Shown in pieces: positions 1-64,000 of a stretch of 64,000 nucleotides of DNA (position 1 is its first letter; each line of letters starts with the position of its first letter). A program made the translations under genes and the position numbers. This DNA is from Micromonospora endolithica (GTDB lineage: Bacteria > Actinomycetota > Actinomycetes > Mycobacteriales > Micromonosporaceae): contig NZ_RBAK01000003.1 of NCBI RefSeq assembly GCF_003626595.1, positions 1 to 64,000 of the forward strand. The letters run 5' to 3'. Below the pieces are notes generated by a model. The model had not been told where the DNA came from and did not search any database. It saw nothing but the letters and a program-made list of their open reading frames with translations.

Positions 1-44
1 CGATCTCCCCCCCCCCCACCCCCCCTCCCTCCGGGATCTGTGCG

Positions 45-103
45 TTGATCATGGGGTTAGCGGGTGAGTTGATCGCCAATTCACCGGTCAATCCCATGAT
101 CAA
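45..103. repeat. Imperfect inverted repeat, left copy of a pair
   Basis: The arms TTGATCATGGG and CCCATGATCAA are perfectly complementary. Pairing continues imperfectly inward through GGTTAGCGGGTGA and TCACCGGTCAATCC. A second element with the same plan (GATCATGGCGTTGACGG arms) lies at 1163-1217, so the two bracket the AbiEi-like gene. It could be a miniature mobile palindrome or a bidirectional terminator. No T-run follows, which weakens the terminator reading. Confidence 0.7.
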
Positions 104-106
104 CTA

Positions 107-142
107 GGCCGAGGGGCCGAGGGGCCGAGGGGCCGAGGGGGC
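107..142. repeat. Short G-rich tandem repeat, 8-bp period
   Basis: About four head-to-tail units of GGCCGAGG are followed by a degenerate G-rich tail. It lies between the first inverted repeat and the AbiEi-like gene. A G-rich strand with this periodicity could form unusual DNA structure or slip during replication; no function can be assigned. Confidence 0.7.
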
Positions 143-219
143 GTGGGGGCGTGGTTGTCCACAGGGTGGGGTGGGTTATCCACAGGGGGTCGAACTCGGG
201 CGAGGAGTCGGCCACCGTT

Positions 220-1176
220 GTGGTCGTGGATCGACGGGGAGTGCTGGACCGGGTCTCGGCGGCGCAGGACGGGTTGGTGACGCGGGGCCAGGCGCTGCGG
301 GCTGGTTACCGCCGGCACGAGATCGACTGGCTGGTCGACGCGGGCCGTTGGCGAGCGGTGGAACGGGCCGTGTATCGGATCGACGGCACTCCGGTGCACG
401 AGCTGTCCCGGCGGTGCCGGGTCCGGGCCGCGTTGATGTCGCTGGGCCCGTGCGCCCACGCCGTCCTGGGCACGGCGGCGGAGATCCACGGCATGGCCGG
501 CCTGCCGGCGACCGGTGAGATCCACCTGGCGCTGCCCGGACAGGCCGCCAGGACCCGGCGGCAGCTCCCCGGCTGCCCCGGTCTCGTGGTGCATCAGTTC
601 GCGCATCCACCCGGATCTGTCGTGCGCGTCGACGGCATGGCGGTGACGACGCCGCTGGTGACCCTCGCCGAGACGATCCGGCAGGTTCCGCGGTATCCGG
701 CGGTGTCGTTGCTCGACTCGGCGCTCAACCGACGCCTCGTCACCGAGGAGGAGCTGCTGGCGATCCCGCCGCTGATCGCAGGTCGGCGGGGAGCGGTGGC
801 GGCCCGGGGCTACCTGACCGAGGCGGACCGGCGCGCGCAGTCCCCGCTGGAGACCCGCACGAGGCTGCGCTGCGTCGACGGCAGGGTTCCGCCGGACGCC
901 CTCCAACTGGAGGTGCGCGACGACGACGGCTACCTGCTCGGCCTCGGCGACCTGGGCTGGCGGGCCCAGAGGGTGATCGCCGAGGCGGACGGTCGTGGCC
1001 CGCACGGCACCCCCGAGGCGGCGTACGCCGATCGCCGCCGACAGAACCGCATCGTCAACGCCGGTTGGACCGTCCTCCGCTTCACCTGGCAGGACACCCT
1101 CCGCCCGGACTACGTCCCCTGGACCGTCCGCCAGGCCCTGTCCGCCGCTGCCGCAAGCCGCCGATCATGGCGTTGA
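220..1176 (+). CDS. AbiEi-type N-terminal domain plus DUF559-like nuclease fold protein
   Basis: This protein of about 318 residues starts with a winged-helix region resembling the AbiEi antitoxin family ([20 protein letters not shown]). It ends in a DUF559/Vsr-like PD-(D/E)XK region with a core of EADG (normally EYDG) and a terminal block [16 protein letters not shown]. Such fused proteins are common single genes in actinomycetes and their role is not settled. The start is taken at GTG 220 because GAGGAG lies at 202-207; an open frame runs up to GTG 151. The stop codon at 1174-1176 is inside the downstream inverted repeat. The usual catalytic D-(x)n-ExK residues are not clear, so nuclease activity is doubtful. 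Confidence 0.7.
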
Positions 1177-1217
1177 CGGGTGAGTCGATCACCGATTCAT
1201 CCGTCAACGCCATGATC
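1163..1217. repeat. Inverted repeat, right copy of the pair
   Basis: The 17-bp perfect arms GATCATGGCGTTGACGG and CCGTCAACGCCATGATC surround a partly self-complementary centre. It shares its outer GATCATGG sequence and overall design with the repeat at 45-103. The upstream gene's stop codon lies within its left arm, and the purD start follows 37 bp after its right arm. It may act as a terminator for the AbiEi-like gene or be a mobile palindrome that landed at the gene end. Confidence 0.75.
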
Positions 1218-1253
1218 AACGCGGTCTCGGCGGGGGTCGGTAGGATGCCGGGC

Positions 1254-2504
1254 GTGCGGGTACTTCTGGTGGGTGGTGGAGGGCGGGAGCATGCGCTCGC
1301 GCTCGGGTTGAGCCGGGATCCGGCCGTGGCGGCGCTTGTCGCCGCGCCGGGGAATCCCGGCATCGCGGCGCTGGCCGAGGTGCGGCCTCTGGACGTCTCC
1401 GATCCGGCGGCGGTCGCGGCGCTGGCCGTGGAGGCGCACGCCGACCTGGTGGTGATCGGGCCGGAGGCGCCGCTGGTCGCGGGTGCCGCAGACGCGGTGC
1501 GCGCCAAGGGCATCGCGGTGTTCGGGCCGTCCGCCGAGGCCGCCCGCCTGGAGGGTTCGAAGACGTTCGCCAAGGACGTGATGACCGCCGCCGGTGTGCC
1601 GACCGCGCGCGCGTACACCTGCGCCGACGCGGTGAGCACCGGGCGGGCGTTGGACGAGTTCGGCGCACCGTACGTGGTGAAGAACGACGGCCTCGCCGCC
1701 GGCAAGGGCGTCGTGGTCACCGACGACCGGGCGAAGGCGCTGGAGCACGCGGGCGAGTGTGGCCGGGTCGTCGTCGAGGAATACCTGGACGGCCCCGAGG
1801 TCTCGCTGTTCGTGGTGACCGACGGCGACGCGGCGGTGCCGCTGCTGCCGGCGCAGGACTTCAAGCGGGTCGGCGACGGCGACACCGGTCCGAACACCGG
1901 CGGCATGGGGGCGTACGCACCGCTGCCGTGGGCGCCGCCCGGCCTGGTCGACGACGTCATGCGCGACGTCGTGCACCCCACCCTGGCGGAGATGCGGCGC
2001 CGGGGCACCCCGTTCGCCGGCCTGCTCTACGTCGGCCTGGCGATCACCGCCGCCGGTCCCCGGGTGATCGAGTTCAACGCCCGCTTCGGTGACCCGGAGA
2101 CGCAGGTGGTGCTGGCGCTGCTGGAGACGCCGTTGGCCGGGCTGCTGCACGCGGCGGCCACCGGCACGCTGGCCGAGCACCCGCCGCTGCGTTGGCGGGA
2201 CGGCTCTGCGGTCACCGTCGTGGTCGCCGCCGAGGGCTACCCGGCGGCTCCGCGTACCGGCGACGTCATCACCGGGGCGGACGCCCCCGGCGTCATCCAC
2301 GCCGGCACCACCCGCCGGGCCGCCGACGGCGCGTTGCTGTCCGCGGGCGGCCGGGTCCTCTGCGGTACGGCCACCGGCCGCGACCTGGCCGCCGCGCGGG
2401 ACGCCGCCTACCAGGTGGTACGCGGCATCGGACTGGCCGGCTCGCACCACCGCACCGACATCGCCGCCGCCGCCATCGAGGGCCGGATCTCCATCCCCGG
2501 CTGA
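1254..2504 (+). CDS. purD: Phosphoribosylamine--glycine ligase (GAR synthetase)
   Basis: This cytosolic ATP-grasp enzyme of de novo purine synthesis joins glycine to 5-phosphoribosylamine to give GAR. The full-length protein of about 416 residues begins with the nucleotide-type loop [16 protein letters not shown]. It carries the family signatures [12 protein letters not shown] near residue 215 and [12 protein letters not shown] near 275, the latter holding the metal-binding Glu and Asn. GTG 1254 is chosen because the family's N-terminus begins at this point; ATG 1245 is an in-frame alternative adding MPG. The purD gene stands alone here, with no other pur genes beside it. Confidence 0.95.
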
Positions 2505-2645
2505 CCGGTCGACGGCGTTATCGGAATTCCGACTCACGCCGCTGAATGGTGCCTCGGATTGGCGTACTAGGGCCAGGTTTGGCGCATTCGGCTCCCCGAG
2601 CACCTGTCGTAATCTGGGGCGCAGCGTCGATCCGAAGGTGGCCCG

Positions 2646-3329
2646 ATGACCATTGAGGACAGGCACCGCGCTCTGCAGGAGGCCCTGCAGAAGAAGGCCG
2701 ACGAATTGGCGAGGATTCTCGACAAGGCCGGGGCCGAGGCGCGCACTGCCGACGGCCGTACGCGGGAGCCGCTCGCCGAGGTGGAGAAGGGCATCCAGGA
2801 GGCGCGGCAGCTCGCCGACGCCGTGACCCGGGACGGTGGTGAGGCCGCCGCCGACCTGGCCACCGAGAAGCTCGTGGTGGCGATCAACCAGTTGGCGGCG
2901 GTGCTGGAGGCGGTCGGCGGGAAGCTCGACCACAAGAGGGTGGACCTGGATTACCGCCATTCGGCCGGTGCCGTCCAGGAGCGGGTGGAGGGCACCGGGG
3001 AGAACGGCGCCACCTATGTGGCGTCGCCGACCTTCGCCGAGGACGCCCGGCACTTCTTTCCGGGCGGCGCGGTCGGCGGTCGGCTCATTCCCCGCGGTTG
3101 GTACTCCATTCCCTGGTGGCGGGACGTGAAGCCGGGCACGGTGGCCAACGCGGCCGGCACCGGTCTGGTGTTCGGCGAGGTCGCCCACGAGTTCTACGAG
3201 CACGTGCTCGCCCAGCTTCCCGGACAGCCGTCCCACGAGACGTGGGCGAAGGGGGTGAGCGCCGGCTACCGGGTCTCCGCCGACTGGTGGCCGTTCGACG
3301 GTGACAGCGTTCTCGACCTGCTGTTCTGA
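2646..3329 (+). CDS. Hypothetical protein with N-terminal coiled coil
   Basis: The 227-residue protein matches no family I recognise. Residues 1-100 are strongly helical and rich in Glu, Lys, Ala and Gln, consistent with a coiled coil. The C-terminal half contains aromatic-rich segments (RGWYSIPWWRDVKPG, VSADWWPFDGDSV) suggesting a small globular domain. There is no signal peptide or membrane segment. It is the first gene of a three-gene unit: the next gene starts 9 bp downstream and the third overlaps the second. The 141 bp before it presumably hold the promoter. Confidence 0.75.
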   Translation: MTIEDRHRALQEALQKKADELARILDKAGAEARTADGRTREPLAEVEKGIQEARQLADAVTRDGGEAAADLATEKLVVAINQLAAVLEAVGGKLDHKRVDLDYRHSAGAVQERVEGTGENGATYVASPTFAEDARHFFPGGAVGGRLIPRGWYSIPWWRDVKPGTVANAAGTGLVFGEVAHEFYEHVLAQLPGQPSHETWAKGVSAGYRVSADWWPFDGDSVLDLLF

Positions 3330-3338
3330 GGAGACGCG

Positions 3339-3860
3339 ATGAGCGAGAAGGAGTTCGGCCCGTACCGGATCAGGCTCACCCAGGACCCCGCCGGTTACGC
3401 GGTCTCGAAGCAGGGCGGTGACCTGTTCACCGTCGACTCCGTCGAGTACAAGGATTCGGTGGTCAAGCGTCTACGCATCGATCTCCCGGGCCGAGGCGCT
3501 CCGGTTCCGCTGACCTACAGTCCGGGCCGGAAGAAGCTGTCGGTGAAGTTGGCCAAGACGCTCGGCGTGGCCGCGATGTACGCCCTCGCCAAGTTCGTGG
3601 CACGGGAGAACGCCCGCAAGGGATACGTTCCCCATTCCACCATCCGTATCGGCACCGAAAGTCCGGGCAGTGCAGCGAGCACCGCCAAGACGACGGCCAT
3701 CTTCGCGGCCGGTGGGGCTGCCCTCGCGAGCGGAAAGGACATCGCCAGCTTCATCAACCGGCCGCAGGAGGGCTACTACGACGGCCAGGGGCAGCTCGTG
3801 GTGCGGGGCGAGCTCGGTCGTCCGGACCTCCTGCCCCGGGGCGGGGCGCTCGACCTGTGA
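3339..3860 (+). CDS. Hypothetical protein
   Basis: The 173-residue protein belongs to no family I recognise. It opens with a beta-rich segment (FGPYRIRLTQDPAGYAVS). It then has a moderately hydrophobic helix near residue 70 (LGVAAMYALAKFVAREN) and an Ala/Gly-rich stretch near 115-125 that could be a weak membrane segment. A start-proximal GAGG lies 9 bp upstream. Its TGA overlaps the next GTG by 4 bp, so the two are probably translated together. Confidence 0.7.
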   Translation: MSEKEFGPYRIRLTQDPAGYAVSKQGGDLFTVDSVEYKDSVVKRLRIDLPGRGAPVPLTYSPGRKKLSVKLAKTLGVAAMYALAKFVARENARKGYVPHSTIRIGTESPGSAASTAKTTAIFAAGGAALASGKDIASFINRPQEGYYDGQGQLVVRGELGRPDLLPRGGALDL

Positions 3861-4363
3861 GCACTCTCCAGATACCACTGGTCACCGCCACCGCCACGCT
3901 GGCCGCCGCGGTGCTCGCCGCCTCGGTCACCCTCTGGAACGAGCGTCGCAAGCGGCTGCTGGAGGCGAGGCAGACCGCGTACGCCAAGGCGACCAGCACG
4001 TTGCAGCTCATCCGGCAGCACGTGGTGATCGACCAGATGTTCGCCGTCCAGATCGACGCCCTCCGTGGTCGGCTGCGCCAGACCGGTGACCCGGCCGAGC
4101 TGCGCGACGTCGTCCGGGACACGGTCGAGTCCCTGGAACGCCGCCGGGACCGGCTGCTGGACCACGTCCTGCGACCGCTGCTGGAGGCGGAGGCCGCGGT
4201 GCAGGTGTTCGGCAGCGCCCGGGTCAACCGGGCGATGGAGGAGGCGTCGGCCCTCGTCGTGGACATCCTCGGGCCCGAGCCGGGCGCCTTCGACGCCGTC
4301 CGGTTCGACGCCGCGGTGCGGTCCCTGCGCGAGGCGGTACGCGGGGAACTGCGCATCCGTTGA
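3857..4363 (+). CDS. Hypothetical membrane-anchored protein
   Basis: The 168-residue protein has one N-terminal membrane segment at residues 5-27 (LVTATATLAAAVLAASVTLW) followed at once by an Arg/Lys-rich stop-transfer stretch. The long charged helical remainder is therefore probably on the cytoplasmic side. The GTG start overlaps the previous stop (GTGA), which supports the start and indicates an operon of three unknown genes. No enzymatic motif is visible. A single-pass anchor with a helical body could be a scaffold, which would fit the nearby flotillin, but this is only contextual. Confidence 0.7.
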   Translation: MSTLQIPLVTATATLAAAVLAASVTLWNERRKRLLEARQTAYAKATSTLQLIRQHVVIDQMFAVQIDALRGRLRQTGDPAELRDVVRDTVESLERRRDRLLDHVLRPLLEAEAAVQVFGSARVNRAMEEASALVVDILGPEPGAFDAVRFDAAVRSLREAVRGELRIR

Positions 4364-4554
4364 CCCTACGGGGGGGCCGGCTCCCCACCTGCGTCGCGCT
4401 GGTGAGCCGGGCGCGAGCCGCCGCCCTTCGCGGAGCGGGCGGTTCCGGCTGGGGGAACGAGCCGTTCGGGGGCACCGGCCGTTGACCGGCCGTGTCACGA
4501 TCATCCCGGCGGTGGGCACCGGCCCCACCAGGAACGGGAACGGGGGTGGGAGCG

Positions 4555-5193
4555 GTGACCGGGTTCCTCGGTGCGGCACTCGGCTTCCCCACCGTCCTCT
4601 TCAGCTTCCTGCTGGTCGTGGTCGTCGGCTACTGGCTGCTGACGTTGACCGGGGTGCTGGATCTCGGCGACGACCTCGACGTCGACGGCGTGCCGGGTGG
4701 CATCCTCGCCGGGCTCGGGCTCGGCGGCCTGCCCAGCGCGATCGTGTTCTCCCTGCTCGTGGCGGTGGCGTGGTTCGTCAGTCTGGCGGGCTCCGCGCTG
4801 CTCGACGAGCTCGGCCTCGGCGCGGGCACCCGGATCGCGGTGTCGGTCGGGGTGCTGTTGACGGCGGCCGTCTGTGCCTGGCTGGTGACCCGGTTGGTCG
4901 CCGTACCGTTGGCCCGCCTCTTCCCGACCGGCTCGGAGGCCAGCCGACACGCCTTCGTCGGCACCCTCTGCACCATCCGCACCGGCCGGGTGACCGCCGA
5001 CTTCGGGCAGGCGGAGGTGACCGCCACCGATGGCTCCTCGGCGATCGTCCAGGTACGTCAACCCGGCGACGAGCCGCTGGGCGCCGGCAGTTCCGCGCTC
5101 ATCTACGACTACGACGTCGACGGCGAGTTCTTCTGGGTCATGCCCACCGACATCGCCCTCGACCCCGATCCGACCCGCCATAAACACCTGTAA
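4555..5193 (+). CDS. YqiJ/NfeD-like membrane protein with C-terminal OB fold
   Basis: The protein of about 212 residues has at least three membrane segments (near residues 10-30, 60-80 and 95-115) and a C-terminal soluble domain beginning at FVGTLCTIRTGRVTADFGQAE. That domain has the small beta-barrel pattern of the NfeD/YqiJ (DUF1449-type) family. In other bacteria such proteins are encoded directly before a flotillin and act with it at the membrane. The same order is seen here, the flotillin starting 170 bp downstream. GTG 4555 is chosen for the preceding GGTGGGAG; an open frame extends to 4492. Confidence 0.8.
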   Translation: MTGFLGAALGFPTVLFSFLLVVVVGYWLLTLTGVLDLGDDLDVDGVPGGILAGLGLGGLPSAIVFSLLVAVAWFVSLAGSALLDELGLGAGTRIAVSVGVLLTAAVCAWLVTRLVAVPLARLFPTGSEASRHAFVGTLCTIRTGRVTADFGQAEVTATDGSSAIVQVRQPGDEPLGAGSSALIYDYDVDGEFFWVMPTDIALDPDPTRHKHL

Positions 5194-5298
5194 CCGTCGC
5201 CGGTGACCTCCGCCCGCGACGGCGGGTCACCCCTCACTGCCCAGGACCGCACCGGTCATCCCCGCCGGCGGTCCAGCCCACGCTGCCCCCGTTCCCCG

Positions 5299-5306
5299 AA
5301 AGGAGG
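5299..5306 (+). promoter_or_regulatory. Very strong Shine-Dalgarno 56 bp upstream of the flotillin start
   Basis: AAAGGAGG is followed at once by ATG 5307, which opens a 57-codon frame (5307-5480) in a different phase from the flotillin gene. The flotillin ATG at 5363 has no recognisable ribosome-binding site of its own. The site could drive a leader peptide that couples to flotillin translation, or deliver ribosomes to 5363 by re-initiation. The amino acid composition of the short frame is not protein-like, so a true peptide is doubtful. Confidence 0.35.
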
Positions 5307-5362
5307 ATGCGCGGCACCCCCCGGTCCGCGGACCCCGCCCGATCGCCGCCGCGCGCTCAGCC

Positions 5363-7384
5363 ATGGATGTCATCACCACCGGAATCGGCGTACTTCTCGC
5401 CGTGCTCCTGCTCATCGCCCTCGGCGTGGTCTTCCTGGTCAGCCGCCTGTTCCGCAAGGTCGAACAGGGCAAGGCCCTGATCGTGTCGAAGGTCCGCCGG
5501 GTCGACGTCACGTTCACCGGCGCGGTCGTGCTGCCGGTGCTGCACAAGTCCGAGATCATGGACATCTCGGTGAAGACCATCGACATCGAGCGGACCGGCA
5601 ACGAGGGTCTGATCTGTCGGGACAACATCCGGGCCGACATCCGGATCACCTTCTTCGTCCGGGTGAACAAGACGACCGAGGACGTCATCAAGGTCGCCCA
5701 GGCCATCGGCACCGCACGGGCCAGCGACCGGGAGACGTTGCAGGAACTGTTCAACGCGAAGTTCTCCGAGGCGTTGAAGACGGTCGGCAAGCAGCTCGAC
5801 TTCGTCGACCTCTACACCAAGCGGGACGAGTTCCGCGACCAGATCATCCGGGTGATCGGCACCGACCTCAACGGCTACAGCCTGGAGGACGCGGCGATCG
5901 ACTTCCTCGAGCAGACCCCGATGTCGCAACTGGACACCAAGAACATCCTCGACGCCCAGGGCATCCGGAAGATCACCGAGCTGACCGCGATCGAACACGT
6001 ACGGACCAACGAGTTCCGGCGCAGCGAGGAGAAGGAGATCACCCGCCAGAACGTGGACGCCCGGGAGGCGATCCTCGAACTGGAGCGTCGGCAGGCGGAT
6101 GCCGAGGCCAAGCAGCGGCGCGAGATCGAAACGGTGCGGGCCCGCGAGGAGGCCGAGATCACCCGGGTCCGCGCGGAGGAACGGCTGCGGGCCGAGACGG
6201 CCAACATCCGCACCGACGAGCAGTTGGGCGTGCAGCACGAGAACCGGGCCCGGGAGATCGCCGTCGCGGAGAAGAACCGCGAGCGGGTCATCGCGATCGA
6301 GACCGAGCGGATCGAGAAGGACCGCATGCTGGAGGTCATCGGCCGCCAGCGGGAGACCGAGCTGAGCACGATCTCCAAGGACAAGGAGGTGGAGGCCGAG
6401 AAGCGGGCCATCGCCGAGGTCGTCCGGGAGCGGATCGCGGTGGAGAAGACCGTCGCCGAGCAGGAGGAGAACATCAAGCGCCTGCGGGTGGTCGAGGAGG
6501 CCGAGCGGACCCGCCAGGCGGTGGTGATCCAGGCCGAGGCCGAGGCGCAGGAGAACCTGGTCAAGGACATCAAGGCCGCCGAGGCCGCCGAGACGGCGGC
6601 CAAGTTCAAGGCCCGCGAGCACCTGGTGCTCGCCGAGGCCCGGCAGCAGGCCGCCGAGTTGGACACCCGGGCGAAGATCCGCCTGGCCGAGGGCAGCCAG
6701 GCCGAGGCGGCCGCCGCCGGGCTGGCCGAGGTGCAGGTCCGCGAGCGCGGCGCCGAGGCGATCGAGAAGGTCGGCCGTGCGGAGGTCGCCGTCGAGCGCG
6801 ACAAGGCCCTGCTGGCCGCCGAGGCGGTACGCGAGAAGCTCAAGGGTGAGGCGGAGGGGCTCACCGAGAAGGCCGCGGCGATGGCCGCGCTGGACGACGC
6901 CACCCGCGAGCACGAGGAGTACCGGCTGCGGCTGGAGCTGGAGAAGGAGGTACGGCTGGCCGGGCTGGACACCCAGCGGCAGGTGGCCGAGGCGCAGGCC
7001 AAGCTGGTCTCCACCGGCTTGGAGAAGGCGAACATCGACATCGTCGGCGGGGACAGCGTCTTCTTCGACCGGCTGCTCAGCTCGATCTCGTACGGCAAGA
7101 GCGTGGACGGTTTCGTCGCCCACTCCGACGTGGCCCGTGGCCTCACCCAGCCCTGGCTGGACGGCTCCGCGAGTTTCACCGAGGACCTGTCCCGGATGCT
7201 CGGCGCGATCGACAGCGGTGCGGTGCAGAACCTGACCCTGTCGGCCTTCCTCGTGCAACAGATGAAGGCCGGTGGCGCGGACAAGGGCAAGCTCCAGGAG
7301 TTGTTGACGGCCGCGAAGCGTCTCGGCGTCGCGGAGACCCCGGTGGGCGCCCTGGCCGGTGTCCGGCAGCGCGCCGGTGAGTGA
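5363..7384 (+). CDS. Flotillin/SPFH-domain protein (YqiK-like)
   Basis: The 673-residue membrane scaffold protein has an N-terminal membrane segment (residues 7-29, IGVLLAVLLLIALGVVFLVS). An SPFH/band-7 domain follows to about residue 200 (for example VTFTGAVVLPVLHKSEIMD). A very long Glu/Ala/Arg-rich coiled coil runs over residues 215-530, then a C-terminal region. This is the layout of the YqiK class of flotillins, which form membrane microdomains. The upstream neighbour is the usual NfeD/YqiJ partner, and the downstream ATPase gene overlaps its stop codon. The start ATG is fixed by the membrane segment, since nothing upstream in frame has an initiation codon. Confidence 0.93.
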   Translation: MDVITTGIGVLLAVLLLIALGVVFLVSRLFRKVEQGKALIVSKVRRVDVTFTGAVVLPVLHKSEIMDISVKTIDIERTGNEGLICRDNIRADIRITFFVRVNKTTEDVIKVAQAIGTARASDRETLQELFNAKFSEALKTVGKQLDFVDLYTKRDEFRDQIIRVIGTDLNGYSLEDAAIDFLEQTPMSQLDTKNILDAQGIRKITELTAIEHVRTNEFRRSEEKEITRQNVDAREAILELERRQADAEAKQRREIETVRAREEAEITRVRAEERLRAETANIRTDEQLGVQHENRAREIAVAEKNRERVIAIETERIEKDRMLEVIGRQRETELSTISKDKEVEAEKRAIAEVVRERIAVEKTVAEQEENIKRLRVVEEAERTRQAVVIQAEAEAQENLVKDIKAAEAAETAAKFKAREHLVLAEARQQAAELDTRAKIRLAEGSQAEAAAAGLAEVQVRERGAEAIEKVGRAEVAVERDKALLAAEAVREKLKGEAEGLTEKAAAMAALDDATREHEEYRLRLELEKEVRLAGLDTQRQVAEAQAKLVSTGLEKANIDIVGGDSVFFDRLLSSISYGKSVDGFVAHSDVARGLTQPWLDGSASFTEDLSRMLGAIDSGAVQNLTLSAFLVQQMKAGGADKGKLQELLTAAKRLGVAETPVGALAGVRQRAGE

Positions 7385-10300
7385 GCCGGTGCCCGGCACC
7401 GCGCCGGTGGAAGAGTCGGCGCCCGCTCGGCCGGGGGAGGAGACCGCCGGGCTGGACGCGGGCAGCTACGAGGTGCTGCGCAACCGACTCGTCGGGCAGG
7501 CCGCCGAGTTGGCCCGGCGAGCGGAGGGCCTCAACGCCCGGCGGCTGGAGGTCTTCGGCAGCACCGAGCTGCGCCTGCTCAGCACCGAGCGGATTCGGAC
7601 CGAGCACAACTGCGTGCCGCGGGACATCGTGCCGGTCGGCGGGTTGATGCTGTTCGGCTACAACGTCTTCATCGGCCTCAAACCGGAGACCGCGGTCGAC
7701 GACGTCTTCTCGCTGCACCACTTCGCCCGATCCCGCGCCGCCGGCAGTACCGACGGCGGCGCAACCGGCAGCGTCGACGGTGACGGTTTCCGGTTCGACG
7801 CCGCCGGGCCGGACGAGCTGCCCACCCTGCTCCGTGATCCGCGGTTCCAGCGCGACTTCGGCGAGTTGTACCGCTACTACCGGCAGACCCGGCTGCTGCA
7901 ACTGCGCCGGCTCGACGGGCTGTTGCTGGCGGTGTTCCAGACCGGTCCGCGGACCGACGACATCCGGGTGCTGCGGTGGCGGATCGGCACCGACGGCACC
8001 GTCGCGTACCTGGACAGCCGGGGTGAACGGGACCACGTCTTCCCGCCCACCCACGACTTCGAGTGGATCGAGACCACCCGCGAGGACCATGTTCTCGGCC
8101 GGCACCCGCACATCTCCATCGCCGACGAGGTCTTCGTGGAGACGGTCGGCGGAACCCTGACGGTCAAGGTGGAGAACAACACCGAGACCGGTGCGGGCGT
8201 CTACAGCGAGCCGGTGGACGAGCCGTTGCAGAGCCTCGCCGACGCCGACGTGAGCTGGGCGCGGGTGGGGCCGCTGATCCTGCTGCGGTTGCGGCCCTAC
8301 AAGGAGACCGAGTGGCGGCACCTGGTCTTCAACACGCTGACCCGGGAGGTGATCCGGCTCGACGGCATCGGGCCGGCCTGCCAGCGGCTGCCCGACGACC
8401 ACGGGATCATCTTCCCGGGCGGCTACCACCTGGCCACCGGCGTCACCCGCACCTTCGACACGGACGTGGCCGAGCTGGAGTTCGAACGGGTGGTGCGCTC
8501 ACCGAACGGGGAGGACGTCCTCTACGTCTTCCACGCCCGGGCCGACGGGCGGTCGCTGCTGCTGCCGTACAACGCCATCCGCAAGGAGGTGGCCGCGCCG
8601 TTGCCCTGCCACGGCTTCTCCATCTTCGACGACGGCACGCTGGTGGTGTTCCGGGCCACCTCGGAGGAACCGACCCGGGTCCACCCGATGCAGATCTGGC
8701 AGACGCCGTACGTCTCCGACGCGTACGCGGCAGCCCAGCCGGCCGGCACCGGCCCGCTGGAGCGGGTTGGCAACGCCGACCTGGTCCGGGGCATCTCCGA
8801 CTGCCTGTCGGTGGCGCGCACGGTCGACGGCACCAGCCCGACCACCGGGGTCTACGAGGCGCTCATCGCCGCCTGCGCCCGGATCACCGACCACTACCAC
8901 TGGCTCGGCGAGGCCGACCTCGGTGACCTGCGCACGCCCCTGACCGAGCTTCGCCGCACCGCCGTCGCCGTGCTCGACGAGTACGAGAAGGTCCGCGCCC
9001 TCACCGCCCAGGCGGCGACCGAGGTGCGGGAGAGCGCCGAGCGGATCGCCTCGCTGTCCCGCCGGGCCCGGGGCGAGGCGCCGCTGACCGCCGACGACTG
9101 GGTCCGGCAGCTCGCCGGACTCCGGCAGGCGCGCGGCCACCTGGAGACGCTCCGGGAGCTGCGGTACGTCGACCACGGCCGGCTCGACGAGCTGGCCGCG
9201 CGGCTCGACGAGGAGCTGACCGCCGCCGGCCGGCGGGCGGTGAACTTCCTCAGCCGGGACGACGCGTTCACCGGCTACCAGGGCGAGGTGGAGCGGCTCG
9301 CCGGGCAGGCCGCCGGCATCGGCACGGTGGCCGAGGCGGGGACGGTCCGCGACGAGTTGGCGGGCCGCGCCGAGGGGTTGCAGACCATCACCGACGTGGT
9401 CGGCGGGCTGGACATCGCCGACGCTACCGTACGCACCGGGATCCTCACCCGGGTCGGTGAGGTGCTCGGCGGGGTCAACCGGGCTCGGGCCCTGCTGGAC
9501 AACCGCCGTCGGGAACTGCTGGAGGTGGAGGGGCGGGCCGGTTTCGCGGCCGAGTTCGCGCTGCTCGGGCAGGCGGTGACCGGGGCGTTGGCGGCGGCGG
9601 ACACCGCCGAGAGTTGCGACGAGCAACTCGGCCGGCTGCTGCTGCGGGTGGAGGACCTGGAGTCCCGGTTCGGGGAGTTCGACGACTTCCTCGGCGAGCT
9701 GGCGACCCGACGGACCGAGATCTACGAGGCGTTCTCGTCCCGTAAGCAGGCGCTGCTCGACGATCGGGCCCGGCGGGCGGACCGGCTGGTCTCGTCGGCC
9801 GAGCGGATCATGACAAGCGTGCACCGCCGGTTGACCTCCCTGGGCTCGCTGGACGACATCAACACCTACTTCGCGGCCGACCCGATGGTGGGCAAGCTGC
9901 GCTCGGTCGTGGACGAGCTGCGTACCCTCGGCGACCAGGTTCGTGCGGAGGAGCTGGACGGCCGGATCCGGGCCGCCCGCCAGGAGGCCGGCCGCGGCCT
10001 GCGCGACCGCCTCGACCTGTACGCCGACGGCGGCGAGACCATCCGGCTGGGCCGGCACCGGTTCGCGGTGAACACCCAGCCGGTCGACGTGACGGTCGTT
10101 CCGCACGACGGGCGGATGGCGGTCGCGGTGACCGGCACCGACTACCGGGCCCCCGTTTTCGACGAGGAGTTCCAGCGCACCCGCCGGTTCTGGGACCAGC
10201 TGCTGGTCTCCGAGTCGCCGCAGGTGTACCGCGCCGAATACCTGGCCACGGCGATCCTGGCCACCGCCGAGGTGGGCCGGGACGGGCTGGGGATGGATGC

Positions 10301-12467
10301 GCTGCACGCCGCCGCGGTGGAGGCGGACCAGCTACGTGACCTGGTCCGCCGGTTCGCCGAGACCCGCTACGACGAGGGCTACGAACGCGGCGTGCACGAC
10401 CACGACGCCACCGAGATCCTGCGTACGCTGCTGCGCCTGCACGCCGGCGCCGGTCTGCTCCGCTACCCGCCGGCGGCCCGCGCCGCGGCCCAGCTCTTCT
10501 GGCGGTTCGGCACCGACGAGCCGGCCCGCACCGGCTGGACGGCCCGCGCGGCCTCGCTGGCCCGCGCCCGGGACCGGTTCGGTCGCCCGGACCGCGACGC
10601 GACGCCTCACCCGGAGCACGGCGGGCCGGCTGTCGACGGCGACGCGATCGACCGGTTGTCCGCCGAGTTGGCCGCCTCGATCAGCCGGTTCCTCGGGGAC
10701 GCGGGCCTGACCGGGCTGGCCGACGAGGCCGAGCTGGCCGGGGAGTACCTGTTCGAGGAGCTGGCCGTGCCGCCGGCCGGGTTCGTCACCGGGGCCGGGG
10801 CACGGGCCATGCTCGACAAGTTCCGCCGTGCGCTGGGTGGCCCGCAGTCCCGCTCGGCGCGGGAGTTCGACGCCGACCTGCGGGCGCTCGACGCCGACCT
10901 GACCAGCCGGTACCAGCTGGTGCAGGCGTGGCTGACCGCGTTCCTCGCCACCGACGACGGCACCCTGTCCGGCTACGACCTGCCGGAGGCGGTGGCGGTG
11001 GAGCTGTGTGGCACCGGCCTGCCCCGGCACGAGGCGACCGCCACGATGGTGGAGACGGTCGGCGGGCTGCTCGGCGCGCACCCGCGGATCGACGGTTCGG
11101 CCATCACGCTGCGTCTGGACGAGACGCTGGCCCGCACCCGACGTTTCCGTACCGAACAGGTGCCGGCGTACCGGGACTACCAGCGTCGGCGCAACGCCCT
11201 GGTGACGACCGAGCGGGACCGGTTGCGGTTGGCGGAGTACCGGCCGCAGGTGTTCGGCGCCTTCGTCCGCAACCGGCTGCTCGACGAGGTCTACCTGCCG
11301 CTGATCGGTGACAACCTGGCCCGCCAACTCGGCGCGACCGGCGACGCCAAGCGGGTCGACCAGTCCGGCCTGCTGCTGCTGATCTCCCCGCCCGGCTACG
11401 GCAAGACCACCCTGATGGAGTACGTGGCCAGCCGGCTCGGACTGGTCTTCGTGAAGGTCAACGGGCCGGCCCTGGGCTCGGCGGTCACCTCGCTCGACCC
11501 CGCCGACGCGCCCGACGCGGCCGCCCGGCAGGAGGTGGAGAAGATCTCCTTCGCGTTGGAGCTGGGCAACAACGTCCTGCTCTACCTCGACGACATCCAG
11601 CACACCTCCCCGGAGCTGCTGCAAAAGTTCATCTCCCTCTGCGACGGGCAGCGCCGGATGGAAGGCGTGTGGGAGGGCCGGACCCGCACCTACGACCTGC
11701 GGGGCAAACGCTTCGCGGTGTGCATGGCGGGCAACCCGTACACCGAGTCGGGGCAGCGCTTCCGGATCCCGGACATGCTCGCCAACCGGGCCGACGTGTG
11801 GAACCTCGGTGACGTGCTCTCCGGCCGGGAGGAGGTGTTCGCGCTCAGCTACCTGGAGAACGCGCTCACCGCAAATCCGGTGCTGGCGCCGCTGGCCGGC
11901 CGGGACCGGGGCGACCTGGAACTGCTCGTCCGGATGGCGCGCGGGGACGACTCGGTCCGCGCCGACCAGCTCGGCCACCCGTACTCGCCGGTGGAGTTGG
12001 AGCAGGTCGTCTCGGTGCTGCGCAAGCTGCTGCGGGTGCAGCAGGTGGTGCTGGCCAACAACCAGGCGTACATCGCCTCGGCGGCGCAGTCGGACGCCTC
12101 CCGTACCGAACCGCCGTTCCAGCTTCAGGGGTCGTACCGGAACATGAACAAGCTGGCCGAGCGGGTCGTCCCGGTGCTCACCGACGACGAGCTGGAAGCC
12201 GTCATCGACGACCACTACGTCGGCGAGGCGCAGACGCTGGCCGCCGGGGCCGAGGCGAACCTGCTGAAGCTCGCCGAGCTGCGCGGCCGGCTCACCCCGG
12301 AGCAGGCCCGCCGGTGGGCCGAGGTAAAGGACGGCTACCTGCGCGAGAGAGCGCTCGGCGGCGCGTCGGACGATCCGGTCGACCGAGCGGTCGGCGCGCT
12401 CGGCCTGCTCGCCGACCGGGTCGGCGGGGTCGCCGTCGCCATCGACCGCGCCACCGACCGCACCTGA
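7377..12467 (+). CDS. Giant AAA-type 'DNA repair ATPase' of flotillin clusters
   Basis: The protein of about 1,696 residues has no membrane segment. The N-terminal 500 residues are beta-rich, possibly a propeller-like region. The middle (residues 560-1,000) is a long helical/coiled-coil region. An AAA-type ATPase module follows, with Walker A PPGYGKTT near residue 1,338, a Walker B-like VLLYLDDIQHT near 1,405 and a sensor-like VCMAGNPYTESG near 1,450. Proteins of this layout are annotated as DNA repair ATPases, but biochemical evidence is scarce. GTG 7377 overlaps the flotillin TGA by 8 bp; GTG 7359 is an alternative start. The overlap implies co-translation with flotillin. Confidence 0.85.
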   Translation: MSEPVPGTAPVEESAPARPGEETAGLDAGSYEVLRNRLVGQAAELARRAEGLNARRLEVFGSTELRLLSTERIRTEHNCVPRDIVPVGGLMLFGYNVFIGLKPETAVDDVFSLHHFARSRAAGSTDGGATGSVDGDGFRFDAAGPDELPTLLRDPRFQRDFGELYRYYRQTRLLQLRRLDGLLLAVFQTGPRTDDIRVLRWRIGTDGTVAYLDSRGERDHVFPPTHDFEWIETTREDHVLGRHPHISIADEVFVETVGGTLTVKVENNTETGAGVYSEPVDEPLQSLADADVSWARVGPLILLRLRPYKETEWRHLVFNTLTREVIRLDGIGPACQRLPDDHGIIFPGGYHLATGVTRTFDTDVAELEFERVVRSPNGEDVLYVFHARADGRSLLLPYNAIRKEVAAPLPCHGFSIFDDGTLVVFRATSEEPTRVHPMQIWQTPYVSDAYAAAQPAGTGPLERVGNADLVRGISDCLSVARTVDGTSPTTGVYEALIAACARITDHYHWLGEADLGDLRTPLTELRRTAVAVLDEYEKVRALTAQAATEVRESAERIASLSRRARGEAPLTADDWVRQLAGLRQARGHLETLRELRYVDHGRLDELAARLDEELTAAGRRAVNFLSRDDAFTGYQGEVERLAGQAAGIGTVAEAGTVRDELAGRAEGLQTITDVVGGLDIADATVRTGILTRVGEVLGGVNRARALLDNRRRELLEVEGRAGFAAEFALLGQAVTGALAAADTAESCDEQLGRLLLRVEDLESRFGEFDDFLGELATRRTEIYEAFSSRKQALLDDRARRADRLVSSAERIMTSVHRRLTSLGSLDDINTYFAADPMVGKLRSVVDELRTLGDQVRAEELDGRIRAARQEAGRGLRDRLDLYADGGETIRLGRHRFAVNTQPVDVTVVPHDGRMAVAVTGTDYRAPVFDEEFQRTRRFWDQLLVSESPQVYRAEYLATAILATAEVGRDGLGMDALHAAAVEADQLRDLVRRFAETRYDEGYERGVHDHDATEILRTLLRLHAGAGLLRYPPAARAAAQLFWRFGTDEPARTGWTARAASLARARDRFGRPDRDATPHPEHGGPAVDGDAIDRLSAELAASISRFLGDAGLTGLADEAELAGEYLFEELAVPPAGFVTGAGARAMLDKFRRALGGPQSRSAREFDADLRALDADLTSRYQLVQAWLTAFLATDDGTLSGYDLPEAVAVELCGTGLPRHEATATMVETVGGLLGAHPRIDGSAITLRLDETLARTRRFRTEQVPAYRDYQRRRNALVTTERDRLRLAEYRPQVFGAFVRNRLLDEVYLPLIGDNLARQLGATGDAKRVDQSGLLLLISPPGYGKTTLMEYVASRLGLVFVKVNGPALGSAVTSLDPADAPDAAARQEVEKISFALELGNNVLLYLDDIQHTSPELLQKFISLCDGQRRMEGVWEGRTRTYDLRGKRFAVCMAGNPYTESGQRFRIPDMLANRADVWNLGDVLSGREEVFALSYLENALTANPVLAPLAGRDRGDLELLVRMARGDDSVRADQLGHPYSPVELEQVVSVLRKLLRVQQVVLANNQAYIASAAQSDASRTEPPFQLQGSYRNMNKLAERVVPVLTDDELEAVIDDHYVGEAQTLAAGAEANLLKLAELRGRLTPEQARRWAEVKDGYLRERALGGASDDPVDRAVGALGLLADRVGGVAVAIDRATDRT

Positions 12468-12536
12468 GGGGTACGCCTCGAGCAACCCCGGGCCTCCTTG
12501 CCTCCGTTTGAGAAGCGAGGCGAGGAGGTGGCGGGA

Positions 12537-12977
12537 TTGCCTGCCGACATCGAGGGCTACCGCGAATACGTGGCGGCCCGGTTGGAACCGCTGCGCCGTA
12601 CGGCGTATCTGCTCTGCGGTGACTGGCACACGGCGGACGACCTCGTGTCGACGGCGTTGCTCAAGCTACTGCGGCACTGGCGGCGGGTGTCCATGATGGA
12701 CCACCCGGATGCCTGGGTGCGACGTACCCTCCTGCGGGTCTGGCTCGACGAATGTCGGCGCCCGTGGCGACGCGAGGCTTCGTGGGCGGACGTCCCCGAC
12801 GCCGTCGTCCGCTCCAGCAGCGAGGGTACGGCGGACCGGTTGACCCTCCTCGCACTGCTGGCCGAGCTGCCGCCGCGCCGCCGCGCGGTGTTGGTGCTGC
12901 GGTACTTCTGCGATCTGTCCGTCGAGGAGACCGCGCGTGAGCTGGGCTGCACCACCGGCACTGTCAAGAATCGTTAG
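12537..12977 (+). pseudogene. SigE-family ECF sigma factor, 3'-truncated by element insertion
   Basis: This is the left part of an ECF sigma factor of the actinomycete SigE family. The sigma-2 region (YREYVAARLEPLRRTAYLLC, DDLVSTALLKLLRHW) and most of sigma-4 (LPPRRRAVLVLRYFCDLSVE, ETARELGCTTGTVK) are present. The frame then runs into NR-stop exactly where the recognition helix should continue as KSQ. The continuation, KSQSARAIETLRGHL, is found at 54191-54280. TTG 12537 is chosen because AGGAGG lies 8 bp before it; GTG 12528 is possible. Without the end of region 4.2 the product should not bind -35 elements normally. Confidence 0.9.
12956..12975. other. Left attachment junction (attL)
   Basis: The sigma factor reading frame leaves its family sequence here. 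Aligned by codon, left ACTGTCAAGA (12960-12969) and right ACCGTGAAGA (54185-54194) share the block AAGA plus neighbouring AC and GT. The integrase start is only 60 bp downstream, as is usual for large serine integrases next to their own site. The exact crossover dinucleotide cannot be fixed from one junction pair alone. Confidence 0.75.
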
Positions 12978-13028
12978 AAGCTATGGTCGATGTTGCCGAC
13001 ACGAACGTCGATCTAGGGGGACGGTCTG

Positions 13029-14591
13029 ATGGTACGGCGTAAGGCCCGGTCGGGGAACCAGGGCCGGTTCAACAGCAAGGACGCCCTGCTGGCCGGTGGC
13101 GTAGAGGTGCGGGCGTTGCGGTATCAGCGCGCGAGTCAGGACAAGAAGGAACAGGGCAAGAGCGTCCACGACCAGGGAGTGCTCAACCTGGCGGAGATCA
13201 CGAAGCGGTCCTGGGCGGATGCGGGGTCGTTCACGGACAACCATCGCTCGGCGAGCCGGCGTGCGACAAAGGAGCGCGAGCAGTTCGAGTTGTTGATCGA
13301 GCAGATCCTCGCCGGCAAGGGTGACGTGCTGGTGGTCTGGGAGATCTCCCGCAAGGAACGTGACCTCGCGGTGTTCGTGAAGATCCGGGACATGTGCCAC
13401 GAGGTCGGTCTCAACTTCTGGCTGGTCGGTGGGGTGCTGTACGACCTGCGAGACAAGAACGACCGGATGATGCTCGGCTTTCAGGCCGTACAGGCAGAGT
13501 GGATGGCCGACTCGATCCGCGACAACGTGCTGCGCGGCATCGTCGGCGCTGCCGAAGCCGGGCGTCCGCACGGGAAAATCACCTACGGGTACCGGCGGAT
13601 CTACGACCAGCGCACCAGAGCACTCCTGCGTCAGGAGCCCGACACCGAGATCCGCACGGCCGTGGCGGCCGACGGAACCGTGACGGAGTACTCGCACGCT
13701 CAGGTGGTGCGGGACAACTTCCGCAAGATCTCCGAAGGCATGCCCCTCACCGTTCGCGAGGCCGAACTCAACCGGCTCAACATTCCTGCCTCGCAGGGCG
13801 GGATCTGGCGGCGCGGGATTCTGCGCAAGCAGGTGATGAACCCGGCGTACATCGGCAAGCGGGTGCTGCGCGGGGAGATCGTCGGCGACGGCATCTGGCC
13901 CGCCCTGGTCGAGGAGGAGACGTACTGGTCGGTGGTGCGGATGCTGGGCGATCCGTCGCGGACGACGACACGTCCCGCTCGTGCGGTGCATCTGCTGTCG
14001 TACATTGTGCGCTGCGGGGTGTGCGACGGGCCGTTGTCGTCGCAGCGGCTCAACCGGCACGGCTGGGACGGGCAGGTGTACTCGTGCCTGCACAAGCGGT
14101 GCGCCGCGGTGAAGGCCGAGTTCTTGGACGAGTACGTGCAGCGCACCGTGGTGGCGTGGCTGTCCCGTCCCGACGTCTACGACATCCTCACCGCCGCCAG
14201 CGCCAGCGACGAGGAGGTCGCCCACGCCCGCGCCGAAGCGCAGAGGCTGCGCGGGGAGTTGGAGGAGTGGCGCAAGCTGGGTGAGGAGGGCGAGGTCACC
14301 GCGATCGCCTACGCCCGCGCCGAGAAAGGCCTGCTGGCGCAGATCGCCGAGCACGAGCGACGCGCCGCCGACGCGGGGATCCCCGCCGTGCTGCGCGGAC
14401 GCATCGGTGACCAGGCGGTGCAGGCGTGGCAGGAACTCGGCGACGACATCCCGGTCAAGCGGGAGATCATCCGCCTCGTCGCTGACATCAAACTCCTGCG
14501 CGCCGGGTTCAAGGGCGAACGGCGCACCTTCGGCCGCCACCGCCTCGACTGGACCTGGAAGTTCGGCCCGCAGGATGAGCAGGCGGTTTAG
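13029..14591 (+). CDS. Large serine recombinase (element integrase)
   Basis: The 520-residue site-specific recombinase has an N-terminal resolvase domain with the catalytic motif YQRASQDKKE (Ser near residue 34) and the Arg-containing SRKERD segment. The recombinase domain lies in the middle (GKITYGYRRIYD, RRGILRKQVMNPAYIGKRVL). A zinc ribbon follows (CGVCDGPLSSQ, then YSCLHKRC), then a helical coiled-coil tail. Length and order match phage- and AICE-type serine integrases that need no host factor for integration. It is encoded 60 bp inside the left junction and is followed by a strong hairpin at 14615-14646. A decayed relative of residues 70-110 is present at 18410-18520. Confidence 0.95.
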   Translation: MVRRKARSGNQGRFNSKDALLAGGVEVRALRYQRASQDKKEQGKSVHDQGVLNLAEITKRSWADAGSFTDNHRSASRRATKEREQFELLIEQILAGKGDVLVVWEISRKERDLAVFVKIRDMCHEVGLNFWLVGGVLYDLRDKNDRMMLGFQAVQAEWMADSIRDNVLRGIVGAAEAGRPHGKITYGYRRIYDQRTRALLRQEPDTEIRTAVAADGTVTEYSHAQVVRDNFRKISEGMPLTVREAELNRLNIPASQGGIWRRGILRKQVMNPAYIGKRVLRGEIVGDGIWPALVEEETYWSVVRMLGDPSRTTTRPARAVHLLSYIVRCGVCDGPLSSQRLNRHGWDGQVYSCLHKRCAAVKAEFLDEYVQRTVVAWLSRPDVYDILTAASASDEEVAHARAEAQRLRGELEEWRKLGEEGEVTAIAYARAEKGLLAQIAEHERRAADAGIPAVLRGRIGDQAVQAWQELGDDIPVKREIIRLVADIKLLRAGFKGERRTFGRHRLDWTWKFGPQDEQAV

Positions 14592-14614
14592 GTGTCCGGC
14601 GCGGTCGATCGGTT

Positions 14615-14646
14615 CTGCCGCCCGTCCAACAAAGGGCGGGCGGCAG
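14615..14646 (+). terminator. Hairpin terminator after the integrase gene
   Basis: A perfect 10-bp stem CTGCCGCCCG / CGGGCGGCAG with a 12-nt loop lies 24 bp after the integrase stop codon. No U-tract follows, which is usual for actinomycete terminators. It sits between the integrase and the oppositely oriented lysyl-oxidase-like gene, so it could serve both strands. Confidence 0.75.
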
Positions 14647-14745
14647 CGCGTATGGCGAAGGGCATGTCGAGCTCGGCGGATTTGGTCGCTTACTGACCGA
14701 GTAGTAGATAGCCGGGCACGACTCATCCGCCGAGGGTGGAGCTGT

Positions 14746-16222
14746 TTATCTGTCGATCCGACCGACTGGCGGCACCTCCACGGTGCGCGCGCCGGGTTCT
14801 CCTCCGAGCAGGACCGGTCGGAGTGATTTGTTGTTGGCCGTATCTGTCTCGTGCAGGGAACGGTCAGGGTTGGCCGTTATCTCGATCATGTAGGCGCCAT
14901 TCGGCAAGTCGCTGATGTCGAAGGATTGGCCGGGAAGATACTGCGCGTAGGTGTCGCCAGAACCGATGTCGAGAACCTGCCGTATCCCCAAGGACGTCTG
15001 TTCTCCGCAGGACGTGTGAAGGTCGCTGTTGGTGGGCTGCCAATTCGCGCGCGGGACGGTGTAGTCGATCGCGTCGGTGTTGGCAAGGCAGAACGCCTCC
15101 TTTCCGCTGCGTATGGCAATCTTTCCGGCAGCGTCGAGGAGCCTGTACTGGGCGAAGTCGGTGAAGTGCCAGTGTTCATGGCCGTCGCGATTGTCCCATT
15201 CCATGGTCCCGACCGGCGCGTATCCTACCTGGCGGCCGCGATCGTCGTAAAAGTATTGGTAGGCGTCCATCAGGTCCTCGCCGCTGCGACGGTAGCCGTC
15301 GACCACGAGCGGGGATGTTCCGGCAGCCCATATGGTGGCGCTGAAGGACAGGTAGTCCGTTCTGACTTCTTGTGATTCTTGTCGACTTGTTGTGCTGATG
15401 GCCCAAGCCGGCAGGGGGGCGGAGGTCAGGCTTGTAACGTTTTGGGATCATGCTTGTGCCAGATGGAGGCTGAGCGCTGAGGGCAGGTTCGGCACGTGGA
15501 GGTACGGTTCGTAGGCTTCGCTGGCTATCTTGTATTGTGCTGATGTTGACCGCAACGGTCGCGGTGGCAGAGCCGGGTGGGATGTCGAAGACGTCACGGT
15601 ACATCTGGTTCACTGATATATCGGCGTGGTATTGGCCGTCTGGCAGCTCGATCTGGGCGCGTTGCCACCATGGCGCCCCCGCCGGTGTGCTCCAGCCGGA
15701 TTGGATGCCCCAGACAGCGCCGAGGGTGAAGGGGTGCGTGGGGCAGTTCAGGGGGTAAGGCGACTTGTCTGGCGCGTCTGATGTCGTTCGCGTCCCCCCG
15801 CTGTTCGGGCAGAAATCCTCGTTGCGGTCGAAGACCACCTCTCCGGCAGCGTTCCGAAGAGTAACGTGCGTGAAGTTCTTCAATGCTGAGAAGTCTGTTA
15901 CGACACCAGGCGGCAATACAGCCAGTCGTTTTCCCCGCCGGGTATGGATGACTTGTGTTGCCTCCAGGGGATCGGCATAGGAATCGCGATTGATTCGCAC
16001 CTCGAAGGGTGCGTTGTCGGCGACGATGTGGGTGCCGAACTCAAGCCGTGTCGGCTCACCCGCATAGTGACGGAGTGTAATCGATTCGGCGGCGGCCGTC
16101 AGGCGTAGGTGAGGCTGAGCGCCAGCAGAGGAGGGAGATTCTGCATGTGCTACTGCCGGAGCCGCCGCTACAAACGTCGCGGTACTCAGCGCCACCAGGC
16201 GCAGCTTGCTGTGGTGCAGCAT
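14746..16222 (-). pseudogene. Secreted lysyl-oxidase-family protein, frameshifted
   Basis: Two reading frames together encode one exported protein of about 490 residues. The first part (start 16222) opens with a signal peptide (RLVALSTATFVAAAPAVAHA). The second part carries the copper-ligand signature of the family, DGHEHWHFTDFAQYRLLDA. The join falls in a G6 run on the + strand at 15414-15419: with one base fewer the frames fuse as LRPLPAWAISTTSRQ. Lysyl oxidases oxidise lysine side chains using copper and a quinone cofactor, but bacterial members are poorly studied. The gene is either inactivated by one inserted base, phase-variable at this run, or intact with a sequencing error. Confidence 0.8.
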
Positions 16223-16334
16223 GTCGGTGACCGCTCCCTACTAGGCGTCTGCAGCTAATGAACGGATGTGCCTATCGCGCGCTGACGGGTCGGTCGGAAG
16301 GCGCAAGGACCATCGGCGCGGATTCGTCCGATGC

Positions 16335-16378
16335 CCGCCCGCGTTTCTCAGGTGGGTGTGGCCGAGAAACGCGGGCGG
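16335..16378 (+). terminator. Strong hairpin with a 15-bp perfect stem
   Basis: CCGCCCGCGTTTCTC pairs perfectly with GAGAAACGCGGGCGG across a 14-nt loop. It lies between the 5' end of the lysyl-oxidase-like gene and the 3' end of the small secreted protein gene, both on the minus strand. It therefore probably ends transcription of the latter. Confidence 0.75.
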
Positions 16379-16445
16379 ATCACACAGCGTTGAGCGTCGT
16401 CACGCTACGGGCGTTGATCAAGCGATGGCGCTTGAGTTTGTTGTG

Positions 16446-16812
16446 CTACTGGCACTTGAGGTCGCTGTCGCCTCCATCGGCGCTGTATGCGTAGGCCTCA
16501 GTGCAGTATGTCTTTCCGAGGAAGGCCGCCTTGTAGTAGTAGGGCGTCGCATAGGTGCCGCCATTGAAGGAACTGCTGTGGCCGTCGATGTATGTGCCGC
16601 CGACTTGTCCGGAGGTTGCACTGCCAGTTCACGGTGACCCCGGATCGCCAGCCGGTGAACTGGCACTTGTAGGAGATCTTGCCGGTGATGGAGTCGTACG
16701 CCGGTCGGATGGCCGACGACGAGCCGGGCTCGTAGGCTAGAGCCGGAGAAGGTACGGCTGCGGTGGTGAGGCACACGGCCACGAAGGCAGTCGCGACAAA
16801 ACGACGAATCAT
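16446..16812 (-). pseudogene. Small secreted cysteine-containing protein, frameshifted
   Basis: ATG 16812 opens a signal peptide (FVATAFVAVCLTTAAVPSPALA) and a short mature domain beginning YEPGSSSAIRPAYDS. After VNWQC the annotated frame turns into Arg/His-rich nonsense. Removing one C (the GG at 16614-16615 on the + strand) restores a natural sequence, NSGQVGGTYIDGHSSSFNGG, continuing to a Cys-containing end and a stop at 16446. The repaired mature protein would be about 95 residues with four cysteines, consistent with two disulfides. I do not recognise the family. It is the second exported protein in 2 kb broken by one extra base. Confidence 0.65.
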
Positions 16813-17370
16813 GGTGGTCTCCAATTCCGCTCTGATAAATCGAATCCGCACCCACTCCGCGAGGGCAGGCTCATCGGCGAGGACCGTGACGGTTTCGGTA
16901 GCTGACCAGGCACGGCGAATTCCATAAGTCTGTCTCGTTACGCAAGGGCGCGACCACTCCTCGGCAAAGTCGAGGGCGGCTGGAAACGGTACTGATGGAG
17001 GAAGTGAATGCGATGCCGGCCCCAGAAACCTATGCGGCTCGCGGGTAGCCCGGTGTCGCAATGACGCTGAGATCCTTTCCCCGTCGGACCCTACGTGATG
17101 ACGTCATCGCTGTTGGTTCACTCTTGCACGGACATAGCCTGCTGTCCATACCTCAGATGGAACTTCCGCAACGTGAAAGATCGCAGCTCGAACCTGCTGC
17201 GGCTATTCAAGATTCACAGTGACGACAGCCTCGGACGAAGGAAGCGGACCCCTCCGAGTTCCGACTGTCGGCCCTGCCTGCATCGCGCTGAAGATCCTGA
17301 GGCTAATCGCGAAGTTTGGCAGAACACTGGAGGGACCCGGCTGCGTGTACCTTCTCGACGACAGTCGAGT
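16813..17370. other. Gene-poor stretch upstream of the small secreted protein
   Basis: No convincing coding region is seen. A minus-strand frame extends from the secreted protein gene up to 17061, but its composition (MRHRATREPHRFLGPAS...) is not protein-like and the signal peptide places the true start at 16812. The stretch probably holds the promoter of that gene and the 3' trailer of the next. Base composition is visibly more AT-rich than in the flanking chromosome. Confidence 0.5.
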
Positions 17371-17907
17371 TCATCCGAGCAGTGAGCCCGCGAATTGTCC
17401 ATTGTAGCGCTCAGCTAGCTGGGTCAGCTGCCGAACTCGCAAGTCGAAGCCGGGTTCGGGTGCGGCTTCGGGAAATGTTGCTATCGCTCGAAAGTGTAGG
17501 CCCGGTGTGGGACCGACGCCCTCAGTCGGCGTGTCCTCCTGGCCGGCAGTGACACGGAGATCGGTGCTCAACGCCCCTAGGCCGGACAACGCGGCTAGGC
17601 ATGACGTCGCCGACTCAGCGGTCGGCAGGTCAACGAAGTAGCTCGTCTGGCGTGGCGTGTCGGGCGGATACTCCTCGCCATGCCCCATGGCCCAATGCAA
17701 CCGCTGGGTTAGATCGTGCAGCAAGATGCTGAGATCACCCGTAGAGGCTGCACGCTCTAGCGCCCCGCGGTTCATCAACCGCCTGATGATCCGGTCAGAA
17801 ATGTCCGTCGGCAGATCACCCGCCAGGAGCAGCCCGTGAAGCGTCGCGCCGATGCCCAGCATTGCGGCCAGGTCCGACTGTCGCAGTGAACGGACGCGGG
17901 GGTCCAT
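17371..17907 (-). CDS. Hypothetical protein
   Basis: A 178-residue reading frame gives a plausible soluble protein: a helical N-terminal half (LRQSDLAAMLGIGATLHGLL, RIIRRLMNRGALERAAST) and a more mixed C-terminal half. I recognise no family. There is no signal peptide or membrane segment. ATG 17907 lacks a strong ribosome-binding site. The gene stands alone, oriented like the two secreted-protein genes, 560 bp away from them. It could be a genuine accessory gene; part of the confidence is withheld because the region on both sides is decayed. Confidence 0.5.
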   Translation of the reverse strand: MDPRVRSLRQSDLAAMLGIGATLHGLLLAGDLPTDISDRIIRRLMNRGALERAASTGDLSILLHDLTQRLHWAMGHGEEYPPDTPRQTSYFVDLPTAESATSCLAALSGLGALSTDLRVTAGQEDTPTEGVGPTPGLHFRAIATFPEAAPEPGFDLRVRQLTQLAERYNGQFAGSLLG

Positions 17908-18144
17908 GTGGCGTACGTTACCCGCGACGGTTGGTGGCCGCTATGCCTGGGTGTGATTGCGCCTGAGGCCGCGGTGGTCGACAGCAACCGGTCGTGCCGC
18001 AAGTCTCATCCACTGATGCAGCACTGCGGAGACCGGAAGTCACAGAGACCCCTTGACCTATCGAGAGAGGCGAGGCTCGATCGTGTCTGCAGCCCGTCCG
18101 CTACAGAGCGGGCGGCGTGATCCGTAGACCAAGGGCTTCGCTTG

Positions 18145-18400
18145 CGATCCGCGAACGACCCAGCACCCCGACCGTGTCGCCGCCACCCCCCCCATCAGCC
18201 GAACGAGCACGCAACTACCGTGACCGGCAAAACGCCGAACAGCGGGGCGTGTGCGCTGCCGCTCGCGCTGCCCGCTGCGCGATGACCTTGGCTCGTGCTC
18301 CACACAGGACCGCACCGCCTGTGGCTGTGTTGCCGTAGGTGACTCCCCCGAGCGTGGATTGGCCGGCTGGTTCACCGCACGGTTCGGCTCCTGTGCCGCA
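18145..18400 (+). pseudogene. Decayed duplicate of the gene at 18591
   Basis: Translated pieces RGVCAAARAARCAMTLARAP and GLAGWFT closely match RGMCAAARAARRAMTVSRAP and GFAGWFT in the protein at 18591-18968. The nucleotide sequence around 18147 (GCGAACGACCCAGCACC) also matches that around 18597. The copy has lost an internal segment and changes frame. Together with the recombinase scrap that follows, it marks an old duplication or insertion. Confidence 0.6.
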
Positions 18401-18409
18401 CTGGTCACC

Positions 18410-18520
18410 TCTTCACGGACAACTACCGCTCGGCGAGCTGCCGCGCCACCAAGGAGCGCGAGCAGTTCGAGTTGCTGATCGAGCAGATCCTCGCGGGTGA
18501 GGGTGACGTGTTGACCTAGG
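18410..18520 (+). pseudogene. Fragment of a second serine recombinase gene
   Basis: The translation FTDNYRSASCRATKEREQFE, continuing LLIEQILAGEGDVLT-stop, matches integrase residues at about 70-110 (FTDNHRSASRRATKEREQFE...). No flanking recombinase sequence remains on either side. This is either a scar of an earlier element at the same locus or a gene-conversion remnant. Confidence 0.8.
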
Positions 18521-18590
18521 CGGATGCTGAGTCAGGAGCTGCGGAGAGCGACTTGACCTGCGGACACCATCGACGGAAGGTGTTCAGGCT

Positions 18591-18968
18591 GTGCCACGCG
18601 AACGACTCAGCACCCTGGCCGTGCTGCCCGACGATGTCACCGATCCGCTGTTGTGGCGGCTGGCCTTCGACGTCGCCTCCGCGCACCAACCCGACGAGCG
18701 CGGCGACTGCCGCAACCTGCAGTGTCACGGGCAGCGCGGCATGTGTGCCGCCGCTCGCGCCGCCCGCCGCGCGATGACCGTGTCGCGGGCTCCGCAGATG
18801 ACCGTGCCGCAGTCGGTCCCCGCTCGGGGCCGCGCTGCCGGGGACGGCTTGTCCCGGCGTGGTTTCGCCGGCTGGTTCACGGTGGGATCCCCAGCCGAGA
18901 CGATGCGACGGGTTAGCGGTCCGGGTCCGCTGCCGCACCTGCCGGCTCCACGGCGCGAGGTGGCGTGA
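18591..18968 (+). CDS. Hypothetical Arg/Ala-rich protein
   Basis: GTG 18591, preceded by GGAAGG at suitable distance, opens a 125-residue frame. The N-terminal half looks like a real protein (LAVLPDDVTDPLLWRLAFDV, DCRNLQCHGQRGMCAAARAA), with three cysteines that could bind a metal. The C-terminal third is low-complexity and less convincing. A decayed copy lies 450 bp upstream. Function unknown. Confidence 0.5.
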   Translation: MPRERLSTLAVLPDDVTDPLLWRLAFDVASAHQPDERGDCRNLQCHGQRGMCAAARAARRAMTVSRAPQMTVPQSVPARGRAAGDGLSRRGFAGWFTVGSPAETMRRVSGPGPLPHLPAPRREVA

Positions 18969-19328
18969 TAGATCAGCGGCCCGTCGGCGATCGCCATCGG
19001 TCGAGCAGGTGAACCTGCGCTGGTAGCGCGGCCGGTTCCGGACACGCCTCTGTGGCTTGCCTCCAAGCGGCGCGTGCAGGGGGCCAAGTCCGCGGTCCAT
19101 GTCATCGCAGGGATTCGCGCTTATTGAGGGGTGCATCCCGATGATGAGGGACGCTTTCGAGGGATCCGGGTAGTGGACTCAAACGTGGCGAGCTTTGAAA
19201 ACCAGCCTCACTCGGGTGAGACGCAGAGATTCAAGGACTTATCCTGCAAACCAGTTAACGGCATCGATACTGTGGAGGTCTGCCGAGCTGCCTGCCCGGC
19301 GGAGCGCTGAGCGGCGAGGAGCGGCCGG
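18969..19328. other. Stretch without a recognisable gene
   Basis: I see no supported reading frame, RNA gene or strong hairpin here. The last 60 bp before ATG 19329 contain GCGGCGAGGAGCGGCC, a suitable ribosome-binding site for the membrane protein gene. The rest probably includes its promoter. Confidence 0.4.
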
Positions 19329-20276
19329 ATGAGCGTCACGTGCTCGGTCCACGTGCACCCGTTGCGCCGGCTCGCCGCCCGCGCACGGCGACTGTTCGCG
19401 CTTCCCGATCCCCGCCCGATCACGGTGGCCGCGGTGGTCCTCGTTGCAGTGGTTCTAGCCGCGTTCGGCGCCGCCGCCGGTTCCTGGGCGGCTGCGCGCA
19501 CCGCGGGTGCTCTGCCCGGCGACGCCGTGCTGGCCGACCTGTCCCGACGGGCCTGCGGCGTCGACGCCGAGCCCGAGGTGTCGCGGGAGACATCGCCCTG
19601 GACCGCGTCCAGGATTTACGTCAGCACGACGCTGGACTCGGACTGGGACGCTGCTCAGGCGCGGCAGCGCTACGCCGCTGCCGGCTGGTCGGTGTCGGAA
19701 CTCACTACCGTCAACGACTTCGCGGTCGTGCTGTACCCAGGTGACCGGACCAGCACCTACGTTCCCAGCCGATACTCGCGGTTCACCGCGCAATCCCGCG
19801 AACTGGTCGTCGTGGTCAGTGGCACCGCCCTCGCCGACGACGTGTCGGTGTACCTGGACGTGTGGTCCGCCAGCACGCACGCATCACGCGCCCTTGGGCT
19901 CACCGGAGCGGCCCTCGGAATGATCAGCGGATGGATGCTCACCGCCACACTGGCGCGCCGGATACGCCCTACCCATCCCGCGCACCGGGCCACCGTGACC
20001 GCGCTGACCACCACCGCACTGCTCGTCCTCGCCACCCCTACCGTCGCCCTCCACAGCAGTCTCACGCGTCTGCTCCGCCCGCACCCCGACAGCAGCGGCC
20101 CGACGCCCACCGTGCACGACGCTCTCCTACGCGGCCCCTACTGGCCAACCACACCGACGTGGCTGCTGCCCGCCCTTACCATCACAGGCGGCCTGCTCAC
20201 CGCCGTCACGCTGGCCCTCGCCGCCTGGCCTCAGCCCAAGCAGACCACCGATCGCCCGGCCACGGCACGCGACTAA
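19329..20276 (+). CDS. Membrane protein of unknown function, paralogue of 41931-42539
   Basis: The 315-residue protein has one N-terminal membrane segment (residues 37-58, TVAAVVLVAVVLAAFGAAAG). An external domain of about 130 residues follows (ARQRYAAAGWSVSELTTVND resembles small extracytoplasmic sensor or lipoprotein folds). It ends with three further membrane segments. The C-terminal 130 residues match, position for position, the truncated protein on the minus strand at 41931-42539 (for example ARRIRPTHPAHRATVTALT against ARRVRPAHPTHRANVTALT). The family is common in Micromonospora-type genomes, as far as I know without known function. Confidence 0.75.
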   Translation: MSVTCSVHVHPLRRLAARARRLFALPDPRPITVAAVVLVAVVLAAFGAAAGSWAAARTAGALPGDAVLADLSRRACGVDAEPEVSRETSPWTASRIYVSTTLDSDWDAAQARQRYAAAGWSVSELTTVNDFAVVLYPGDRTSTYVPSRYSRFTAQSRELVVVVSGTALADDVSVYLDVWSASTHASRALGLTGAALGMISGWMLTATLARRIRPTHPAHRATVTALTTTALLVLATPTVALHSSLTRLLRPHPDSSGPTPTVHDALLRGPYWPTTPTWLLPALTITGGLLTAVTLALAAWPQPKQTTDRPATARD

Positions 20277-20348
20277 CGACGACCCGCGGCCGTACACCTG
20301 ACCGTGATTCTCACCAGCGGCATCATCCGGTGCCCGGCGTGCTGTGAA

Positions 20349-21347
20349 TCAGCGCCACCACGGCGTCCAGCCCAGCCAGGTGAAGGCGGCAAGCGCGGCG
20401 GCGGCGATACTGGCGATGCCGCCGAAGATGGTTGTGAAGGCAACGACCGCGCCGCGCTTCCGAAGCCGGGACCACCAACCCTGCTCTGTTGAGGGGGTTG
20501 CGGCGGTGCCGTCTCGGCCTGCGAGGGTGTTGTGGCTGCCGGTTGCGGATTGGCTTCCCACCACGCTGGCACCAGAGCCACTGGCGGTCTGGTTCCCGAT
20601 GGCGGTGCCTGCACCGGACACGGTCACAGGGCCAGCCTCGGTACGGCCGAGGGCGACGTTTGTGCCTCCGTCATTGGCCTGCTGGGAGGTGACATGGATT
20701 GTGGGACGGTGCCCTGTGATCACGAGCTGCACAGCTTGGTCCGCGACGGCCTTGTCGGGCACTTCCTGAGCCGCTGGTGTCAACGCGATCAGCTCTGCGA
20801 CCATCTCCGCCAAGGCTGTACGGACCCGAACCAGGAGCCCGCGAAGTGACGCGTCGGAAACCGGCCAGTAGACAACCTCCACGCGGCTGTTCGGTGCCGC
20901 GTTATACCTGTTCATCGTGTCCGTCATGACTTGCGCCCAGGGCGGCATGATTCGATGCTCGGCCTCGCCCCGGTTGGCCAGGGCCTCCAGCTCACCAATG
21001 CCTCCGCCCAGGATCGCCACTTCTAGATTGATATCCTTCTCGCGGAGAGCGTCACTGATCTTGCGGGGAAGCATGGATGCGTTGATCCGTTGGATCATCG
21101 GGTTATAGCCAGCTCGATTGGTGATTATCGCGACCAGGCCCGTGGTGATGTGCCGGTAGTCCGGAACTGTCTCCCCGCCGTAACCGTTGAGTTCTTGTCG
21201 GGCCCAGGCGCGCATTTTTTCGGATCCGGCCTGCCCGCCGAGCACGATGCACTTCTGCAGTAGCGACGCCACGGCCATGCTGTCGTCCAGCACGCCCGCC
21301 TGGATCTGCGCAAGAAGGCCTTCCCGCTTGTACGGCATGGCGGGCAT
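20349..21347 (-). CDS. AbiTii-domain protein with C-terminal membrane anchor
   Basis: ATG 21347, with GGAGG 11 bp upstream, opens a protein of about 332 residues. Residues 8-70 have the pattern of the AbiTii abortive-infection domain (LLAQIQAGVLDDSMAVASLL, EKMRAWARQELNGYGG). A middle region is followed by a Gly/Ser/Ala-rich repeat-like linker (GSGASVVGSQSATGSHNTLA) and a single C-terminal membrane helix (VVAFTTIFGGIASIAAAALA). AbiTii was first noted in the lactococcal abortive infection system AbiT; its biochemical role is unknown. The anchored form suggests action at the membrane. No partner gene is adjacent on the same strand. Confidence 0.75.
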   Translation of the reverse strand: MPAMPYKREGLLAQIQAGVLDDSMAVASLLQKCIVLGGQAGSEKMRAWARQELNGYGGETVPDYRHITTGLVAIITNRAGYNPMIQRINASMLPRKISDALREKDINLEVAILGGGIGELEALANRGEAEHRIMPPWAQVMTDTMNRYNAAPNSRVEVVYWPVSDASLRGLLVRVRTALAEMVAELIALTPAAQEVPDKAVADQAVQLVITGHRPTIHVTSQQANDGGTNVALGRTEAGPVTVSGAGTAIGNQTASGSGASVVGSQSATGSHNTLAGRDGTAATPSTEQGWWSRLRKRGAVVAFTTIFGGIASIAAAALAAFTWLGWTPWWR

Positions 21348-21589
21348 TCTCCCACCTCCGGCTCTGCATCCCAACTGGACGTTGAAGGTGGTCTCGACAG
21401 CCTTCAGGAGTTGGCGCGCCCGACGATCGGGAAACGGCTGGGCAGTTTGCCAGGCGTTCGGCGCGGGGCTGGTATCGCTCATGATGCGCTCCTCGGCCAG
21501 CGTCGTGACGAACGGACGGTGCACCATGGCTGCGTCAGTGGCGGAGAGCGGTGCCTCCCGCATCCGTGACGGCCCGGCCGAGGAGCCGG

Positions 21590-21889
21590 TCACGCACGGA
21601 GTGTCGGCGGGCTGTCCGGGCCGAGTAGCGGCAGGATGCCGGTGACGCTGAGGACGTGCTTGACCTGGCCGGTGGCGTATAGCAGGGTCAGGGCGCCGCC
21701 GGCGAGGGTGGCGGCGTGGTGGGCCGAGACGAGCACGCTGATGACGGTGGAGTCGATGAAGGTCACGGCGGCCAGTTCGACGTCCACGGTCGGGGTGGCG
21801 GCGGTGGTGGTGGCCGGCAGGTCGCGCAACTGTGCGACGCTGCTGAGGTTAGGACTGGTGAATGAGCTGTGGAAGCAGGTATCAAGCAC
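21590..21889 (-). CDS. STAS-domain protein, N-terminally shortened
   Basis: The 99-residue product contains the core of an anti-sigma-factor antagonist STAS domain. The expected phosphorylation-type segment is VTFIDSTVISVLVSAHHAA, followed by GGALTLLYATGQVKHVLSVT. The first beta strands of the fold (about 30 residues, usually beginning with the LxGxLD motif) are missing or unrecognisable. It is therefore probably a truncated gene. A complete STAS protein is encoded at 28908-29264. Its stop is adjacent to the AbiTii gene's upstream region. Confidence 0.55.
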   Translation of the reverse strand: MLDTCFHSSFTSPNLSSVAQLRDLPATTTAATPTVDVELAAVTFIDSTVISVLVSAHHAATLAGGALTLLYATGQVKHVLSVTGILPLLGPDSPPTLRA

Positions 21890-22108
21890 ACCAGGTTGTG
21901 CCGCCCGGCGTCTGACCGAGGGCGGCGTGTTTCTGCTGAAGCGCTACGGGAGAGCACGTCGTGCCTCTCGGTCGTCTGGAGGTAGACGCCGGGCTGACAG
22001 GCGTCCTTCAATCGCCTTGGTGTCGCGGGATGCTGAAGACCTCCCGGAGGTCTATCCTTGCCTTATGGCCCACGGGCTGACTCATCGCACCCTTCGAGGT
22101 AAGTCACG

Positions 22109-23032
22109 ATGAACTACGGCGTCCCGTCCGCCGCATTGATACTCGCTGCCATCGCGGTTTTTCGCGATGCGTTCCATTGGCGTGACGACATCAAGGCCAT
22201 ATTTCTCGATGCCGGGGTGTCCCCGAATCTTTATGACAAGCACGATGAGCCGCACAAGAGCAAGGCGCGGATCGCCCGCAGCCTCCTCGATGATCTTCGA
22301 GCCAGCGGCGAGCGGGGAAACGCCATAATCGTGCGAGTCGTCGAAGAGTTGTGCCGTCTGAATAAGCCGCACCGTGACGCCCCGGACAAGCGCGCCGGGT
22401 ATTTGGCGATCGAGGAGCTCAAGCGGCAGGCCGTGGAGGCGAATATTCTGGTGAGCCCTGAAAGGGCCGCAGCCGAAGCACGACGCGCGGCCGGTAGACG
22501 ACAAGCTGCGGCCGTTGAGGAGCGTCGAGCAAAGATTGGCTCGCTCAGGCATTCCTTCCTGGAACTCAATAAAGCCCAGCCCAGAACTGATGCCGATCGA
22601 CAGCGTCGTGGGTACGACCTTGAACGGCTGCTAGCCGATCTATTCAGAATTCACGAGATTGATTATCGGCCGCCATACCGCACGGAGCGTGAACAAATCG
22701 ATGGCTCCTTCCACTTTCGTGGTTTCACCTACCTGACCGAAATCAAGTGGCGAACCGTCACTCCGGATGTTGGCGACCTTCTGACGTTCAAGGGCAAGGT
22801 GGATAGCAAAATTGACAGCACTCGCGGAGTCTTCATCTCCATGGCTGGATTCGACCCGGCCGTTCTCAGTCATGTGATGGACATGGCGCGTGGTAGCCGC
22901 AACAACATCGTTCTCTTTGATGGACGCGACGTAGCATTGCTTTTTGAGGGGGGTTTCGGCCTGATTGATGCCTTAACGGCCAAGGTGGACGCTGCGGAAC
23001 AAGAAGGAAGGATGTGGCACCCTCTCCATTGA
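22109..23032 (+). CDS. PD-(D/E)XK restriction-like endonuclease with N-terminal helical domain
   Basis: In this 307-residue protein, residues 1-90 form a helical adaptor-like domain (AFHWRDDIKAIFLDAGVSPN). Such modules head many conflict-system proteins. A charged helix at 115-165 links to a nuclease core: RRGYDLERLLADLFRIHEID, then EQIDGSFHF, then YLTEIKWR. This supplies the E, D and E-x-K residues of the Mrr/PD-(D/E)XK fold. It should be a DNA-cleaving, probably defensive nuclease. It has no methyltransferase neighbour, so it may cut modified DNA like Mrr or act as an effector. The lower GC content supports recent transfer. Confidence 0.8.
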   Translation: MNYGVPSAALILAAIAVFRDAFHWRDDIKAIFLDAGVSPNLYDKHDEPHKSKARIARSLLDDLRASGERGNAIIVRVVEELCRLNKPHRDAPDKRAGYLAIEELKRQAVEANILVSPERAAAEARRAAGRRQAAAVEERRAKIGSLRHSFLELNKAQPRTDADRQRRGYDLERLLADLFRIHEIDYRPPYRTEREQIDGSFHFRGFTYLTEIKWRTVTPDVGDLLTFKGKVDSKIDSTRGVFISMAGFDPAVLSHVMDMARGSRNNIVLFDGRDVALLFEGGFGLIDALTAKVDAAEQEGRMWHPLH

Positions 23033-23061
23033 ATTCCGGATCCAATCGATCAACTCAGAAC

Positions 23062-23580
23062 TCAACTCGACTGCGACGAGGGCGAACCGGTGATGGCAGC
23101 TTGAATGGCGCTGATTTTCTGAACGAGACGCATCGTTTCGGGAATCTTCGTGAATCCGTATCTCGCGTAGAAGCCGGCGGCATTGGGGTCGATGGCATCT
23201 ACTACCACAAACCGCGCCCCGACGGCCTTCGTCGCATCAAGGATGCGATGGAGCGCGTCCACGAGGAGGACCGATCCTAGGCCTTGGCCCTGTAGGGTCT
23301 TGTCCAGTGCTAGGCGGCCGAGCATTATCGCGGGGATCTGATTCGGGTTCCCTTTGGCGATTCGATCTGGCAGCGCTTGTCTCTGAAGTAGGTGAGCGGC
23401 TGTCGAATAGTACGCAACAACCTGTAGATCTTCATGCCAGACAAAAGTCCTGCTGACTCCTTTTGCCTCAGTGGTCAGTGCATGAGATCTTAGCCAAGAA
23501 TCCAAGCTCGGCTTGCCGCTCATAAACTGCTCAGCATTATGGTGGGCGCTAATGGCCTCGCTGACAAACGTGGCGCTCAT
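23062..23580 (-). CDS. GNAT acetyltransferase, probable toxin of a TA pair
   Basis: The 172-residue protein has the GNAT fold, with the acetyl-CoA binding loop at ALDKTLQGQGLGSVLLVDAL and the C-terminal block NAAGFYARYGFTKIPETM. Length and the YYSTAAHLLQRQ segment resemble the TacT/AtaT class, which acetylates aminoacyl-tRNA and halts translation. Its ATG overlaps the stop of the upstream HTH gene by 4 bp, the usual antitoxin-first order. I infer a toxin, but an ordinary acetyltransferase is not excluded because the partner is HTH-type rather than the ribbon-helix-helix TacA type. Confidence 0.8.
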   Translation of the reverse strand: MSATFVSEAISAHHNAEQFMSGKPSLDSWLRSHALTTEAKGVSRTFVWHEDLQVVAYYSTAAHLLQRQALPDRIAKGNPNQIPAIMLGRLALDKTLQGQGLGSVLLVDALHRILDATKAVGARFVVVDAIDPNAAGFYARYGFTKIPETMRLVQKISAIQAAITGSPSSQSS

Positions 23581-23984
23581 CGTCGATCCACGATGGCCTC
23601 GGCGCGGGCCGCAGCACGCTTCAAACTTGCATTGGGCGCGACTCCTTCATCGGAGTCGGTGACCATGTGGTCAAACAACTCTGCTGGAATCGTAGTGCTA
23701 TAATCTGATGTTTGCGTCGGCTGGTCGCCGCCTTGCCGATTGCTTGTGCGTTCGGACTTTCTCGTACGACTGCCGCCGCGCTGCCTAAGCTGAACACCGC
23801 TTTCTGTTAACACGCGGTGGATGAAGCCGTAGGATCGGCCTGTCGAGGCGGCTAGGGCGCGGATGCTTTCACCTGAGGTGTAGCGCTTAACAACGTCCGT
23901 AGCCAACGTCCGGCGATCGGAGCTGACGACTGCGCGCTCCTTCTCTGCCTTGCCGGTGTCAGTGGCCTTCTGAGGAACGGGCAT
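23577..23984 (-). CDS. Helix-turn-helix antitoxin/regulator paired with the GNAT gene
   Basis: ATG 23984 is preceded by GAGAGGAG and gives a protein of about 135 residues; the frame is open to 24113 but upstream sequence is not protein-like. Residues 25-70 form an HTH of the actinomycete type RYTSGESIRALAASTGRSYG followed by a basic hinge. The C-terminal 45 residues (AELFDHMVTDSDEGVAPNAS) look like a toxin-neutralising tail. By analogy with other TA operons it should bind its own promoter and the GNAT enzyme. Confidence 0.75.
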   Translation of the reverse strand: MPVPQKATDTGKAEKERAVVSSDRRTLATDVVKRYTSGESIRALAASTGRSYGFIHRVLTESGVQLRQRGGSRTRKSERTSNRQGGDQPTQTSDYSTTIPAELFDHMVTDSDEGVAPNASLKRAAARAEAIVDRR

Positions 23985-24825
23985 GCAAACTCCTCTCGCC
24001 CGGTCAGTGTAACGCAGAAGAATGATCAAGAGCTCCGCCAGCGGCCTATGGCCGGGCGAGGTGTGAGAGGAGTCGATCAGGCGCTCACCGAGCAGCTGCT
24101 CACCCCTCCTCACGTCCAGACAGAACGATCCTCACGTCCCGAAGACACGGCCGAACATCATTAAGTTAAGAGCTCTTAGGAGGTTAGGGGCTCGAGCCGG
24201 TTCAGACGTCTGACCTGCGGAAAGGTAGGTCCGCCACTCCCCTGCCCGATTGGCTATGGACGCGGGTAACGGCGCAGCTGACACCAGCGCTGGGCGTGCG
24301 GCAGGATGCTGATGAAGGCGCCGGCAGAAGACCAGCATGGGCGCGTCCGGCGCCTACTCCCAGCCCCTGCGCCCTCAACTCGCGCACCTCAGGCAGTTGT
24401 TCCAGGCTTTAATCCGTCGGCGTTCCCGTTTCTGGGTGCGGCCGCGTTCGCCGGCTGGCTGAGGCCCCAGTCGTAGGAGACGTGCATCTGCGCATCTAAG
24501 ACGTGGCAGCGTCAAACTGACCGCCATGAGCGCTCAGAAGCGACCCGTCGACAGTCGAAGCGCCACGACCGCGCCCCCATCCGCGTCCGCATCATGAGAC
24601 GAGCATTTCAAGATGCAAGCAGAATCGAAGATTTTTGCGCTCCGACCGCCGGACTCGACCGGACTACGGGAGAACAGAGCGGATCGTATAGCACTGCGCC
24701 GGACTGTTGGCAAGACTCGGTGATCGATCCGTTGCAAATCGGGGGTTGACTCCATCGGATTCCCGGGGCGTAATGGAGGTACGTTCCCGCAGCGCCGACC
24801 GGCGCGGTCGGCCACACATGCAGCG

Positions 24826-24854
24826 GGCAGGCACTCCTCGACGGGGTGCCTGCC
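24826..24854 (+). terminator. Hairpin followed by TTGTT
   Basis: GGCAGGCAC and GTGCCTGCC form a 9-bp perfect stem with an 11-nt loop, and GTTGTTCG follows. It is a plausible terminator on the + strand, although no complete gene is recognised directly upstream. It could be what remains of a deleted gene's 3' end. Confidence 0.45.
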
Positions 24855-25181
24855 GTTGTTCGTGCCGACGCCGCGAGGGGCGTGCGGAGTTAGGAGGCCC
24901 CACATGAAGGACCGTTCGTCGGCGAGTTGAGCCGCCGCACCACCTGAGCGCTCCCGTGGCGCCGCCGGTGGTGAGTCTTGATCCGCTGTGGCTCGGCGGG
25001 GCCGTCTGCCCTCTGTCCGTCCGTGTTGACCGCAGCCTGCTGTGCGGGTTGTGGCGACGCCTGCTGCCTTGCTGCCTGCCCCTGCGCGGGGTCAGGCGTG
25101 TTCGTTGACTCGACCATAGTGAGTGTTTGTCGTCCCCCCATGTACGAGGGGTCCGCCCGGCCGGGCGTCGCCCGGCAGGGT

Positions 25182-25221
25182 CGCGCCTGCCCGGGAACCG
25201 ACCGGAAGCCGGGCAGGCGCG
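25182..25221. repeat. 13-bp perfect inverted repeat in the DUF2637 leader
   Basis: CGCGCCTGCCCGG pairs perfectly with CCGGGCAGGCGCG over a 14-nt loop. A further GC-rich partial palindrome (GTCCGCCCGGCCGGGCG) lies just before it. It is 174 bp upstream of the DUF2637 frame. Possible roles are transcription attenuation, binding of a KorSA-type repressor, or part of a transfer/replication origin. Confidence 0.6.
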
Positions 25222-25394
25222 GCCTGGGACGGAATCCCAGCCACCTGAAGCACACCCTTCAACCACCTGCTTGGAGCAGAACGTGACCTCACACAACAGC
25301 TTTATGAAGGCCCCGGCTGCCGTCACGGCCCGCCTCCACACGACAACGCCGAACGCGGCCGTACACGCGCCGCCCGCACCCAGGTGGTGGGCCG

Positions 25395-26225
25395 TTGGCA
25401 ACACCTGAGCAGCGACGCACCAGCTCACCCCTGAGCGCGCGGCGGGAGCGGTGGGAGGACCGCGCCCAGGTGGCGATCATGCTGTTGATCGGCGGCGCGG
25501 CCGGCGCGGCGTCGTTCACGCACGTGCACGACGTCGCCGCCGCGCACGGGCAGCCGGGCTGGCTGGCCTGGGCCGACGCGATCGTGCTGGAGTTGATGTC
25601 GATCGCCGCCGGTCTGGAGCTGCGCCGCAAACGGCGCCAAGGCACGAGCGTCGCCTTCCCCGCCGCGGTGCTCGTGGTAGCGGTGTCGCTGTCACTGGCG
25701 GCGCAGGTGGTGGAGGCAGAGGTGTCGGTGATCGGCTGGATCGCCGCCGCCCTACCGGCCCTCGGGTTTCTGGCGATGGTGAAGATCGCCCTCGGCCGCG
25801 CCGACCCCACCACGCCCCGCTCGACCGACCAGCCAGTGCGGGCCGAGCCCGGACCGCCGCTGACCGTCGACGCATCGGCCCCGGACCCCCACCCGCCGGT
25901 CCCCGACATCGCCACCGCGGTCCCGGACTCCGCGACAGCGGTCCCCACCGCCGCGAACCAACCATCGGCGGTCCCGGACCACCCGGACCACGAGACGTCG
26001 ACCGACACCAGCGGTCCGGAGGTCACCGCGCTGGTCCCGGCCGCCCGGACCGCCGCCCGCACCCTCACCGCCGAGGGGACACCGCTGTCCCGCAAAGCCC
26101 TCGCCCACCAGCTCCGCGCGGACGGACACCAGCTGTCCAACGCCACCGCCTCCGCGCTCGTGCGCGTCCTACGCGCCGAGACCACCACGCCCACATCGGA
26201 TCTGTCACCGCGGGAGGCCGCGTGA
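25395..26225 (+). CDS. DUF2637 membrane protein (Spd/transfer-associated)
   Basis: The protein of about 276 residues has four closely spaced hydrophobic segments in residues 27-140 (VAIMLLIGGAAGAASFTHVH, DAIVLELMSIAAGLELRRKR, VLVVAVSLSLAAQVVEAEVS, IGWIAAALPALGFLAMVKIA). This is the DUF2637 pattern found in plasmid and AICE proteins tied to spread through the mycelium. A Pro/Asp/Thr-rich linker and a C-terminal winged-helix-like region (PLSRKALAHQLRADGHQLSN) follow. The start is uncertain: TTG 25395 is the furthest upstream. The TGA overlaps GTG 26222 of a possible next frame. It marks the remnant of a conjugative element. Confidence 0.8.
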   Translation: MATPEQRRTSSPLSARRERWEDRAQVAIMLLIGGAAGAASFTHVHDVAAAHGQPGWLAWADAIVLELMSIAAGLELRRKRRQGTSVAFPAAVLVVAVSLSLAAQVVEAEVSVIGWIAAALPALGFLAMVKIALGRADPTTPRSTDQPVRAEPGPPLTVDASAPDPHPPVPDIATAVPDSATAVPTAANQPSAVPDHPDHETSTDTSGPEVTALVPAARTAARTLTAEGTPLSRKALAHQLRADGHQLSNATASALVRVLRAETTTPTSDLSPREAA

Positions 26226-26246
26226 CAGAGCTTCGACTCACGGCTT

Positions 26247-26326
26247 CTGTCAGAGGAAGCCGCCGCTGTCAGACCCGCGTCTGTCAGGAGATCCGGCAGC
26301 TGACACAACCTGACCAGACCTGTCAG
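26247..26326. repeat. Cluster of TGTCAG repeats
   Basis: TGTCAG occurs at 26248, 26267, 26282 and 26321, and inverted (CTGACA) at 26300. A related GTGACAG lies at 26222. Spacing is 19, 15, 18 and 21 bp, roughly one and a half to two helical turns. Related CTGTCACCG motifs occur after the replication-relaxation gene at 27762, 27772 and (inverted) 27790. The pattern recalls iterons or regulator-binding arrays of plasmid-like elements. Confidence 0.55.
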
Positions 26327-26401
26327 CGCGTTCCCGCCCACCGCAACGGTCGGCGCACGCACCGCACACCCATCCACAACTCTGACCTTGGAGCAACAAC
26401 G

Positions 26402-26668
26402 ATGACGACCCAACCCGACGACCTCCACCGGCGTCGCCGACCGGACTCACACCGGCTCTCACCGCACCGTCACGCCGAACCCGTTTTGCCCGGCGGTTCA
26501 GCAGTCAGTGCCGATCTCCGTTCTACCGTCCGTCTTGATCCTGACCCCCAACCTGACCCCTCACACCCGCTCACAGCCCAGGTCAGCCCCGCTGTCACCG
26601 GTCTGGGACCGCTCCAGACAGACCCTCCAGTCTCGGGTCTCCCCCCAGGGGCTTGTGCGCATGGGTAA
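26402..26668 (+). CDS. Small hypothetical protein before the replication-relaxation gene
   Basis: ATG 26402 follows GGAGCAACAACG, a suitable ribosome-binding site, and opens an 88-residue frame rich in Pro, Arg, Asp and His. The frame also runs back to GTG 26222, which overlaps the DUF2637 stop. Its TAA at 26666-26668 overlaps the next gene's ATG 26661 by 8 bp, favouring coupled translation. No domain is recognised. The frame may be only a leader that feeds ribosomes to the next gene. Confidence 0.4.
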   Translation: MTTQPDDLHRRRRPDSHRLSPHRHAEPVLPGGSAVSADLRSTVRLDPDPQPDPSHPLTAQVSPAVTGLGPLQTDPPVSGLPPGACAHG

Positions 26669-27596
26669 ACACTTACCGACCGCGGATCCGCTGCTGCGGC
26701 TGCAGGCCAGCATCACCGCCCGCGACGACCGGCTCCTCGACTGGCTCTACGACCACGGCGTGCTCACCACCGACCAGATCGCCGCCGCTCTGTTCCCGTC
26801 CCTGGACTTCACCCAACGCCGCCTGCGCCGCCTCACCGCCCTGCGGGCGGTCGACCGGTTCCGACCCAACAAAGCCGACGGCGGCTCGCACCCCTACCAC
26901 TATGTCCTGGACCAGCTCGGCTACGACCACGTCCACGCCCAACGCGGACTCGGCCGGCCCCGCCGGGACCAGGCCCGCCGCCGCAAACAGTCCCTCACCT
27001 CCCGTCCGGACCTGCCGCACCTGCTCGGCGGCAACCAGGTCTTCATCGACCTCGCCGCCCACGCCCGCACCCACCCCGACACCGAGCTGGTCCGCTGGCA
27101 GCCCGCGTCGGCCTACCACGAACCCGGCACCCTCTACCGCGAAGGCGGCGACCCGCAGATCATCGTCGCGGGAGCGATCGGGTTTCCCCGCCCGGACGGC
27201 GCCGGGGTATGGACCGAGGACGGACGGTCCGTGCCGTTCTTCCTCGAGTACGACACCGGGCTAGAACACCTGCACGTCCTCATCGACAAGGTCATCAAGT
27301 ACGAGCGGCTGTACACGATGAGCACCTGGGCATGGCCGGTGCTGTTCCACCTCCCCTCCGCACGCCGGGAGGCGAACCTGCACCACCGGATCGCCGGCAT
27401 CGGCCTGGAAACCGTCGTCGCCACCACCACCGCCGACCTGCGCGGCGCACTCGGCGCCAGCCCAGCACACCAGGTCTGGCAACTGGTCGACCGCAGCGGC
27501 CGTCACCGCCTCATCGACCTGCCCTACACCGACACCCGCCACGACAAAGAATTCCTCACCCACACCGCCCCCGACCAGGAAGACCGGGCCGCCTGA
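26661..27596 (+). CDS. Replication-relaxation family protein
   Basis: The protein of about 311 residues belongs to the replication-relaxation (Replic_Relax) family of actinomycete plasmids and integrative elements. An N-terminal winged helix (LLDWLYDHGVLTTDQIAAAL, RRLRRLTALRAVDRF) is followed by a basic linker and a nuclease-like alpha/beta domain (VPFFLEYDTGLEHLHVLIDK, VIKYERLYTMSTWAW). The E-x-D-x-G and K-Y-E residues resemble PD-(D/E)XK active sites. The family is linked to relaxation and initiation of plasmid DNA. ATG 26661 and GTG 26655 are both possible starts; the open frame to 26508 is not protein-like. Confidence 0.85.
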   Translation: MGKHLPTADPLLRLQASITARDDRLLDWLYDHGVLTTDQIAAALFPSLDFTQRRLRRLTALRAVDRFRPNKADGGSHPYHYVLDQLGYDHVHAQRGLGRPRRDQARRRKQSLTSRPDLPHLLGGNQVFIDLAAHARTHPDTELVRWQPASAYHEPGTLYREGGDPQIIVAGAIGFPRPDGAGVWTEDGRSVPFFLEYDTGLEHLHVLIDKVIKYERLYTMSTWAWPVLFHLPSARREANLHHRIAGIGLETVVATTTADLRGALGASPAHQVWQLVDRSGRHRLIDLPYTDTRHDKEFLTHTAPDQEDRAA

Positions 27597-27727
27597 TGCG
27601 GCCGGAGCGAAACGGACGGCGCGTCCGGGCGGCCCACTCGCCCACACGCCGCCGAACCCGCCCCCGCCCGCCCCAACCCCGGGGCAGCCGTCACCGCCCG
27701 CCCTACGGCCCGCACCGAGGCGACTAG
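27596..27727 (+). CDS. Possible very basic 43-residue peptide
   Basis: An ATG overlaps the previous stop (TGATG) and opens a short frame of 43 residues, about a third Arg plus many Pro and His (RRTRPRPPQPRGSRHRPP). Such short basic frames can arise by chance in GC-rich DNA. The only positive evidence is the overlap with the replication-relaxation stop. Confidence 0.2.
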   Translation: MRPERNGRRVRAAHSPTRRRTRPRPPQPRGSRHRPPYGPHRGD

Positions 27728-27761
27728 GCCGGGCTACGCGCCGGGCGGCAGCGCCCGAAAG

Positions 27762-27857
27762 CTGTCACCGTCTGTCACCGGACGCTGTTCGGTGACAGAC
27801 ACCGCGACCGCCCTGCCCACTCACACCAGCCGCTTACCGCTGTGAGTCGCTGTGAGT
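27762..27857. repeat. CTGTCACCG repeats and a tandem CGCTGTGAGT pair
   Basis: CTGTCACCG occurs at 27762 and 27772 (10-bp period) and inverted as CGGTGACAG at 27790. CGCTGTGAGT is repeated head-to-tail at 27838-27857. The two groups sit in 100 bp of otherwise non-coding DNA directly after the replication-relaxation region. They could be operators, iterons of an origin or a nick region. Confidence 0.6.
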
Positions 27858-28040
27858 GGCGCACGTCTTTACTTCCACGGCCAACGGAGCTACAGTCCGC
27901 GGCCCTTCACCGACACCGACCGCGCCGCCGCTCTGCACGGCGCGGTCCGGCGATCGATTCCAGAGAGTTCCTACCAACGCGAAGGAGACGCCCATGGCCC
28001 CACACCACGTCCTCACGCCACGAGCCGTCCTGGGAGGGAC

Positions 28041-28325
28041 ATGGCCACACGCCGTGACCAGACATCACGCGCGAACACACCACACCCGTCGCTGCCGACC
28101 CCGCCCACGCGGGCAACCGACGGCGAGGCCCCGACCGCACACCCCGACACCGCACCTCCGGTCCTGCCTGGGACGCTGTCGATGGCCCGCTACCTGACCG
28201 ACCCCGCCACCGAAACCGAGATCCAAGCACTGGCCGCCGAAGCCGGCCTCCCCACCGTCGACCAAGCCGCCACCCTCGCCCGCCTGCTGCGCCTGCACCA
28301 ACCCGCACCGCCACGCGCCGCGTGA
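28041..28325 (+). CDS. Small hypothetical protein of the conjugative-element remnant
   Basis: ATG 28041 has GGGAGGG 3-9 bp upstream and opens a 94-residue protein. The first 45 residues are Pro/Thr/Ala-rich and disordered. The C-terminal half is helical (MARYLTDPATETEIQALAAE, TVDQAATLARLLRLHQ), and a perfect hairpin follows the stop. I do not recognise a family. Its placement after the repeat block suggests a control protein of the element. The frame is open further upstream to 27852 with no protein-like content. Confidence 0.5.
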   Translation: MATRRDQTSRANTPHPSLPTPPTRATDGEAPTAHPDTAPPVLPGTLSMARYLTDPATETEIQALAAEAGLPTVDQAATLARLLRLHQPAPPRAA

Positions 28326-28326
28326 C

Positions 28327-28354
28327 CTGCGCCCGCCTTAACAGGCGGGCGCAG
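28327..28354 (+). terminator. Hairpin terminator with 12-bp stem and 4-nt loop
   Basis: CTGCGCCCGCCT, loop TAAC, AGGCGGGCGCAG form a perfect 12-bp stem starting 2 bp after the stop of the small gene at 28041-28325. It is the clearest terminator in this part of the element and also supports that small gene being real. Confidence 0.85.
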
Positions 28355-28428
28355 CCTCCTTCACCCCGAACGTCGTCCGAGTGAGCATCGCATCGCTTGG
28401 GCGACCTGCGCCGTGCGGCGACACTACG

Positions 28429-28783
28429 ATGCGGGTCGTGGACACCCCACGCCGATGCGAGCACGCCTCCTACCTGCCGCCTGAGCTGCGTGACCCGGAG
28501 ATCGCGCCCGAGTAGCTCTTCGCCGAGCCCTGCTCCGGTTACGGGACCGTCTACGTGCACAAGGGCCGGGACCTGCACCGCCGTATCGTCTGGGTCGCCG
28601 CCTGGGTTGCGAGATCAACGGCCGCACCGCTGGCATCGACCGGATCGAGGGCACCCGCGAGACGGTCCTGGCCTGGGCCCGCTCCCGGCCCGCCGCCGCT
28701 CACCTGATGCCCGCCACGGACGGGCCGGGGTGGGTGCCGCTGCCCGACACCAAAGACGTCGACCTGCCACCCCCCACCGACTG
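28429..28783 (+). pseudogene. Broken small actinomycete protein
   Basis: The translation MRVVDTPRRCEHASYLPPEL, then RDPEIAPE, meets an amber codon at 28513-28515 and continues in frame as LFAEPCSGYGTVYVHKGRDL. Near 28608 the frame shifts and goes on as CEINGRTAGIDRIEGTRETV, ending in LPPPTD and a stop at 28783. Restored, it would be a protein of about 118 residues of a type common in actinomycete mobile regions, function unknown. Two independent lesions make this a real pseudogene rather than a sequencing error. Confidence 0.7.
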
Positions 28784-28907
28784 ACGCCTGCGTCCCTCGC
28801 GGTCAGACGTCACGCCGACTCGCAGAGTAACCTTTAGGTGCCACCCAGCACCTCGCCGCGTGTCGCAACCCCTCTCCTGCCGGCGGCAAAGTACGGAGCG
28901 AGGGATC

Positions 28908-29264
28908 ATGGACCTGACGACCACCACCAGCAGCGAAGGTCCGCTCGTGCGCCTGAGCTTGACCGGCCGGCTCGGCGCAGCCACCAGCGGACTCGTGTAC
29001 GACGCCGTGCTCGCCGCCCTGCGCGCCGACACCGTCCGGGCCGTCGACCTCGACCTCACCGGCCTCGACCGCTTCGATGCCGCCGCCACCAGCACGCTGG
29101 TGGCCTGCCACCGGGCCGTACACGTACGCGGCGGCACCCTGCGGCTGGTCAACATCCCGCCCGCGGTCCGCCGGCAACTGTTCACCGCCGGCCTACTCGG
29201 CCTGCTCGATAGCGACAGCAACACCGCCCAGGCCCCACCTCCGGCTCCGGCTCAGCCAGCCTGA
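28908..29264 (+). CDS. STAS-domain anti-sigma factor antagonist-like protein
   Basis: The 118-residue protein shows a full STAS fold: LVRLSLTGRLGAATSGLVYD (first strands), AVDLDLTGLDRFDAAATSTL around the usual phosphorylated Ser, then RGGTLRLVNIPPAVRRQLFT. At the phosphorylation position the usual Asp-Ser is replaced by Asp-Ala (FDAAATS), so it may not be regulated by an anti-sigma kinase in the classical way. ATG 28908 is preceded by GGAGCGAGGG. No anti-sigma or sigma gene is adjacent. Confidence 0.8.
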   Translation: MDLTTTTSSEGPLVRLSLTGRLGAATSGLVYDAVLAALRADTVRAVDLDLTGLDRFDAAATSTLVACHRAVHVRGGTLRLVNIPPAVRRQLFTAGLLGLLDSDSNTAQAPPPAPAQPA

Positions 29265-29489
29265 AGTCAGCGTGATGAATTTGGGCTCAGCGACTTACGA
29301 CCAGCGGCGACTAGCGAGGCAGTCAAGGAAACAAACCCCGACGATCCGAGCTCTACAGGTGAGTACGGTTCCACACGTACATCCCGGCGGGGCGGCCCGC
29401 TGGTCCGTCGGGGCCGAGTGGCGGCGTGAACACCGACACGGGGCACTGCTTTACTGCGCGCCATGCCGGTGTCCTCGCTGTGTCTTCGC

Positions 29490-32153
29490 CTAGTTCGACA
29501 GCAGAACTTCGGCGGCGAGCGTGGCGCGTCTGATGGCGTTGTCAACGTTCTCCACCTGGCGTCCGCCGGCACTTGCAAGGTTGCCGCTGCCGCCTGCGCC
29601 TCCGCCGATGGCTTTCGCGGCTTCCGTCAGCACGGTGCGTGCTTGGACGCCCTTGTCTGCCAGCGCGGCGGTGATGGCCGAAGTGAGCTGGACCTTGCCA
29701 TCGGTGATGGCGACGAAGATGATTACCCCAAATTGGTCACCGGGGCACCGGTTGAGAACGTTGCTGGTCAGAGGTCGGAGTTCTGCTGCGGTGAGGTCAT
29801 CCAGGAGGTCGCTGATGAGCCAGCCTCTACCTGTTTGGCGGCGTTGACCGGCAAGGCGTTCGGCGATGATGTCGAGTTCGCGCTGCCGGTGCTGCTGAAG
29901 CGACTGTTCTGCGTTGGCGAGCGTGGCGAGCCGCTTGGTCAGTGCGGCGATGACTTCGTCCGGGCGAGCGTTCACCAGCCGACCGACTTCGGCGAGAAGG
30001 CGTCGCTCGTGGTCGGCGTGGTCGAGGGCGTCGCGGCCGGTGAGTGCCTCGACGCGACGTAGGCCGGTGCCGATGGAGCTTTCGCCGAGGATCCGGACGG
30101 GTCCGGCTTGGGTGCCGTGACCCACGTGGGTGCCTCCGCAGAGCTCCCGTGATGCGTCGCCGATGTCGACGACGCGGACACGCTCGCCGTACTTGTCGCC
30201 GAAGAAGGCGGTGGCGCCGGAGGCTTCGGCCTCCGCGCGGCTGGCGTGCCAGATGCGTACTTCGGGGTCATCGAGGAGGTAGTCGTTGACCAGTGCGCTG
30301 ATGGTGGCGAGCTGGTTGTCGTCTACGGGCGCGAAGTGGGTGAAGTCGAAGCGGAGTCTTCCCGGTGCTACGAGCGAGCCCTGTTGGCGGGCGTGGTCAC
30401 CGAGAGTGCGGCGCAGCATGGCGTGGACGATGTGAGTGGCGGAGTGGGACCGGGCGACGGCCGCCCGGCGTCGGGCGTCAACGGTGGCTTGTGCGCTCTG
30501 ACCCGGCCGTGCTTCGCCCTTGATGATGTGCCCAGTGAGCACTTGGAAGCCGTCGAGGCCGTATTGCGTGTCGGTGATGTCGATGCGGGTGCCATCGGCG
30601 GTGTGGATGGTGCCGGTGTCGCCGACCTGCCCGCCGGATTCCGCGTAGAAGGGGCTGCGATCAAGGACCAGTTCGATCTGTTGGCCTTCGGATGCTTCTT
30701 GCACGGGTTGACCGTCGTGCAGGATCGCGAGGAGTTGAGTGTCGGCGGTGGTGTCGGTGTAGCCGACGAAATCGGTCCGGCCGTGTTGGGCCAGGATCTC
30801 GCGGTAGGTGTCCTGGCGGCGCATGGCGGCGGCGGTCTTGCCCTTGCCGGTGTTCTTGGCGCGGCGGCGTTGTTCGTCCAGTAGAGCGGCGTATCGGTCG
30901 GAGTCCACGGCAAGACCAGCTGCCTGGGCGGCTTCGATGGTCAGGTCGATCGGGAAGCCGTAGGTGTCGTGCAGCTCGAAGGCTGTCTCTCCGGGGAGGC
31001 GGCCAGTGCCACTGGTGTGGGCGCGGCTGATGGCGGCGTCGAGCAGGCGGGTGCCCTGGCGCAGGGTGGTGCCGAAGGCTTCCTCTTCCCTGCTGGTGAC
31101 AGCTTCGATGAGAGAGCGTTGTGCTTCTAGCTCGGGCCAGTCGGCGGCGAGGTTGTCGATGACGCTGCCGGTGACGGTGGTCAGGACGGGCACCTCGATG
31201 CCGAGGGCGCGTGCGTGGCGGATCGCTCGACGCATCAACCGGCGCAGCACGTATCCGCGTCCCTCGTTGGAGGGCAGCACGCCGTCAGCGATGAGGAAGG
31301 CGGTTGAGCGGGCATGTTCGGTGACCACTTGGAATGAGACGGACGCGTCGCTGCCGTCTCGGCCGGGGAAGCGCCGGCCGGCGAGCGATTCGACGGCGGC
31401 GAGGGTGGGCGCGAGAAGGTCGGTTTCACAGACGGTGTCCACGCCCTGAAGGATCGCTGCGATGCGGTCGAGGCCCAGGCCGGTGTCGATACTTCTGTTC
31501 GGCAGTTCTCCGACGATCGGGAAGTCGCCCTTGCCGTCGCCTTCCCCGCGCAGGTTCTGCATGAACACGAGGTTCCAGATTTCGAGGTACCGCTCGCCGT
31601 TAGCCTCGGGCCCCCCGGCGGGGCCGAAGGCGGGGCCTCGGTCGTAGCAGATCTCTGAGGAAGGTCCGCATGGTCCGGGCACACCCATCGACCAGAAGTT
31701 GTCGTCCATTCCGAGGCGTTGGATACGGTCGGCGGGCACACCGAGCCGACGCCACAGGTCCATCGCCTCGTCGTCATCGCGGTAGACGGTGATCCACAGC
31801 CGTCCGGGATCGAGGCGGTAGTGCTCGGTGAGCAGTTCCCAGGCGTAGGCGATGGCGTCGGCCTTGAAGTAGTCGCCGAATGAGAAGTTGCCGAGCATCT
31901 CGAAGAACGTGGCATGGCGCGTGGTACGCCCGACGTTGTCGATGTCGGAGGTTCGCGCGCACTTCTGCACCGATGTCGCTCTCGGGTACGGCGGCGAGAC
32001 CTCACCGAGGAAGTAGGGCTTGAACTGGTTCATGCCTGCGTTGGCAAGCAACAGGGTCGGATCGTCCGGGATGAGCGGACTCGACGGCACCCGAGTATGG
32101 CCGCGGCTGGTGAAGAAGTCGAAGAAGGTCGTGCGGATGTCGGTTGATCGCAT
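29490..32153 (-). CDS. alaS: Alanyl-tRNA synthetase, complete, in an accessory operon
   Basis: The 887-residue enzyme charges tRNA-Ala. All parts are present: the class II catalytic core (TSVQKCARTSDIDNVGRTTR, ATFFEMLGNFSFGDYFK), the editing domain with both zinc-ligand motifs HSATHIVH and CGGTHVGHG, and the C-Ala end (AIGGGAGGSGNLASAGG). It lies at the 3' end of the biosynthetic-type operon inside the integrative element, 270 bp after the HAD gene. It is therefore probably an additional copy beside a housekeeping alaS elsewhere (inference). Likely roles are self-protection against a product that poisons AlaRS, or supply of alanyl-tRNA to an acyltransferase. A nested hairpin lies in the 270-bp gap. 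Confidence 0.93.
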   Translation of the reverse strand: MRSTDIRTTFFDFFTSRGHTRVPSSPLIPDDPTLLLANAGMNQFKPYFLGEVSPPYPRATSVQKCARTSDIDNVGRTTRHATFFEMLGNFSFGDYFKADAIAYAWELLTEHYRLDPGRLWITVYRDDDEAMDLWRRLGVPADRIQRLGMDDNFWSMGVPGPCGPSSEICYDRGPAFGPAGGPEANGERYLEIWNLVFMQNLRGEGDGKGDFPIVGELPNRSIDTGLGLDRIAAILQGVDTVCETDLLAPTLAAVESLAGRRFPGRDGSDASVSFQVVTEHARSTAFLIADGVLPSNEGRGYVLRRLMRRAIRHARALGIEVPVLTTVTGSVIDNLAADWPELEAQRSLIEAVTSREEEAFGTTLRQGTRLLDAAISRAHTSGTGRLPGETAFELHDTYGFPIDLTIEAAQAAGLAVDSDRYAALLDEQRRRAKNTGKGKTAAAMRRQDTYREILAQHGRTDFVGYTDTTADTQLLAILHDGQPVQEASEGQQIELVLDRSPFYAESGGQVGDTGTIHTADGTRIDITDTQYGLDGFQVLTGHIIKGEARPGQSAQATVDARRRAAVARSHSATHIVHAMLRRTLGDHARQQGSLVAPGRLRFDFTHFAPVDDNQLATISALVNDYLLDDPEVRIWHASRAEAEASGATAFFGDKYGERVRVVDIGDASRELCGGTHVGHGTQAGPVRILGESSIGTGLRRVEALTGRDALDHADHERRLLAEVGRLVNARPDEVIAALTKRLATLANAEQSLQQHRQRELDIIAERLAGQRRQTGRGWLISDLLDDLTAAELRPLTSNVLNRCPGDQFGVIIFVAITDGKVQLTSAITAALADKGVQARTVLTEAAKAIGGGAGGSGNLASAGGRQVENVDNAIRRATLAAEVLLSN

Positions 32154-32279
32154 GACAGGGCCTCACTGGCGGTGACACGAACGCACCTGGTGCCCTACCG
32201 CGAAGCAGCTCGGGCAGGGTCCTCGCCGGTGTCCGTCCAGGCGGGGTTCGCGTGGGACAACGGTCGGGCAGTCAGGTCA

Positions 32280-32337
32280 CGCCGAGCTGGGCCGAGGGGG
32301 TCAGGCGAGGACGCGGTCCTCGTTCCCCAGCTCGGCG
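32280..32337 (-). promoter_or_regulatory. Nested hairpin in the HAD-alaS intergenic gap
   Basis: A perfect 12-bp outer stem (CGCCGAGCTGGG with CCCAGCTCGGCG) encloses a second perfect 7-bp hairpin (CGAGGAC, loop GCG, GTCCTCG). Transcribed leftward it would lie about 127-184 nt before the alaS start and 86 nt after the HAD stop. It may be a terminator/attenuator that sets alaS apart from the operon, or a protected regulatory RNA. I did not find the conserved T-box antiterminator sequence. Confidence 0.65.
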
Positions 32338-32422
32338 CGGCTAGCTCGCCGCCCCACCATGCCCATCACGCGTTGCCCCGTCCCTGTTGGCTGTCACGCC
32401 GCTGCTCGCCGATCTGTGCTGG

Positions 32423-33097
32423 TCACGAGCCGCTGGCGGTGCCATCGTAGCTTACCGCGACGGCCACCTCGGTCAGTGCGACCGTCGTGATCTGCGTCGG
32501 GTCGGTGAGGACGACATCGGCGCCTGCCTGCTGGAGCACCTCGGCGGTGGAGTATCCCCAGGCGGCAGCAGCGACACGCACTCCGGCCGCATGCCCGGCG
32601 ATGATGTCGGTCACGGTGTCCCCTACGAACCACGCCGCTCGCGGGGCGACGTCGAGTCGGGCGAGTGCTGTTAGCACTGGGTCCGGCGCGGGTTTGGGCT
32701 TCGCGTCCTCGAACGTCACGAACGTGTCCATCAGTGTGGCCACGTCGCCCAGGTTGAGTAGGGCGAGCCGGTGGCGTCGTTGCAGGGTCACCACGGCTTG
32801 ACGCACACCTTGTAGGTGGAGCCGCCGCATCACCTGGACGATGCCGGGCACGAGGGCGGCCTCGCCCGCGTGCGTGGCGTAGGCGTCGTCGAAGCCGTCA
32901 TCGAACGCCTCGATAGGGTCGGTCACTCCGAGCACGCCGAGCGCTTGCACTGGCGGTAGGTGGATGACCTCGGTCACGGCGTCAGGTTCCGGCCGCCGCC
33001 CAAGCACATTTGTCGCCACGTCGGAGAGGGCGGCGGCCACCAGGGCCCGGCTGTCCACGATCACACCGTCGAGGTCGTAGAGCATGGCCCCGCTCAT
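32423..33097 (-). CDS. HAD-superfamily phosphatase-like hydrolase
   Basis: The 224-residue cytosolic hydrolase has motif I at YDLDGVIVDSR, motif II near VVTLQRRHRL (Thr in place), the Lys of motif III in FEDAKPKPAPDP, and motif IV in WFVGDTVTDIIAG. The helical cap (residues 20-80) is of the phosphoglycolate/nucleotidase type. Its ATG overlaps the stop of the phosphoribosyltransferase gene by 4 bp, so the two are co-translated. It probably removes a phosphate from a nucleotide or sugar-phosphate intermediate of the operon's pathway; the substrate cannot be deduced. Confidence 0.88.
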   Translation of the reverse strand: MSGAMLYDLDGVIVDSRALVAAALSDVATNVLGRRPEPDAVTEVIHLPPVQALGVLGVTDPIEAFDDGFDDAYATHAGEAALVPGIVQVMRRLHLQGVRQAVVTLQRRHRLALLNLGDVATLMDTFVTFEDAKPKPAPDPVLTALARLDVAPRAAWFVGDTVTDIIAGHAAGVRVAAAAWGYSTAEVLQQAGADVVLTDPTQITTVALTEVAVAVSYDGTASGS

Positions 33098-33642
33098 CGG
33101 CGCATGACCGTTGGCATCGCGGGGTGCTGCGGCACCGGGGGGAGCATGCTGTCCAGTGAGATCCCATGTTCGGCCAGCACGGCGGCGGCCTGGCCGGGGC
33201 GGGTCAGTATCGTGACCGCCGCTGTCGGCAGGCCACCGGCCGCGACCAGCGCGTTCGCGGCGGTCAGGATCTGCCGACCTGACCGCACCACGTCATCGAT
33301 CATGACGACGCGCCTGCCTGTGACCGGGTCGCCTTCGACCTGACGGCGGGTGCCGTAGGGCTTGATGGCCTTGCGGATGAGGACGAGGGGTAGTTGCGCG
33401 GCAGCGGACACCGCGAGGGCGAACGGCACACCCCCCAGTTCCAGTCCGGCCACCACCTCGACGTCAGGGGGTAGCAGCTTGGCCAGCGCCCGACCGACGT
33501 CGCGGAGCAGGTCAGGGTCGGCGGCGACCCGGTACTCATCGAAGTACGAGCTGATCACTGTGCCGTCCGGAAGCGCGTACGGCTCGCTGACGACACCGAC
33601 GGCGAGAACTCGATCAGCGATACGGCCGGCGTCGCTCCTCAT
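33094..33642 (-). CDS. Orotate-phosphoribosyltransferase-like PRTase
   Basis: The protein of about 182 residues has the type I PRTase fold with the PRPP-binding loop RRVVMIDDVVRSGRQI. Upstream it has LELGGVPFALAVSAAAQLPL and the IRKAIKPYGTRRQVEG flexible hood, as in orotate phosphoribosyltransferases. It should transfer ribose 5-phosphate from PRPP to a nitrogen base, or do the reverse. ATG 33642 has AGGAGCG upstream and overlaps the LOG-like stop by 4 bp; an open frame to 33747 is out-of-gene sequence. The neighbours suggest a specialised nucleotide pathway rather than housekeeping pyrimidine synthesis. Confidence 0.88.
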   Translation of the reverse strand: MRSDAGRIADRVLAVGVVSEPYALPDGTVISSYFDEYRVAADPDLLRDVGRALAKLLPPDVEVVAGLELGGVPFALAVSAAAQLPLVLIRKAIKPYGTRRQVEGDPVTGRRVVMIDDVVRSGRQILTAANALVAAGGLPTAAVTILTRPGQAAAVLAEHGISLDSMLPPVPQHPAMPTVMRR

Positions 33643-34211
33643 GCCGCGCTCCTGACGTGGCCGGCGTCGATGAGCGGGATGAGGTCGGCCGCGGAGTCGG
33701 TCTCGTGCAGGAAGTCCAGTGGACGCGTCGGTGAGCTGTAGACCCATCGCTCATCGCGAAGGAACGTCAGCAGGCGGCGGGCGGTCGGTCCGGCGACGAC
33801 GACCGGGACGGGACGGATGTTTCCGGCGTACCACAGGGCGGCGGTCAGCTCGTGCAAGGTGCCGACGCCGCCGGACATGGACACGATCACCTCGGCGTTG
33901 TCGAGGTAGGTGTGCATCCGGGCGCCCATGTTGGGCTGGTGGGTGACTGCGGTGACGTAGGGGTTGAAGTCGCCCCACGCCATGCCGGCCAGGGTGACCG
34001 CGACGACGGTTCCGCCGCCTTCGACGGCGCCTCGGGCGGCGCGTTCCATGAGGCCGTTGTAGCCGCCGTGCAGCAGCGTGAGGCCCTGCCCCGCCAGGGT
34101 CGCGCCGATGTCGTAGGCGAGGTGTTCCTCGCCAGGAGAGGCCGGCACGCAGCCGCCGAAGAACACCGCGTGACCGAGGCTGGTCCGCCCGTCGGGGGTC
34201 GCGGTGCTCAT
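33639..34211 (-). CDS. LOG/TIGR00725-like nucleotide-binding protein
   Basis: This Rossmann-fold protein of about 190 residues belongs to the SLOG/LOG group. It has FFGGCVPASPGEEHLAYDIG, then GLTLLHGGYNGLMERAARGA, and the hallmark SGGVGTLHEL (normally PGGxGTxxE). LOG proteins cleave the bond between base and ribose 5-phosphate in nucleotides. Paired with a PRTase, this suggests exchange or release of a base. It overlaps both neighbours by 4 bp. The Pro-to-Ser change in the hallmark motif is unusual but keeps the catalytic Glu. Confidence 0.82.
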   Translation of the reverse strand: MSTATPDGRTSLGHAVFFGGCVPASPGEEHLAYDIGATLAGQGLTLLHGGYNGLMERAARGAVEGGGTVVAVTLAGMAWGDFNPYVTAVTHQPNMGARMHTYLDNAEVIVSMSGGVGTLHELTAALWYAGNIRPVPVVVAGPTARRLLTFLRDERWVYSSPTRPLDFLHETDSAADLIPLIDAGHVRSAA

Positions 34212-35071
34212 GCGTACTCCAGGTAGTGCCAGTAGGCGTCGATCGCGGGACGCAGCGCCTGGACCACGGTCGGGGCCGCGCGTTCGGCAACGGTGAGTGC
34301 GGTGGTCAGTGCCGCGGTGAGGTCCTCGCCGGTGGGGACCGCGTTGCCGGTGAGGAGCCGGTCGAGGTCGGCCAGGCACTGCCGGCCGATCGGCGTAGTG
34401 CCGATCTCCTCGGGTAGCTGGTACCAGCCGTAGAACGACGATCCGGGCGCGAGCGACGCTTTGATCATGTTCTTCACGGCTGCGTGGAGGGCGAACATCT
34501 CCGCGTAGGCGATGAACCGCTGCCCTCGCGTGATGCGCTTGCGGATCATGTGACCCAGAACGAGGATCTCCACCAGCAGCTCGTCAGGGCTGTAGGGACG
34601 TTCCAGGGTGCTGTTGATGATCCAGTCGACGTGGCTGTGCGGCCGGCTGGCCTGCCCTTCGGCGAGGTAGACCGGCATCGCCGTCGTTCGAGCCAGGACG
34701 GTTTCGAGGCGGCTGACGGGCACGATGTACAGGTCGACCTGGTACAGCTTGCCGCTGTAGGCGACGAGGTAGACGTAGCCGAGGCCGCCCATCCGCGCCA
34801 CGATGGTGTCCCGCCAGCCCGGCAGGATCGCACCGAGTTCAGCGGTCATGAGGGCGTCAGCGACCCGCACGAACGACGCGAAGCTCGGATCGTGCACGGC
34901 GACGACGAAGTCGAGGTCCGACAGCCGGTCAGCGGTGCCCGCCGCCAGCGATCCGCGAACGTGCAGGGACTGTACGGCCGAGCTGTGTGACAAGGCCTCG
35001 ACCGACTTCTCCAACAGCCCGAACTGACGGGGCAGGTTCGCGGCGGCGACGGTGTCCAGGAGGGTACTCAC
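34208..35071 (-). CDS. Nucleotidyltransferase of the kanamycin-NTase/Pol-beta fold
   Basis: The 287-residue protein has the Pol-beta signature GS-(x)n-SDLDFVV (in RGSLAAGTADRLSDLDFVVA), with a third carboxylate expected in YQVDLYIVPVS near residue 132. The C-terminal half is an all-helical bundle (VLGHMIRKRITRGQRFIAYA) as in aminoglycoside nucleotidyltransferases. It should transfer NMP to a small-molecule hydroxyl or phosphate. GTG 35071 is preceded by GGAAGG. A resistance enzyme modifying the operon's product, or a step that builds a nucleotidylated product, are both possible. Confidence 0.82.
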   Translation of the reverse strand: MSTLLDTVAAANLPRQFGLLEKSVEALSHSSAVQSLHVRGSLAAGTADRLSDLDFVVAVHDPSFASFVRVADALMTAELGAILPGWRDTIVARMGGLGYVYLVAYSGKLYQVDLYIVPVSRLETVLARTTAMPVYLAEGQASRPHSHVDWIINSTLERPYSPDELLVEILVLGHMIRKRITRGQRFIAYAEMFALHAAVKNMIKASLAPGSSFYGWYQLPEEIGTTPIGRQCLADLDRLLTGNAVPTGEDLTAALTTALTVAERAAPTVVQALRPAIDAYWHYLEYA

Positions 35072-35113
35072 AGCGGCTGATCCTTCCTAGAGGGGAGTTG
35101 GCGACGTGGCCGG

Positions 35114-35959
35114 TCAGGAGTGGCCGAGCATGGTGGCTTTCTTCACTCGCCACCGTTCGGCGTCCTCGGCCCGGTGCAGCGCGGTGTACATGGCCGTAAT
35201 CAGGTCGTAGACCTGCCCTTCCGCCAGCGCGTAGCGGTAGAACAGCTCCAGCAGTGTGGTCTCGGCGGCCCCGTCGTAGCCCAGCTCGGCCAGACCGGTA
35301 GCGGTGGCGACGTGCTCCTCCAGCTCCTGCACGTCAGGCGCGGGCAACATCGTCACCGCGTCCGCGACGGTGTCCACGCTGGCGTTCAGTGCGTCGAACG
35401 CCGCGTCGGCGTAGCAGTCGATGATCAGGTGGATCCGGTCCGGGCCGAAGCGGTTGCACACGCCGTGTGGGCTGGTCGGCGTCAGCCGCCACACGCGGCC
35501 GTCGCTCATGTGCACCTTTGTGCCACCGAGGATCAGGTAGGCCGAGGAGTTCGTCACGAGCGGCACGTGGACCCGGTGGCGTTCCGCGTCCGCCAGTTCG
35601 CCGTAGTCGCGGTGTTCCCAGAGGAACGCGCCGGCCCCCAGCCGGGCGAGTCGCGCCCACATGCAGCGCAGGCCAAGCTCGGCGAGCAGATCCCGCACGC
35701 CGGGCATGTCGGTGAGCAGGCTCGTGGCGATCGGGTTGGGGCAGTCGCGGATGGTGACGTCTTGCGCGTCGCCGGTGTCGTTGAGCAGCGACAGGGTGTG
35801 CCACCCGCCGTTCTGGTAGTCGCCGTACTCGACAACCCAGTCGCTCGGCACTGTGAGCGCCTCGTGGCGTAGCCGTTCCATCAGGCCGCTGTCGATCGGG
35901 CGAAGGGCAGCTACCTCGGTCGGCAGGGTCGCCGAGGTCGCTAGCGCGGTGACGGTCAT
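35114..35959 (-). CDS. Aspartyl/asparaginyl beta-hydroxylase-like Fe(II)/2-oxoglutarate oxygenase
   Basis: The 281-residue enzyme has the cupin-type iron site visible as EHRDYGEL (H-x-D) with the distal His in DRIHLIIDCY. A 2-oxoglutarate-binding Arg is likely in VCNRFGPDRIH. Members hydroxylate the beta carbon of Asp/Asn in peptides or free amino acids in natural-product pathways. ATG 35959 has GAGGAG upstream. A 196-bp gap with a strong hairpin separates it from the GNAT gene before it. The C-terminal 80 residues are helical (EEHVATATGLAELGYDGAAE) and may bind a carrier or partner. Confidence 0.85.
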   Translation of the reverse strand: MTVTALATSATLPTEVAALRPIDSGLMERLRHEALTVPSDWVVEYGDYQNGGWHTLSLLNDTGDAQDVTIRDCPNPIATSLLTDMPGVRDLLAELGLRCMWARLARLGAGAFLWEHRDYGELADAERHRVHVPLVTNSSAYLILGGTKVHMSDGRVWRLTPTSPHGVCNRFGPDRIHLIIDCYADAAFDALNASVDTVADAVTMLPAPDVQELEEHVATATGLAELGYDGAAETTLLELFYRYALAEGQVYDLITAMYTALHRAEDAERWRVKKATMLGHS

Positions 35960-36085
35960 CTCGGTCGCTCCTCACGTAGGGGATGCGGACTTACATCTGC
36001 GGTGCGCCGGTTGGGTCGAGGGGTCGTGGGCTGGCACGTCGCACTCCCCGTGTCCTTTGTGCGTGACGTCGTTTGAAGCCGGAAA

Positions 36086-36126
36086 GGTGCCGCCGCCCGC
36101 CACGGGGGGAGCGAGGCGGCGGCACC
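36086..36126 (-). terminator. Hairpin with 12-bp perfect stem inside the operon
   Basis: GGTGCCGCCGCC and GGCGGCGGCACC pair perfectly over a 17-nt loop. It lies just after the GNAT stop (36156) and 127 bp before the hydroxylase start. It could end or weaken transcription between the upstream transport part and the downstream enzyme part of the operon. Confidence 0.7.
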
Positions 36127-36155
36127 GGTCGTGGGGCCGTCAGGCCGTTGCTCGC

Positions 36156-36836
36156 CTAGTCCCGGCTGTTCAGGCGTATCCAGGGGGATCTGTCGGCGGG
36201 TCGGAGGGCTGGGTCGGGCCGGCTGCCGACTGGTCGGGGCGGACGCCACATGGGGCGCAGTGCGGGGCTGTCTCCGGCGCGGTAGGGCGGCTGGCCGGGT
36301 TGGTAGCCGTGCCGGGCGTACAGGCGGGCGTTGCGGTCGCCGGTGGCTTCGAGGTAGGCCGGAGTGCCGTCGGCGTCGAGGACGGCGTGATGGTGGCGCA
36401 GCAGCCTCGACCCGAGTCCTTGCCCTTGGTGACGGGGGTCGACGGCGAGGAACGCCAGGTACTCGTGTGGTAGCCCGGTGGGGTGGGCGGCGTGCATGGC
36501 GAGGTCGAGGGCGACGAATCGGCCCACGGCGTCGCGGGTGGCGCGGGCGAGACGGACGTCGTAGTCGGTGATGTCCGGTGTGAAGCGGTCCTGCACCCGT
36601 ATCCACAGCGCTGCGGCGCGAAAGTCGTCGTCAACGTCCACGACTCCGTGGGTGAGGAAGTACTCGGCGAAGATGTCGAAGTACGCGCCCTAGATCCGCC
36701 TGCGGCGGTCAGGGTCGGGTACCAGCCAGGAACCGAGGTCGCCGTGCAGGAATCCGTCGGCGAGGATCTCGGTGACCGCATCGACGTCGGCCGCCTCGGC
36801 GCGATGCACATGCGAATGCAGCAGCGGGTGGGTCAT
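36156..36836 (-). pseudogene. GNAT acetyltransferase with an in-frame amber codon
   Basis: From ATG 36836 (overlapping the permease stop by 4 bp) the frame reads MTHPLLHSHVHRAEAADVDA and on to DPDRRRRI. It then meets TAG at 36692-36690 and continues without frame change as GAYFDIFAEYFLTHGVVDVD. The GNAT core follows (YLAFLAVDPRHQGQGLGSRL, NARLYARHGYQP). The stop replaces what is normally Tyr in this family, one base away (TAC to TAG). The enzyme would otherwise be complete at about 226 residues. The gene is inactive, restarts internally at GTG/ATG codons near 36641, or contains a sequence error. Confidence 0.85.
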
Positions 36837-38362
36837 CGCACACCACCACCGGCCCCAGCAGCCTGCGGGGCTGCCTGAGGCACGTCGGGGGTGACGCTGT
36901 TCGCTCCTCGACCGATCCGGTCGTACACCTCAGGGTTGGAGACTTTGAGGATCAGTGCCCACCCGGCGCCCAGGACGGCCGCGACGGCGAACGAGCTGGG
37001 CAGGACCCACCGCCACGGCGAGGTGGCATCGACGCCGAGCAGGGTGGCGAACTGGTTCAGGGTGGCGGCCAGGATCGCCAGGAGCCCCAGCGCCGCGAGG
37101 GTTGGGGCGACCGCGCGTCGCCACACGCTGACTCCTGCGCGGTTCGCGGCGTCGTGGACGAAGAACGCCACGACGGCGAGGGAGGTGGCGGCCATCAGGA
37201 TCAGGACACCGAGGCCGCCCAGGACGGTGATCCAGAAGAACAGATAGACGATCGGGTCGAGACCCGCGATGGCGTACCCGGCGATCACCACGGCCGCGAG
37301 CAGCGTCTGCGTCAGCGAGCCCCACTTCGGGGAGCGGTTGCGGCGGCTGGTGATGCCGAGCCACTGCGGCAGGACTCGCTCGCGGCCGAGGGCGAAGGCG
37401 TAGCGGGCGGCGGTGTTGTGGAAGGCCAGCAGCGCGGCGAAGAGGCTGGTCACGAACAGCAGGTGCCCGGCGTCGACCCAGGTCTGACCGAGGTGCGGTT
37501 GCACGAGGGTGAACATCAGCTCGGTGCCGTTGGTCCTTGCCGCCTCCACGACGTTGTCGGGGCCGGCGGCTACCGACATGGCCCACGAGCACAGGGCGTA
37601 GAGCAGGCCGATGATGATCAGGGCGGTGTAGGTGGCGCGGGGTACGGTGCGCTGCGGGTCCTTGGTCTCCTCCGAGTAGACCGCGGTGGCCTCGAAGCCG
37701 ACGAACCCGGTGATCGCGGTGACCAGCGCCGCGCCGATCCCGGCGGCGAACAGGTGGCTCGGTGCGAGCGTGGTGAAGGTGACCTCGTTGTTCGCCGGGT
37801 GCGCCAGTTCCACCACGGCGAACACGGCCGCGATACCGATCTCGGTGACCAGCAGCACGGCCAGGACGCTGCCGTTGAGGTCCACGCGCAGTACCCCCAT
37901 CACGGCGATCACCGCCCAAGCGGCGAAGGCGCACATCCACCACGCCACGTCGACCCCGGCTCGGTCGGCGAGGAACCCGGCCAGTACGGCTCCGAACCCC
38001 CCGTACAAGCCGACTTGCATGGCGTTGTAGGCGAGGAGGGCGACGAACGAGGCGGCGACGCCGGGCACCCGACCAAGGCCGCGTGCGATGTAGGAGTAAA
38101 ACGCCCCCGCGTTTACGATCTTGCGGGACATGGCGACGTAGCCCACGGAGAAGACGCCAAGGATGGCGGCCACCGCCAGGTAGGCCACCGGGATGCCGAC
38201 GACGCCGGTTACTGCCCAACCGGTGGTGGCACCGCCGGCGACGACGGTCAGAGGCGCGGCGGCGGCCATCACGATCGCGACGACCGGCCACATGCCGAGC
38301 CGGCCTCGCTGCAACGCCAGCGTCACGTTGCTCAGCGGTGATCGAGGAGGGGAATTCGTCAT
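36833..38362 (-). CDS. APC-family amino acid permease
   Basis: The protein of about 509 residues has twelve or more hydrophobic segments of the amino acid/polyamine/organocation transporter type. TM1 carries the unwound GxG-like region (MAAAAPLTVVAGGATTGWAV) and TM6 the FVGFEATAVYSEETKDPQRT block that is typical of the family. It should import an amino acid precursor or export a product. ATG 38362 is preceded by AAGGA; the frame is open to 38425. It overlaps the GNAT gene downstream by 4 bp. Confidence 0.92.
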   Translation of the reverse strand: MTNSPPRSPLSNVTLALQRGRLGMWPVVAIVMAAAAPLTVVAGGATTGWAVTGVVGIPVAYLAVAAILGVFSVGYVAMSRKIVNAGAFYSYIARGLGRVPGVAASFVALLAYNAMQVGLYGGFGAVLAGFLADRAGVDVAWWMCAFAAWAVIAVMGVLRVDLNGSVLAVLLVTEIGIAAVFAVVELAHPANNEVTFTTLAPSHLFAAGIGAALVTAITGFVGFEATAVYSEETKDPQRTVPRATYTALIIIGLLYALCSWAMSVAAGPDNVVEAARTNGTELMFTLVQPHLGQTWVDAGHLLFVTSLFAALLAFHNTAARYAFALGRERVLPQWLGITSRRNRSPKWGSLTQTLLAAVVIAGYAIAGLDPIVYLFFWITVLGGLGVLILMAATSLAVVAFFVHDAANRAGVSVWRRAVAPTLAALGLLAILAATLNQFATLLGVDATSPWRWVLPSSFAVAAVLGAGWALILKVSNPEVYDRIGRGANSVTPDVPQAAPQAAGAGGGVR

Positions 38363-38399
38363 AACGGTTGTCCTTGCGGAGAGGGGTTGGGGAAGGAGT

Positions 38400-39161
38400 T
38401 CAGTGGGCGCTGAGGACGCCGTCACCGACAGCGGCCTGGGTGTGATGCAGCAGCTCCTGGGTGCCGCGCCATGCCGCCTCGACCTGAAGGGTTAGAAACT
38501 CGAATGCCGCGCGGGGTGCGCCGTCCAACAGGCGCAGGTGCAGGTCCGTGGCGCGGGTCAGCCCGGCGAGGAAGACGTCCTCATCCGTGAGGGGCTCGTG
38601 GTGGCGCAGCCTGGTCGACAGGCGGGCTGCCGGCCATGCGGCGACGTTGATGTCGGTCGGCACGTAGGTGACGGTGCGGCGCAGCAGGCGGCGGCTCTCC
38701 TCCGGTCGGAGATGCCGCGCCCGGGTCATCCGCTGCGCCACGTCCTCGTAGGCGGAGCAGCCCAGGAACGCCAGCCAGGTGCGGATCGGCAGCACCCCCG
38801 CCTCGCCGAGGAGATGATCGAGGACTTTGTGCGCCACCGCGTCACTCGGCGACGTACGGTCGGTTACTCGCACGCACCCGTGCTCGACAGCGATCCTCGC
38901 GGTGAAGGCCAGCTCCCCGAGCAGAGCCGCCGCGAGCCCGATCCCGGCCACTCGCGGGTGCAGCAACGGGCGACCGCTGGAGTCGTGGTGACACAGCCGG
39001 AAGAAGTCATCGGCCAACATCGGCCACGTCACCGCTGACCCGCCTCTCACCGCATGCCTGCCAACGGCTTTCGCCGTCCCGTGCGAACCCGTCCGGTCGG
39101 CCCCGCTCGCCGCCGCGCCCTCACTGGCAGCGACGACGAGCGGGGAATCTAGGTGCGCCAT
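38400..39161 (-). CDS. GPP34 (GOLPH3/VPS74-like) family protein
   Basis: The 253-residue protein matches the bacterial relatives of the Golgi phosphoprotein GOLPH3: MLADDFFRLCHHDSSGRPLL, then GIGLAAALLGELAFTARIAV, then DAVAHKVLDHLLGE. In actinomycetes these proteins occur in secondary-metabolite and mobile regions and may bind phosphoinositides or membranes; their role is unknown. ATG 39161 overlaps the previous gene by 13 bp; ATG 39020 (MLADDFF) would give the classic family length and may be the real start. Confidence 0.8.
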   Translation of the reverse strand: MAHLDSPLVVAASEGAAASGADRTGSHGTAKAVGRHAVRGGSAVTWPMLADDFFRLCHHDSSGRPLLHPRVAGIGLAAALLGELAFTARIAVEHGCVRVTDRTSPSDAVAHKVLDHLLGEAGVLPIRTWLAFLGCSAYEDVAQRMTRARHLRPEESRRLLRRTVTYVPTDINVAAWPAARLSTRLRHHEPLTDEDVFLAGLTRATDLHLRLLDGAPRAAFEFLTLQVEAAWRGTQELLHHTQAAVGDGVLSAH

Positions 39162-39499
39162 ACGAACGTCAACTCCTGCTCCAGAGCGCTGACCCGCACC
39201 TGGCAGAGCAGCCGCTTGAACACCGGGCGCAGCCCGTTGACCGGAACGTCAGCGACCTGCCGCCGGTCCCGCCGCTCTACCGCATTCCTGGCGAGTGCCT
39301 CGACTACCGCAGCGTCCACAGGCCACAGGCGACATCCGCAGGCGCTGCGGTAGCCGCGGCCACCATCAACAAGGTCCAGGGGCGTCAGATGCAGATCGCA
39401 TCCATCGCACACCAGCAGGCCCTTGAGTTGGTAAAGGCCGGAATCATCAGGCCGGTCGCTGCCGCCGGCCCTGAATCGGGCGAGACTGCTGACTGACAT
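39149..39499 (-). CDS. Small zinc-ribbon protein, first gene of the operon
   Basis: The 116-residue protein carries a Cys pair CDGC near residue 31 and CGC near 55 (VCDGCDLHLTPLD, YRSACGCRLWPVDAA), consistent with one zinc ribbon. The arrangement resembles the zinc beta-ribbon of serine recombinases, but no catalytic domain is present. It may be a free-standing DNA- or RNA-binding module. ATG 39499 has GGAGAA upstream. The gene faces the divergent regulator across a 316-bp gap, so it is the first gene of the leftward operon. Confidence 0.65.
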   Translation of the reverse strand: MSVSSLARFRAGGSDRPDDSGLYQLKGLLVCDGCDLHLTPLDLVDGGRGYRSACGCRLWPVDAAVVEALARNAVERRDRRQVADVPVNGLRPVFKRLLCQVRVSALEQELTFVWRT

Positions 39500-39815
39500 G
39501 GATTCTCCGCTCGTTGTACGATCTTGCTAACACACTAACACACGCCCTGCGCCAGATGGCCGTGAAGTCGGGCGCGCCCAAAAGCAGCCCGGGCTCACGC
39601 CAGGCGATCGTTGGCGGCATGGCGATACCAAGACCATCGCAGGCATGCGGACTGGTTACACCTCGATGACGGGCCGTACATCAACGGATCCATGGGTAAC
39701 GCTGAGCAGCCACTATGCATTCGGGCACGACGAATGCCCATCAGGATGGGTAAGGTGATCCGCAGCATCGGCGTCGATGTCAGCGCGCGGCGCCTGTACA
39801 CCGTTGAGAGGCAGC
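39500..39815. promoter_or_regulatory. Divergent promoter region with tandem CTAACACA
   Basis: This 316-bp gap separates the start of the leftward ten-gene operon from the rightward regulator gene. CTAACACA is repeated head-to-tail at 39527-39542 (TGTGTTAGTGTGTTAG on the leftward strand), 28 bp before the zinc-ribbon gene's start. That position fits a promoter or operator. The regulator encoded at 39816 is the obvious candidate to bind it. No gene is seen in the gap. Confidence 0.55.
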
Positions 39816-40946
39816 ATGGGATCGACCGCATCCGCCCGTCGGCACCCCAGCCCACAGGCGCGTGGGCGAGAGCTCGCCCGACTCGGCAAGCAGCTATGGC
39901 AGGAGTTGGGATCCGTCAAGGCCGTGGCCGCAGAGCTGATGAGTCGAAACCCCGACGTCCCAAGCATCCAGGCGTACCGGTACGCAGCCGGACTCTCGCA
40001 GGACCAAGCCGCCGTGCGCTATAACGAGGTCGCCGAACACCAGACCAGCCTTGGAGGGACGACGATCAACGCCTGGGAGACGTGGGCACGCACGCGCGGT
40101 TCAGGCTCCCCGCCACCCTTCTCCAGCCTGCTCATCCTTGCCACCGCCTACAGCCGGGGACCACTTGGAGTTACCGACGAAGACATATCGCCGAGCGACC
40201 TCGTTGCGGAAGCGTATGAGCGACTAGCGCCGGAAGATCAAATCTCGCTGAAGACGCTTTCGGCGAGGAGCAGCCATCCGAGTCAAGGCCCAGGCGGCGC
40301 TACCACGGTTGACCTAGCAACCAGGCTGCCGGCAGGCTCGAACATCGTCGGGCCCGACTTCAACCTGACCGTGCCCACCGTCGACTTCGGAAATCCCGAG
40401 ATTTGCGCCTTCTCGTTACCGAATCCTCGCCCCGGCAACCTCCTCGACCTGACCTGGGAGACCTTCGGCTTCGGAGTCGAGCGCCTGATTAGGCAAATCA
40501 AGAACGTCGGTAGGCGACTCGATGTCGACATTTGCTTCGGGGTGAACGAGGCGGGCCTGGTCATGGCCACCTTCCTCGCCTCAGCCCAGTTCTCGCGCTG
40601 CGCCATCGGCTATCTGCGCTGCAACAAGGTGCGAGACAGTATCGCCCTTGCCTCCACCTCCTTCTATCCCGAAGCAGACGAGGCACCGACGATACTTATC
40701 TGCGATTTCGAGGTCAAGCACGCCGACGTCGTGGGCTTCTTGGCGAGCGAGATCCGTCGCCGATATCCCAACGCATCGCTCTACTTCGCCGTGTTCGGAG
40801 CGATGACCAAAGGCTCAGATCTTGAAGTGGCCAGCTTCGACGAGCTGACTGGTGCTCAGATCATGCGAGCAGCCGACTTTTCGGCCGTGTTCATCGCCGC
40901 GACGATGAGCCCGCCCGGCATCGAACCGCCACTTGAACTGCGATAA
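39816..40946 (+). CDS. XRE-type regulator fused to a phosphoribosyltransferase-like domain
   Basis: ATG 39816 (GAGAGG upstream) gives a protein of about 376 residues. Residues 40-100 form a lambda-repressor-like HTH (SIQAYRYAAGLSQDQAAVRY, TINAWETWARTRG). A linker region lies near 120-170. The C-terminal half has an alpha/beta domain with a PRTase-like core: FGVNEAGLVMATFLASAQFS, CNKVRDSIALASTSFYPEAD and EAPTILICDFEVKHADVVGF, where the last matches the PRPP-loop position. A regulator that senses PRPP or a nucleotide, as PurR and PyrR do, is inferred. It is divergent from the operon that contains a PRTase and directly precedes a phosphatase gene. Confidence 0.75.
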   Translation: MGSTASARRHPSPQARGRELARLGKQLWQELGSVKAVAAELMSRNPDVPSIQAYRYAAGLSQDQAAVRYNEVAEHQTSLGGTTINAWETWARTRGSGSPPPFSSLLILATAYSRGPLGVTDEDISPSDLVAEAYERLAPEDQISLKTLSARSSHPSQGPGGATTVDLATRLPAGSNIVGPDFNLTVPTVDFGNPEICAFSLPNPRPGNLLDLTWETFGFGVERLIRQIKNVGRRLDVDICFGVNEAGLVMATFLASAQFSRCAIGYLRCNKVRDSIALASTSFYPEADEAPTILICDFEVKHADVVGFLASEIRRRYPNASLYFAVFGAMTKGSDLEVASFDELTGAQIMRAADFSAVFIAATMSPPGIEPPLELR

Positions 40947-40963
40947 TGACGTCAGGAGACGCG

Positions 40964-41893
40964 ATGGACTACAAGGCTGAATTGCCCGATCTTGCTCGGC
41001 AAACCGCAGAGGTCGTGGATACGATCATGCTGGAGATCCGACCCAAGCTGCTTGAAGCGGCCTTCACCGGCAAGGCAGGGGAAAGCGAGAACCTGCGACA
41101 CGCGGACAACTTCCTGTCGGTACATGACATGTGGTCGCACGAGCGGTACCGCGAGCTGATGAGCAGGCATCTGAAGTCTTTCGTCTATGCCTCCGAGGAG
41201 GCCGAGCCGCAAGTCGTCGGTGATGAAGCCGATCCCGACCTGTGCGTTCTCGTTGACCCGCTCGACACCAGCGAGCTAGCAGTGCGGGGACTTTTGGGTT
41301 ACACCCATGTCATGATCTACTCCCGCGCGCTCGCACGACCCATCGTGTCGGTAGTGGGCGACATCTACCACCACGTCCGGCTCTACGTAGCCGCTCAAGA
41401 CGACGATGGAAACGACCGCGCCTACGCCTTCACGGCCGACGGCCAGGGACGGGCACTCCTCCAGAGAGAGCCGAAACGTCTATCAGAGTCCCTCCTCACC
41501 AATTTCCTCATGCGACCGGCCGAGCGGCTCCTCCCCCTCAGCCGACAGCACCGACTCATGACTGCACTCGACCAACCTGACGCAGACGGCAAAAGCAGGG
41601 GAAGGATCGGCGTCGACTTCGGCTCAGTCAGCCTCTGCCACGTCGCGGCAGGATTCACCGAAGGCGTCCTTGAGTTCGCTAAAGGCTTCGCCATCTGGGA
41701 CCTCGCACCGGGTCACTACATCCTCCACGCCGCCGGCGGAACGGTGCTGGACCTCGAAGGTCAACCTATCCCACTCGACTACGGGCTGGCATCGCTAATT
41801 GACATCGCCGACGCTATGGATCGAAGGCAGAAGTTCGTTGCCACAGGCAGCCGTGCGCTAGCCGATGAGATTCTCCACTACATCGATGCCTGA
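40964..41893 (+). CDS. Inositol monophosphatase-family phosphatase
   Basis: The protein of about 309 residues belongs to the lithium-sensitive phosphatase superfamily. The metal site is visible as YASEEAEPQ and LVDPLDTSELAVRG (DPxDxT). The C-terminal FAIWDLAPGHYILHAAGG matches the WDxAxG motif. The substrate could be an inositol, a sugar phosphate or a 3'-phosphonucleotide. ATG 40964 has AGGAG 5 bp upstream and is preferred over ATG 40946, which overlaps the previous stop (TAATG). The Gly of the usual DPLDGT is Thr here. It is co-transcribed with the regulator. Confidence 0.85.
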   Translation: MDYKAELPDLARQTAEVVDTIMLEIRPKLLEAAFTGKAGESENLRHADNFLSVHDMWSHERYRELMSRHLKSFVYASEEAEPQVVGDEADPDLCVLVDPLDTSELAVRGLLGYTHVMIYSRALARPIVSVVGDIYHHVRLYVAAQDDDGNDRAYAFTADGQGRALLQREPKRLSESLLTNFLMRPAERLLPLSRQHRLMTALDQPDADGKSRGRIGVDFGSVSLCHVAAGFTEGVLEFAKGFAIWDLAPGHYILHAAGGTVLDLEGQPIPLDYGLASLIDIADAMDRRQKFVATGSRALADEILHYIDA

Positions 41894-41930
41894 CCCAGCT
41901 ATCCTGACCCGCCCGAACGCAAATTGCAGG

Positions 41931-42539
41931 TCAGGGCCGGTGCGGCCCAGACGGCTCCGTGGTTGACAGAAAGTCGGCGGGTACACCGACGTTGATCAGC
42001 TGGTCGCGCATCCGGTCCAGCGAGGCGAGGGTCCAGTCCGGATAGGCGGACAGGAACAGCAGTCGCTGGGCCGCGTCGCGGTCGGTCCGGGCTGCTTCGA
42101 TCGATGCCTCGACCGCGCCTACAGCCCTTTCCCAATGATCACCGTCGGATGCGGTGACCCCGTCGGGCTGGGTAGCGCGCAGGGGACGCGACCGGCCGGT
42201 GAGAACCAGTGTGACAGCGGCGAGCAGGCCACCGGCGACGGTGAGAGCGGGAAGCAGCAGCCAGGTGGGAGCGGCGTCCCAGTACGCACCCGGTTGGAGG
42301 GCGCTGTGCACGGTGGCCACCGGACCGCTGTTGTCGTCGGGCGGGCGGAGCACGCGTACGAGGTTGCCGTACAGGGCGATGACAGGGAACGCCAGGGCGA
42401 GTGCGGTGACGGCGGTCAGTGCGGTCACGTTGGCCCGGTGTGTGGGATGTGCGGGACGAACCCGCCGTGCCATCGTCGCGGCGAGTGCCCATCCGGTGAT
42501 CAGCCCGAGGGTCATGCCGGTGAGGCTGAGGGCGGGCAT
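41931..42539 (-). pseudogene. C-terminal remnant of a membrane protein paralogous to 19329-20276
   Basis: The open frame gives 202 residues with three membrane segments (MTLGLITGWALAATMARRVR, VTALTAVTALALAFPVIALY, WLLLPALTVAGGLLAAVTLV). These match residues 195-310 of the protein encoded at 19329-20276. The N-terminal anchor and external domain are missing, and the sequence before 42540 shows no trace of them. A 55-residue soluble tail, absent from the other copy, follows the last membrane segment. I treat it as a truncated gene, cut near the IS remnant at 42.8-43.3 kb. Confidence 0.7.
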
Positions 42540-42798
42540 CGCCGCTGAACCAGCGGCCCAACTGGTAAGCCTGACGATGCCGGCTGCCTATGGTCGGGGT
42601 GTGGCGCAGATTCGTGCAACGCCGCAGTGGCTATTGTCCAACGCGACTTACGCCCATCTCGCGCGCCGTCTGCCTGCCGCCGGGATCGACCTCAGCCCCT
42701 TTTGGCGGCCACTACCGTCGCGCCCGTAGGCCGCGCGGCGCACGTTCACTGCCGCACGACACTGCCGGTGTTCACTCGGCACGCGCTTAGACCGTGTC

Positions 42799-43345
42799 TC
42801 ATTTGGCGTGCTTGACGAGTTTGCGGTAGAAGATGAGGGCGCAGGCGATGGTGGTGAACGGGGCGAAGTGGTCGGCGTGGCGGTCGTAGCGGTGTATCAG
42901 GCGCCGGTAGCGCATCAGCCATGGCATGGTGCGCTCGATGACCCAGCGGTGGCGGCCGAGGCGTTGTAAAGACTCGATCTTCTTGCGGGCGATCCGCACG
43001 GTGATGCCGCGCCAGCGGACCTCAGCCCGCAGTGCTCTGTGGTCGTAAGCCTTGTCGGCGTGCAGCCTGTCGGGTCGGCGGCGCGGGCGGCCGAACGGCC
43101 CGCGACCGCTGGCAGACCGTCCAGCAGTGGCAGCAGCACCGCCGCGTCCGGCATGTTCGCTGCGGAGATGGCGGTGTTCAGCGGCAGGCCGCCACGCTCG
43201 ACCATCGCATGGATCTTGCTGCCGGGCTTGCCACGGTCGACCGGGCTCGGCCCGGTCAGATCGCCCCCTTCTCAGCTTGTAACTGGATCGAGTCAATCAC
43301 CGCCCTGGACCAGTCCAGGTCCCCACGAGCCTGCAGGCGGCCACC
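42799..43345 (-). pseudogene. IS5-family transposase remnant
   Basis: Pieces in two frames reconstruct the C-terminal half of an IS5-type DDE transposase: DWSRAVIDSIQLQAEKGGDL, then TGPSPVDRGKPGSKIHAMVE. After frame changes near 43.2 and 43.1 kb come LHADKAYDHRALRAEVRWRG, RWVIERTMPWLMRYRRLIHR and KLVKHAK. The N-terminal half is absent and no terminal inverted repeats could be paired. It lies between the truncated membrane protein gene and the CARF gene. Confidence 0.8.
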
Positions 43346-43437
43346 TTGATCGGTCGCTCGAGATCGCGCCACCCCCTGCCACAACGGCCGCCGATATACG
43401 ACCGCTGGCTCCTACCGGCGCAAGTTACTGTGTTCGG

Positions 43438-44904
43438 GTGGAGACACTCGAGTCAGGACTTTCACGCCGCGGTCGGATACTCGCGCGTGAGGAAGAGTAC
43501 GGCGATCACCCGAGTCCCGTGGACGCCGCTGACGCATATGCCCTCGATCACCTGCGTGGCTTGATAGCGGAAGCCGTCCGCCGCAACTCCGATGTCAAGC
43601 TCGATGGAACGGACCTGGTGCTCATCAGCATTACAGGTCGCTCACCGATGTCCACAGTGGTCGCCCACGACGTATTACGGCCACGTCGACTTTTGGTGAT
43701 CCACTCTGGCAGGGGCGAGGAGGCTGTCAATGTAATCGGCGACTACGTGGTCGGTCCGGGTCGCCTGAGGCATTCCGAGTTCTTCCATAACCACGTAGAC
43801 GCCACAGATCCACGGGTTGTGTACCAAATCATCAAAGACTTCCTCTCACGTTCTGACATTTCCCGTGATCGCGTGATCCTCAATATCACCGGCGGCAACA
43901 AAGTCATGAGCGCCGCCGCAGCGCTCGCCGCGTGGCAGCTCGATCTGGAACTGTGCTACGTCGATGTCGAGCCGGACCCTGCAACGGGACACATCCGGCC
44001 CGAGACTCAACGACTTCTTCTGTTGGACAACCCCATCAGCATCTTCGGCGACCAGGAGATGGTCCGCGCTGCGGAACTTCTACGAGCTGGCGCATTCGAC
44101 ATCGCGAGCAAGAGATACCAGGATCTGAGCGACCGGCTGGCCAGCCCAAGCGTAGCCAGATTCTGGAAGGCAGTGAGCGATCTGTATAAGGCGTGGTGTG
44201 ACCTGGCGTTGGCCGACCTCCCCGCGCTCGCCGACCGCGTGGAGGACTTGCTCAACAGCTACAGGGAGCCGCTGTCGCCGGCAATCACATCCAGGATCCG
44301 GCAACAAGTCGCCTTCTTGCGGCGGCTGGACGACTCGCCAGAGAGCCGCCTCAACTTGATCCTGGGACTTCATATCCTCGGTGGCCACTATTCACGCCTC
44401 GGGCGGAATGACTTCGCGGCATTACTCTACTACCGGACGATCGAAGGCTGCCTAGCTTGGCGCCTTGAGGAGACCCACCGAGGATTTCTCTGTGACTCGC
44501 CGGACTACACATTGCTCGGCGATGACATCGAGAGTGGCTACGCTGCTTTGTCTATCGGATCTCCCGACGACGACTCCGGCTTGCCGTCCAAGGTAAGCCT
44601 CGTCGCGGCAGCGAGACTGCTCGCGTGCACGGACGACGATTTCGCAAAACGGGCGGGATTGACAAACCAAAGGGCGATCCGCAACTTGGCCGACCTGACA
44701 GCGGCGCGGAACAAATCAGTCTTGGCCCACGGCTTCAAGCCGATCGACGTTGAATCGTCCGAGAATCTCGGGAGACGCGCCTTCTTCTACCTCAAGACGA
44801 TTTGGGAGCTACATCGGCCGGCGGAAGACCTCGATGACCTGAGAAAACACCTGGCCTTTGTTATTCCGCCAGAGAGCGGCGACTCAATGGCTAAGGAGGA
44901 ATAG
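43438..44904 (+). CDS. CARF-HEPN protein (TIGR02710/Csm6-like ribonuclease) without CRISPR
   Basis: The protein of about 488 residues has, at residues 60-175, a CARF-type Rossmann domain: LVLISITGRSPMSTVVAHDV, and the family block RVILNITGGNKVMSAAAALA. The C-terminal region is helical and ends in a HEPN domain with the R-x6-H site RNKSVLAH (R424, H431). The layout matches the TIGR02710 family, ring-nucleotide-activated RNases usually next to type III CRISPR loci. None is seen here. GTG 43438 is the first start not overlapping IS remnant sequence; it may be leaderless. It converges on the PLD/helicase operon 57 bp away. Confidence 0.82.
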   Translation: METLESGLSRRGRILAREEEYGDHPSPVDAADAYALDHLRGLIAEAVRRNSDVKLDGTDLVLISITGRSPMSTVVAHDVLRPRRLLVIHSGRGEEAVNVIGDYVVGPGRLRHSEFFHNHVDATDPRVVYQIIKDFLSRSDISRDRVILNITGGNKVMSAAAALAAWQLDLELCYVDVEPDPATGHIRPETQRLLLLDNPISIFGDQEMVRAAELLRAGAFDIASKRYQDLSDRLASPSVARFWKAVSDLYKAWCDLALADLPALADRVEDLLNSYREPLSPAITSRIRQQVAFLRRLDDSPESRLNLILGLHILGGHYSRLGRNDFAALLYYRTIEGCLAWRLEETHRGFLCDSPDYTLLGDDIESGYAALSIGSPDDDSGLPSKVSLVAAARLLACTDDDFAKRAGLTNQRAIRNLADLTAARNKSVLAHGFKPIDVESSENLGRRAFFYLKTIWELHRPAEDLDDLRKHLAFVIPPESGDSMAKEE

Positions 44905-44961
44905 GCGAGAAAGCGGCAACTCTCAAGGTGCCGGTTCCAGACCTCCGACCGCCTTTCACCC

Positions 44962-46185
44962 TCAACCCGGTGCAGCAGTGTACGTCATGTCAGAATGGTC
45001 AATCGAGTGGTCCAAGAATCGTTGAGCGTCAGTGACCGCACTGCTACCGACCGGGAGAAGCACTCCTGCCTCTACGCTACCAAGAAGTCCGAGCCGCATG
45101 TCGAGGTTCGCTGAGAAAATAGCGCCTTGTCGCCCGTCCGCGATGACGGCTTTGGCGTGTGTCAGTGAATCGCCGTAGATCTCGACGCCGACGGAGGCAA
45201 GGTTGTCTAGTTCTTGCATGTGTGCAGGGAAGGTACGACCACGAACGAGTAGCCGAACTCGCACACCACGGTCGAGCGCAGACTTTAGAGGATCTAGCAC
45301 CCAGTATGGTTCGTCGGCGATCCCAGCGATGCTGAAGGTGGCGAGGTCCAATTTCGATTCCGCAGAACTGATAATGTGCCGAATCGTCTCGGCGATCAAG
45401 CTGCGGTTGCTGTGGGTCCAGATGATCGAGCCGGTCGCATTGATCTGAACGGCCGGCAGTTGAGGGAGCGGTAGAACGGGCTTACGTTGCCTCAAGGCAT
45501 ACGCGAAGCCTGGCCGGGCTTCCTCGCTGCTTTCATGCCACAGCCGGGCGAAGAAGCGGCTAGCCTCGAGTATGCGCGCCTGGTCGTGGATAAGCACGCC
45601 CAACTCGCCTGTCACCGGCCGGTTGACCGTGCCGGTGAGGGCACTTGTCTCCAGGTTGGCGCTCCCGATCAGCGCGCGCCTGTCGTCGACAACTACGAAC
45701 TTGGCGTGACAATCAACATGGCCGCGAACATAGATTCCCGCCTTGGTGAGCCTATGGAACCGCTTCTTCTGAGCCTCTATTGAGCCGCTGTCGTCCGCCT
45801 CGGTGTCTTCGAGGGAAACGAGATCAAGCTCAGCTAGACCTCGGGCGAGGGAACGATCGTTCCATGCCGTGATGACATAAACGCGGCCCCTCAGCCGGTC
45901 GACAGCGTCCAGAAGGGACCGCAGGAGGTCGTCCTCGCCCAAACGGAAACTTGCGATGAAGACCTTCTCGCGAGCGGAGTCGATCAGTTCGACAACGGTG
46001 TCGCGTATATTGGGTTCTGATCCCCGATAGGAGAAGACAACTTGCTGTCCGGCGTCATCGCATGATTCCGCCCGTATTGGCACGCTCGACAACTGCCCTT
46101 TCTGAAAGGTGCCTGTGCTTGGATCGACCTCGCCGACCTTTATCGGCCTAGTCACGCGGGATGTCCGTTGGCTCGGTGAGTGCAT
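44962..46185 (-). CDS. Phospholipase-D-superfamily nuclease
   Basis: The 407-residue protein has two HKD motifs: HAKFVVVDDRRALIGSAN (H160, K162, D167) and HAKAVIADGRQGAIFSAN (H343, K345, D350). Together they form one active site of the PLD nuclease type. There is no signal peptide, so it acts in the cytoplasm, probably on DNA or RNA. It is the last gene of the helicase operon. The ORF start at 46185 overlaps the previous gene by 38 bp; GTG 46155, giving an 8-bp overlap, is equally possible. Helicase plus PLD nuclease is the core of Mokosh systems. Confidence 0.88.
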   Translation of the reverse strand: MHSPSQRTSRVTRPIKVGEVDPSTGTFQKGQLSSVPIRAESCDDAGQQVVFSYRGSEPNIRDTVVELIDSAREKVFIASFRLGEDDLLRSLLDAVDRLRGRVYVITAWNDRSLARGLAELDLVSLEDTEADDSGSIEAQKKRFHRLTKAGIYVRGHVDCHAKFVVVDDRRALIGSANLETSALTGTVNRPVTGELGVLIHDQARILEASRFFARLWHESSEEARPGFAYALRQRKPVLPLPQLPAVQINATGSIIWTHSNRSLIAETIRHIISSAESKLDLATFSIAGIADEPYWVLDPLKSALDRGVRVRLLVRGRTFPAHMQELDNLASVGVEIYGDSLTHAKAVIADGRQGAIFSANLDMRLGLLGSVEAGVLLPVGSSAVTDAQRFLDHSIDHSDMTYTAAPG

Positions 46186-47413
46186 ATGCGAGCGTGAAGT
46201 GTCCCAGCGACCACACTCGGCTTAGCATGTCGTCGATTGTCGTCAACTGCGGAACGTGTCGTTGCCGTGGCCTGCTCTCGTCAAGGAAACGGAGAATCGG
46301 ATTGACCGAGTCCTCGGCCTGCGCTTTGGCTATTGCCTTGTCGCGCGTGAAGAGACGCTCAGCGCGTGGGTCTGTTGGGCGGAACGACATTGACAGAGAA
46401 ACGGTGCAGTCATCGGCGGCCACCTCCAAGGCGGCTTCCGAAGCGAGGTTCTGACGGGCCGCCACTTCCGACGCCGATAAACCATCGATGTCGAGCTGCC
46501 AGGTATCTATTGAGCACCGTGTGGGCAAGCCACGTGGAGGCGTCGATGTTGACGAGGTCAAGGCGTGCCACAGTGCTCGCCGATACGTTGTCGTTCCCAG
46601 CACATCCGCCAACTGCTTCCATGAATCACCGAGGTTGGTCTGGCCCTGGATTGAGATGTGGACCGGCTCGGATCGTGCCTGACCGTTCGAACGCCGAGGA
46701 GGTTTCGAGCGGAACATAAGGGACAGTTCGGTGCTTTCATGGGTGGTTCGAAGGACCGCGTCGCACTGATACGCGAGACAAGTGCCGTCGGCGAACAGAG
46801 GTGGATCAGGAGTGGTTACCCGCTCTGTAAGTCCGACGACGCCAGAGTCGGCGCCGCGGATGCGGCCGAGCCGGATGTGCTCTTCCAGAAGGTCTGACCT
46901 CTTCACGCCCGCCAATTCTCGCGGGACGGGAACTGTCGCGACGACGTATCGGCCTCGATCGTCGAGCTTCGAGAACGCCTTCGCATCTTGTTTCGACAGG
47001 GCTACGACCTCGTCTGAGTCGGGCAAATAGATATATGATTGAGAGCCCTCGACCGCATCGTAAGTCTGTCCCCTTTCAAGAGTTTGGCGTGCCGTACTCG
47101 TTGCAAAGTATTCAGTATCGCGTCTTACGACGGCCCCGCCCCTAATCAGCCTACGGCAAAGCGCGTGCAGCAACTCGGATGGCAAACCGGTGATGGCCTC
47201 GAACTGCGCGGTACTGAACGTCTCAAGTTCTGTTGCGCATTCCAGAACGAACAATTCGAGCTTGGTCAGCCTCGAACTGTTGAGCTTCCTGACCTCTACA
47301 TCGGGCCAGAATGCGATCCGCAACGCGGCTCCGTAAATGTGGAGCGCGTTGTCACCCGGCCCGTGGCTGCCTCGCGCCGAACGCCGGACTTCCACTGAGC
47401 GACGTGGCGTCAT
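46148..47413 (-). CDS. Unknown middle component of the helicase-PLD operon
   Basis: I recognise no family in this 421-residue protein. Residues 48-105 look like a winged helix (LTKLELFVLECATELETFST, QFEAITGLPSELLHALCRRL). A beta-rich region with alternating hydrophobic strands lies at 200-350 (AYQCDAVLRTTHESTELSLM). A C-terminal helical part at 360-421 contains ESRPRQRHVPQLTTIDDMLS. No kinase, protease or nuclease motif is visible. Its ATG overlaps the helicase stop (ATGA), so it is tied to the helicase in translation. It occupies the place where known two-gene helicase/PLD systems have nothing. Confidence 0.8.
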   Translation of the reverse strand: MTPRRSVEVRRSARGSHGPGDNALHIYGAALRIAFWPDVEVRKLNSSRLTKLELFVLECATELETFSTAQFEAITGLPSELLHALCRRLIRGGAVVRRDTEYFATSTARQTLERGQTYDAVEGSQSYIYLPDSDEVVALSKQDAKAFSKLDDRGRYVVATVPVPRELAGVKRSDLLEEHIRLGRIRGADSGVVGLTERVTTPDPPLFADGTCLAYQCDAVLRTTHESTELSLMFRSKPPRRSNGQARSEPVHISIQGQTNLGDSWKQLADVLGTTTYRRALWHALTSSTSTPPRGLPTRCSIDTWQLDIDGLSASEVAARQNLASEAALEVAADDCTVSLSMSFRPTDPRAERLFTRDKAIAKAQAEDSVNPILRFLDESRPRQRHVPQLTTIDDMLSRVWSLGHFTLAYALTEPTDIPRD

Positions 47414-50400
47414 CAGGTGTCCTTCACGATAGTCATCACGTCCTTGCGACTTTCCAGCGTGCTAAAGAGATGCCTGTAGAACTTCGTGGCTTCCGGCACA
47501 GACCGTAGACCTTCGAGGGTGGGCCGGTGCCCGACCATGATGAGGCCGCGGCGAGCGCGCGTGAGTGCTACGTTGAGCCGGCGCGTGTCCTGTAGCCAGC
47601 GCCCGTAGTTCGGACCGGGCCTCCCCTGTTTAGCTCTGCAAAAACTGACGATCACCAAGTCGCTCTGCTGGCCCTGAATGCTGTCGATGACGCCGACCAC
47701 ATCGAAGCCAACCCTGGCGAAGGCCGGCGAGTGGGGGTACTCGATTCGGTCGCGGATGAGGCGGGCTTGCTTTTTGTAAAAGGTCAGGACGCTCACAGAG
47801 AGCGTTTCGTTAGTCGCTTGCAACTCCCGCTCGATATTCGAGCAAACGCGCCAAACCCAGTCCACCTCTAGGGCGTTGGTGAAGCCGCCGTCGTCGAACT
47901 CGTCGTAAGCACGCTGATGTGCCGCGGTATCCATGAAGACAACCGGAGCACCGAACGCCGGCAGCACGAACGGCTGTGGACCGGCCGCCCCCGGAGGGGG
48001 CGAGAGGAGTCCGCCACCGTAAATCGGCTCGTTGACCAAGCTCGCAATAGGCTCGATCATTCGCCGCTGTGTGTTCAGCTTGGCGACAAGCCCGTCCGGC
48101 ACTGTGGTGATACACCGCTCGAACAAGCTCTTCGTCAGATGCTTGCGAACAAGCCTTATCACCTGCCGTTCCGGACTCTTTTTCTTCCGGCCGATCAAGC
48201 GCAGAAGATCATCGAAAGTTTTCTCATGGACCGACCAATTCGGTGATTTGCGCAGTTCTTCCGTCGCCGCGAGGACAGAGTCCCGCCGGAATTCTCTGGT
48301 CTCGTCGTCCTCATACCACTGCGTCGCAAGCCTGCTCACTGCCTCCTCAAGGTCGATGGCGCATCCTGCCTTGACGAGACGGATCGCCGCCAACGCCAGA
48401 AAGTGGAGCTCGTCCTTCGGGTCTAGATATGGTGGGAGTTGATGCTCGTCGCCCACGATAATCCATCGTTTTGACTGGTTGGCGCCGATAAGAAACTCAA
48501 GGTCGATGACTCGGCTCGCCTCATCAACAATAAGCGTGTCGAAGTCGACATCGTCAAGTGAGGCCGCTCCGCCCGGTGTCGCGAACAAAACGTTCGCCGA
48601 CTGCCGAATCTGGAGCTGAAACTCGTCACGTGATTCAGCTCGACTCTTACCCTGAGTCTGCCCGCTAGCCTCAAACCAGCGGGCTTCCAACTCTATGAAC
48701 TTCTTGAGCACGGCCGCCCGGTCGGCGAGTTCCTGCTCGCGCGCCTCCCAAGCGTGATCTGCAATGCTATTGATTTCGTGCCCGACAAGATGGACGAGAC
48801 GGTCGGCGGCTAGGACCTCTCGTACTCGCGCCTCGGCCAGCTGGTCCTGCGCCCTCATGTATTGCTCGGCGAGACGCTCGCGTTCGCCTGCATAGCGGGC
48901 CGCGCCTTCCATCAACTGCTCGGAGCGCTCGGCCTGCCGCAGAGATATCGCTTCGATCCTGGACTCTGTTGCTTGGATGATTCGCTCAAGTCTCTTTGAC
49001 TTGGTTCTCAGTTCGCCAATCTCGCTAAGTTGAGCCATCACGCCAGGACCAGCAGGACGAGTGCCCCTTCGCTTTACGTCGGCTAGCTTTGAGTGAAGGC
49101 GTTCTAGCGATTCTTCGGACTCACGAACCGTCTTAACGTCAGATGACTCAGATTTGTTTATTTCTGAGACCTGACTCTCGTACTCCCTCTCCAGACGCTC
49201 CAGGGCGCCGGTGCCGTCTGCCAGGGTTTGCTCGAAAAGGGACCGCTGACTTCGGTACAGCCGGAACTCAGTGATCGCTTCGCGCAGAGAAACTAGCTCC
49301 TCGATTTCATCGCGCCACTCTTTCGCTCTGGACTGATCAATTGTCCTTGCGCGCCGCAGGTAGGTCGCTGACAGATGCTCCGGCATGAATCGCTGCAGGT
49401 CCTGGCGAACCCTCGACTCATCCCACGCGATACGGATAGGAAAGATGCTCGGCTCATTGCTAAGTCTCTGGAGGACCTCATCCAGGGCCACGTGCATAGG
49501 AGCGACCAGTAAGACACGCTCGCCTCGTTCGACGAGCTGTAACACGCTCTCGGTAATAACGCAGGTCTTGCCGGTGCCGGGAGGGCCCTTGATAAGAAAG
49601 GCGTGTGGGGCGTTGACCGCACCAGCAACTGCTTCTCTCTGTTCATCGTTGAAACGAAAATCGTCCGGACCGGCTCCGCATTCCAGGTGGAATTGACCAA
49701 TCTCTGTTCGCTGTATGTTTGACAGTCCTTCGGGCCGTAGTAGGAGAAGTGCCAGGTCGTCCCATGATCCATCTATGTTCTCCGCGGTGAAACGGCGAAC
49801 TGCGGCCGCATTGGCAAGCATCGAGAAACGAGGCACAGCCTCGGCGGTTACGTTGAGCCCTCGTTCGAGAACGACACTGCGGGGTAGTCGAAGTAGCAGG
49901 ACTCCACGGTCCTTGTTGGAGCCGGCTTCGTCAACCCGGCACCGTAGAGTGACTTGATCCCCTAGCGTGAGCGTGACTCTTGAGTGATCGAACAGGCGCG
50001 AATTGGCTTGAACCTGGACGACCGCGTTTCCTACGTGGCTGCCCGCGACCACGCCTTCCTCAGATATCTCTCCAGTCGTCGCAGCGCGCACCCGTAATAC
50101 CTGGAGCAAGGCCGAGATGGTGGCAAGCTCGCGTTTAGCGTCCCTCCTGAAACTTCTGCCTGGCGGCGTGCGTTTTTCCTTAGCTAACCGCCGACGGCTC
50201 GTACCACGAATGCTCTCCCGCCTGCGGAGGATTGACCTCGCTCTTGCGAATTTTTCCACAAGGTCAGGGAGGTCACACGGTGCGTCGTCGCGCTGTGGTC
50301 TCTCGAGCGTTACTGAATCCGGCCGGACCAACAAGCTGCGCCGGGCGACGATTGAGAACTGGACGTCGACTACTTTTGCTATTTCCGTGGACCCATCACG

Positions 50401-50661
50401 GCCAGTTGACGGGACAACAATGAGCCGAAACTGGGAGCCGGTCGCGATGAAAGCACTGCCTTGCTCTCTATGTGTGAGCGTCATCCCGTCCATCAGGTCG
50501 GCCTCGATCTCGTGAGCGCTGACGCCTGCCTTGTCCAAGACGTGCCGCAAGACGGTGAAGCGAATTGTCGCCTTCTCCGCATCGCATCGCGCGAATGCCT
50601 CAGGGTTGCGCTCGACGCACTCGTCATCAAGCCACGCGATGGGAATTTGCATCTCGGTCAC
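47413..50661 (-). CDS. SF1 (UPF1/DNA2-like, COG1112-type) helicase of a putative defence operon
   Basis: The 1,082-residue protein has an N-terminal 330-residue region of unknown fold. The helicase core begins with RFNDEQREAVAGAVNAPHAF and Walker A GPPGTGKT (residues 359-366). A coiled-coil insertion lies at about 430-640 (ERLEREYESQVSEINKSESS). Walker B LIVDEASRVIDLEF is near 710 and WIIVGDEHQLPP near 740. The end has motif V VIDSIQGQQSDLVIVSF near 990 and motif VI RRLNVALTRARRGLIMVG near 1,035. This is the AAA_11/AAA_12 class of RNA/DNA helicase. GTG 50661 or ATG 50652 starts it. It is the first gene of the operon. Confidence 0.92.
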   Translation of the reverse strand: MTEMQIPIAWLDDECVERNPEAFARCDAEKATIRFTVLRHVLDKAGVSAHEIEADLMDGMTLTHREQGSAFIATGSQFRLIVVPSTGRDGSTEIAKVVDVQFSIVARRSLLVRPDSVTLERPQRDDAPCDLPDLVEKFARARSILRRRESIRGTSRRRLAKEKRTPPGRSFRRDAKRELATISALLQVLRVRAATTGEISEEGVVAGSHVGNAVVQVQANSRLFDHSRVTLTLGDQVTLRCRVDEAGSNKDRGVLLLRLPRSVVLERGLNVTAEAVPRFSMLANAAAVRRFTAENIDGSWDDLALLLLRPEGLSNIQRTEIGQFHLECGAGPDDFRFNDEQREAVAGAVNAPHAFLIKGPPGTGKTCVITESVLQLVERGERVLLVAPMHVALDEVLQRLSNEPSIFPIRIAWDESRVRQDLQRFMPEHLSATYLRRARTIDQSRAKEWRDEIEELVSLREAITEFRLYRSQRSLFEQTLADGTGALERLEREYESQVSEINKSESSDVKTVRESEESLERLHSKLADVKRRGTRPAGPGVMAQLSEIGELRTKSKRLERIIQATESRIEAISLRQAERSEQLMEGAARYAGERERLAEQYMRAQDQLAEARVREVLAADRLVHLVGHEINSIADHAWEAREQELADRAAVLKKFIELEARWFEASGQTQGKSRAESRDEFQLQIRQSANVLFATPGGAASLDDVDFDTLIVDEASRVIDLEFLIGANQSKRWIIVGDEHQLPPYLDPKDELHFLALAAIRLVKAGCAIDLEEAVSRLATQWYEDDETREFRRDSVLAATEELRKSPNWSVHEKTFDDLLRLIGRKKKSPERQVIRLVRKHLTKSLFERCITTVPDGLVAKLNTQRRMIEPIASLVNEPIYGGGLLSPPPGAAGPQPFVLPAFGAPVVFMDTAAHQRAYDEFDDGGFTNALEVDWVWRVCSNIERELQATNETLSVSVLTFYKKQARLIRDRIEYPHSPAFARVGFDVVGVIDSIQGQQSDLVIVSFCRAKQGRPGPNYGRWLQDTRRLNVALTRARRGLIMVGHRPTLEGLRSVPEATKFYRHLFSTLESRKDVMTIVKDT

Positions 50662-51089
50662 TGGACAGGGGACCTACTGACGCCTGGTGCATACCGGTGC
50701 CGCCGACGGCACGTTTCGAGACGTGAATGCAGGGCCCTCCTCCTGCGCGTTATGCGGCGGCCCGCCGTTGTCGGAGGTGCGGCCGTCTGGCGAACCGCGT
50801 TGCGAGCGACCGAGAAGCTTGCCATCGACGGACCTCCTGCTTCATCTTCTGGCCCATTATGCACGTCAGCTTCAGGTAAGAACGCTCCTTAATCTGCATG
50901 TATCGATGGTAAGTCCGGTCTGACCTAGGCGATTGGCTGGGAGTTGAGCGGTCGTGGCTTCCGACGGCCACTCGATTGGACGGCGGATGTGTCGCGGACC
51001 CTGGACTTGCCGAACTGTTCCTACTCCGCGCTTGAAGGTTGGCGGAGCGGCGTCGTCCACCCACGGTCGCGTACACCACCGCATCAGGG
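50662..51089. other. Gene-free region upstream of the helicase operon
   Basis: No supported reading frame is seen. The minus strand here must carry the promoter of the defence operon. AT-rich patches at 50860-50925 (ACGCTCCTTAATCTGCATGT) stand out from the GC-rich surroundings. No inverted repeat strong enough to name as an operator was found. Confidence 0.45.
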
Positions 51090-51645
51090 TCATTGCGTTG
51101 TTGGGTTGCTGCTGGTTACGGCGGTGATGAGGTCGTGTGGGCGGCGGTTGGCGCGGCGGGTTGCGCGGGCGATGTTGGCCTCGCCGTCGATGCGGCTGCA
51201 GCTGATCGCGCTGTTGCGCAGGGTGGTTTTGACGGTGGGTTCGGTGCCGGCGCGGGTGCAGGCTTGGTGGAGATTTTCACGGAACGTGACATCTCGGATG
51301 TAGTGGATCTTGTTCTCGATTCGCCATTCGCGGTGGGCCCAGTCCTGTAGGTCGGCGGGTTGGGCTTCGTTGGCGGGCGGGGACACGATCGGGTACGCGG
51401 TCTGGCGGCTGGTCTTTTGCGCTGGTGGTGCGGGTGATTCGGATGGCCTGTTGGGCGTGGGGAACGATACCGCTGGGGGCGTGCACGGTGATGGCTTTGA
51501 CGGTGCGGGTTTCACGACGGCCGTATCGGGTGTCGCGGGCGCGGTCCCCTGCCGGGGTCTGCGCCCAGGGCAGGGCTTTGAGCTGGGCGAACAGGGTGGG
51601 CTGGTTGCCCTTGGGGCAGTCGTCGGCTCGTGGAATGATGTTCAA
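51090..51645 (-). pseudogene. ISAs1-family transposase remnant
   Basis: Two overlapping minus-strand frames together give the ISAs1-type pattern KGNQPTLFAQLKALPWAQTP, then HGRRETRT-like RYGRRETRTVKAITVHAPSG. After a frame change come WRIENKIHYIRDVTFRENLH and NSAISCSRIDGEANIARATR. The N-terminal catalytic part is missing. It forms the right border of the helicase/PLD defence module. Confidence 0.75.
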
Positions 51646-51654
51646 TGAGCTGCT

Positions 51655-52138
51655 TCTATAGCTGTCAAGTGGTGCTGGTCGCTGAGTAGGCGCCGTTCAG
51701 GGTCCGGAAGAGTTGCCGGCTGATGTAGCGCTCGAGGCTGCGCATGATCTCGCGTTTGGTGCGTCCTTCGCGGGGGCGGCGGGTTACGTAGTCGCGGGTG
51801 CGAGGGTCGTGGCCCATGCGGACCAGCGCGACGGTGTAGAGCGCTCGGTTGAGGCGTTGGTCGCCGCCGCGGTTGAGCCGGTAGCGGGTGGTGTTGCCTG
51901 AGAGGCCGGTAGCGGTGACGCGCCGGCCAAGGCAGCGAACGCGGCTTCGGAGCGGACGCGGCCAGGGTGGGACCAGGCCAGCAGAACGGTGGCGGCGACG
52001 ACGGCGCCGACACCTGGCAGGGCGAGCAGTTGTGGCGCTTTCGCGGTGACAGCTTCGTGCAGCGCGGTGTGGTTGGCGGCTAGTTCTGCGTCGAGGGCAC
52101 GGATCCGAAGGCCGCTCGAGGGCGGACAATCCGGTCAC
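51655..52138 (-). pseudogene. IS110-family transposase remnant
   Basis: The C-terminal (Transposase_20) half of an IS110-type recombinase is recognisable across frame changes: QLLALPGVGAVVAATVLLAW in one frame, then TTRYRLNRGGDQRLNRALYT and ALVRMGHDPRTRDYVTRRPR in another. The N-terminal RuvC-like DEDD domain is missing. It abuts the ISAs1 remnant, so at least two insertions occurred here. Confidence 0.8.
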
Positions 52139-52494
52139 ATGTCCGCTGCACAGCGAGGGCCTGCGCGGAGAAAGGTCGCGCTACGAGGGTGTGCTGCCTG
52201 TCGCAGCGGGTAACGCAGGCAACCCACTGGTACCCAGGCTCCCAGAACACCTACCCGGGAGGTCCTCACCCTTTCAACATCCCTGACGCGTCACCAACGT
52301 CCATGGACACAGAACACCTGCCGCAGCCGCAGGGCGGCGAGCGGAGCCGCTGTACGCCGGCGAACACGACTCGCGCTTCCCCACGACCTACGAGCGCCAG
52401 GCACGGGCCGAACGCGAAGCGGTACGCCTGGCGTGCGAACCCGAACCGGCGGTATACGGGTCAAGCGGCGGCTGGTGAGCCAGCGCCCCGCTCG
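52139..52494. other. Stretch without a recognisable gene
   Basis: Short frames on both strands have Arg/Pro-rich, chance-like composition. No hairpin, repeat or RNA gene stands out. It separates the IS110 remnant from the 3' end of the unknown membrane protein gene. Confidence 0.4.
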
Positions 52495-53187
52495 TCATTT
52501 TGACGTGGGGGCAGGGGTCGTGCTGACTGGCGGGCTGCCAGGCGTTGCGGTAGATGGTGCGACGGTTGGCGACGAGGTCGGCGCTGGCGAGGATTGCACC
52601 GCGTTCTTCCACAGCGCCGCCACGCCAGCCGTCGCACCCGCAAGGATGAGGCCACCCACGACCGTCACCACGATCTGAGCGACGACTCCGGTCGCAAAGC
52701 CGACCTTGCCGAGGCCGGGATGGTCCTCCACGACAATCGATCGCACCCGAGCGGGAAGTGCCGCCATTGCTGCCAACTTGCCCACTAGGGTTCGGTCCGT
52801 GGCATCCGCCCTCTCGGCCTTCTCCTCCAGCGCACCGATTATCAGGTCGCAGGTGTTGACGACCTGTTGAGGCGGCATGGCCTCTACATCACGGAGCGAA
52901 TGGTCCCAGGCTGTAATGGGGTCGATCGGCATGCCGACGTTCGGCACCACGAAGGTTCGCGAAATCCCGGACTGCAACTGCGCGCGCTTGGCTCTGCCGG
53001 CCAGTTGCGACGTCCTCTGAGAGGCTGTTGCGGCCTTTGCCTTCTCCGTCTCCTTCGGCCGAAACGCCATGATCGAGTTGCTCATGTACTCCCGCACGGG
53101 CTCCATGTGGGACAACACAGACTGGTAGGCGTCGCGGAAGTTGGCGACATCCTGCGCCATCTGCTTGTAGCGCTCACTTCTCTTCAT
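52495..53187 (-). CDS. Hypothetical protein with C-terminal membrane segment
   Basis: ATG 53187 lies 7 bp after the stop of the preceding gene and gives a protein of about 230 residues. The N-terminal part is helical (KQMAQDVANFRDAYQSVLSH, MEPVREYMSNSIMAFRP). A helical middle follows (VVNTCDLIIGALEEKAERAD, ATDRTLVGKLAAMAALPARV). One membrane helix near 175-200 (IVVTVVGGLILAGATAGVAA) is followed by a Pro/Thr/Ser-rich external tail of about 30 residues. No family is recognised. It is co-transcribed with the gene before it. Confidence 0.65.
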   Translation of the reverse strand: MKRSERYKQMAQDVANFRDAYQSVLSHMEPVREYMSNSIMAFRPKETEKAKAATASQRTSQLAGRAKRAQLQSGISRTFVVPNVGMPIDPITAWDHSLRDVEAMPPQQVVNTCDLIIGALEEKAERADATDRTLVGKLAAMAALPARVRSIVVEDHPGLGKVGFATGVVAQIVVTVVGGLILAGATAGVAALWKNAVQSSPAPTSSPTVAPSTATPGSPPVSTTPAPTSK

Positions 53188-53194
53188 CCTTGGC

Positions 53195-53644
53195 CTAGCC
53201 CGCTCCGACGGTCTTGGCAAGGGCAGTTCCCGCCACGTCCACGGCGATGTCCCGGCCAGCGGAACCGAGCCAGTCTGCGGTCTTGCGCAGCCATCCGCGC
53301 TTCTCCTCGTCCGGCTCCTGGTCAGCCGCCTGCTGCATGGCTTGGACCAAGCGGTCGGCCAAGGTCTCCGGGGTAGGCCAGGTGCCAACTGTCCTGCGAG
53401 CATGCCCGCTTGGTTCGCGGATCAGGCACATGTCGCGTCCGTCAAAATCGCTCGCGTCTTCGTACTTGAAGAGCGGTGGGCGCTCACCAGCGAGAGCAAA
53501 CAGGGCGACCAGGGTGGTTTCTAGGTCGAGGCCTACACGCTTGGCGACATCCCGCGAGTCCATGTCCCTCACGCCCTCGTCAGAGATCTCCACGATCGCG
53601 CGCAGGACCGGGAGCTCTCGGCTCTCCCAGGTGTCCTCCATCAT
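53195..53644 (-). CDS. Hypothetical soluble protein paired with 52495-53187
   Basis: ATG 53644 gives about 149 residues beginning MMEDTWESRELPVLRAIVEI. The N-terminal 60 residues resemble a winged helix (SRDVAKRVGLDLETTLVALF). Then comes a segment ending in a helical tail with an amphipathic stretch (WLRKTADWLGSAGRDIAVDV). The start is uncertain because the frame is open to 53893, but the upstream residues are not protein-like. Two-gene units of a winged-helix protein followed by a membrane protein occur in actinomycete defence regions; no function is assigned. Confidence 0.6.
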   Translation of the reverse strand: MMEDTWESRELPVLRAIVEISDEGVRDMDSRDVAKRVGLDLETTLVALFALAGERPPLFKYEDASDFDGRDMCLIREPSGHARRTVGTWPTPETLADRLVQAMQQAADQEPDEEKRGWLRKTADWLGSAGRDIAVDVAGTALAKTVGAG

Positions 53645-54180
53645 GGCCCGGACAGTAATGCAGGAGTGCGACGGGGACACCCGTCCGCGTTGGTGCCAGC
53701 CTCGGCGCGCGAACCGGAGGTTCCGGGGCCGTCTGCCCTGCTGGTGGGTGCCCCGACGACCTGGGAGCGTTCCCGCGCCTCGGAGATGAACGAGAGGTAA
53801 AGCCCCCGACTCATCTGGAATCATTCCAGAACTGCGAGTTACTCCGTGGTGCACCCCCGACTCCGCCATGTGATCATTTTCGCGGCCGAGCAAGCCGGTC
53901 GATGGACGCGCAGGTCAGAGGCTTATGTGGACGGGAGCGCTCCGCGCCCTCCATCGCCGGACTTAGTTCGGCGTTCAAGGCCTCTGGCGAGTCATCCGGT
54001 CGTTTACCAAATTTCCGAGTCGCGGTAACCCCGTGCGGCGAGACCGGCTGTGCCGAGCGCCATCCCAGTGGTAGGCGTACCCGTTGTCCTCGATCGCCAA
54101 TCTGCGCCCGGTCCCTGTGCCGGCGAGGATGGTGCCCCCTGGATCGTGGAGAGGCTCCACTGCGGCTTCTTACGACGCTT
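53645..54180. other. Right end of the element, no gene recognised
   Basis: The last 0.5 kb before the right junction contains only short chance-like frames. The sigma factor 3' fragment is in frame with an upstream ATG at 54050, so a hybrid peptide could be made, but its first 45 residues come from this non-coding end. Confidence 0.45.
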
Positions 54181-54200
54181 GACTACCGTGAAGAGCCAGT
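54181..54200. other. Right attachment junction (attR)
   Basis: From AAG 54191 onward the sequence is the natural continuation of the sigma factor gene split at 12966. The codon-aligned sequence ACCGTGAAGA (54185-54194) corresponds to ACTGTCAAGA at the left end. AAGA at 54191-54194 is the longest exact match at the expected crossover. Confidence 0.75.
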
Positions 54201-54280
54201 CGGCGCGGGCGATCGAGACGCTGCGGGGTCATCTGGTCGGCCGGCCGAGCATCGTTGAGGAGGCGCGTACCCATGGATGA
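54191..54280 (+). pseudogene. 3' fragment of the SigE-family sigma factor gene
   Basis: The frame reads KSQSARAIETLRGHLVGRPS, then IVEEARTHG and stop. This is the end of region 4.2 and C-terminus expected after GTVK of the gene at 12537. Its TGA overlaps the start of the following membrane protein gene by 8 bp, which is the normal arrangement of sigma and partner gene. It proves that the two flanks were once contiguous. Confidence 0.9.
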
Positions 54281-55121
54281 TCTGTCCCGGCGGATGCGAG
54301 CCGCCGTCGCCACACCACCGCCGACCCGTATCGACGTGGAGGAACTGATCTCCGGTGACGCTCGGCGGCGACGCCACCGGGCCTGGACGTTCGCCGGCAC
54401 CGGGGTGGCGGCTGCGGTCGCGGCGGTGCTGGTGACGCCCGCGATCCTGGCCGGTGAGGGGAACGGACCGGGCCCGTCGGCCGTCGGTCCGCCAAGGTCG
54501 GTCTCGACGGCGACTGCCGCGCCGGGCCTCTGCACGGGTGTCACGCCGAAGCCCACCGGTCCTGAGCCGCCGCTGCAGTCACACGACACGGTGCGGGACC
54601 GCCCGACCGAGCCGCCCACGACGGCCGCCGCTCGGTTGAGCGCCGTGCTCGGTGCGGTGCTGGAGGCCGAACTGCCGGACGACATCGTGGTGGAGTCCGT
54701 GCAGCCGAGCTGCAGTCGGCCCCAGTTCCAGTACCACCCGAGATACCGACACTACGAGGCGGTAGGCGACTTGCAGCGAGGGACGTCCTCCGGCTGGTTC
54801 ATGGTGACTGTCGACGCGAGCCCGGCCTCGGACGAGGCGAGCTGCGCGTACGCGCCGGACGAGCGGACCTGCGAGGTACTTGACCAGCCCGACGGCTCGG
54901 TCGCGGTGGTGAGCAGTACCCCGCTCGGCGAGGGCGTGGTGCAGGCGACGGTGTCCGTGTTCCGGCCGGACGGCACGGTGGTGCAGCTCATGGCCAGTAA
55001 CGGGCGGGTGACCCGGGACGGGAACGAGCACGTCACCACCCGGACCGCCGAGGAGTTGCTGCTGACCACGGCGCAGATGGTCACCATCGGTCGTACCGCC
55101 GGCTTGACGCTCTATCCCTGA
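54273..55121 (+). CDS. Membrane-anchored sigma-factor partner protein
   Basis: The 282-residue protein starts with DDLSRRMRAAVATPPPTRID and VEELISGDARRRRHRAWTF. One membrane segment follows at about residues 40-60 (AGTGVAAAVAAVLVTPAILA), then an external domain of about 210 residues with two Cys in the middle (EASCAYAPDERTCEVLDQPD). Such proteins follow SigE-family sigma genes in Micromonospora-type genomes and probably act as sensors or anti-sigma factors. The insertion has cut it from its native promoter, so expression now depends on the right end of the element. Confidence 0.75.
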   Translation: MDDLSRRMRAAVATPPPTRIDVEELISGDARRRRHRAWTFAGTGVAAAVAAVLVTPAILAGEGNGPGPSAVGPPRSVSTATAAPGLCTGVTPKPTGPEPPLQSHDTVRDRPTEPPTTAAARLSAVLGAVLEAELPDDIVVESVQPSCSRPQFQYHPRYRHYEAVGDLQRGTSSGWFMVTVDASPASDEASCAYAPDERTCEVLDQPDGSVAVVSSTPLGEGVVQATVSVFRPDGTVVQLMASNGRVTRDGNEHVTTRTAEELLLTTAQMVTIGRTAGLTLYP

Positions 55122-56434
55122 ACCGGGGGATCGCGGTGTGCCGAGGGGATCCACTGCTCGCCGAGGGGCACCGGCCCCTCGGTCCGGCCCGAGGGTCCGC
55201 CGGACGGGGCGGGCGGATAGCGGGGTGGTTGGTCCAGGGCCCGCAGCACCGGCAGCGGCGCGGCGACCACCGTGGCCGCCAGCAGCGCCCCGGCCAGCAC
55301 CAGGAAAGCGGTCCGCACTCCCAGCCACTCCACCAGCGGCCCGGCCAGCAGGTAACCGGCCGGACCGGCGGCGTACGAGAACGAAGTCATCACGCCGACC
55401 ACCCGTCCGCGCAGGCGCTCCGGGGTGCGGGTCTGCATGGCGTAGTTGGTCAGCGGGTTCACCGGCCCGTACGCGAGTCCGACCAGCACCGAGAAGACCA
55501 GCATGACCGGGTAGGCGGGCAGGAACGCCAGGCCGAGCAGCGCGCCGCCGGTGACCACCAGGGCGACCGCCAGCAGGGTACGGCGGCGGACCAGCCGACC
55601 GGCGACGCCGGAGGCGAGCGCGCCGACCACCACGCCGGCGCTCATCGCCATCAGGATCGTGCCGAGCCGGGCCGGTTGGCCCTGCTCGACGAACCACACC
55701 GGCAGCAGCACCCCCTCCACCGGCAGGTACAGCGCGACGAGCACCATGGTGACCAGCGCGAGGGTACGCAGCAGCGGGTCCCGCCAGACGAAGCGGAGCC
55801 CCTCGGCGGTGCCTCGCCACAGGCCGCTCGGCGGTCGTTCGGGTCGACCGGAGCCGGGTAGCCGGACGGCCGCGATCAGCAGCACCGCCAGGGTGAAGCC
55901 GGCGGCGGTGACCCAGAGCGTGGAGACGGGGCCGATGGCGGCGATGAGCAGGCCGCCGACGCCCGGTCCGACGAGGAAGGCGAGCCCGAAGATCGCCTCG
56001 TGCACGCCGTTGGCGCGTTCGATGCGCCAGCCGGCGGCGTGCGCGGCGGCGGGGAGCAGCGTCTCGCGGGCGGTCAGCCCGGCCGGGTCGAACACGGCGC
56101 CCAGCACGGCGAGCGCCACGATCCAGCCGAGGTTCAACCCGAGCAGGGCGTCCACCGCCGGGATCGCCGCCACGGAGAGGGCGGACAGGGCGTCGGACAC
56201 CAGCGCGGTACGCCGCCGGCCGATCAGGTCCACGACGGTGCCGGAGACGAGGCTGGAGAGCAGCAGGGGCAGCGCGGTGGCGGCGGCGACCACCCCGGCG
56301 GCGGTGGCGCTGCCGGTCCGTTCCAGCACCAGCCAGGGAAGGGCCACGACGGCCACCCCGTTGCCGGTACCGGAGAGCAACGTCGCCGTTTCCAACAACA
56401 CGAGCGGTGTACGGCGGCGGCCGGCGGCGGTCAT
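55112..56434 (-). CDS. MFS transporter
   Basis: The 440-residue protein has about twelve membrane segments and the MFS loop 2-3 motif (GTVVDLIGRRRTALVSDALS). Further segments include IERANGVHEAIFGLAFLVGP. It resembles the DHA3/enterobactin-exporter-like group of putative drug or siderophore exporters. The gene converges on the sigma-partner gene with a 10-bp tail overlap. It has no regulator beside it. Confidence 0.9.
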   Translation of the reverse strand: MTAAGRRRTPLVLLETATLLSGTGNGVAVVALPWLVLERTGSATAAGVVAAATALPLLLSSLVSGTVVDLIGRRRTALVSDALSALSVAAIPAVDALLGLNLGWIVALAVLGAVFDPAGLTARETLLPAAAHAAGWRIERANGVHEAIFGLAFLVGPGVGGLLIAAIGPVSTLWVTAAGFTLAVLLIAAVRLPGSGRPERPPSGLWRGTAEGLRFVWRDPLLRTLALVTMVLVALYLPVEGVLLPVWFVEQGQPARLGTILMAMSAGVVVGALASGVAGRLVRRRTLLAVALVVTGGALLGLAFLPAYPVMLVFSVLVGLAYGPVNPLTNYAMQTRTPERLRGRVVGVMTSFSYAAGPAGYLLAGPLVEWLGVRTAFLVLAGALLAATVVAAPLPVLRALDQPPRYPPAPSGGPSGRTEGPVPLGEQWIPSAHRDPPVQG

Positions 56435-56477
56435 GGCACCCCCAGCGTAGGCCCGCCGGGGGGCGCCGGGGGGTGGA

Positions 56478-56879
56478 TCAGAACAGCCGCCCCCGGTACG
56501 GGTGGGTCCGCGACCAGGTCTTCTCCCAGTCCTTGAGGTCGGCGGCCACCCGAGGCGACCCGGACAGGTACCGCCAGTAGTCCTCCGCCGCCGCCCGTAC
56601 CTCGTCGAGTGCGTACTCGCCGCGCTGGTTGTCCAGAATCGTGTTGACCACCGAGACGCGGGCGGCGGTGATCACGACGTCGAAGGCCTCGCCCTCCCAC
56701 TGGGTGCGCGCCTCACGTCCGCTGACCACGTCATCGACGATCGCCAGCAGGTCGAGGCACTGGTAGGGGGAGTTGCGCAGCTCCATCATGAACCACACCC
56801 CGACGGGCACCCACCGGTCGTCCGTGGACTCGTACCGGGGGAAGCCCTTCGGGTCGGTGTAGAAGCTCAGCGGGTGCAC
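56478..56879 (-). CDS. Probable immunity protein for the EndoU-type toxin
   Basis: GTG 56879, with GGGAGA upstream, gives about 133 acidic residues (HPLSFYTDPKGFPRYESTDD, EALDEVR-like EYALDEVRAAAEDYWRYLSG). It begins 13 bp after the toxin gene's stop and shares its operon. Small acidic proteins in this position normally neutralise the polymorphic toxin before them. The family is not recognised by name; the role is inferred from context. Confidence 0.7.
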   Translation of the reverse strand: MHPLSFYTDPKGFPRYESTDDRWVPVGVWFMMELRNSPYQCLDLLAIVDDVVSGREARTQWEGEAFDVVITAARVSVVNTILDNQRGEYALDEVRAAAEDYWRYLSGSPRVAADLKDWEKTWSRTHPYRGRLF

Positions 56880-56892
56880 GTGCTCTCCCTGC

Positions 56893-57396
56893 TCAGAGGT
56901 ACGGGAACCCGTGCTTGAGGGCACCGGTGTTCAGATCGTAGTACCCCATGATCGGCACGCCGTTGGCCTCACCCAGCCAGGATCCATCCGGCAGCCGCTG
57001 GGTGGCGGGATCCTTGAACGCGCTGGTCACGGCCGCGTCGACCTGGCCCGGGGTCCAGTCGTCGGGGAAGAACGTGCTGCGTCCCTGACCGACCTTGGGC
57101 ATCCACTGCCCGGGTGGGTCCTTGTAGAACTCGACCTTGGCCTCGTACACCCCGGTGGTGTTGTCGCGGCGCAGCACCTGCCCGATCCGGCGGTTCTCGA
57201 AGTCCTGGCCGCCGGGGCGGTAGTGGTAGCCCTTGCGGGTGTGGGTCTCGCCCTGGAAGGTGTGTCGCAGCCGCTCCGGGGTCATCCGCTCGGCGCGGGC
57301 CCGCTTGGCGGCCCGGCCGTCCTGCTTGCGCAGGTAGCGCAGGGCCGCGCGGACGAGCTTTCCGCTGCTCTTGCGCTGACTCACGCGTGTGGCCAC
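56893..57396 (-). CDS. EndoU-type ribonuclease toxin domain, free-standing
   Basis: The 167-residue basic protein resembles bacterial EndoU toxin tips. It has a His-containing HTRKGYHYRPGGQDFENRRI, then NTTGVYEAKVEFYKDPPGQW, then the conserved STFFPDDWTPGQVDAAVTSA. It ends with the block GSWLGEANGVPIMGYYDLNT. Such domains are usually the C-terminal end of large secreted toxins; here the domain is encoded alone with a GTG start (GGGAGGA upstream) and no secretion signal. It may be a cassette left from a larger toxin gene, kept with its immunity gene. Confidence 0.75.
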   Translation of the reverse strand: MATRVSQRKSSGKLVRAALRYLRKQDGRAAKRARAERMTPERLRHTFQGETHTRKGYHYRPGGQDFENRRIGQVLRRDNTTGVYEAKVEFYKDPPGQWMPKVGQGRSTFFPDDWTPGQVDAAVTSAFKDPATQRLPDGSWLGEANGVPIMGYYDLNTGALKHGFPYL

Positions 57397-57473
57397 CGTC
57401 GGTCCTCCCCGGCCGGGTGATCGTCGCCGCTCGATCCTAGGCGCGCGGCGCCAACCCCGGTGCCCCGGGCCGG

Positions 57474-59036
57474 TCAGCCGTGGTGCCGGCGCAGCTCGCG
57501 GGTGAGGACCTTGCCGGTGGCGTTGCGCGGCAGGTACTTCACGAAGACCACGTCGCGCGGCACCGAGAAGCGGGCCAGGTGGTGCCGGACGTACTCGCGG
57601 ACCGCCTCCTCGTCGAGGGTCTCACCCCGGTGCAGGGCGAGGAAGGCGGCCAGCCGCTGCCCGTACTCCGGGTCGGGTACGCCGATCACCGCCACCTCGC
57701 GGACCTGGGGCAGCTCGGCGAGCAGGTTCTCCACCTCGGCGGGGAACACGTTCTCGCCACCGGAGACGATCATGTCGTCGGCGCGGCCGTCGACGAAGAG
57801 CAGCCCGTCGGCGTTCATCCGGCCCAGGTCGCCGGTGTCCAGCAGGCCGTCGCGGCGTTCCCGGCCGGCGCCGGAGGTGTAGCCCTCGAAGAGCATCTCG
57901 TTGCCGACGAAGATCCGGCCGACCCGTCCGCTCGGCACCGGCAGGCCGGCGTCGTCGAGGATCGCCACCCGGGTGCCGTGCGGGGGACGTCCGGCCGTGG
58001 TGGGTGCGGTCCGCAGGTCGGCCGGGGCGGCGATGGACGCCCAGGAGACCTCCGTCGAGCCGTACAGGTTGTAGAGCACGTCGCCGTAGGTGTCCATGAA
58101 GGCCGACGCCAGGCTGCCGGGCAGCGCGGAGCCGCTGACCGCGACGACCTTCAGCGGCGGCCGCGGGTCGGGCGCCGGGTGTTCGAGCAGGCGTTGCAGC
58201 ATCACAGGTACGGCGAACAGCGCGTCGCAGCGGTGCGCGCCGAGCGCGGTGAGCGTGGCGGTCGGGTCGAAGCGCCGGTGCAGCACGATCGTGGCGCGCA
58301 GCGCGAGGCACACCTGGAGGGCGGCGAATCCCCAGGTGTGGAAGAGCGGTGCCGCGATCAGCACCCGGTCGCGGGCGTGCAGGGGAATGCGGTCGATGAT
58401 GGACACCAGCGGGCCGAATCCCGCCGGGGTCGGGCGGCGGGCACCCTTGGGGGCGCCGGTGGTGCCGGAGGTGAGCACGATGATCCGGGCGGCGCGCTCC
58501 GGCGGTCGCAGCTCGCCCCGCGAGGCGCCGGTGACCAGGTCCTCGCGGGCCTGCTCGTCGAGGCGGTGCAGGTCGGCGGGGAGCCCGGTCACCCGGTCGG
58601 CGAACTCGGTGTCGTGCACCAGCACCCGTAGCCGCTGCTCCCCGGCCACGGTCGCCAGTTGGGCCCCGGAGAGTCCGGAGTTCATCAGCACCGCGTCCGC
58701 GCCGAGCAGGGTGGCGGCGACGATCGTCTCGATCAGCCCGTGGTGGTTGCGGCAGAGCACGCCGATCCGGTCGCCGGCGCGGACTCCGACGGCCGTGCGC
58801 AGCGACCGCGCCAGCCGCTCGGCCCGGTCCAGCAGTTCGGCGTACGCCAGCTCGTGACCGTCCTCGTCGATGATCGCCGGGCGGTCCGGCTCGCGGGCGG
58901 CGGCCTGGCGCAGTTCGCCGGCGAGACCCCACCCCCAGCGGCGCAGGGCGCCGAGTTGGGCCGCGATCCGGACCGGATTGCCCGGGGTGAGCAACCCACG
59001 CCGGGTCAGGGTGGCGGCGACGAACGGCAGGTCCAT
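57474..59036 (-). CDS. AMP-dependent acyl-CoA synthetase/ligase
   Basis: The protein of about 520 residues activates a carboxylic acid with ATP and CoA. The family signatures are IIVLTSGTTGAPKGARRPTP (P-loop), NLYGSTEVSWASIAAP, DGLLDTGDLGRMNADGLLFV and the C-terminal Lys loop LPRNATGKVLTRELRR. ATG 59036 is preceded by GAGGAGG; a longer frame to 59201 overlaps the dehydrogenase gene and is not used. It lies in an SCP2/acyl-CoA dehydrogenase operon, so the substrate is probably a fatty or sterol-derived acid. Confidence 0.92.
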   Translation of the reverse strand: MDLPFVAATLTRRGLLTPGNPVRIAAQLGALRRWGWGLAGELRQAAAREPDRPAIIDEDGHELAYAELLDRAERLARSLRTAVGVRAGDRIGVLCRNHHGLIETIVAATLLGADAVLMNSGLSGAQLATVAGEQRLRVLVHDTEFADRVTGLPADLHRLDEQAREDLVTGASRGELRPPERAARIIVLTSGTTGAPKGARRPTPAGFGPLVSIIDRIPLHARDRVLIAAPLFHTWGFAALQVCLALRATIVLHRRFDPTATLTALGAHRCDALFAVPVMLQRLLEHPAPDPRPPLKVVAVSGSALPGSLASAFMDTYGDVLYNLYGSTEVSWASIAAPADLRTAPTTAGRPPHGTRVAILDDAGLPVPSGRVGRIFVGNEMLFEGYTSGAGRERRDGLLDTGDLGRMNADGLLFVDGRADDMIVSGGENVFPAEVENLLAELPQVREVAVIGVPDPEYGQRLAAFLALHRGETLDEEAVREYVRHHLARFSVPRDVVFVKYLPRNATGKVLTRELRRHHG

Positions 59037-59101
59037 GCGGCGGGCCTCCTCTGCCCGGTAATCGCGGGTGCGCGCCCGCCGAACGGATCGGCGGGCGCGA
59101 C

Positions 59102-60316
59102 TCAGCGGATCTGGACGCCGGAGATGGCGCGCGAGATGACCAGGCGCTGGATCTCGGAGGTGCCCTCGAAGATGGTGTAGATCTTCGCGTCCCGGTACCA
59201 CCGCTCGACCGGGTGGTCGCGCAGGAAGCCGGCCCCGCCGAGCATCTGCACCGCCTTCCCGGTGACCGAGACCGCCACCTCGCCGGCCTTGAGCTTGGAC
59301 ATCGAGCCCTCACCGGCGGTGAACGGCCGGTTGTTGCGGCCCATCCACGAGGCCCGCCACACCAGCAGCCGGGCCGCGTCGATCTCCATCCGCATGTCGG
59401 CCAGCGTGAAGGCGATCGCCTGGTTGGTGATGATCGGCCGGCCGAACTGGACCCGCTCCTTCGCGTAGTCCAGCGCGTACTCGTAGGCGGCCCGGGCCAC
59501 GCCGAGCGCCTGCGCGCCGACGGTGGGCCGGGACAGCTCGAAGGTCCGCATCGCCGCCTGGCCGGAGGCGCGCTGCCCGGACCGGGCCCGGGCCAGCCGC
59601 TCGTCCAGGGCCTCCTTGCCGCCGAGCAGGCAGCGTCCGGGTACCCGTACGTCGTCGAGGAAGACGTCGGCGGTGTGCGACGCGCGCAGACCCAGCTTGC
59701 GCAGCTTGCGGGTCGCGGTCAGTCCGGCGGTCCCCGGCGGTACGACGAACGCGGCCTGCCCACGGGAGCCCAGCGACGGCTCGACCGAGGCGGTGACCAC
59801 GTGCACGCCGGCGATGCCGCCGTTGGTGGCGTACGCCTTCTGACCGCTCAGCACCCACTCGTCGGTGGCCTCGTGGTAGACCGCGCGGGTCCGCATCGCG
59901 CCGACGTCGGAGCCGGCCTCGGGTTCGCTGGTGCAGAACGCGGCGACGGCGGGGTCGGCGGCGTCGCCGAAGCACTGCGGAACCCACTCGACCATCTGGT
60001 CGGGGGTGCCCGCGCCGTAGATCGCGGCGACCGCGAGGGAGGTGCCGAAGATGGACAGGCCGATGCCGGCGTCACCCCAGAAGAGTTCCTCGCTGGCGAT
60101 CGGCAGGGAGAGGCCGGTCGGGTCGGCCCAGCAGGTGGCGAGGAACTCGAAGCCGTAGAGGCCGACCTTGGCGGCCTCCTGGATCACCGGCCAGGGAGTC
60201 TCTTCCCGCGCGTCCCACTCGGCCGCGGCCGGGCGCACGACCTCGGCGGCGAAGCCGTGCACCCAGTCGCGTAGATCCCGCTGTTCCTCGTTCAGGTCGA
60301 GCGAGAACTCGGCCAT
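59102..60316 (-). CDS. Acyl-CoA dehydrogenase
   Basis: The 404-residue FAD enzyme of beta-oxidation has the N-terminal helical domain, the central beta domain (CTSEPEAGSDVGAMRTRAVY, WVLSGQKAYATNGGIAGVHV) and the C-terminal domain. The latter has QMLGGAGFLRDHPVERWYRD and the catalytic-type IYTIFEGTSEIQRLVISRAI (Glu in FEGT). Its start is 1 bp from the SCP2 stop, so both are co-translated. Confidence 0.93.
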   Translation of the reverse strand: MAEFSLDLNEEQRDLRDWVHGFAAEVVRPAAAEWDAREETPWPVIQEAAKVGLYGFEFLATCWADPTGLSLPIASEELFWGDAGIGLSIFGTSLAVAAIYGAGTPDQMVEWVPQCFGDAADPAVAAFCTSEPEAGSDVGAMRTRAVYHEATDEWVLSGQKAYATNGGIAGVHVVTASVEPSLGSRGQAAFVVPPGTAGLTATRKLRKLGLRASHTADVFLDDVRVPGRCLLGGKEALDERLARARSGQRASGQAAMRTFELSRPTVGAQALGVARAAYEYALDYAKERVQFGRPIITNQAIAFTLADMRMEIDAARLLVWRASWMGRNNRPFTAGEGSMSKLKAGEVAVSVTGKAVQMLGGAGFLRDHPVERWYRDAKIYTIFEGTSEIQRLVISRAISGVQIR

Positions 60317-60317
60317 G

Positions 60318-60770
60318 TCAGGCCTTGGGGATGTCGAACAGGTTGGCGATGTTGGCGGCCAGGCCCAGGTCGCCCTTTGCCTTGAGCTTGCCGGTCATGA
60401 ACATCATCACCGGGTTGGCGCCACCGGAGACGATCTTCAGGAACTCGACCGGGCCCATGGTGAGGCTGAGCTTGGGGTCCCGGGTGGCGCCCTCGTTGAC
60501 CGTGCAGGTGCCGTTCTCGATGACGACCTCGTAGGTGTCGGTGCCGCCGTCGGGACGACCGGTGATGTTCCAGTGGATGACGGCGTTGGTCGAGCCGGCC
60601 CGGTCGGCGCGGAAGAGCTGCGGCATCCGGCCGAAGACCTCGCTGAGGATCTTGCCGCGCTGCTCGCCGGCCATCACCTCGGCGATCTTGTCGTCGGGGG
60701 TGGACTTGACCAGCTGCGCGAACTCCTTGGGGCCGACGTTGGCGAAGTTGGCCGGGTCGAAGTCAGTCAT
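60318..60770 (-). CDS. SCP2 sterol-binding domain protein
   Basis: The 150-residue protein is a single SCP2 domain (TGRPDGGTDTYEVVIENGTC, DPKLSLTMGPVEFLKIVSGG, NPVMMFMTGKLKAKGDLGLA). Such proteins bind lipids or sterol/fatty acyl-CoA and may present them to the dehydrogenase. ATG 60770 has GGAAGG upstream. It is the first gene of the operon and is divergent from the TetR gene, with a palindromic operator between them. Confidence 0.9.
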   Translation of the reverse strand: MTDFDPANFANVGPKEFAQLVKSTPDDKIAEVMAGEQRGKILSEVFGRMPQLFRADRAGSTNAVIHWNITGRPDGGTDTYEVVIENGTCTVNEGATRDPKLSLTMGPVEFLKIVSGGANPVMMFMTGKLKAKGDLGLAANIANLFDIPKA

Positions 60771-60798
60771 GGTGGCGCACCTTCCGGGGGATTCTTGG

Positions 60799-60828
60799 CT
60801 ACTCGCGCGTAACCCTACGCACGAGTAG
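60799..60828. promoter_or_regulatory. Palindromic TetR operator
   Basis: CTACTCGCGCGTA and TACGCACGAGTAG are inverted with one mismatch around ACCC. The site lies between the divergent starts of the SCP2 gene (60770) and the TetR gene (60831), and it immediately precedes the latter. Position and length fit an autoregulated TetR operator controlling both directions. Confidence 0.8.
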
Positions 60829-60830
60829 GT

Positions 60831-61481
60831 ATGCTCGCAAGGGTGTCCAGCGCGCCCACCTTCCGCCGCCTCCCCCGGGCCGTACGCGAGCAGCAGATGC
60901 TCGACGCGGCGGTCAAGGTCTTCTCCCGGCGCGGCTTCCACGCGGCCAGCATGGACGAGATCGCCGAGGACGCCGGCATCTCCAAGCCCATGGTCTACGC
61001 GTACCTGGGCACCAAGGAGGAACTCTTCGTCGCCTGCCTGCACCGTGAGGGCACCCGGATGATGCACGCCATCGCCGGGGCCGCCGCCCCCGACCTGCCC
61101 GCGGACGTCCGACTCTGGCGCGGGCTGCGGGCCTTCTTCGGCTTCGTCGGGGCACACCGGGACGGCTGGGCGGTCCTCTACCGGCAGGCCCGCGGCGAGC
61201 AGCCGTTCGCCGGGGAACTCGCCGCCATGCGGGCCCGGCTGGTCGAGGTGGTCGCCGGGATGCTCGACCACGCGCTGCGCACCGAGGGGCGCCAGGTGGG
61301 CGAGACCGACCTGGAGGTCGTCGCGTACGCCCTGGTCGGCGCGACGGAGTCGCTCGCCGACTGGCTCGCCGATCACCCGGAGGCCGACCCGGAGAAGACC
61401 GCCACCCGGATGATGAACGTCGCCTGGCAAGGCGCCGCCCAGCTCCTGCACGGCGAAACCTGGCGCCCACCCGCGGTGTAA
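60831..61481 (+). CDS. TetR-family transcriptional repressor
   Basis: This TetR protein of about 216 residues has the HTH near residues 23-65 (MLDAAVKVFSRRGFHAASMD, EIAEDAGISKPMVYAYLGTK). The all-helical ligand-binding domain (FVGAHRDGWAVLYRQARGEQ) is typical of repressors that sense acyl-CoA. ATG 60831 or GTG 60843 may start it. It should repress the divergent SCP2/dehydrogenase/ligase operon through the palindrome directly upstream. Confidence 0.92.
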   Translation: MLARVSSAPTFRRLPRAVREQQMLDAAVKVFSRRGFHAASMDEIAEDAGISKPMVYAYLGTKEELFVACLHREGTRMMHAIAGAAAPDLPADVRLWRGLRAFFGFVGAHRDGWAVLYRQARGEQPFAGELAAMRARLVEVVAGMLDHALRTEGRQVGETDLEVVAYALVGATESLADWLADHPEADPEKTATRMMNVAWQGAAQLLHGETWRPPAV

Positions 61482-61534
61482 GGAAGGGCCCCTTATTAAC
61501 GCCTCCGGTAGAGGAAGGGCCCCTTTTTAACGCG
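61482..61534. repeat. Two GGAAGGGCCCCTT repeats
   Basis: GGAAGGGCCCCTTATTAACG (61482) and GGAAGGGCCCCTTTTTAACG (61514) follow the TetR gene in direct orientation. Each is nearly palindromic at GGAAGGGCCCCTT. Two inverted copies flank the other side of the DedA gene. As far as I know such motifs are dispersed in Micromonospora-type genomes and lie at gene ends. Confidence 0.8.
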
Positions 61535-61557
61535 CCGCCGCACCGGATCGGCGGCGC

Positions 61558-62199
61558 TCAGGAGTCGACGGCGGCTTTTCGTGCGGCGGCGCGGCGCTTC
61601 GCGCGGTGGCGGAGCCAGCGGACCGCCTCCAGCAGCAGGGTGATCGCCACCGACAGGCCGACCCCGGCCAGGATTCCCCGGATCGGGTCGCGTTCGAAGG
61701 CCAGCCCGCCGAAGTGGCCGAGCAGCCCGCAGTAGAGCGCCCAGCTCAGCGCCGCGATCCCGTCGAACAGCAGGAAATTCCGCAGCGGATACCGGACCGC
61801 ACCCATGGTCAGCGTGACCGCCGTCCGGCCGCCGGGGACGTACCGGGAGGTGGTCAGGATCAGCCCGCCACGCCGGTCCACCGCCCGGCGGGCCCAGTCC
61901 GAGCCGGCCCGGCGGCGACTGTCGGCGGGCAGCTTGGCCAGCCGGTGCGCGCCCCCGCCGCGTCCGATCGCGTACGAGATGTGGTCCCCGGCGAGCGCGC
62001 CCACGGCGGCGGCCGCGATCACCCACACCAGATCGGGGTTGCCGCCGGTGGCCAGCACGGCGGCGGTGATCACGGCCGCCTCGCCCGGTACGACCGGGAA
62101 GAACGCGTCGAGCGCGGTGAGCCCGAAGATCAACAGGTACACCCACGGTGAGGCGACCATCTGCCGGAGCAGGTCGAGCACGGACTCCATGCCCCTCAT
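61558..62199 (-). CDS. DedA-family membrane protein
   Basis: The protein of about 213 residues belongs to the DedA/VTT family. It has PVVPGEAAVITAAVLATGGN near the N-terminus, GDHISYAIGRGGGAHRLAKL and the conserved Arg segment SRYVPGGRTAVTLTMGAVRY. Such proteins move phospholipids or undecaprenyl phosphate across the membrane. ATG 62199 or 62190 starts it. The gene is bracketed by GGAAGGGGCCCTT repeats on both sides. Confidence 0.92.
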   Translation of the reverse strand: MRGMESVLDLLRQMVASPWVYLLIFGLTALDAFFPVVPGEAAVITAAVLATGGNPDLVWVIAAAAVGALAGDHISYAIGRGGGAHRLAKLPADSRRRAGSDWARRAVDRRGGLILTTSRYVPGGRTAVTLTMGAVRYPLRNFLLFDGIAALSWALYCGLLGHFGGLAFERDPIRGILAGVGLSVAITLLLEAVRWLRHRAKRRAAARKAAVDS

Positions 62200-62215
62200 G
62201 CTCCGGGCCCCGCCT

Positions 62216-62265
62216 GTTAAGAAGGGGCCCTTCCTCGACAATAGGCGTTAATAAGGGGCCCTTCC
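62216..62265. repeat. Two inverted copies of the GGAAGGGGCCCTT repeat
   Basis: GTTAAGAAGGGGCCCTTCC (62216) and GCGTTAATAAGGGGCCCTTCC, of which the last 18 bases end at 62265, are the reverse complements of the repeat type at 61482-61534. They separate the DedA start from the MaoC stop. The last residues of the MaoC protein (GSVQGRAPY) are encoded by repeat sequence. Confidence 0.8.
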
Positions 62266-63132
62266 TTGCACTGAGCCGGCGAGGTGCGGGCGGCCCTTGG
62301 TGTCGTGCAGGGCGAAGTCCATGGTCGGGGTCGTGCTGAACGCCACCGTGCTGGGCAGCGGCACCGGCAGCTTGAACGCGACGTCGACCGTGTAAGCCTC
62401 GGGCAGCCGGTTGTCCAGCGCCGCCAGGCAGCGGGCCTTGCTCCACATGCCGTGCGCGATGGGCCGGGGGAAGCCGAGCAGCCGGGCGCCCAACCGGGAG
62501 GTGTGGATCGGGTTGTGGTCGCCGGAGACCCGCGCGTAGTCGGTGCCGACGCGGGGCTCGACCCGCCACCGGGCCGAGGCGGCCGGCGGCGCGGGTCGCT
62601 CACCCCGGTCGCGCCGCTCGCCGCCGCCGGGCGTGCGCTCCTTGCCGAGGTACGTCGAGACGCCGCGCCACACCTCCTCCCCGGCGACCGTGCCGACGAG
62701 CACCACGTCGATCTGCCGGCCCCGGTCGTGCGGGCGCAGGTTCTCCGCGTACGTGTGGAAGTCGATCGTCTCGTCGGCCCGGATCGGGCGGCACACGGTG
62801 ATCCGGTTGCCGACGTGCACCACGCCGGTCAACGGGATCGGAAACCCGGCCGTGGTCATCAGCCGCAGCGACAGCGGGAAGCCCATGATGTGCGGGTACG
62901 TCGCCGGCAGCCGGTCGGTCAGCGGGAACCCGCACACCCGGTCGTAGTCGGCCAGGTGCGCCCGGTCGACGGTGACGCCGGTGGTGGCCAGTTCCAGCGC
63001 GGGAGCCTCGGCGGCTCGCCGACCGCCGAGGCCGGGCAGCGCGCCGAGCAGCGCCTTCCGGTAGAGCGGCCCGGACGCGGGCATCCGGGGCAGGTCGACG
63101 CGGGTCCGGACGGGGGCGGACTGGTCGGTCAT
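62248..63132 (-). CDS. MaoC-family (R)-hydratase with double hot-dog fold
   Basis: The protein of about 294 residues has an N-terminal hot-dog domain (GFPLSLRLMTTAGFPIPLTG, ADETIDFHTYAENLRPHDRG) and a C-terminal one. The latter carries the hydratase-2 signature SGDHNPIHTSRLGARLLGFP with the catalytic Asp and His. It hydrates enoyl-thioesters. ATG 63132 overlaps the reductase stop by 4 bp. The C-terminus ends within a dispersed repeat. Confidence 0.9.
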   Translation of the reverse strand: MTDQSAPVRTRVDLPRMPASGPLYRKALLGALPGLGGRRAAEAPALELATTGVTVDRAHLADYDRVCGFPLTDRLPATYPHIMGFPLSLRLMTTAGFPIPLTGVVHVGNRITVCRPIRADETIDFHTYAENLRPHDRGRQIDVVLVGTVAGEEVWRGVSTYLGKERTPGGGERRDRGERPAPPAASARWRVEPRVGTDYARVSGDHNPIHTSRLGARLLGFPRPIAHGMWSKARCLAALDNRLPEAYTVDVAFKLPVPLPSTVAFSTTPTMDFALHDTKGRPHLAGSVQGRAPY

Positions 63133-64000
63133 CACGCCCCCAGCAGGCTCTGGCCGCAGACCCGTACGACGTTGCCGCTGACCGCGCCGGACGCCGGCCA
63201 GGCGAGCCAGCCGATCGTCTCCGCCACGTCCACCGGCAGGCCGCCCTGGGACAGGCTGTTCATCCGCCGGCCGGCCTCGCGCAGCCCCAACGGGATGCGG
63301 GCGGTCAGCCGGGTCTCGATGAAGCCGGGCGCGACCGCGTTGACGCTGACCTGCCGGTCGCGCAGCGCCGGGGCGAGCGACTCGACCAGCCCGATCACGC
63401 CGGCCTTGCTGGTGGCGTAGTTGGTCTGCCCCCGGTTGCCGGCGATCCCGGCGATCGAGGACACCGACACGATCCGCCCGCCGGCCGGGATCAGGTCCCG
63501 TTCCAGCAGCACGTCGTTGATCCGTTCCTGGCTGGAGAGGTTGATGTCGAGCACCGCGTCCCACCGGTCGACGTCCATCCGGCCGAGGGTCTTGTCCCGG
63601 GTGATGCCGGCGTTGTGCACCACCACGTCGACCCGCCCGTGCCGGCTCGCCAGGTGCTCGGCGAGCCGGGTCGGCGCGTCCGGTGCGGTCAGGTCGAGCT
63701 GCACCGCCGCGGCGCCGATCTCGTTGACCACCGCGGCCAGCTCGTCCCCGGCGCTCGGCACGTCCAGCGCCACCACCTGGGCACCGTCCCGGGCGAGCAC
63801 CCGGGCCAGCGCCGCGCCGATCCCGCGCGCCGCGCCGGTGACCAGCACGACCTGCCCGTCCAGCGGGCGGTCCCAGTCGGCCGGCGGCTCCGCCCGCCCG
63901 GTGCCGACCCGGACGACCTGCCCCGAGACGTACGCGGAGCGGCCGGAGAGCAGGAACCGCAGGGTGGACTCCAGGCTGGTGCGGGTGCCCGCGTCGCCGG
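63132..64000 (-). CDS. FabG4-like 3-oxoacyl-ACP reductase, 5' end beyond the window
   Basis: The partial gene covers the C-terminal 288 residues or so. The short-chain dehydrogenase domain has the NADPH loop [16 protein letters not shown], the active-site block [20 protein letters not shown] and the end [16 protein letters not shown]. Residues before it ([17 protein letters not shown]) belong to the N-terminal domain of high-molecular-weight FabG4 proteins, so the gene runs off the window. With MaoC it would carry out reduction and dehydration of a long-chain thioester. Confidence 0.9.

Follow-up and report, generated by a model that had tools for sequence, protein, structure and literature searches.

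A candidate four-gene defence system joining a Mokosh-like helicase–nuclease operon and a Csm6-like ribonuclease in actinobacteria

Layout of the locus

The window, a 64,000-nucleotide stretch of Micromonospora endolithica contig NZ_RBAK01000003.1, had been predicted to hold a three-part operon, and the gene calls at its core proved accurate: three intact, overlapping ORFs on one strand encode an SF1 helicase of 1,082 residues, a 421-residue protein (here MID) and a PLD nuclease with two HKD motifs. A CARF-HEPN ribonuclease gene, previously missed, lies convergent to the PLD gene across an intergenic gap of 57 nt, and the boundary of the unit therefore moves out to 43438.

43438..44904, + strand: CARF-HEPN (Csm6/Csx1-like) ribonuclease gene, ~488 aa
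44962..46155, − strand: PLD-family nuclease gene, two HKD motifs, 397 aa; ORF readable from 46185 (407 aa)
46148..47413, − strand: MID (wHTH adaptor-like protein) gene, 421 aa
47413..50661, − strand: UPF1/DNA2-class SF1 helicase gene, MkoA-like, 1082 aa, GTG start
42799..43296, − strand: DDE transposase remnant adjoining the CARF-HEPN gene (DDE_Tnp_1, 6.7e-7), outside the system
51665..52138, − strand: IS110-type transposase remnant upstream of the helicase gene (Transposase_20, 3.2e-5), outside the system

All four window ORFs are open and their catalytic motifs are intact. The mechanical ORF for the CARF-HEPN protein begins at 43039, its first part overlapping, on the opposite strand, the DDE transposase remnant, which is presumably IS5-like. 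The IS110-type remnant sits on the helicase side, where relatives keep their CARF-HEPN gene. The two HKD motifs originally assigned to the PLD protein were confirmed (PLDc_2 8.9e-28 in Pfam, both HxK(x4)D motifs present), and its start was revised: the GTG at 46155 is preferred because an in-frame start with the same 8-nt overlap occurs in 10/10 other operons, so that K162/K345 become K152/K335.

Helicase, PLD and MID proteins and their known relatives

The window helicase matched Pfam AAA_11 (3.7e-35) and AAA_12 (1.7e-32) and the PADLOC MkoA profile PDLC03920 (3.5e-88, the best stretch being profile positions 615-1099 of 1112), and the helicase set, taken without the interrupted helicase of locus L067, aligned with five MkoA proteins at 1.3e-55 in hhalign. 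Chains of DNA2, UPF1 and SMUBP-2 were matched at 3e-40 to 5.3e-40, and MkoC only partially (4.8e-22, PADLOC). The N-terminal 330 residues gave no significant hhalign match to the MkoA linker, and a Pfam search of the protein at E<=0.1 found no kinase domain; together with the MkoA match, this upholds the proposal of a kinase-less relative of Mokosh. The SF1 assignment likewise stands, and the coiled-coil insertion predicted with it fits by composition: Walker A (359-366) and DEAS (713-716) are separated by ~350 residues, within which positions 431-690 are rich in charged and ELRAQK residues, a composition consistent with a coiled coil.

The HxK elements of the PLD protein (150-152 and 333-335 in the 397-aa numbering) are invariant in 12/12 sequences. 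At 397 aa, compared with 486-520 aa in 11 aligned relatives, the window protein is without ~90-120 C-terminal residues, and a search for the lost domain elsewhere in the window gave chance-level matches only (E 0.086 or worse). The PLD family aligned with MkoB at 2.3e-5 (76%, hhalign); when three MkoB proteins were scanned for PLD, only that of L010 matched, just under cut-off.

MID itself matched nothing in Pfam above cut-off or in PADLOC, and five and four members of its 11-member family weakly matched MarR_2 and TrmB wHTH models, respectively, in keeping with its earlier description as lacking any recognisable domain beyond a winged helix. It is fast evolving, the ten aligned homologues sharing 21-24% identity with the window protein, and the relatives have a common C-terminal tail (W...Y...EDF) that is degenerate in window MID. 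In hhalign, MID resembled the N-terminal wHTH domain of MkoB at E values of 8.6e-4 to 3.2e-8 that depended on the MkoB set: 8.6e-4 (probability 23.5%) against five MkoB proteins, 2.2e-5 (76.5%) against ten MkoB-type N-termini and 3.2e-8 (95.1%) once L105 was added. A reversed control gave 0.39, as did MID against an unrelated wHTH set, and the MkoB N-termini matched that unrelated set less well (0.031 and 0.014) than they matched MID. The signal may nevertheless be partly generic to wHTH domains, because a Csa3 wHTH model was matched by 3/11 MID proteins, as many as matched MkoB (3/11), and window MID matched neither. Profile comparison, suggested with the original prediction as a check on this protein, thus revealed MkoB likeness confined to ~115 N-terminal residues, the first third of MID; global alignment with MkoB gave nothing (0.53), and the region beyond had no match. 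A single-sequence AlphaFold2 model of MID (mean pLDDT 35) was set aside as worthless. Since the MID N-terminus resembles a domain that already precedes PLD in MkoB, MID and PLD look like a split MkoB/CnuE, and the sequence comparisons make a detached adaptor the more likely role for MID than the kinase-replacing sensor first proposed.

In Mokosh type I, MkoA joins a Ser/Thr kinase domain and an SF1 helicase in one chain, a fusion that we observed in L010 and L011. The window operon shares with this type the MkoA-family helicase core, the PLD nuclease and the likeness of MID to the MkoB N-terminus, but differs in that its helicase is without the kinase domain, wHTH and PLD are encoded by two genes in the window and ten other loci rather than by one, the PLD protein has two clear HKD motifs and the CARF-HEPN ribonuclease has no Mokosh counterpart. 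In Mokosh type II, helicase and PLD are fused in a single protein, whereas here they are separate genes.

The available part of Bell et al. 2024 (PMC11090510) describes CnuH of CoCoNuTs as a UPF1-like helicase whose Walker A precedes a helical insertion, with wHTH and nuclease next in line, type III-C CnuE as a wHTH with two PLD domains, and the CARF proteins found near CoCoNuTs as RtcR-like CARF activators or CARF–D-ExK nucleases. The present operon, like CnuH–CnuE, has a UPF1-like helicase with an insertion (judged by composition) and a downstream wHTH and nuclease; it differs in that these two are unfused and in that, relative to the partners described there, its CARF protein is a Csm6-like CARF-HEPN. 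Judged by shared gene families, the McrB-like GTPase CnuB and McrC-type partner of CoCoNuT types II/III are not part of it.

The CARF-HEPN ribonuclease and conservation of the four genes

The CARF-HEPN protein matched the PADLOC profile CARF1--CARF_HEPN PDLC01819 at 1.1e-165, and its family profile (positions 65-454) matched the solved T. thermophilus Csm6 5fsh at E 7.8e-33. Residues were mapped with the Csm6 functions given in the available part of PMC10897365, on an alignment of 14 proteins that leaves out the L078 fragment. HEPN R424/N425/H431 are invariant in 14/14, the CARF positions equal to Csm6 G58, T133, G135, K137 and Y161 are kept in 14/14, and the ring-nuclease-type motif II (T151, G153, K155) occurs together with HEPN R-X4-6-H, as in Csm6, in 14/14. 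Where Csm6 has T59, the family shows no conservation (F in 10/14, R in the window), and the loop that grips the ligand has diverged in the window protein, which has G and H at R172/R173, suggesting that its ligand may differ or that binding may be lost. The family therefore shares with Csm6 of type III CRISPR-Cas (T. thermophilus; 5fsh, 8jbb) the CARF-HEPN match (E ~8e-33), motif II and the HEPN residues, but is encoded with a helicase–PLD operon and has a changed T59 position.

Cas10, the ligand maker of type III CRISPR-Cas, was over cut-off (PF22335) in 0/15 genomes searched, whereas 5/14 control genomes matched; one match fell under cut-off (G1165, E 2.8e-4). The available part of PMC8730458 describes a minimal Cas10 (mCpol) paired with CARF-HEPN, likewise outside CRISPR, but a search of the 11 genomes that carry the four-gene system detected no mCpol. 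In 9 of these 11, none of Cas10, mCpol and SMODS reached cut-off.

The order CARF-HEPN→helicase→MID→PLD recurs on the same strand in ten other actinobacterial loci, nine from the same family (including L067, in which the helicase gene is interrupted) and one from another. The gene-neighbourhood comparison envisaged in the original prediction thus found the helicase–MID–PLD order at ten further loci, beyond chance. In 10/10 non-window operons, the CARF-HEPN gene comes first with short gaps or overlaps (CARF-to-helicase gap −4 to +10 nt; MID/PLD overlap 8 nt), although the short gaps arise partly by choice because our script picked, among in-frame starts, the one that came closest to giving a 4-nt overlap. 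At L068, an alternative MID start is an ATG 41 nt past the helicase stop. A CARF-HEPN gene accompanies every strong MID locus found, 11 in all once the window and the locus from the other family are counted, and a three-part system is therefore not supported.

In a family sample of 150 genomes, MID matched strongly in ten (own included), all among the 14 with CARF-HEPN, an overlap with a chance of 8.6e-13 if genomes are independent. A weak wHTH-only match in G1154 (E 5e-7, profile 45-113; neighbourhood L114) was not counted as MID. The remaining four of the 14, one with a fragmentary CARF-HEPN gene, lacked MID, indicating that CARF-HEPN is not exclusive to the four-gene system. Counting the own genome each time, MID is patchy: 1/37 genus members, 2/397 in the order sample and 10/150 in the family. 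Distances for all six protein pairs were correlated across ten loci, the interrupted L067 helicase being left out of this test and of the helicase alignment (Mantel r 0.89-0.94, p 0.0001), a correlation that partly reflects common species history. In CARF, PLD and helicase trees, the last containing the L067 fragment, the window grouped with L068, L069, L074 and L075. No gene family beyond the four was common to more than three compared loci (ORFs >=90 aa, BLASTP 1e-8).

Wider searches were sparser. Across 394 genomes of the class, the CARF-HEPN model found the own genome alone at E<=1e-20, and the family search then gave the loci; in the family of G040, CARF-HEPN was present in one of three genomes searched (G040). 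The helicase profile matched 128 of 396 genomes of the phylum, with 3.1e-16 the best outside the own genome. Against genome contigs, query P0002 gave no related loci, and the helicase alignment gave five, with matches restricted to short helicase stretches. Plasmids yielded no match to MID or the window CARF-HEPN ORF, and the L066 CARF-HEPN protein matched two Thermus plasmids at 27-29% identity. A helicase match occurred in 86 plasmid records, six of which were retrieved, and L015, which has no annotated PLD neighbour, was left out as Mokosh. Viral contigs held neither MID nor CARF-HEPN, and phages held no CARF-HEPN.

These comparisons show that a predicted kinase-less MkoA/UPF1-like helicase, separate wHTH protein, two-HKD PLD nuclease and CARF-HEPN ribonuclease are encoded by a conserved operon whose proteins diverge in parallel. 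Judged from sequence, the system is new: within the helicase–wHTH–nuclease class (Mokosh/CnuHE) it forms a variant of four genes, one of them for a CRISPR-independent Csm6.

Proposed function and alternatives

Helicase–MID–PLD and CARF-HEPN probably form a four-gene anti-phage (or anti-mobile-element) system, a defence role that we infer by analogy. The helicase would load onto foreign RNA or ssDNA and translocate, MID would couple it to the PLD nuclease, and the latter would cut the invader. CARF-HEPN would be a dormant RNase, activated by a nucleotide ligand produced during infection as a second, cell-stalling echelon. More speculatively, and against the balance of probability, that ligand might consist of short fragments with cyclic or cyclic-phosphate ends, released when a complex of helicase, wHTH protein and PLD (or else the HEPN RNase) cleaves RNA of the invader or the host, so that degradation of the invader would serve as second messenger with no dedicated cyclase.

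Alternatively, the helicase–wHTH–PLD genes, as a split Mokosh/CnuHE, could work alone, with CARF-HEPN an independent defence gene co-travelling in defence islands. Consistent with this idea, the window CARF-HEPN gene is on the opposite strand, and the same family adjoins other NTPases elsewhere: an McrB-like AAA protein with a DUF2357-like protein in L072, and a HerA-type ATPase with a CBS-domain protein or homologue in L076 and L077. Its constant first place, strand and spacing in the other ten operons, the 10/10 co-occurrence in the family sample and the correlated distances argue otherwise, and we consider this reading unlikely. Much less probable still is a Mokosh without a kinase, with MID as sensor in the kinase's place and no role for CARF-HEPN; the Mokosh-like helicase and PLD, the missing kinase match and the unmatched C-terminal two thirds of MID, which could be a sensor, would suit it, but the MkoB N-terminal domain that MID resembles is present in kinase-bearing Mokosh too, and the constant extra gene is CARF-HEPN. 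Least probable of all, given the patchy distribution of MID, the Csm6-type RNase and the transposase remnants, is that the genes serve actinobacteria in housekeeping, through RNA decay or DNA repair, as the UPF1/DNA2-like helicase might suggest.

The window copy poses a separate question. With its CARF-HEPN gene inverted on the far side of the operon relative to relatives and its PLD without the C-terminal domain, it may be altered or partly decayed. It could even be a non-working remnant, in which a rearrangement, perhaps through insertion sequences, moved CARF-HEPN out of the operon and cut the PLD C-terminus, irrespective of what intact operons do in other genomes. The shortened PLD, the transposase remnants on both sides, the degenerate MID tail and the CARF loop changes favour such decay, but the four open ORFs with intact catalytic motifs do not, and we regard it as a minority possibility to be taken seriously. 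Inversion via flanking repeats was rejected, as neither CARF-HEPN nor the operon lies between long inverted repeats; only insertion-sequence remnants therefore hint at how CARF-HEPN moved, and the DDE transposase remnant is possibly a trace of that rearrangement.

With a four-gene defence system as the preferred reading, the Mokosh/CnuHE helicase–nuclease class would now be tied to CARF-HEPN signalling in genomes with no Cas10 or mCpol over cut-off, raising the question of what activates a Csm6-type RNase where no cyclic-oligoadenylate synthetase is known. The loci also indicate modularity: the pair formed by an MkoA-like helicase and an unfused wHTH protein of MkoB type is joined either by PLD and CARF-HEPN or, in L105, by a kinase-like protein that weakly matches a Cap4 nuclease, and the same CARF-HEPN family also stands beside McrB-like and HerA-like ATPases.

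Composition and distribution of the four-gene operon

The original prediction joined an SF1 helicase, a winged-helix (wHTH) protein and a PLD nuclease in one candidate defence system. The three ORFs were located as predicted, and PADLOC added a fourth gene, encoding a CARF-HEPN protein, which is convergent with the PLD gene and 57 nt away from it:

47413-50661, minus strand, helicase
46148-47413, minus strand, MID, the 421-aa middle protein with a wHTH
44962-46155, minus strand, PLD, a nuclease with two HKD motifs
43438-44904, plus strand, CARF-HEPN (ORF 43039-44904, likely start near 43438)

The predicted order of helicase, MID and PLD recurs with CARF-HEPN in nine loci of the window's family and in G040, a genome of another family in which CARF-HEPN, helicase, MID and PLD form one same-strand operon; this last locus was found by a MID query, before CARF-HEPN served as query. 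The CARF-HEPN model matched 14 of 150 genomes of the family, the window's own counted, and 9 of the 13 other neighbourhoods carry the full set of four in that order, the helicase gene being interrupted in L067. L077 has CARF-HEPN and PLD, L072 and L076 have CARF-HEPN without helicase, MID or PLD partners, and L078 has a CARF-HEPN fragment. Across the same 150 genomes a MID profile matched strongly in 10 (E at most 2.3e-124), every one of them a CARF-HEPN genome, and gave one further, weak match confined to the wHTH (G1154). If genomes are independent, all 10 MID genomes would lie within the 14 by chance with probability 8.6e-13; the profile, built from loci reached via CARF-HEPN or MID, may miss very divergent MID proteins without CARF-HEPN. 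The four-gene system is rare beyond the window's family: a two-sequence MID profile matched 2 of 397 genomes in an order sample (the window's own and G040), and the CARF-HEPN model matched only the window's own among 394 genomes of a class sample. No gene family outside the four occurs in more than three of the loci compared.

Pairwise distances of the four proteins correlate across 10 loci (r 0.89-0.94, each p 0.0001), and trees built for CARF-HEPN, PLD and helicase group the window copy with L068, L069, L074 and L075; the CARF-HEPN group also takes in L072, the window joins L068/L069 at 91/92 in the PLD tree, and its helicase row is long in the helicase tree. The window CARF-HEPN gene, though inverted, therefore appears to be its helicase's natural partner. 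The locus itself looks rearranged: transposase remnants lie on both sides, a DDE remnant adjoining the CARF-HEPN gene and one of IS110 type upstream of the helicase gene, and the PLD protein stops approximately 90-120 residues short of its 11 relatives.

Other genes lie near these loci. In the window, a 389-aa protein without a Pfam match and then an inositol-monophosphatase-like gene adjoin the system (39777-41893) and may be unrelated to it, and a 785-aa SEC-C zinc-motif protein is encoded close to the G040 operon (L003, 3030-5387). In both L076 (5654-11929) and L077 (4223-12209) CARF-HEPN lies beside genes for a HerA-type ATPase and a wHTH protein, accompanied in L076 by a CBS-domain protein and in L077 by a homologue of it and by the PLD gene; homologues of these wHTH and HerA genes are close to the four-gene operon of L069. 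In L072 (4775-10757), CARF-HEPN directly follows two genes, one for an McrB-like AAA protein (AAA_5 4.3e-6, PDC-M26A 1.5e-30) in which a coiled coil is visible by eye, the other for a protein that matches DUF2357 (McrC-type) just below cut-off; this is perhaps an McrBC/CoCoNuT-like locus with a Csm6-like effector.

The helicase and a putative split MkoB

The window helicase matched Pfam AAA_11 and AAA_12 and the PADLOC model of the Mokosh helicase MkoA (3.5e-88), with no kinase match in either collection, and its family profile matched the solved structures of DNA2, UPF1 and SMUBP-2 (3e-40 to 5.3e-40). Its Walker A (359) and DEAS motifs are separated by 353 residues, and residues 431-690 are high in charged and ELRAQK residues. 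The spacing is 348-600 in seven complete relatives in which both motif strings were found, a range that leaves out L069 and L070, which are without the exact string; it is 573 in the interrupted L067 helicase.

The window MID had no Pfam match above cut-off, no PADLOC match and no match to models of the Csa3 wHTH or MkoB, the Mokosh PLD protein. A G040 relative of MID matched the N-terminal part of the MkoB model at 8.9e-7, and so did three of 11 MID proteins; three of the 11 matched the Csa3 wHTH model (best 9.7e-4). Profile-profile comparison of MID with MkoB gave E 0.002 with two MID proteins, 8.6e-4 (probability 23.5%) with 11 MID and five MkoB proteins, 2.2e-5 (76.5%) against ten MkoB-type N-termini and 3.2e-8 (95.1%) once the intermediate L105 was included. 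MID residues 23-137 are collinear with the first ~140 residues of MkoB. Forced global alignment of MID with MkoB gave no match (0.53), and neither control, with reversed profiles or with an unrelated wHTH set compared with MID, scored better than 0.39. The simplest reading is that MID and PLD together represent a split MkoB/CnuE (CnuE being the CoCoNuT effector), a likeness limited to the N-terminal third of MID, the other two thirds having no match.

L105 (7075-12772) encodes an MkoA helicase without kinase (4.9e-115), a separate MkoB-N protein without PLD (3.2e-18) and a kinase-like protein (PD-T4-6 2.2e-11; Pfam Pkinase and Cap4_nuclease below cut-off), and appears from its domains to be a further split-MkoB system with another partner. 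Long MkoB-like proteins (1072-1115 aa) occur in multi-gene operons in L109 (3665-12928), L110 (3398-12710) and L111 (5486-12372); L109 also encodes a helicase and a protein whose C-terminus looks histidine-kinase-like by eye.

Passages of Bell et al. 2024 (PMC11090510) describe CoCoNuT CnuH UPF1-like helicases as typically preceding a wHTH–effector fusion in which the effector is generally a nuclease, and propose that the wHTH might touch the helicase insertion. By analogy, MID would couple the helicase to PLD.

CARF-HEPN and its candidate ligand

The window protein matched the PADLOC model CARF1--CARF_HEPN at 1.1e-165, and family profile positions 65-454 align with Thermus thermophilus Csm6 (5fsh, 8jbb; ~8e-33), the type III CRISPR RNase. 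With Csm6 numbering taken from part of PMC10897365 and mapped onto the family by eye, the equivalents of G58, T133, G135, K137 and Y161 and HEPN residues R415, N416 and H422 are kept in all 14 CARF-HEPN sequences and that of S60 in 12; the T81 position is serine in all 14 and the T59 position is variable. The ligand-gripping loop of the window protein is divergent.

Across 15 genomes, Cas10 exceeded the cut-off in none, mCpol in one, which is without the four-gene system, and SMODS in two, both with it; thus in 9 of the 11 system genomes, some genomes being drafts, none of the three reached its cut-off. The ends of RNA made by the four-gene system itself are a candidate ligand: linear A4>P is cited as a TtCsm6 activator in PMC10897365, although A2>P, the product of cA4 cleavage, is reported there not to activate the enzyme. 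Mokosh is described as breaking down foreign viral transcripts (excerpt of PMC11291487), and CARF domains close to CoCoNuTs may detect RNA fragments with cyclic ends (passages of Bell et al. 2024, PMC11090510).

Relation to Mokosh and CoCoNuT

McrBC, a CoCoNuT feature, is absent among the genes common to the four-gene loci. The system also differs from Mokosh I and II in their defining features, the kinase having been confirmed in the Mokosh examples L010 and L011 only. The literature searched yielded no paper on CARF with Mokosh and HEPN, or on COG1112 with CARF, and the consulted portions of the CRISPR, HEPN and CoCoNuT literature no description of this gene combination; the CARF census of Makarova et al. 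2020 and the original Mokosh paper lay outside that search, and an earlier mention is possible. Together with Mokosh, the four-gene system falls into one broad helicase–wHTH–nuclease class.
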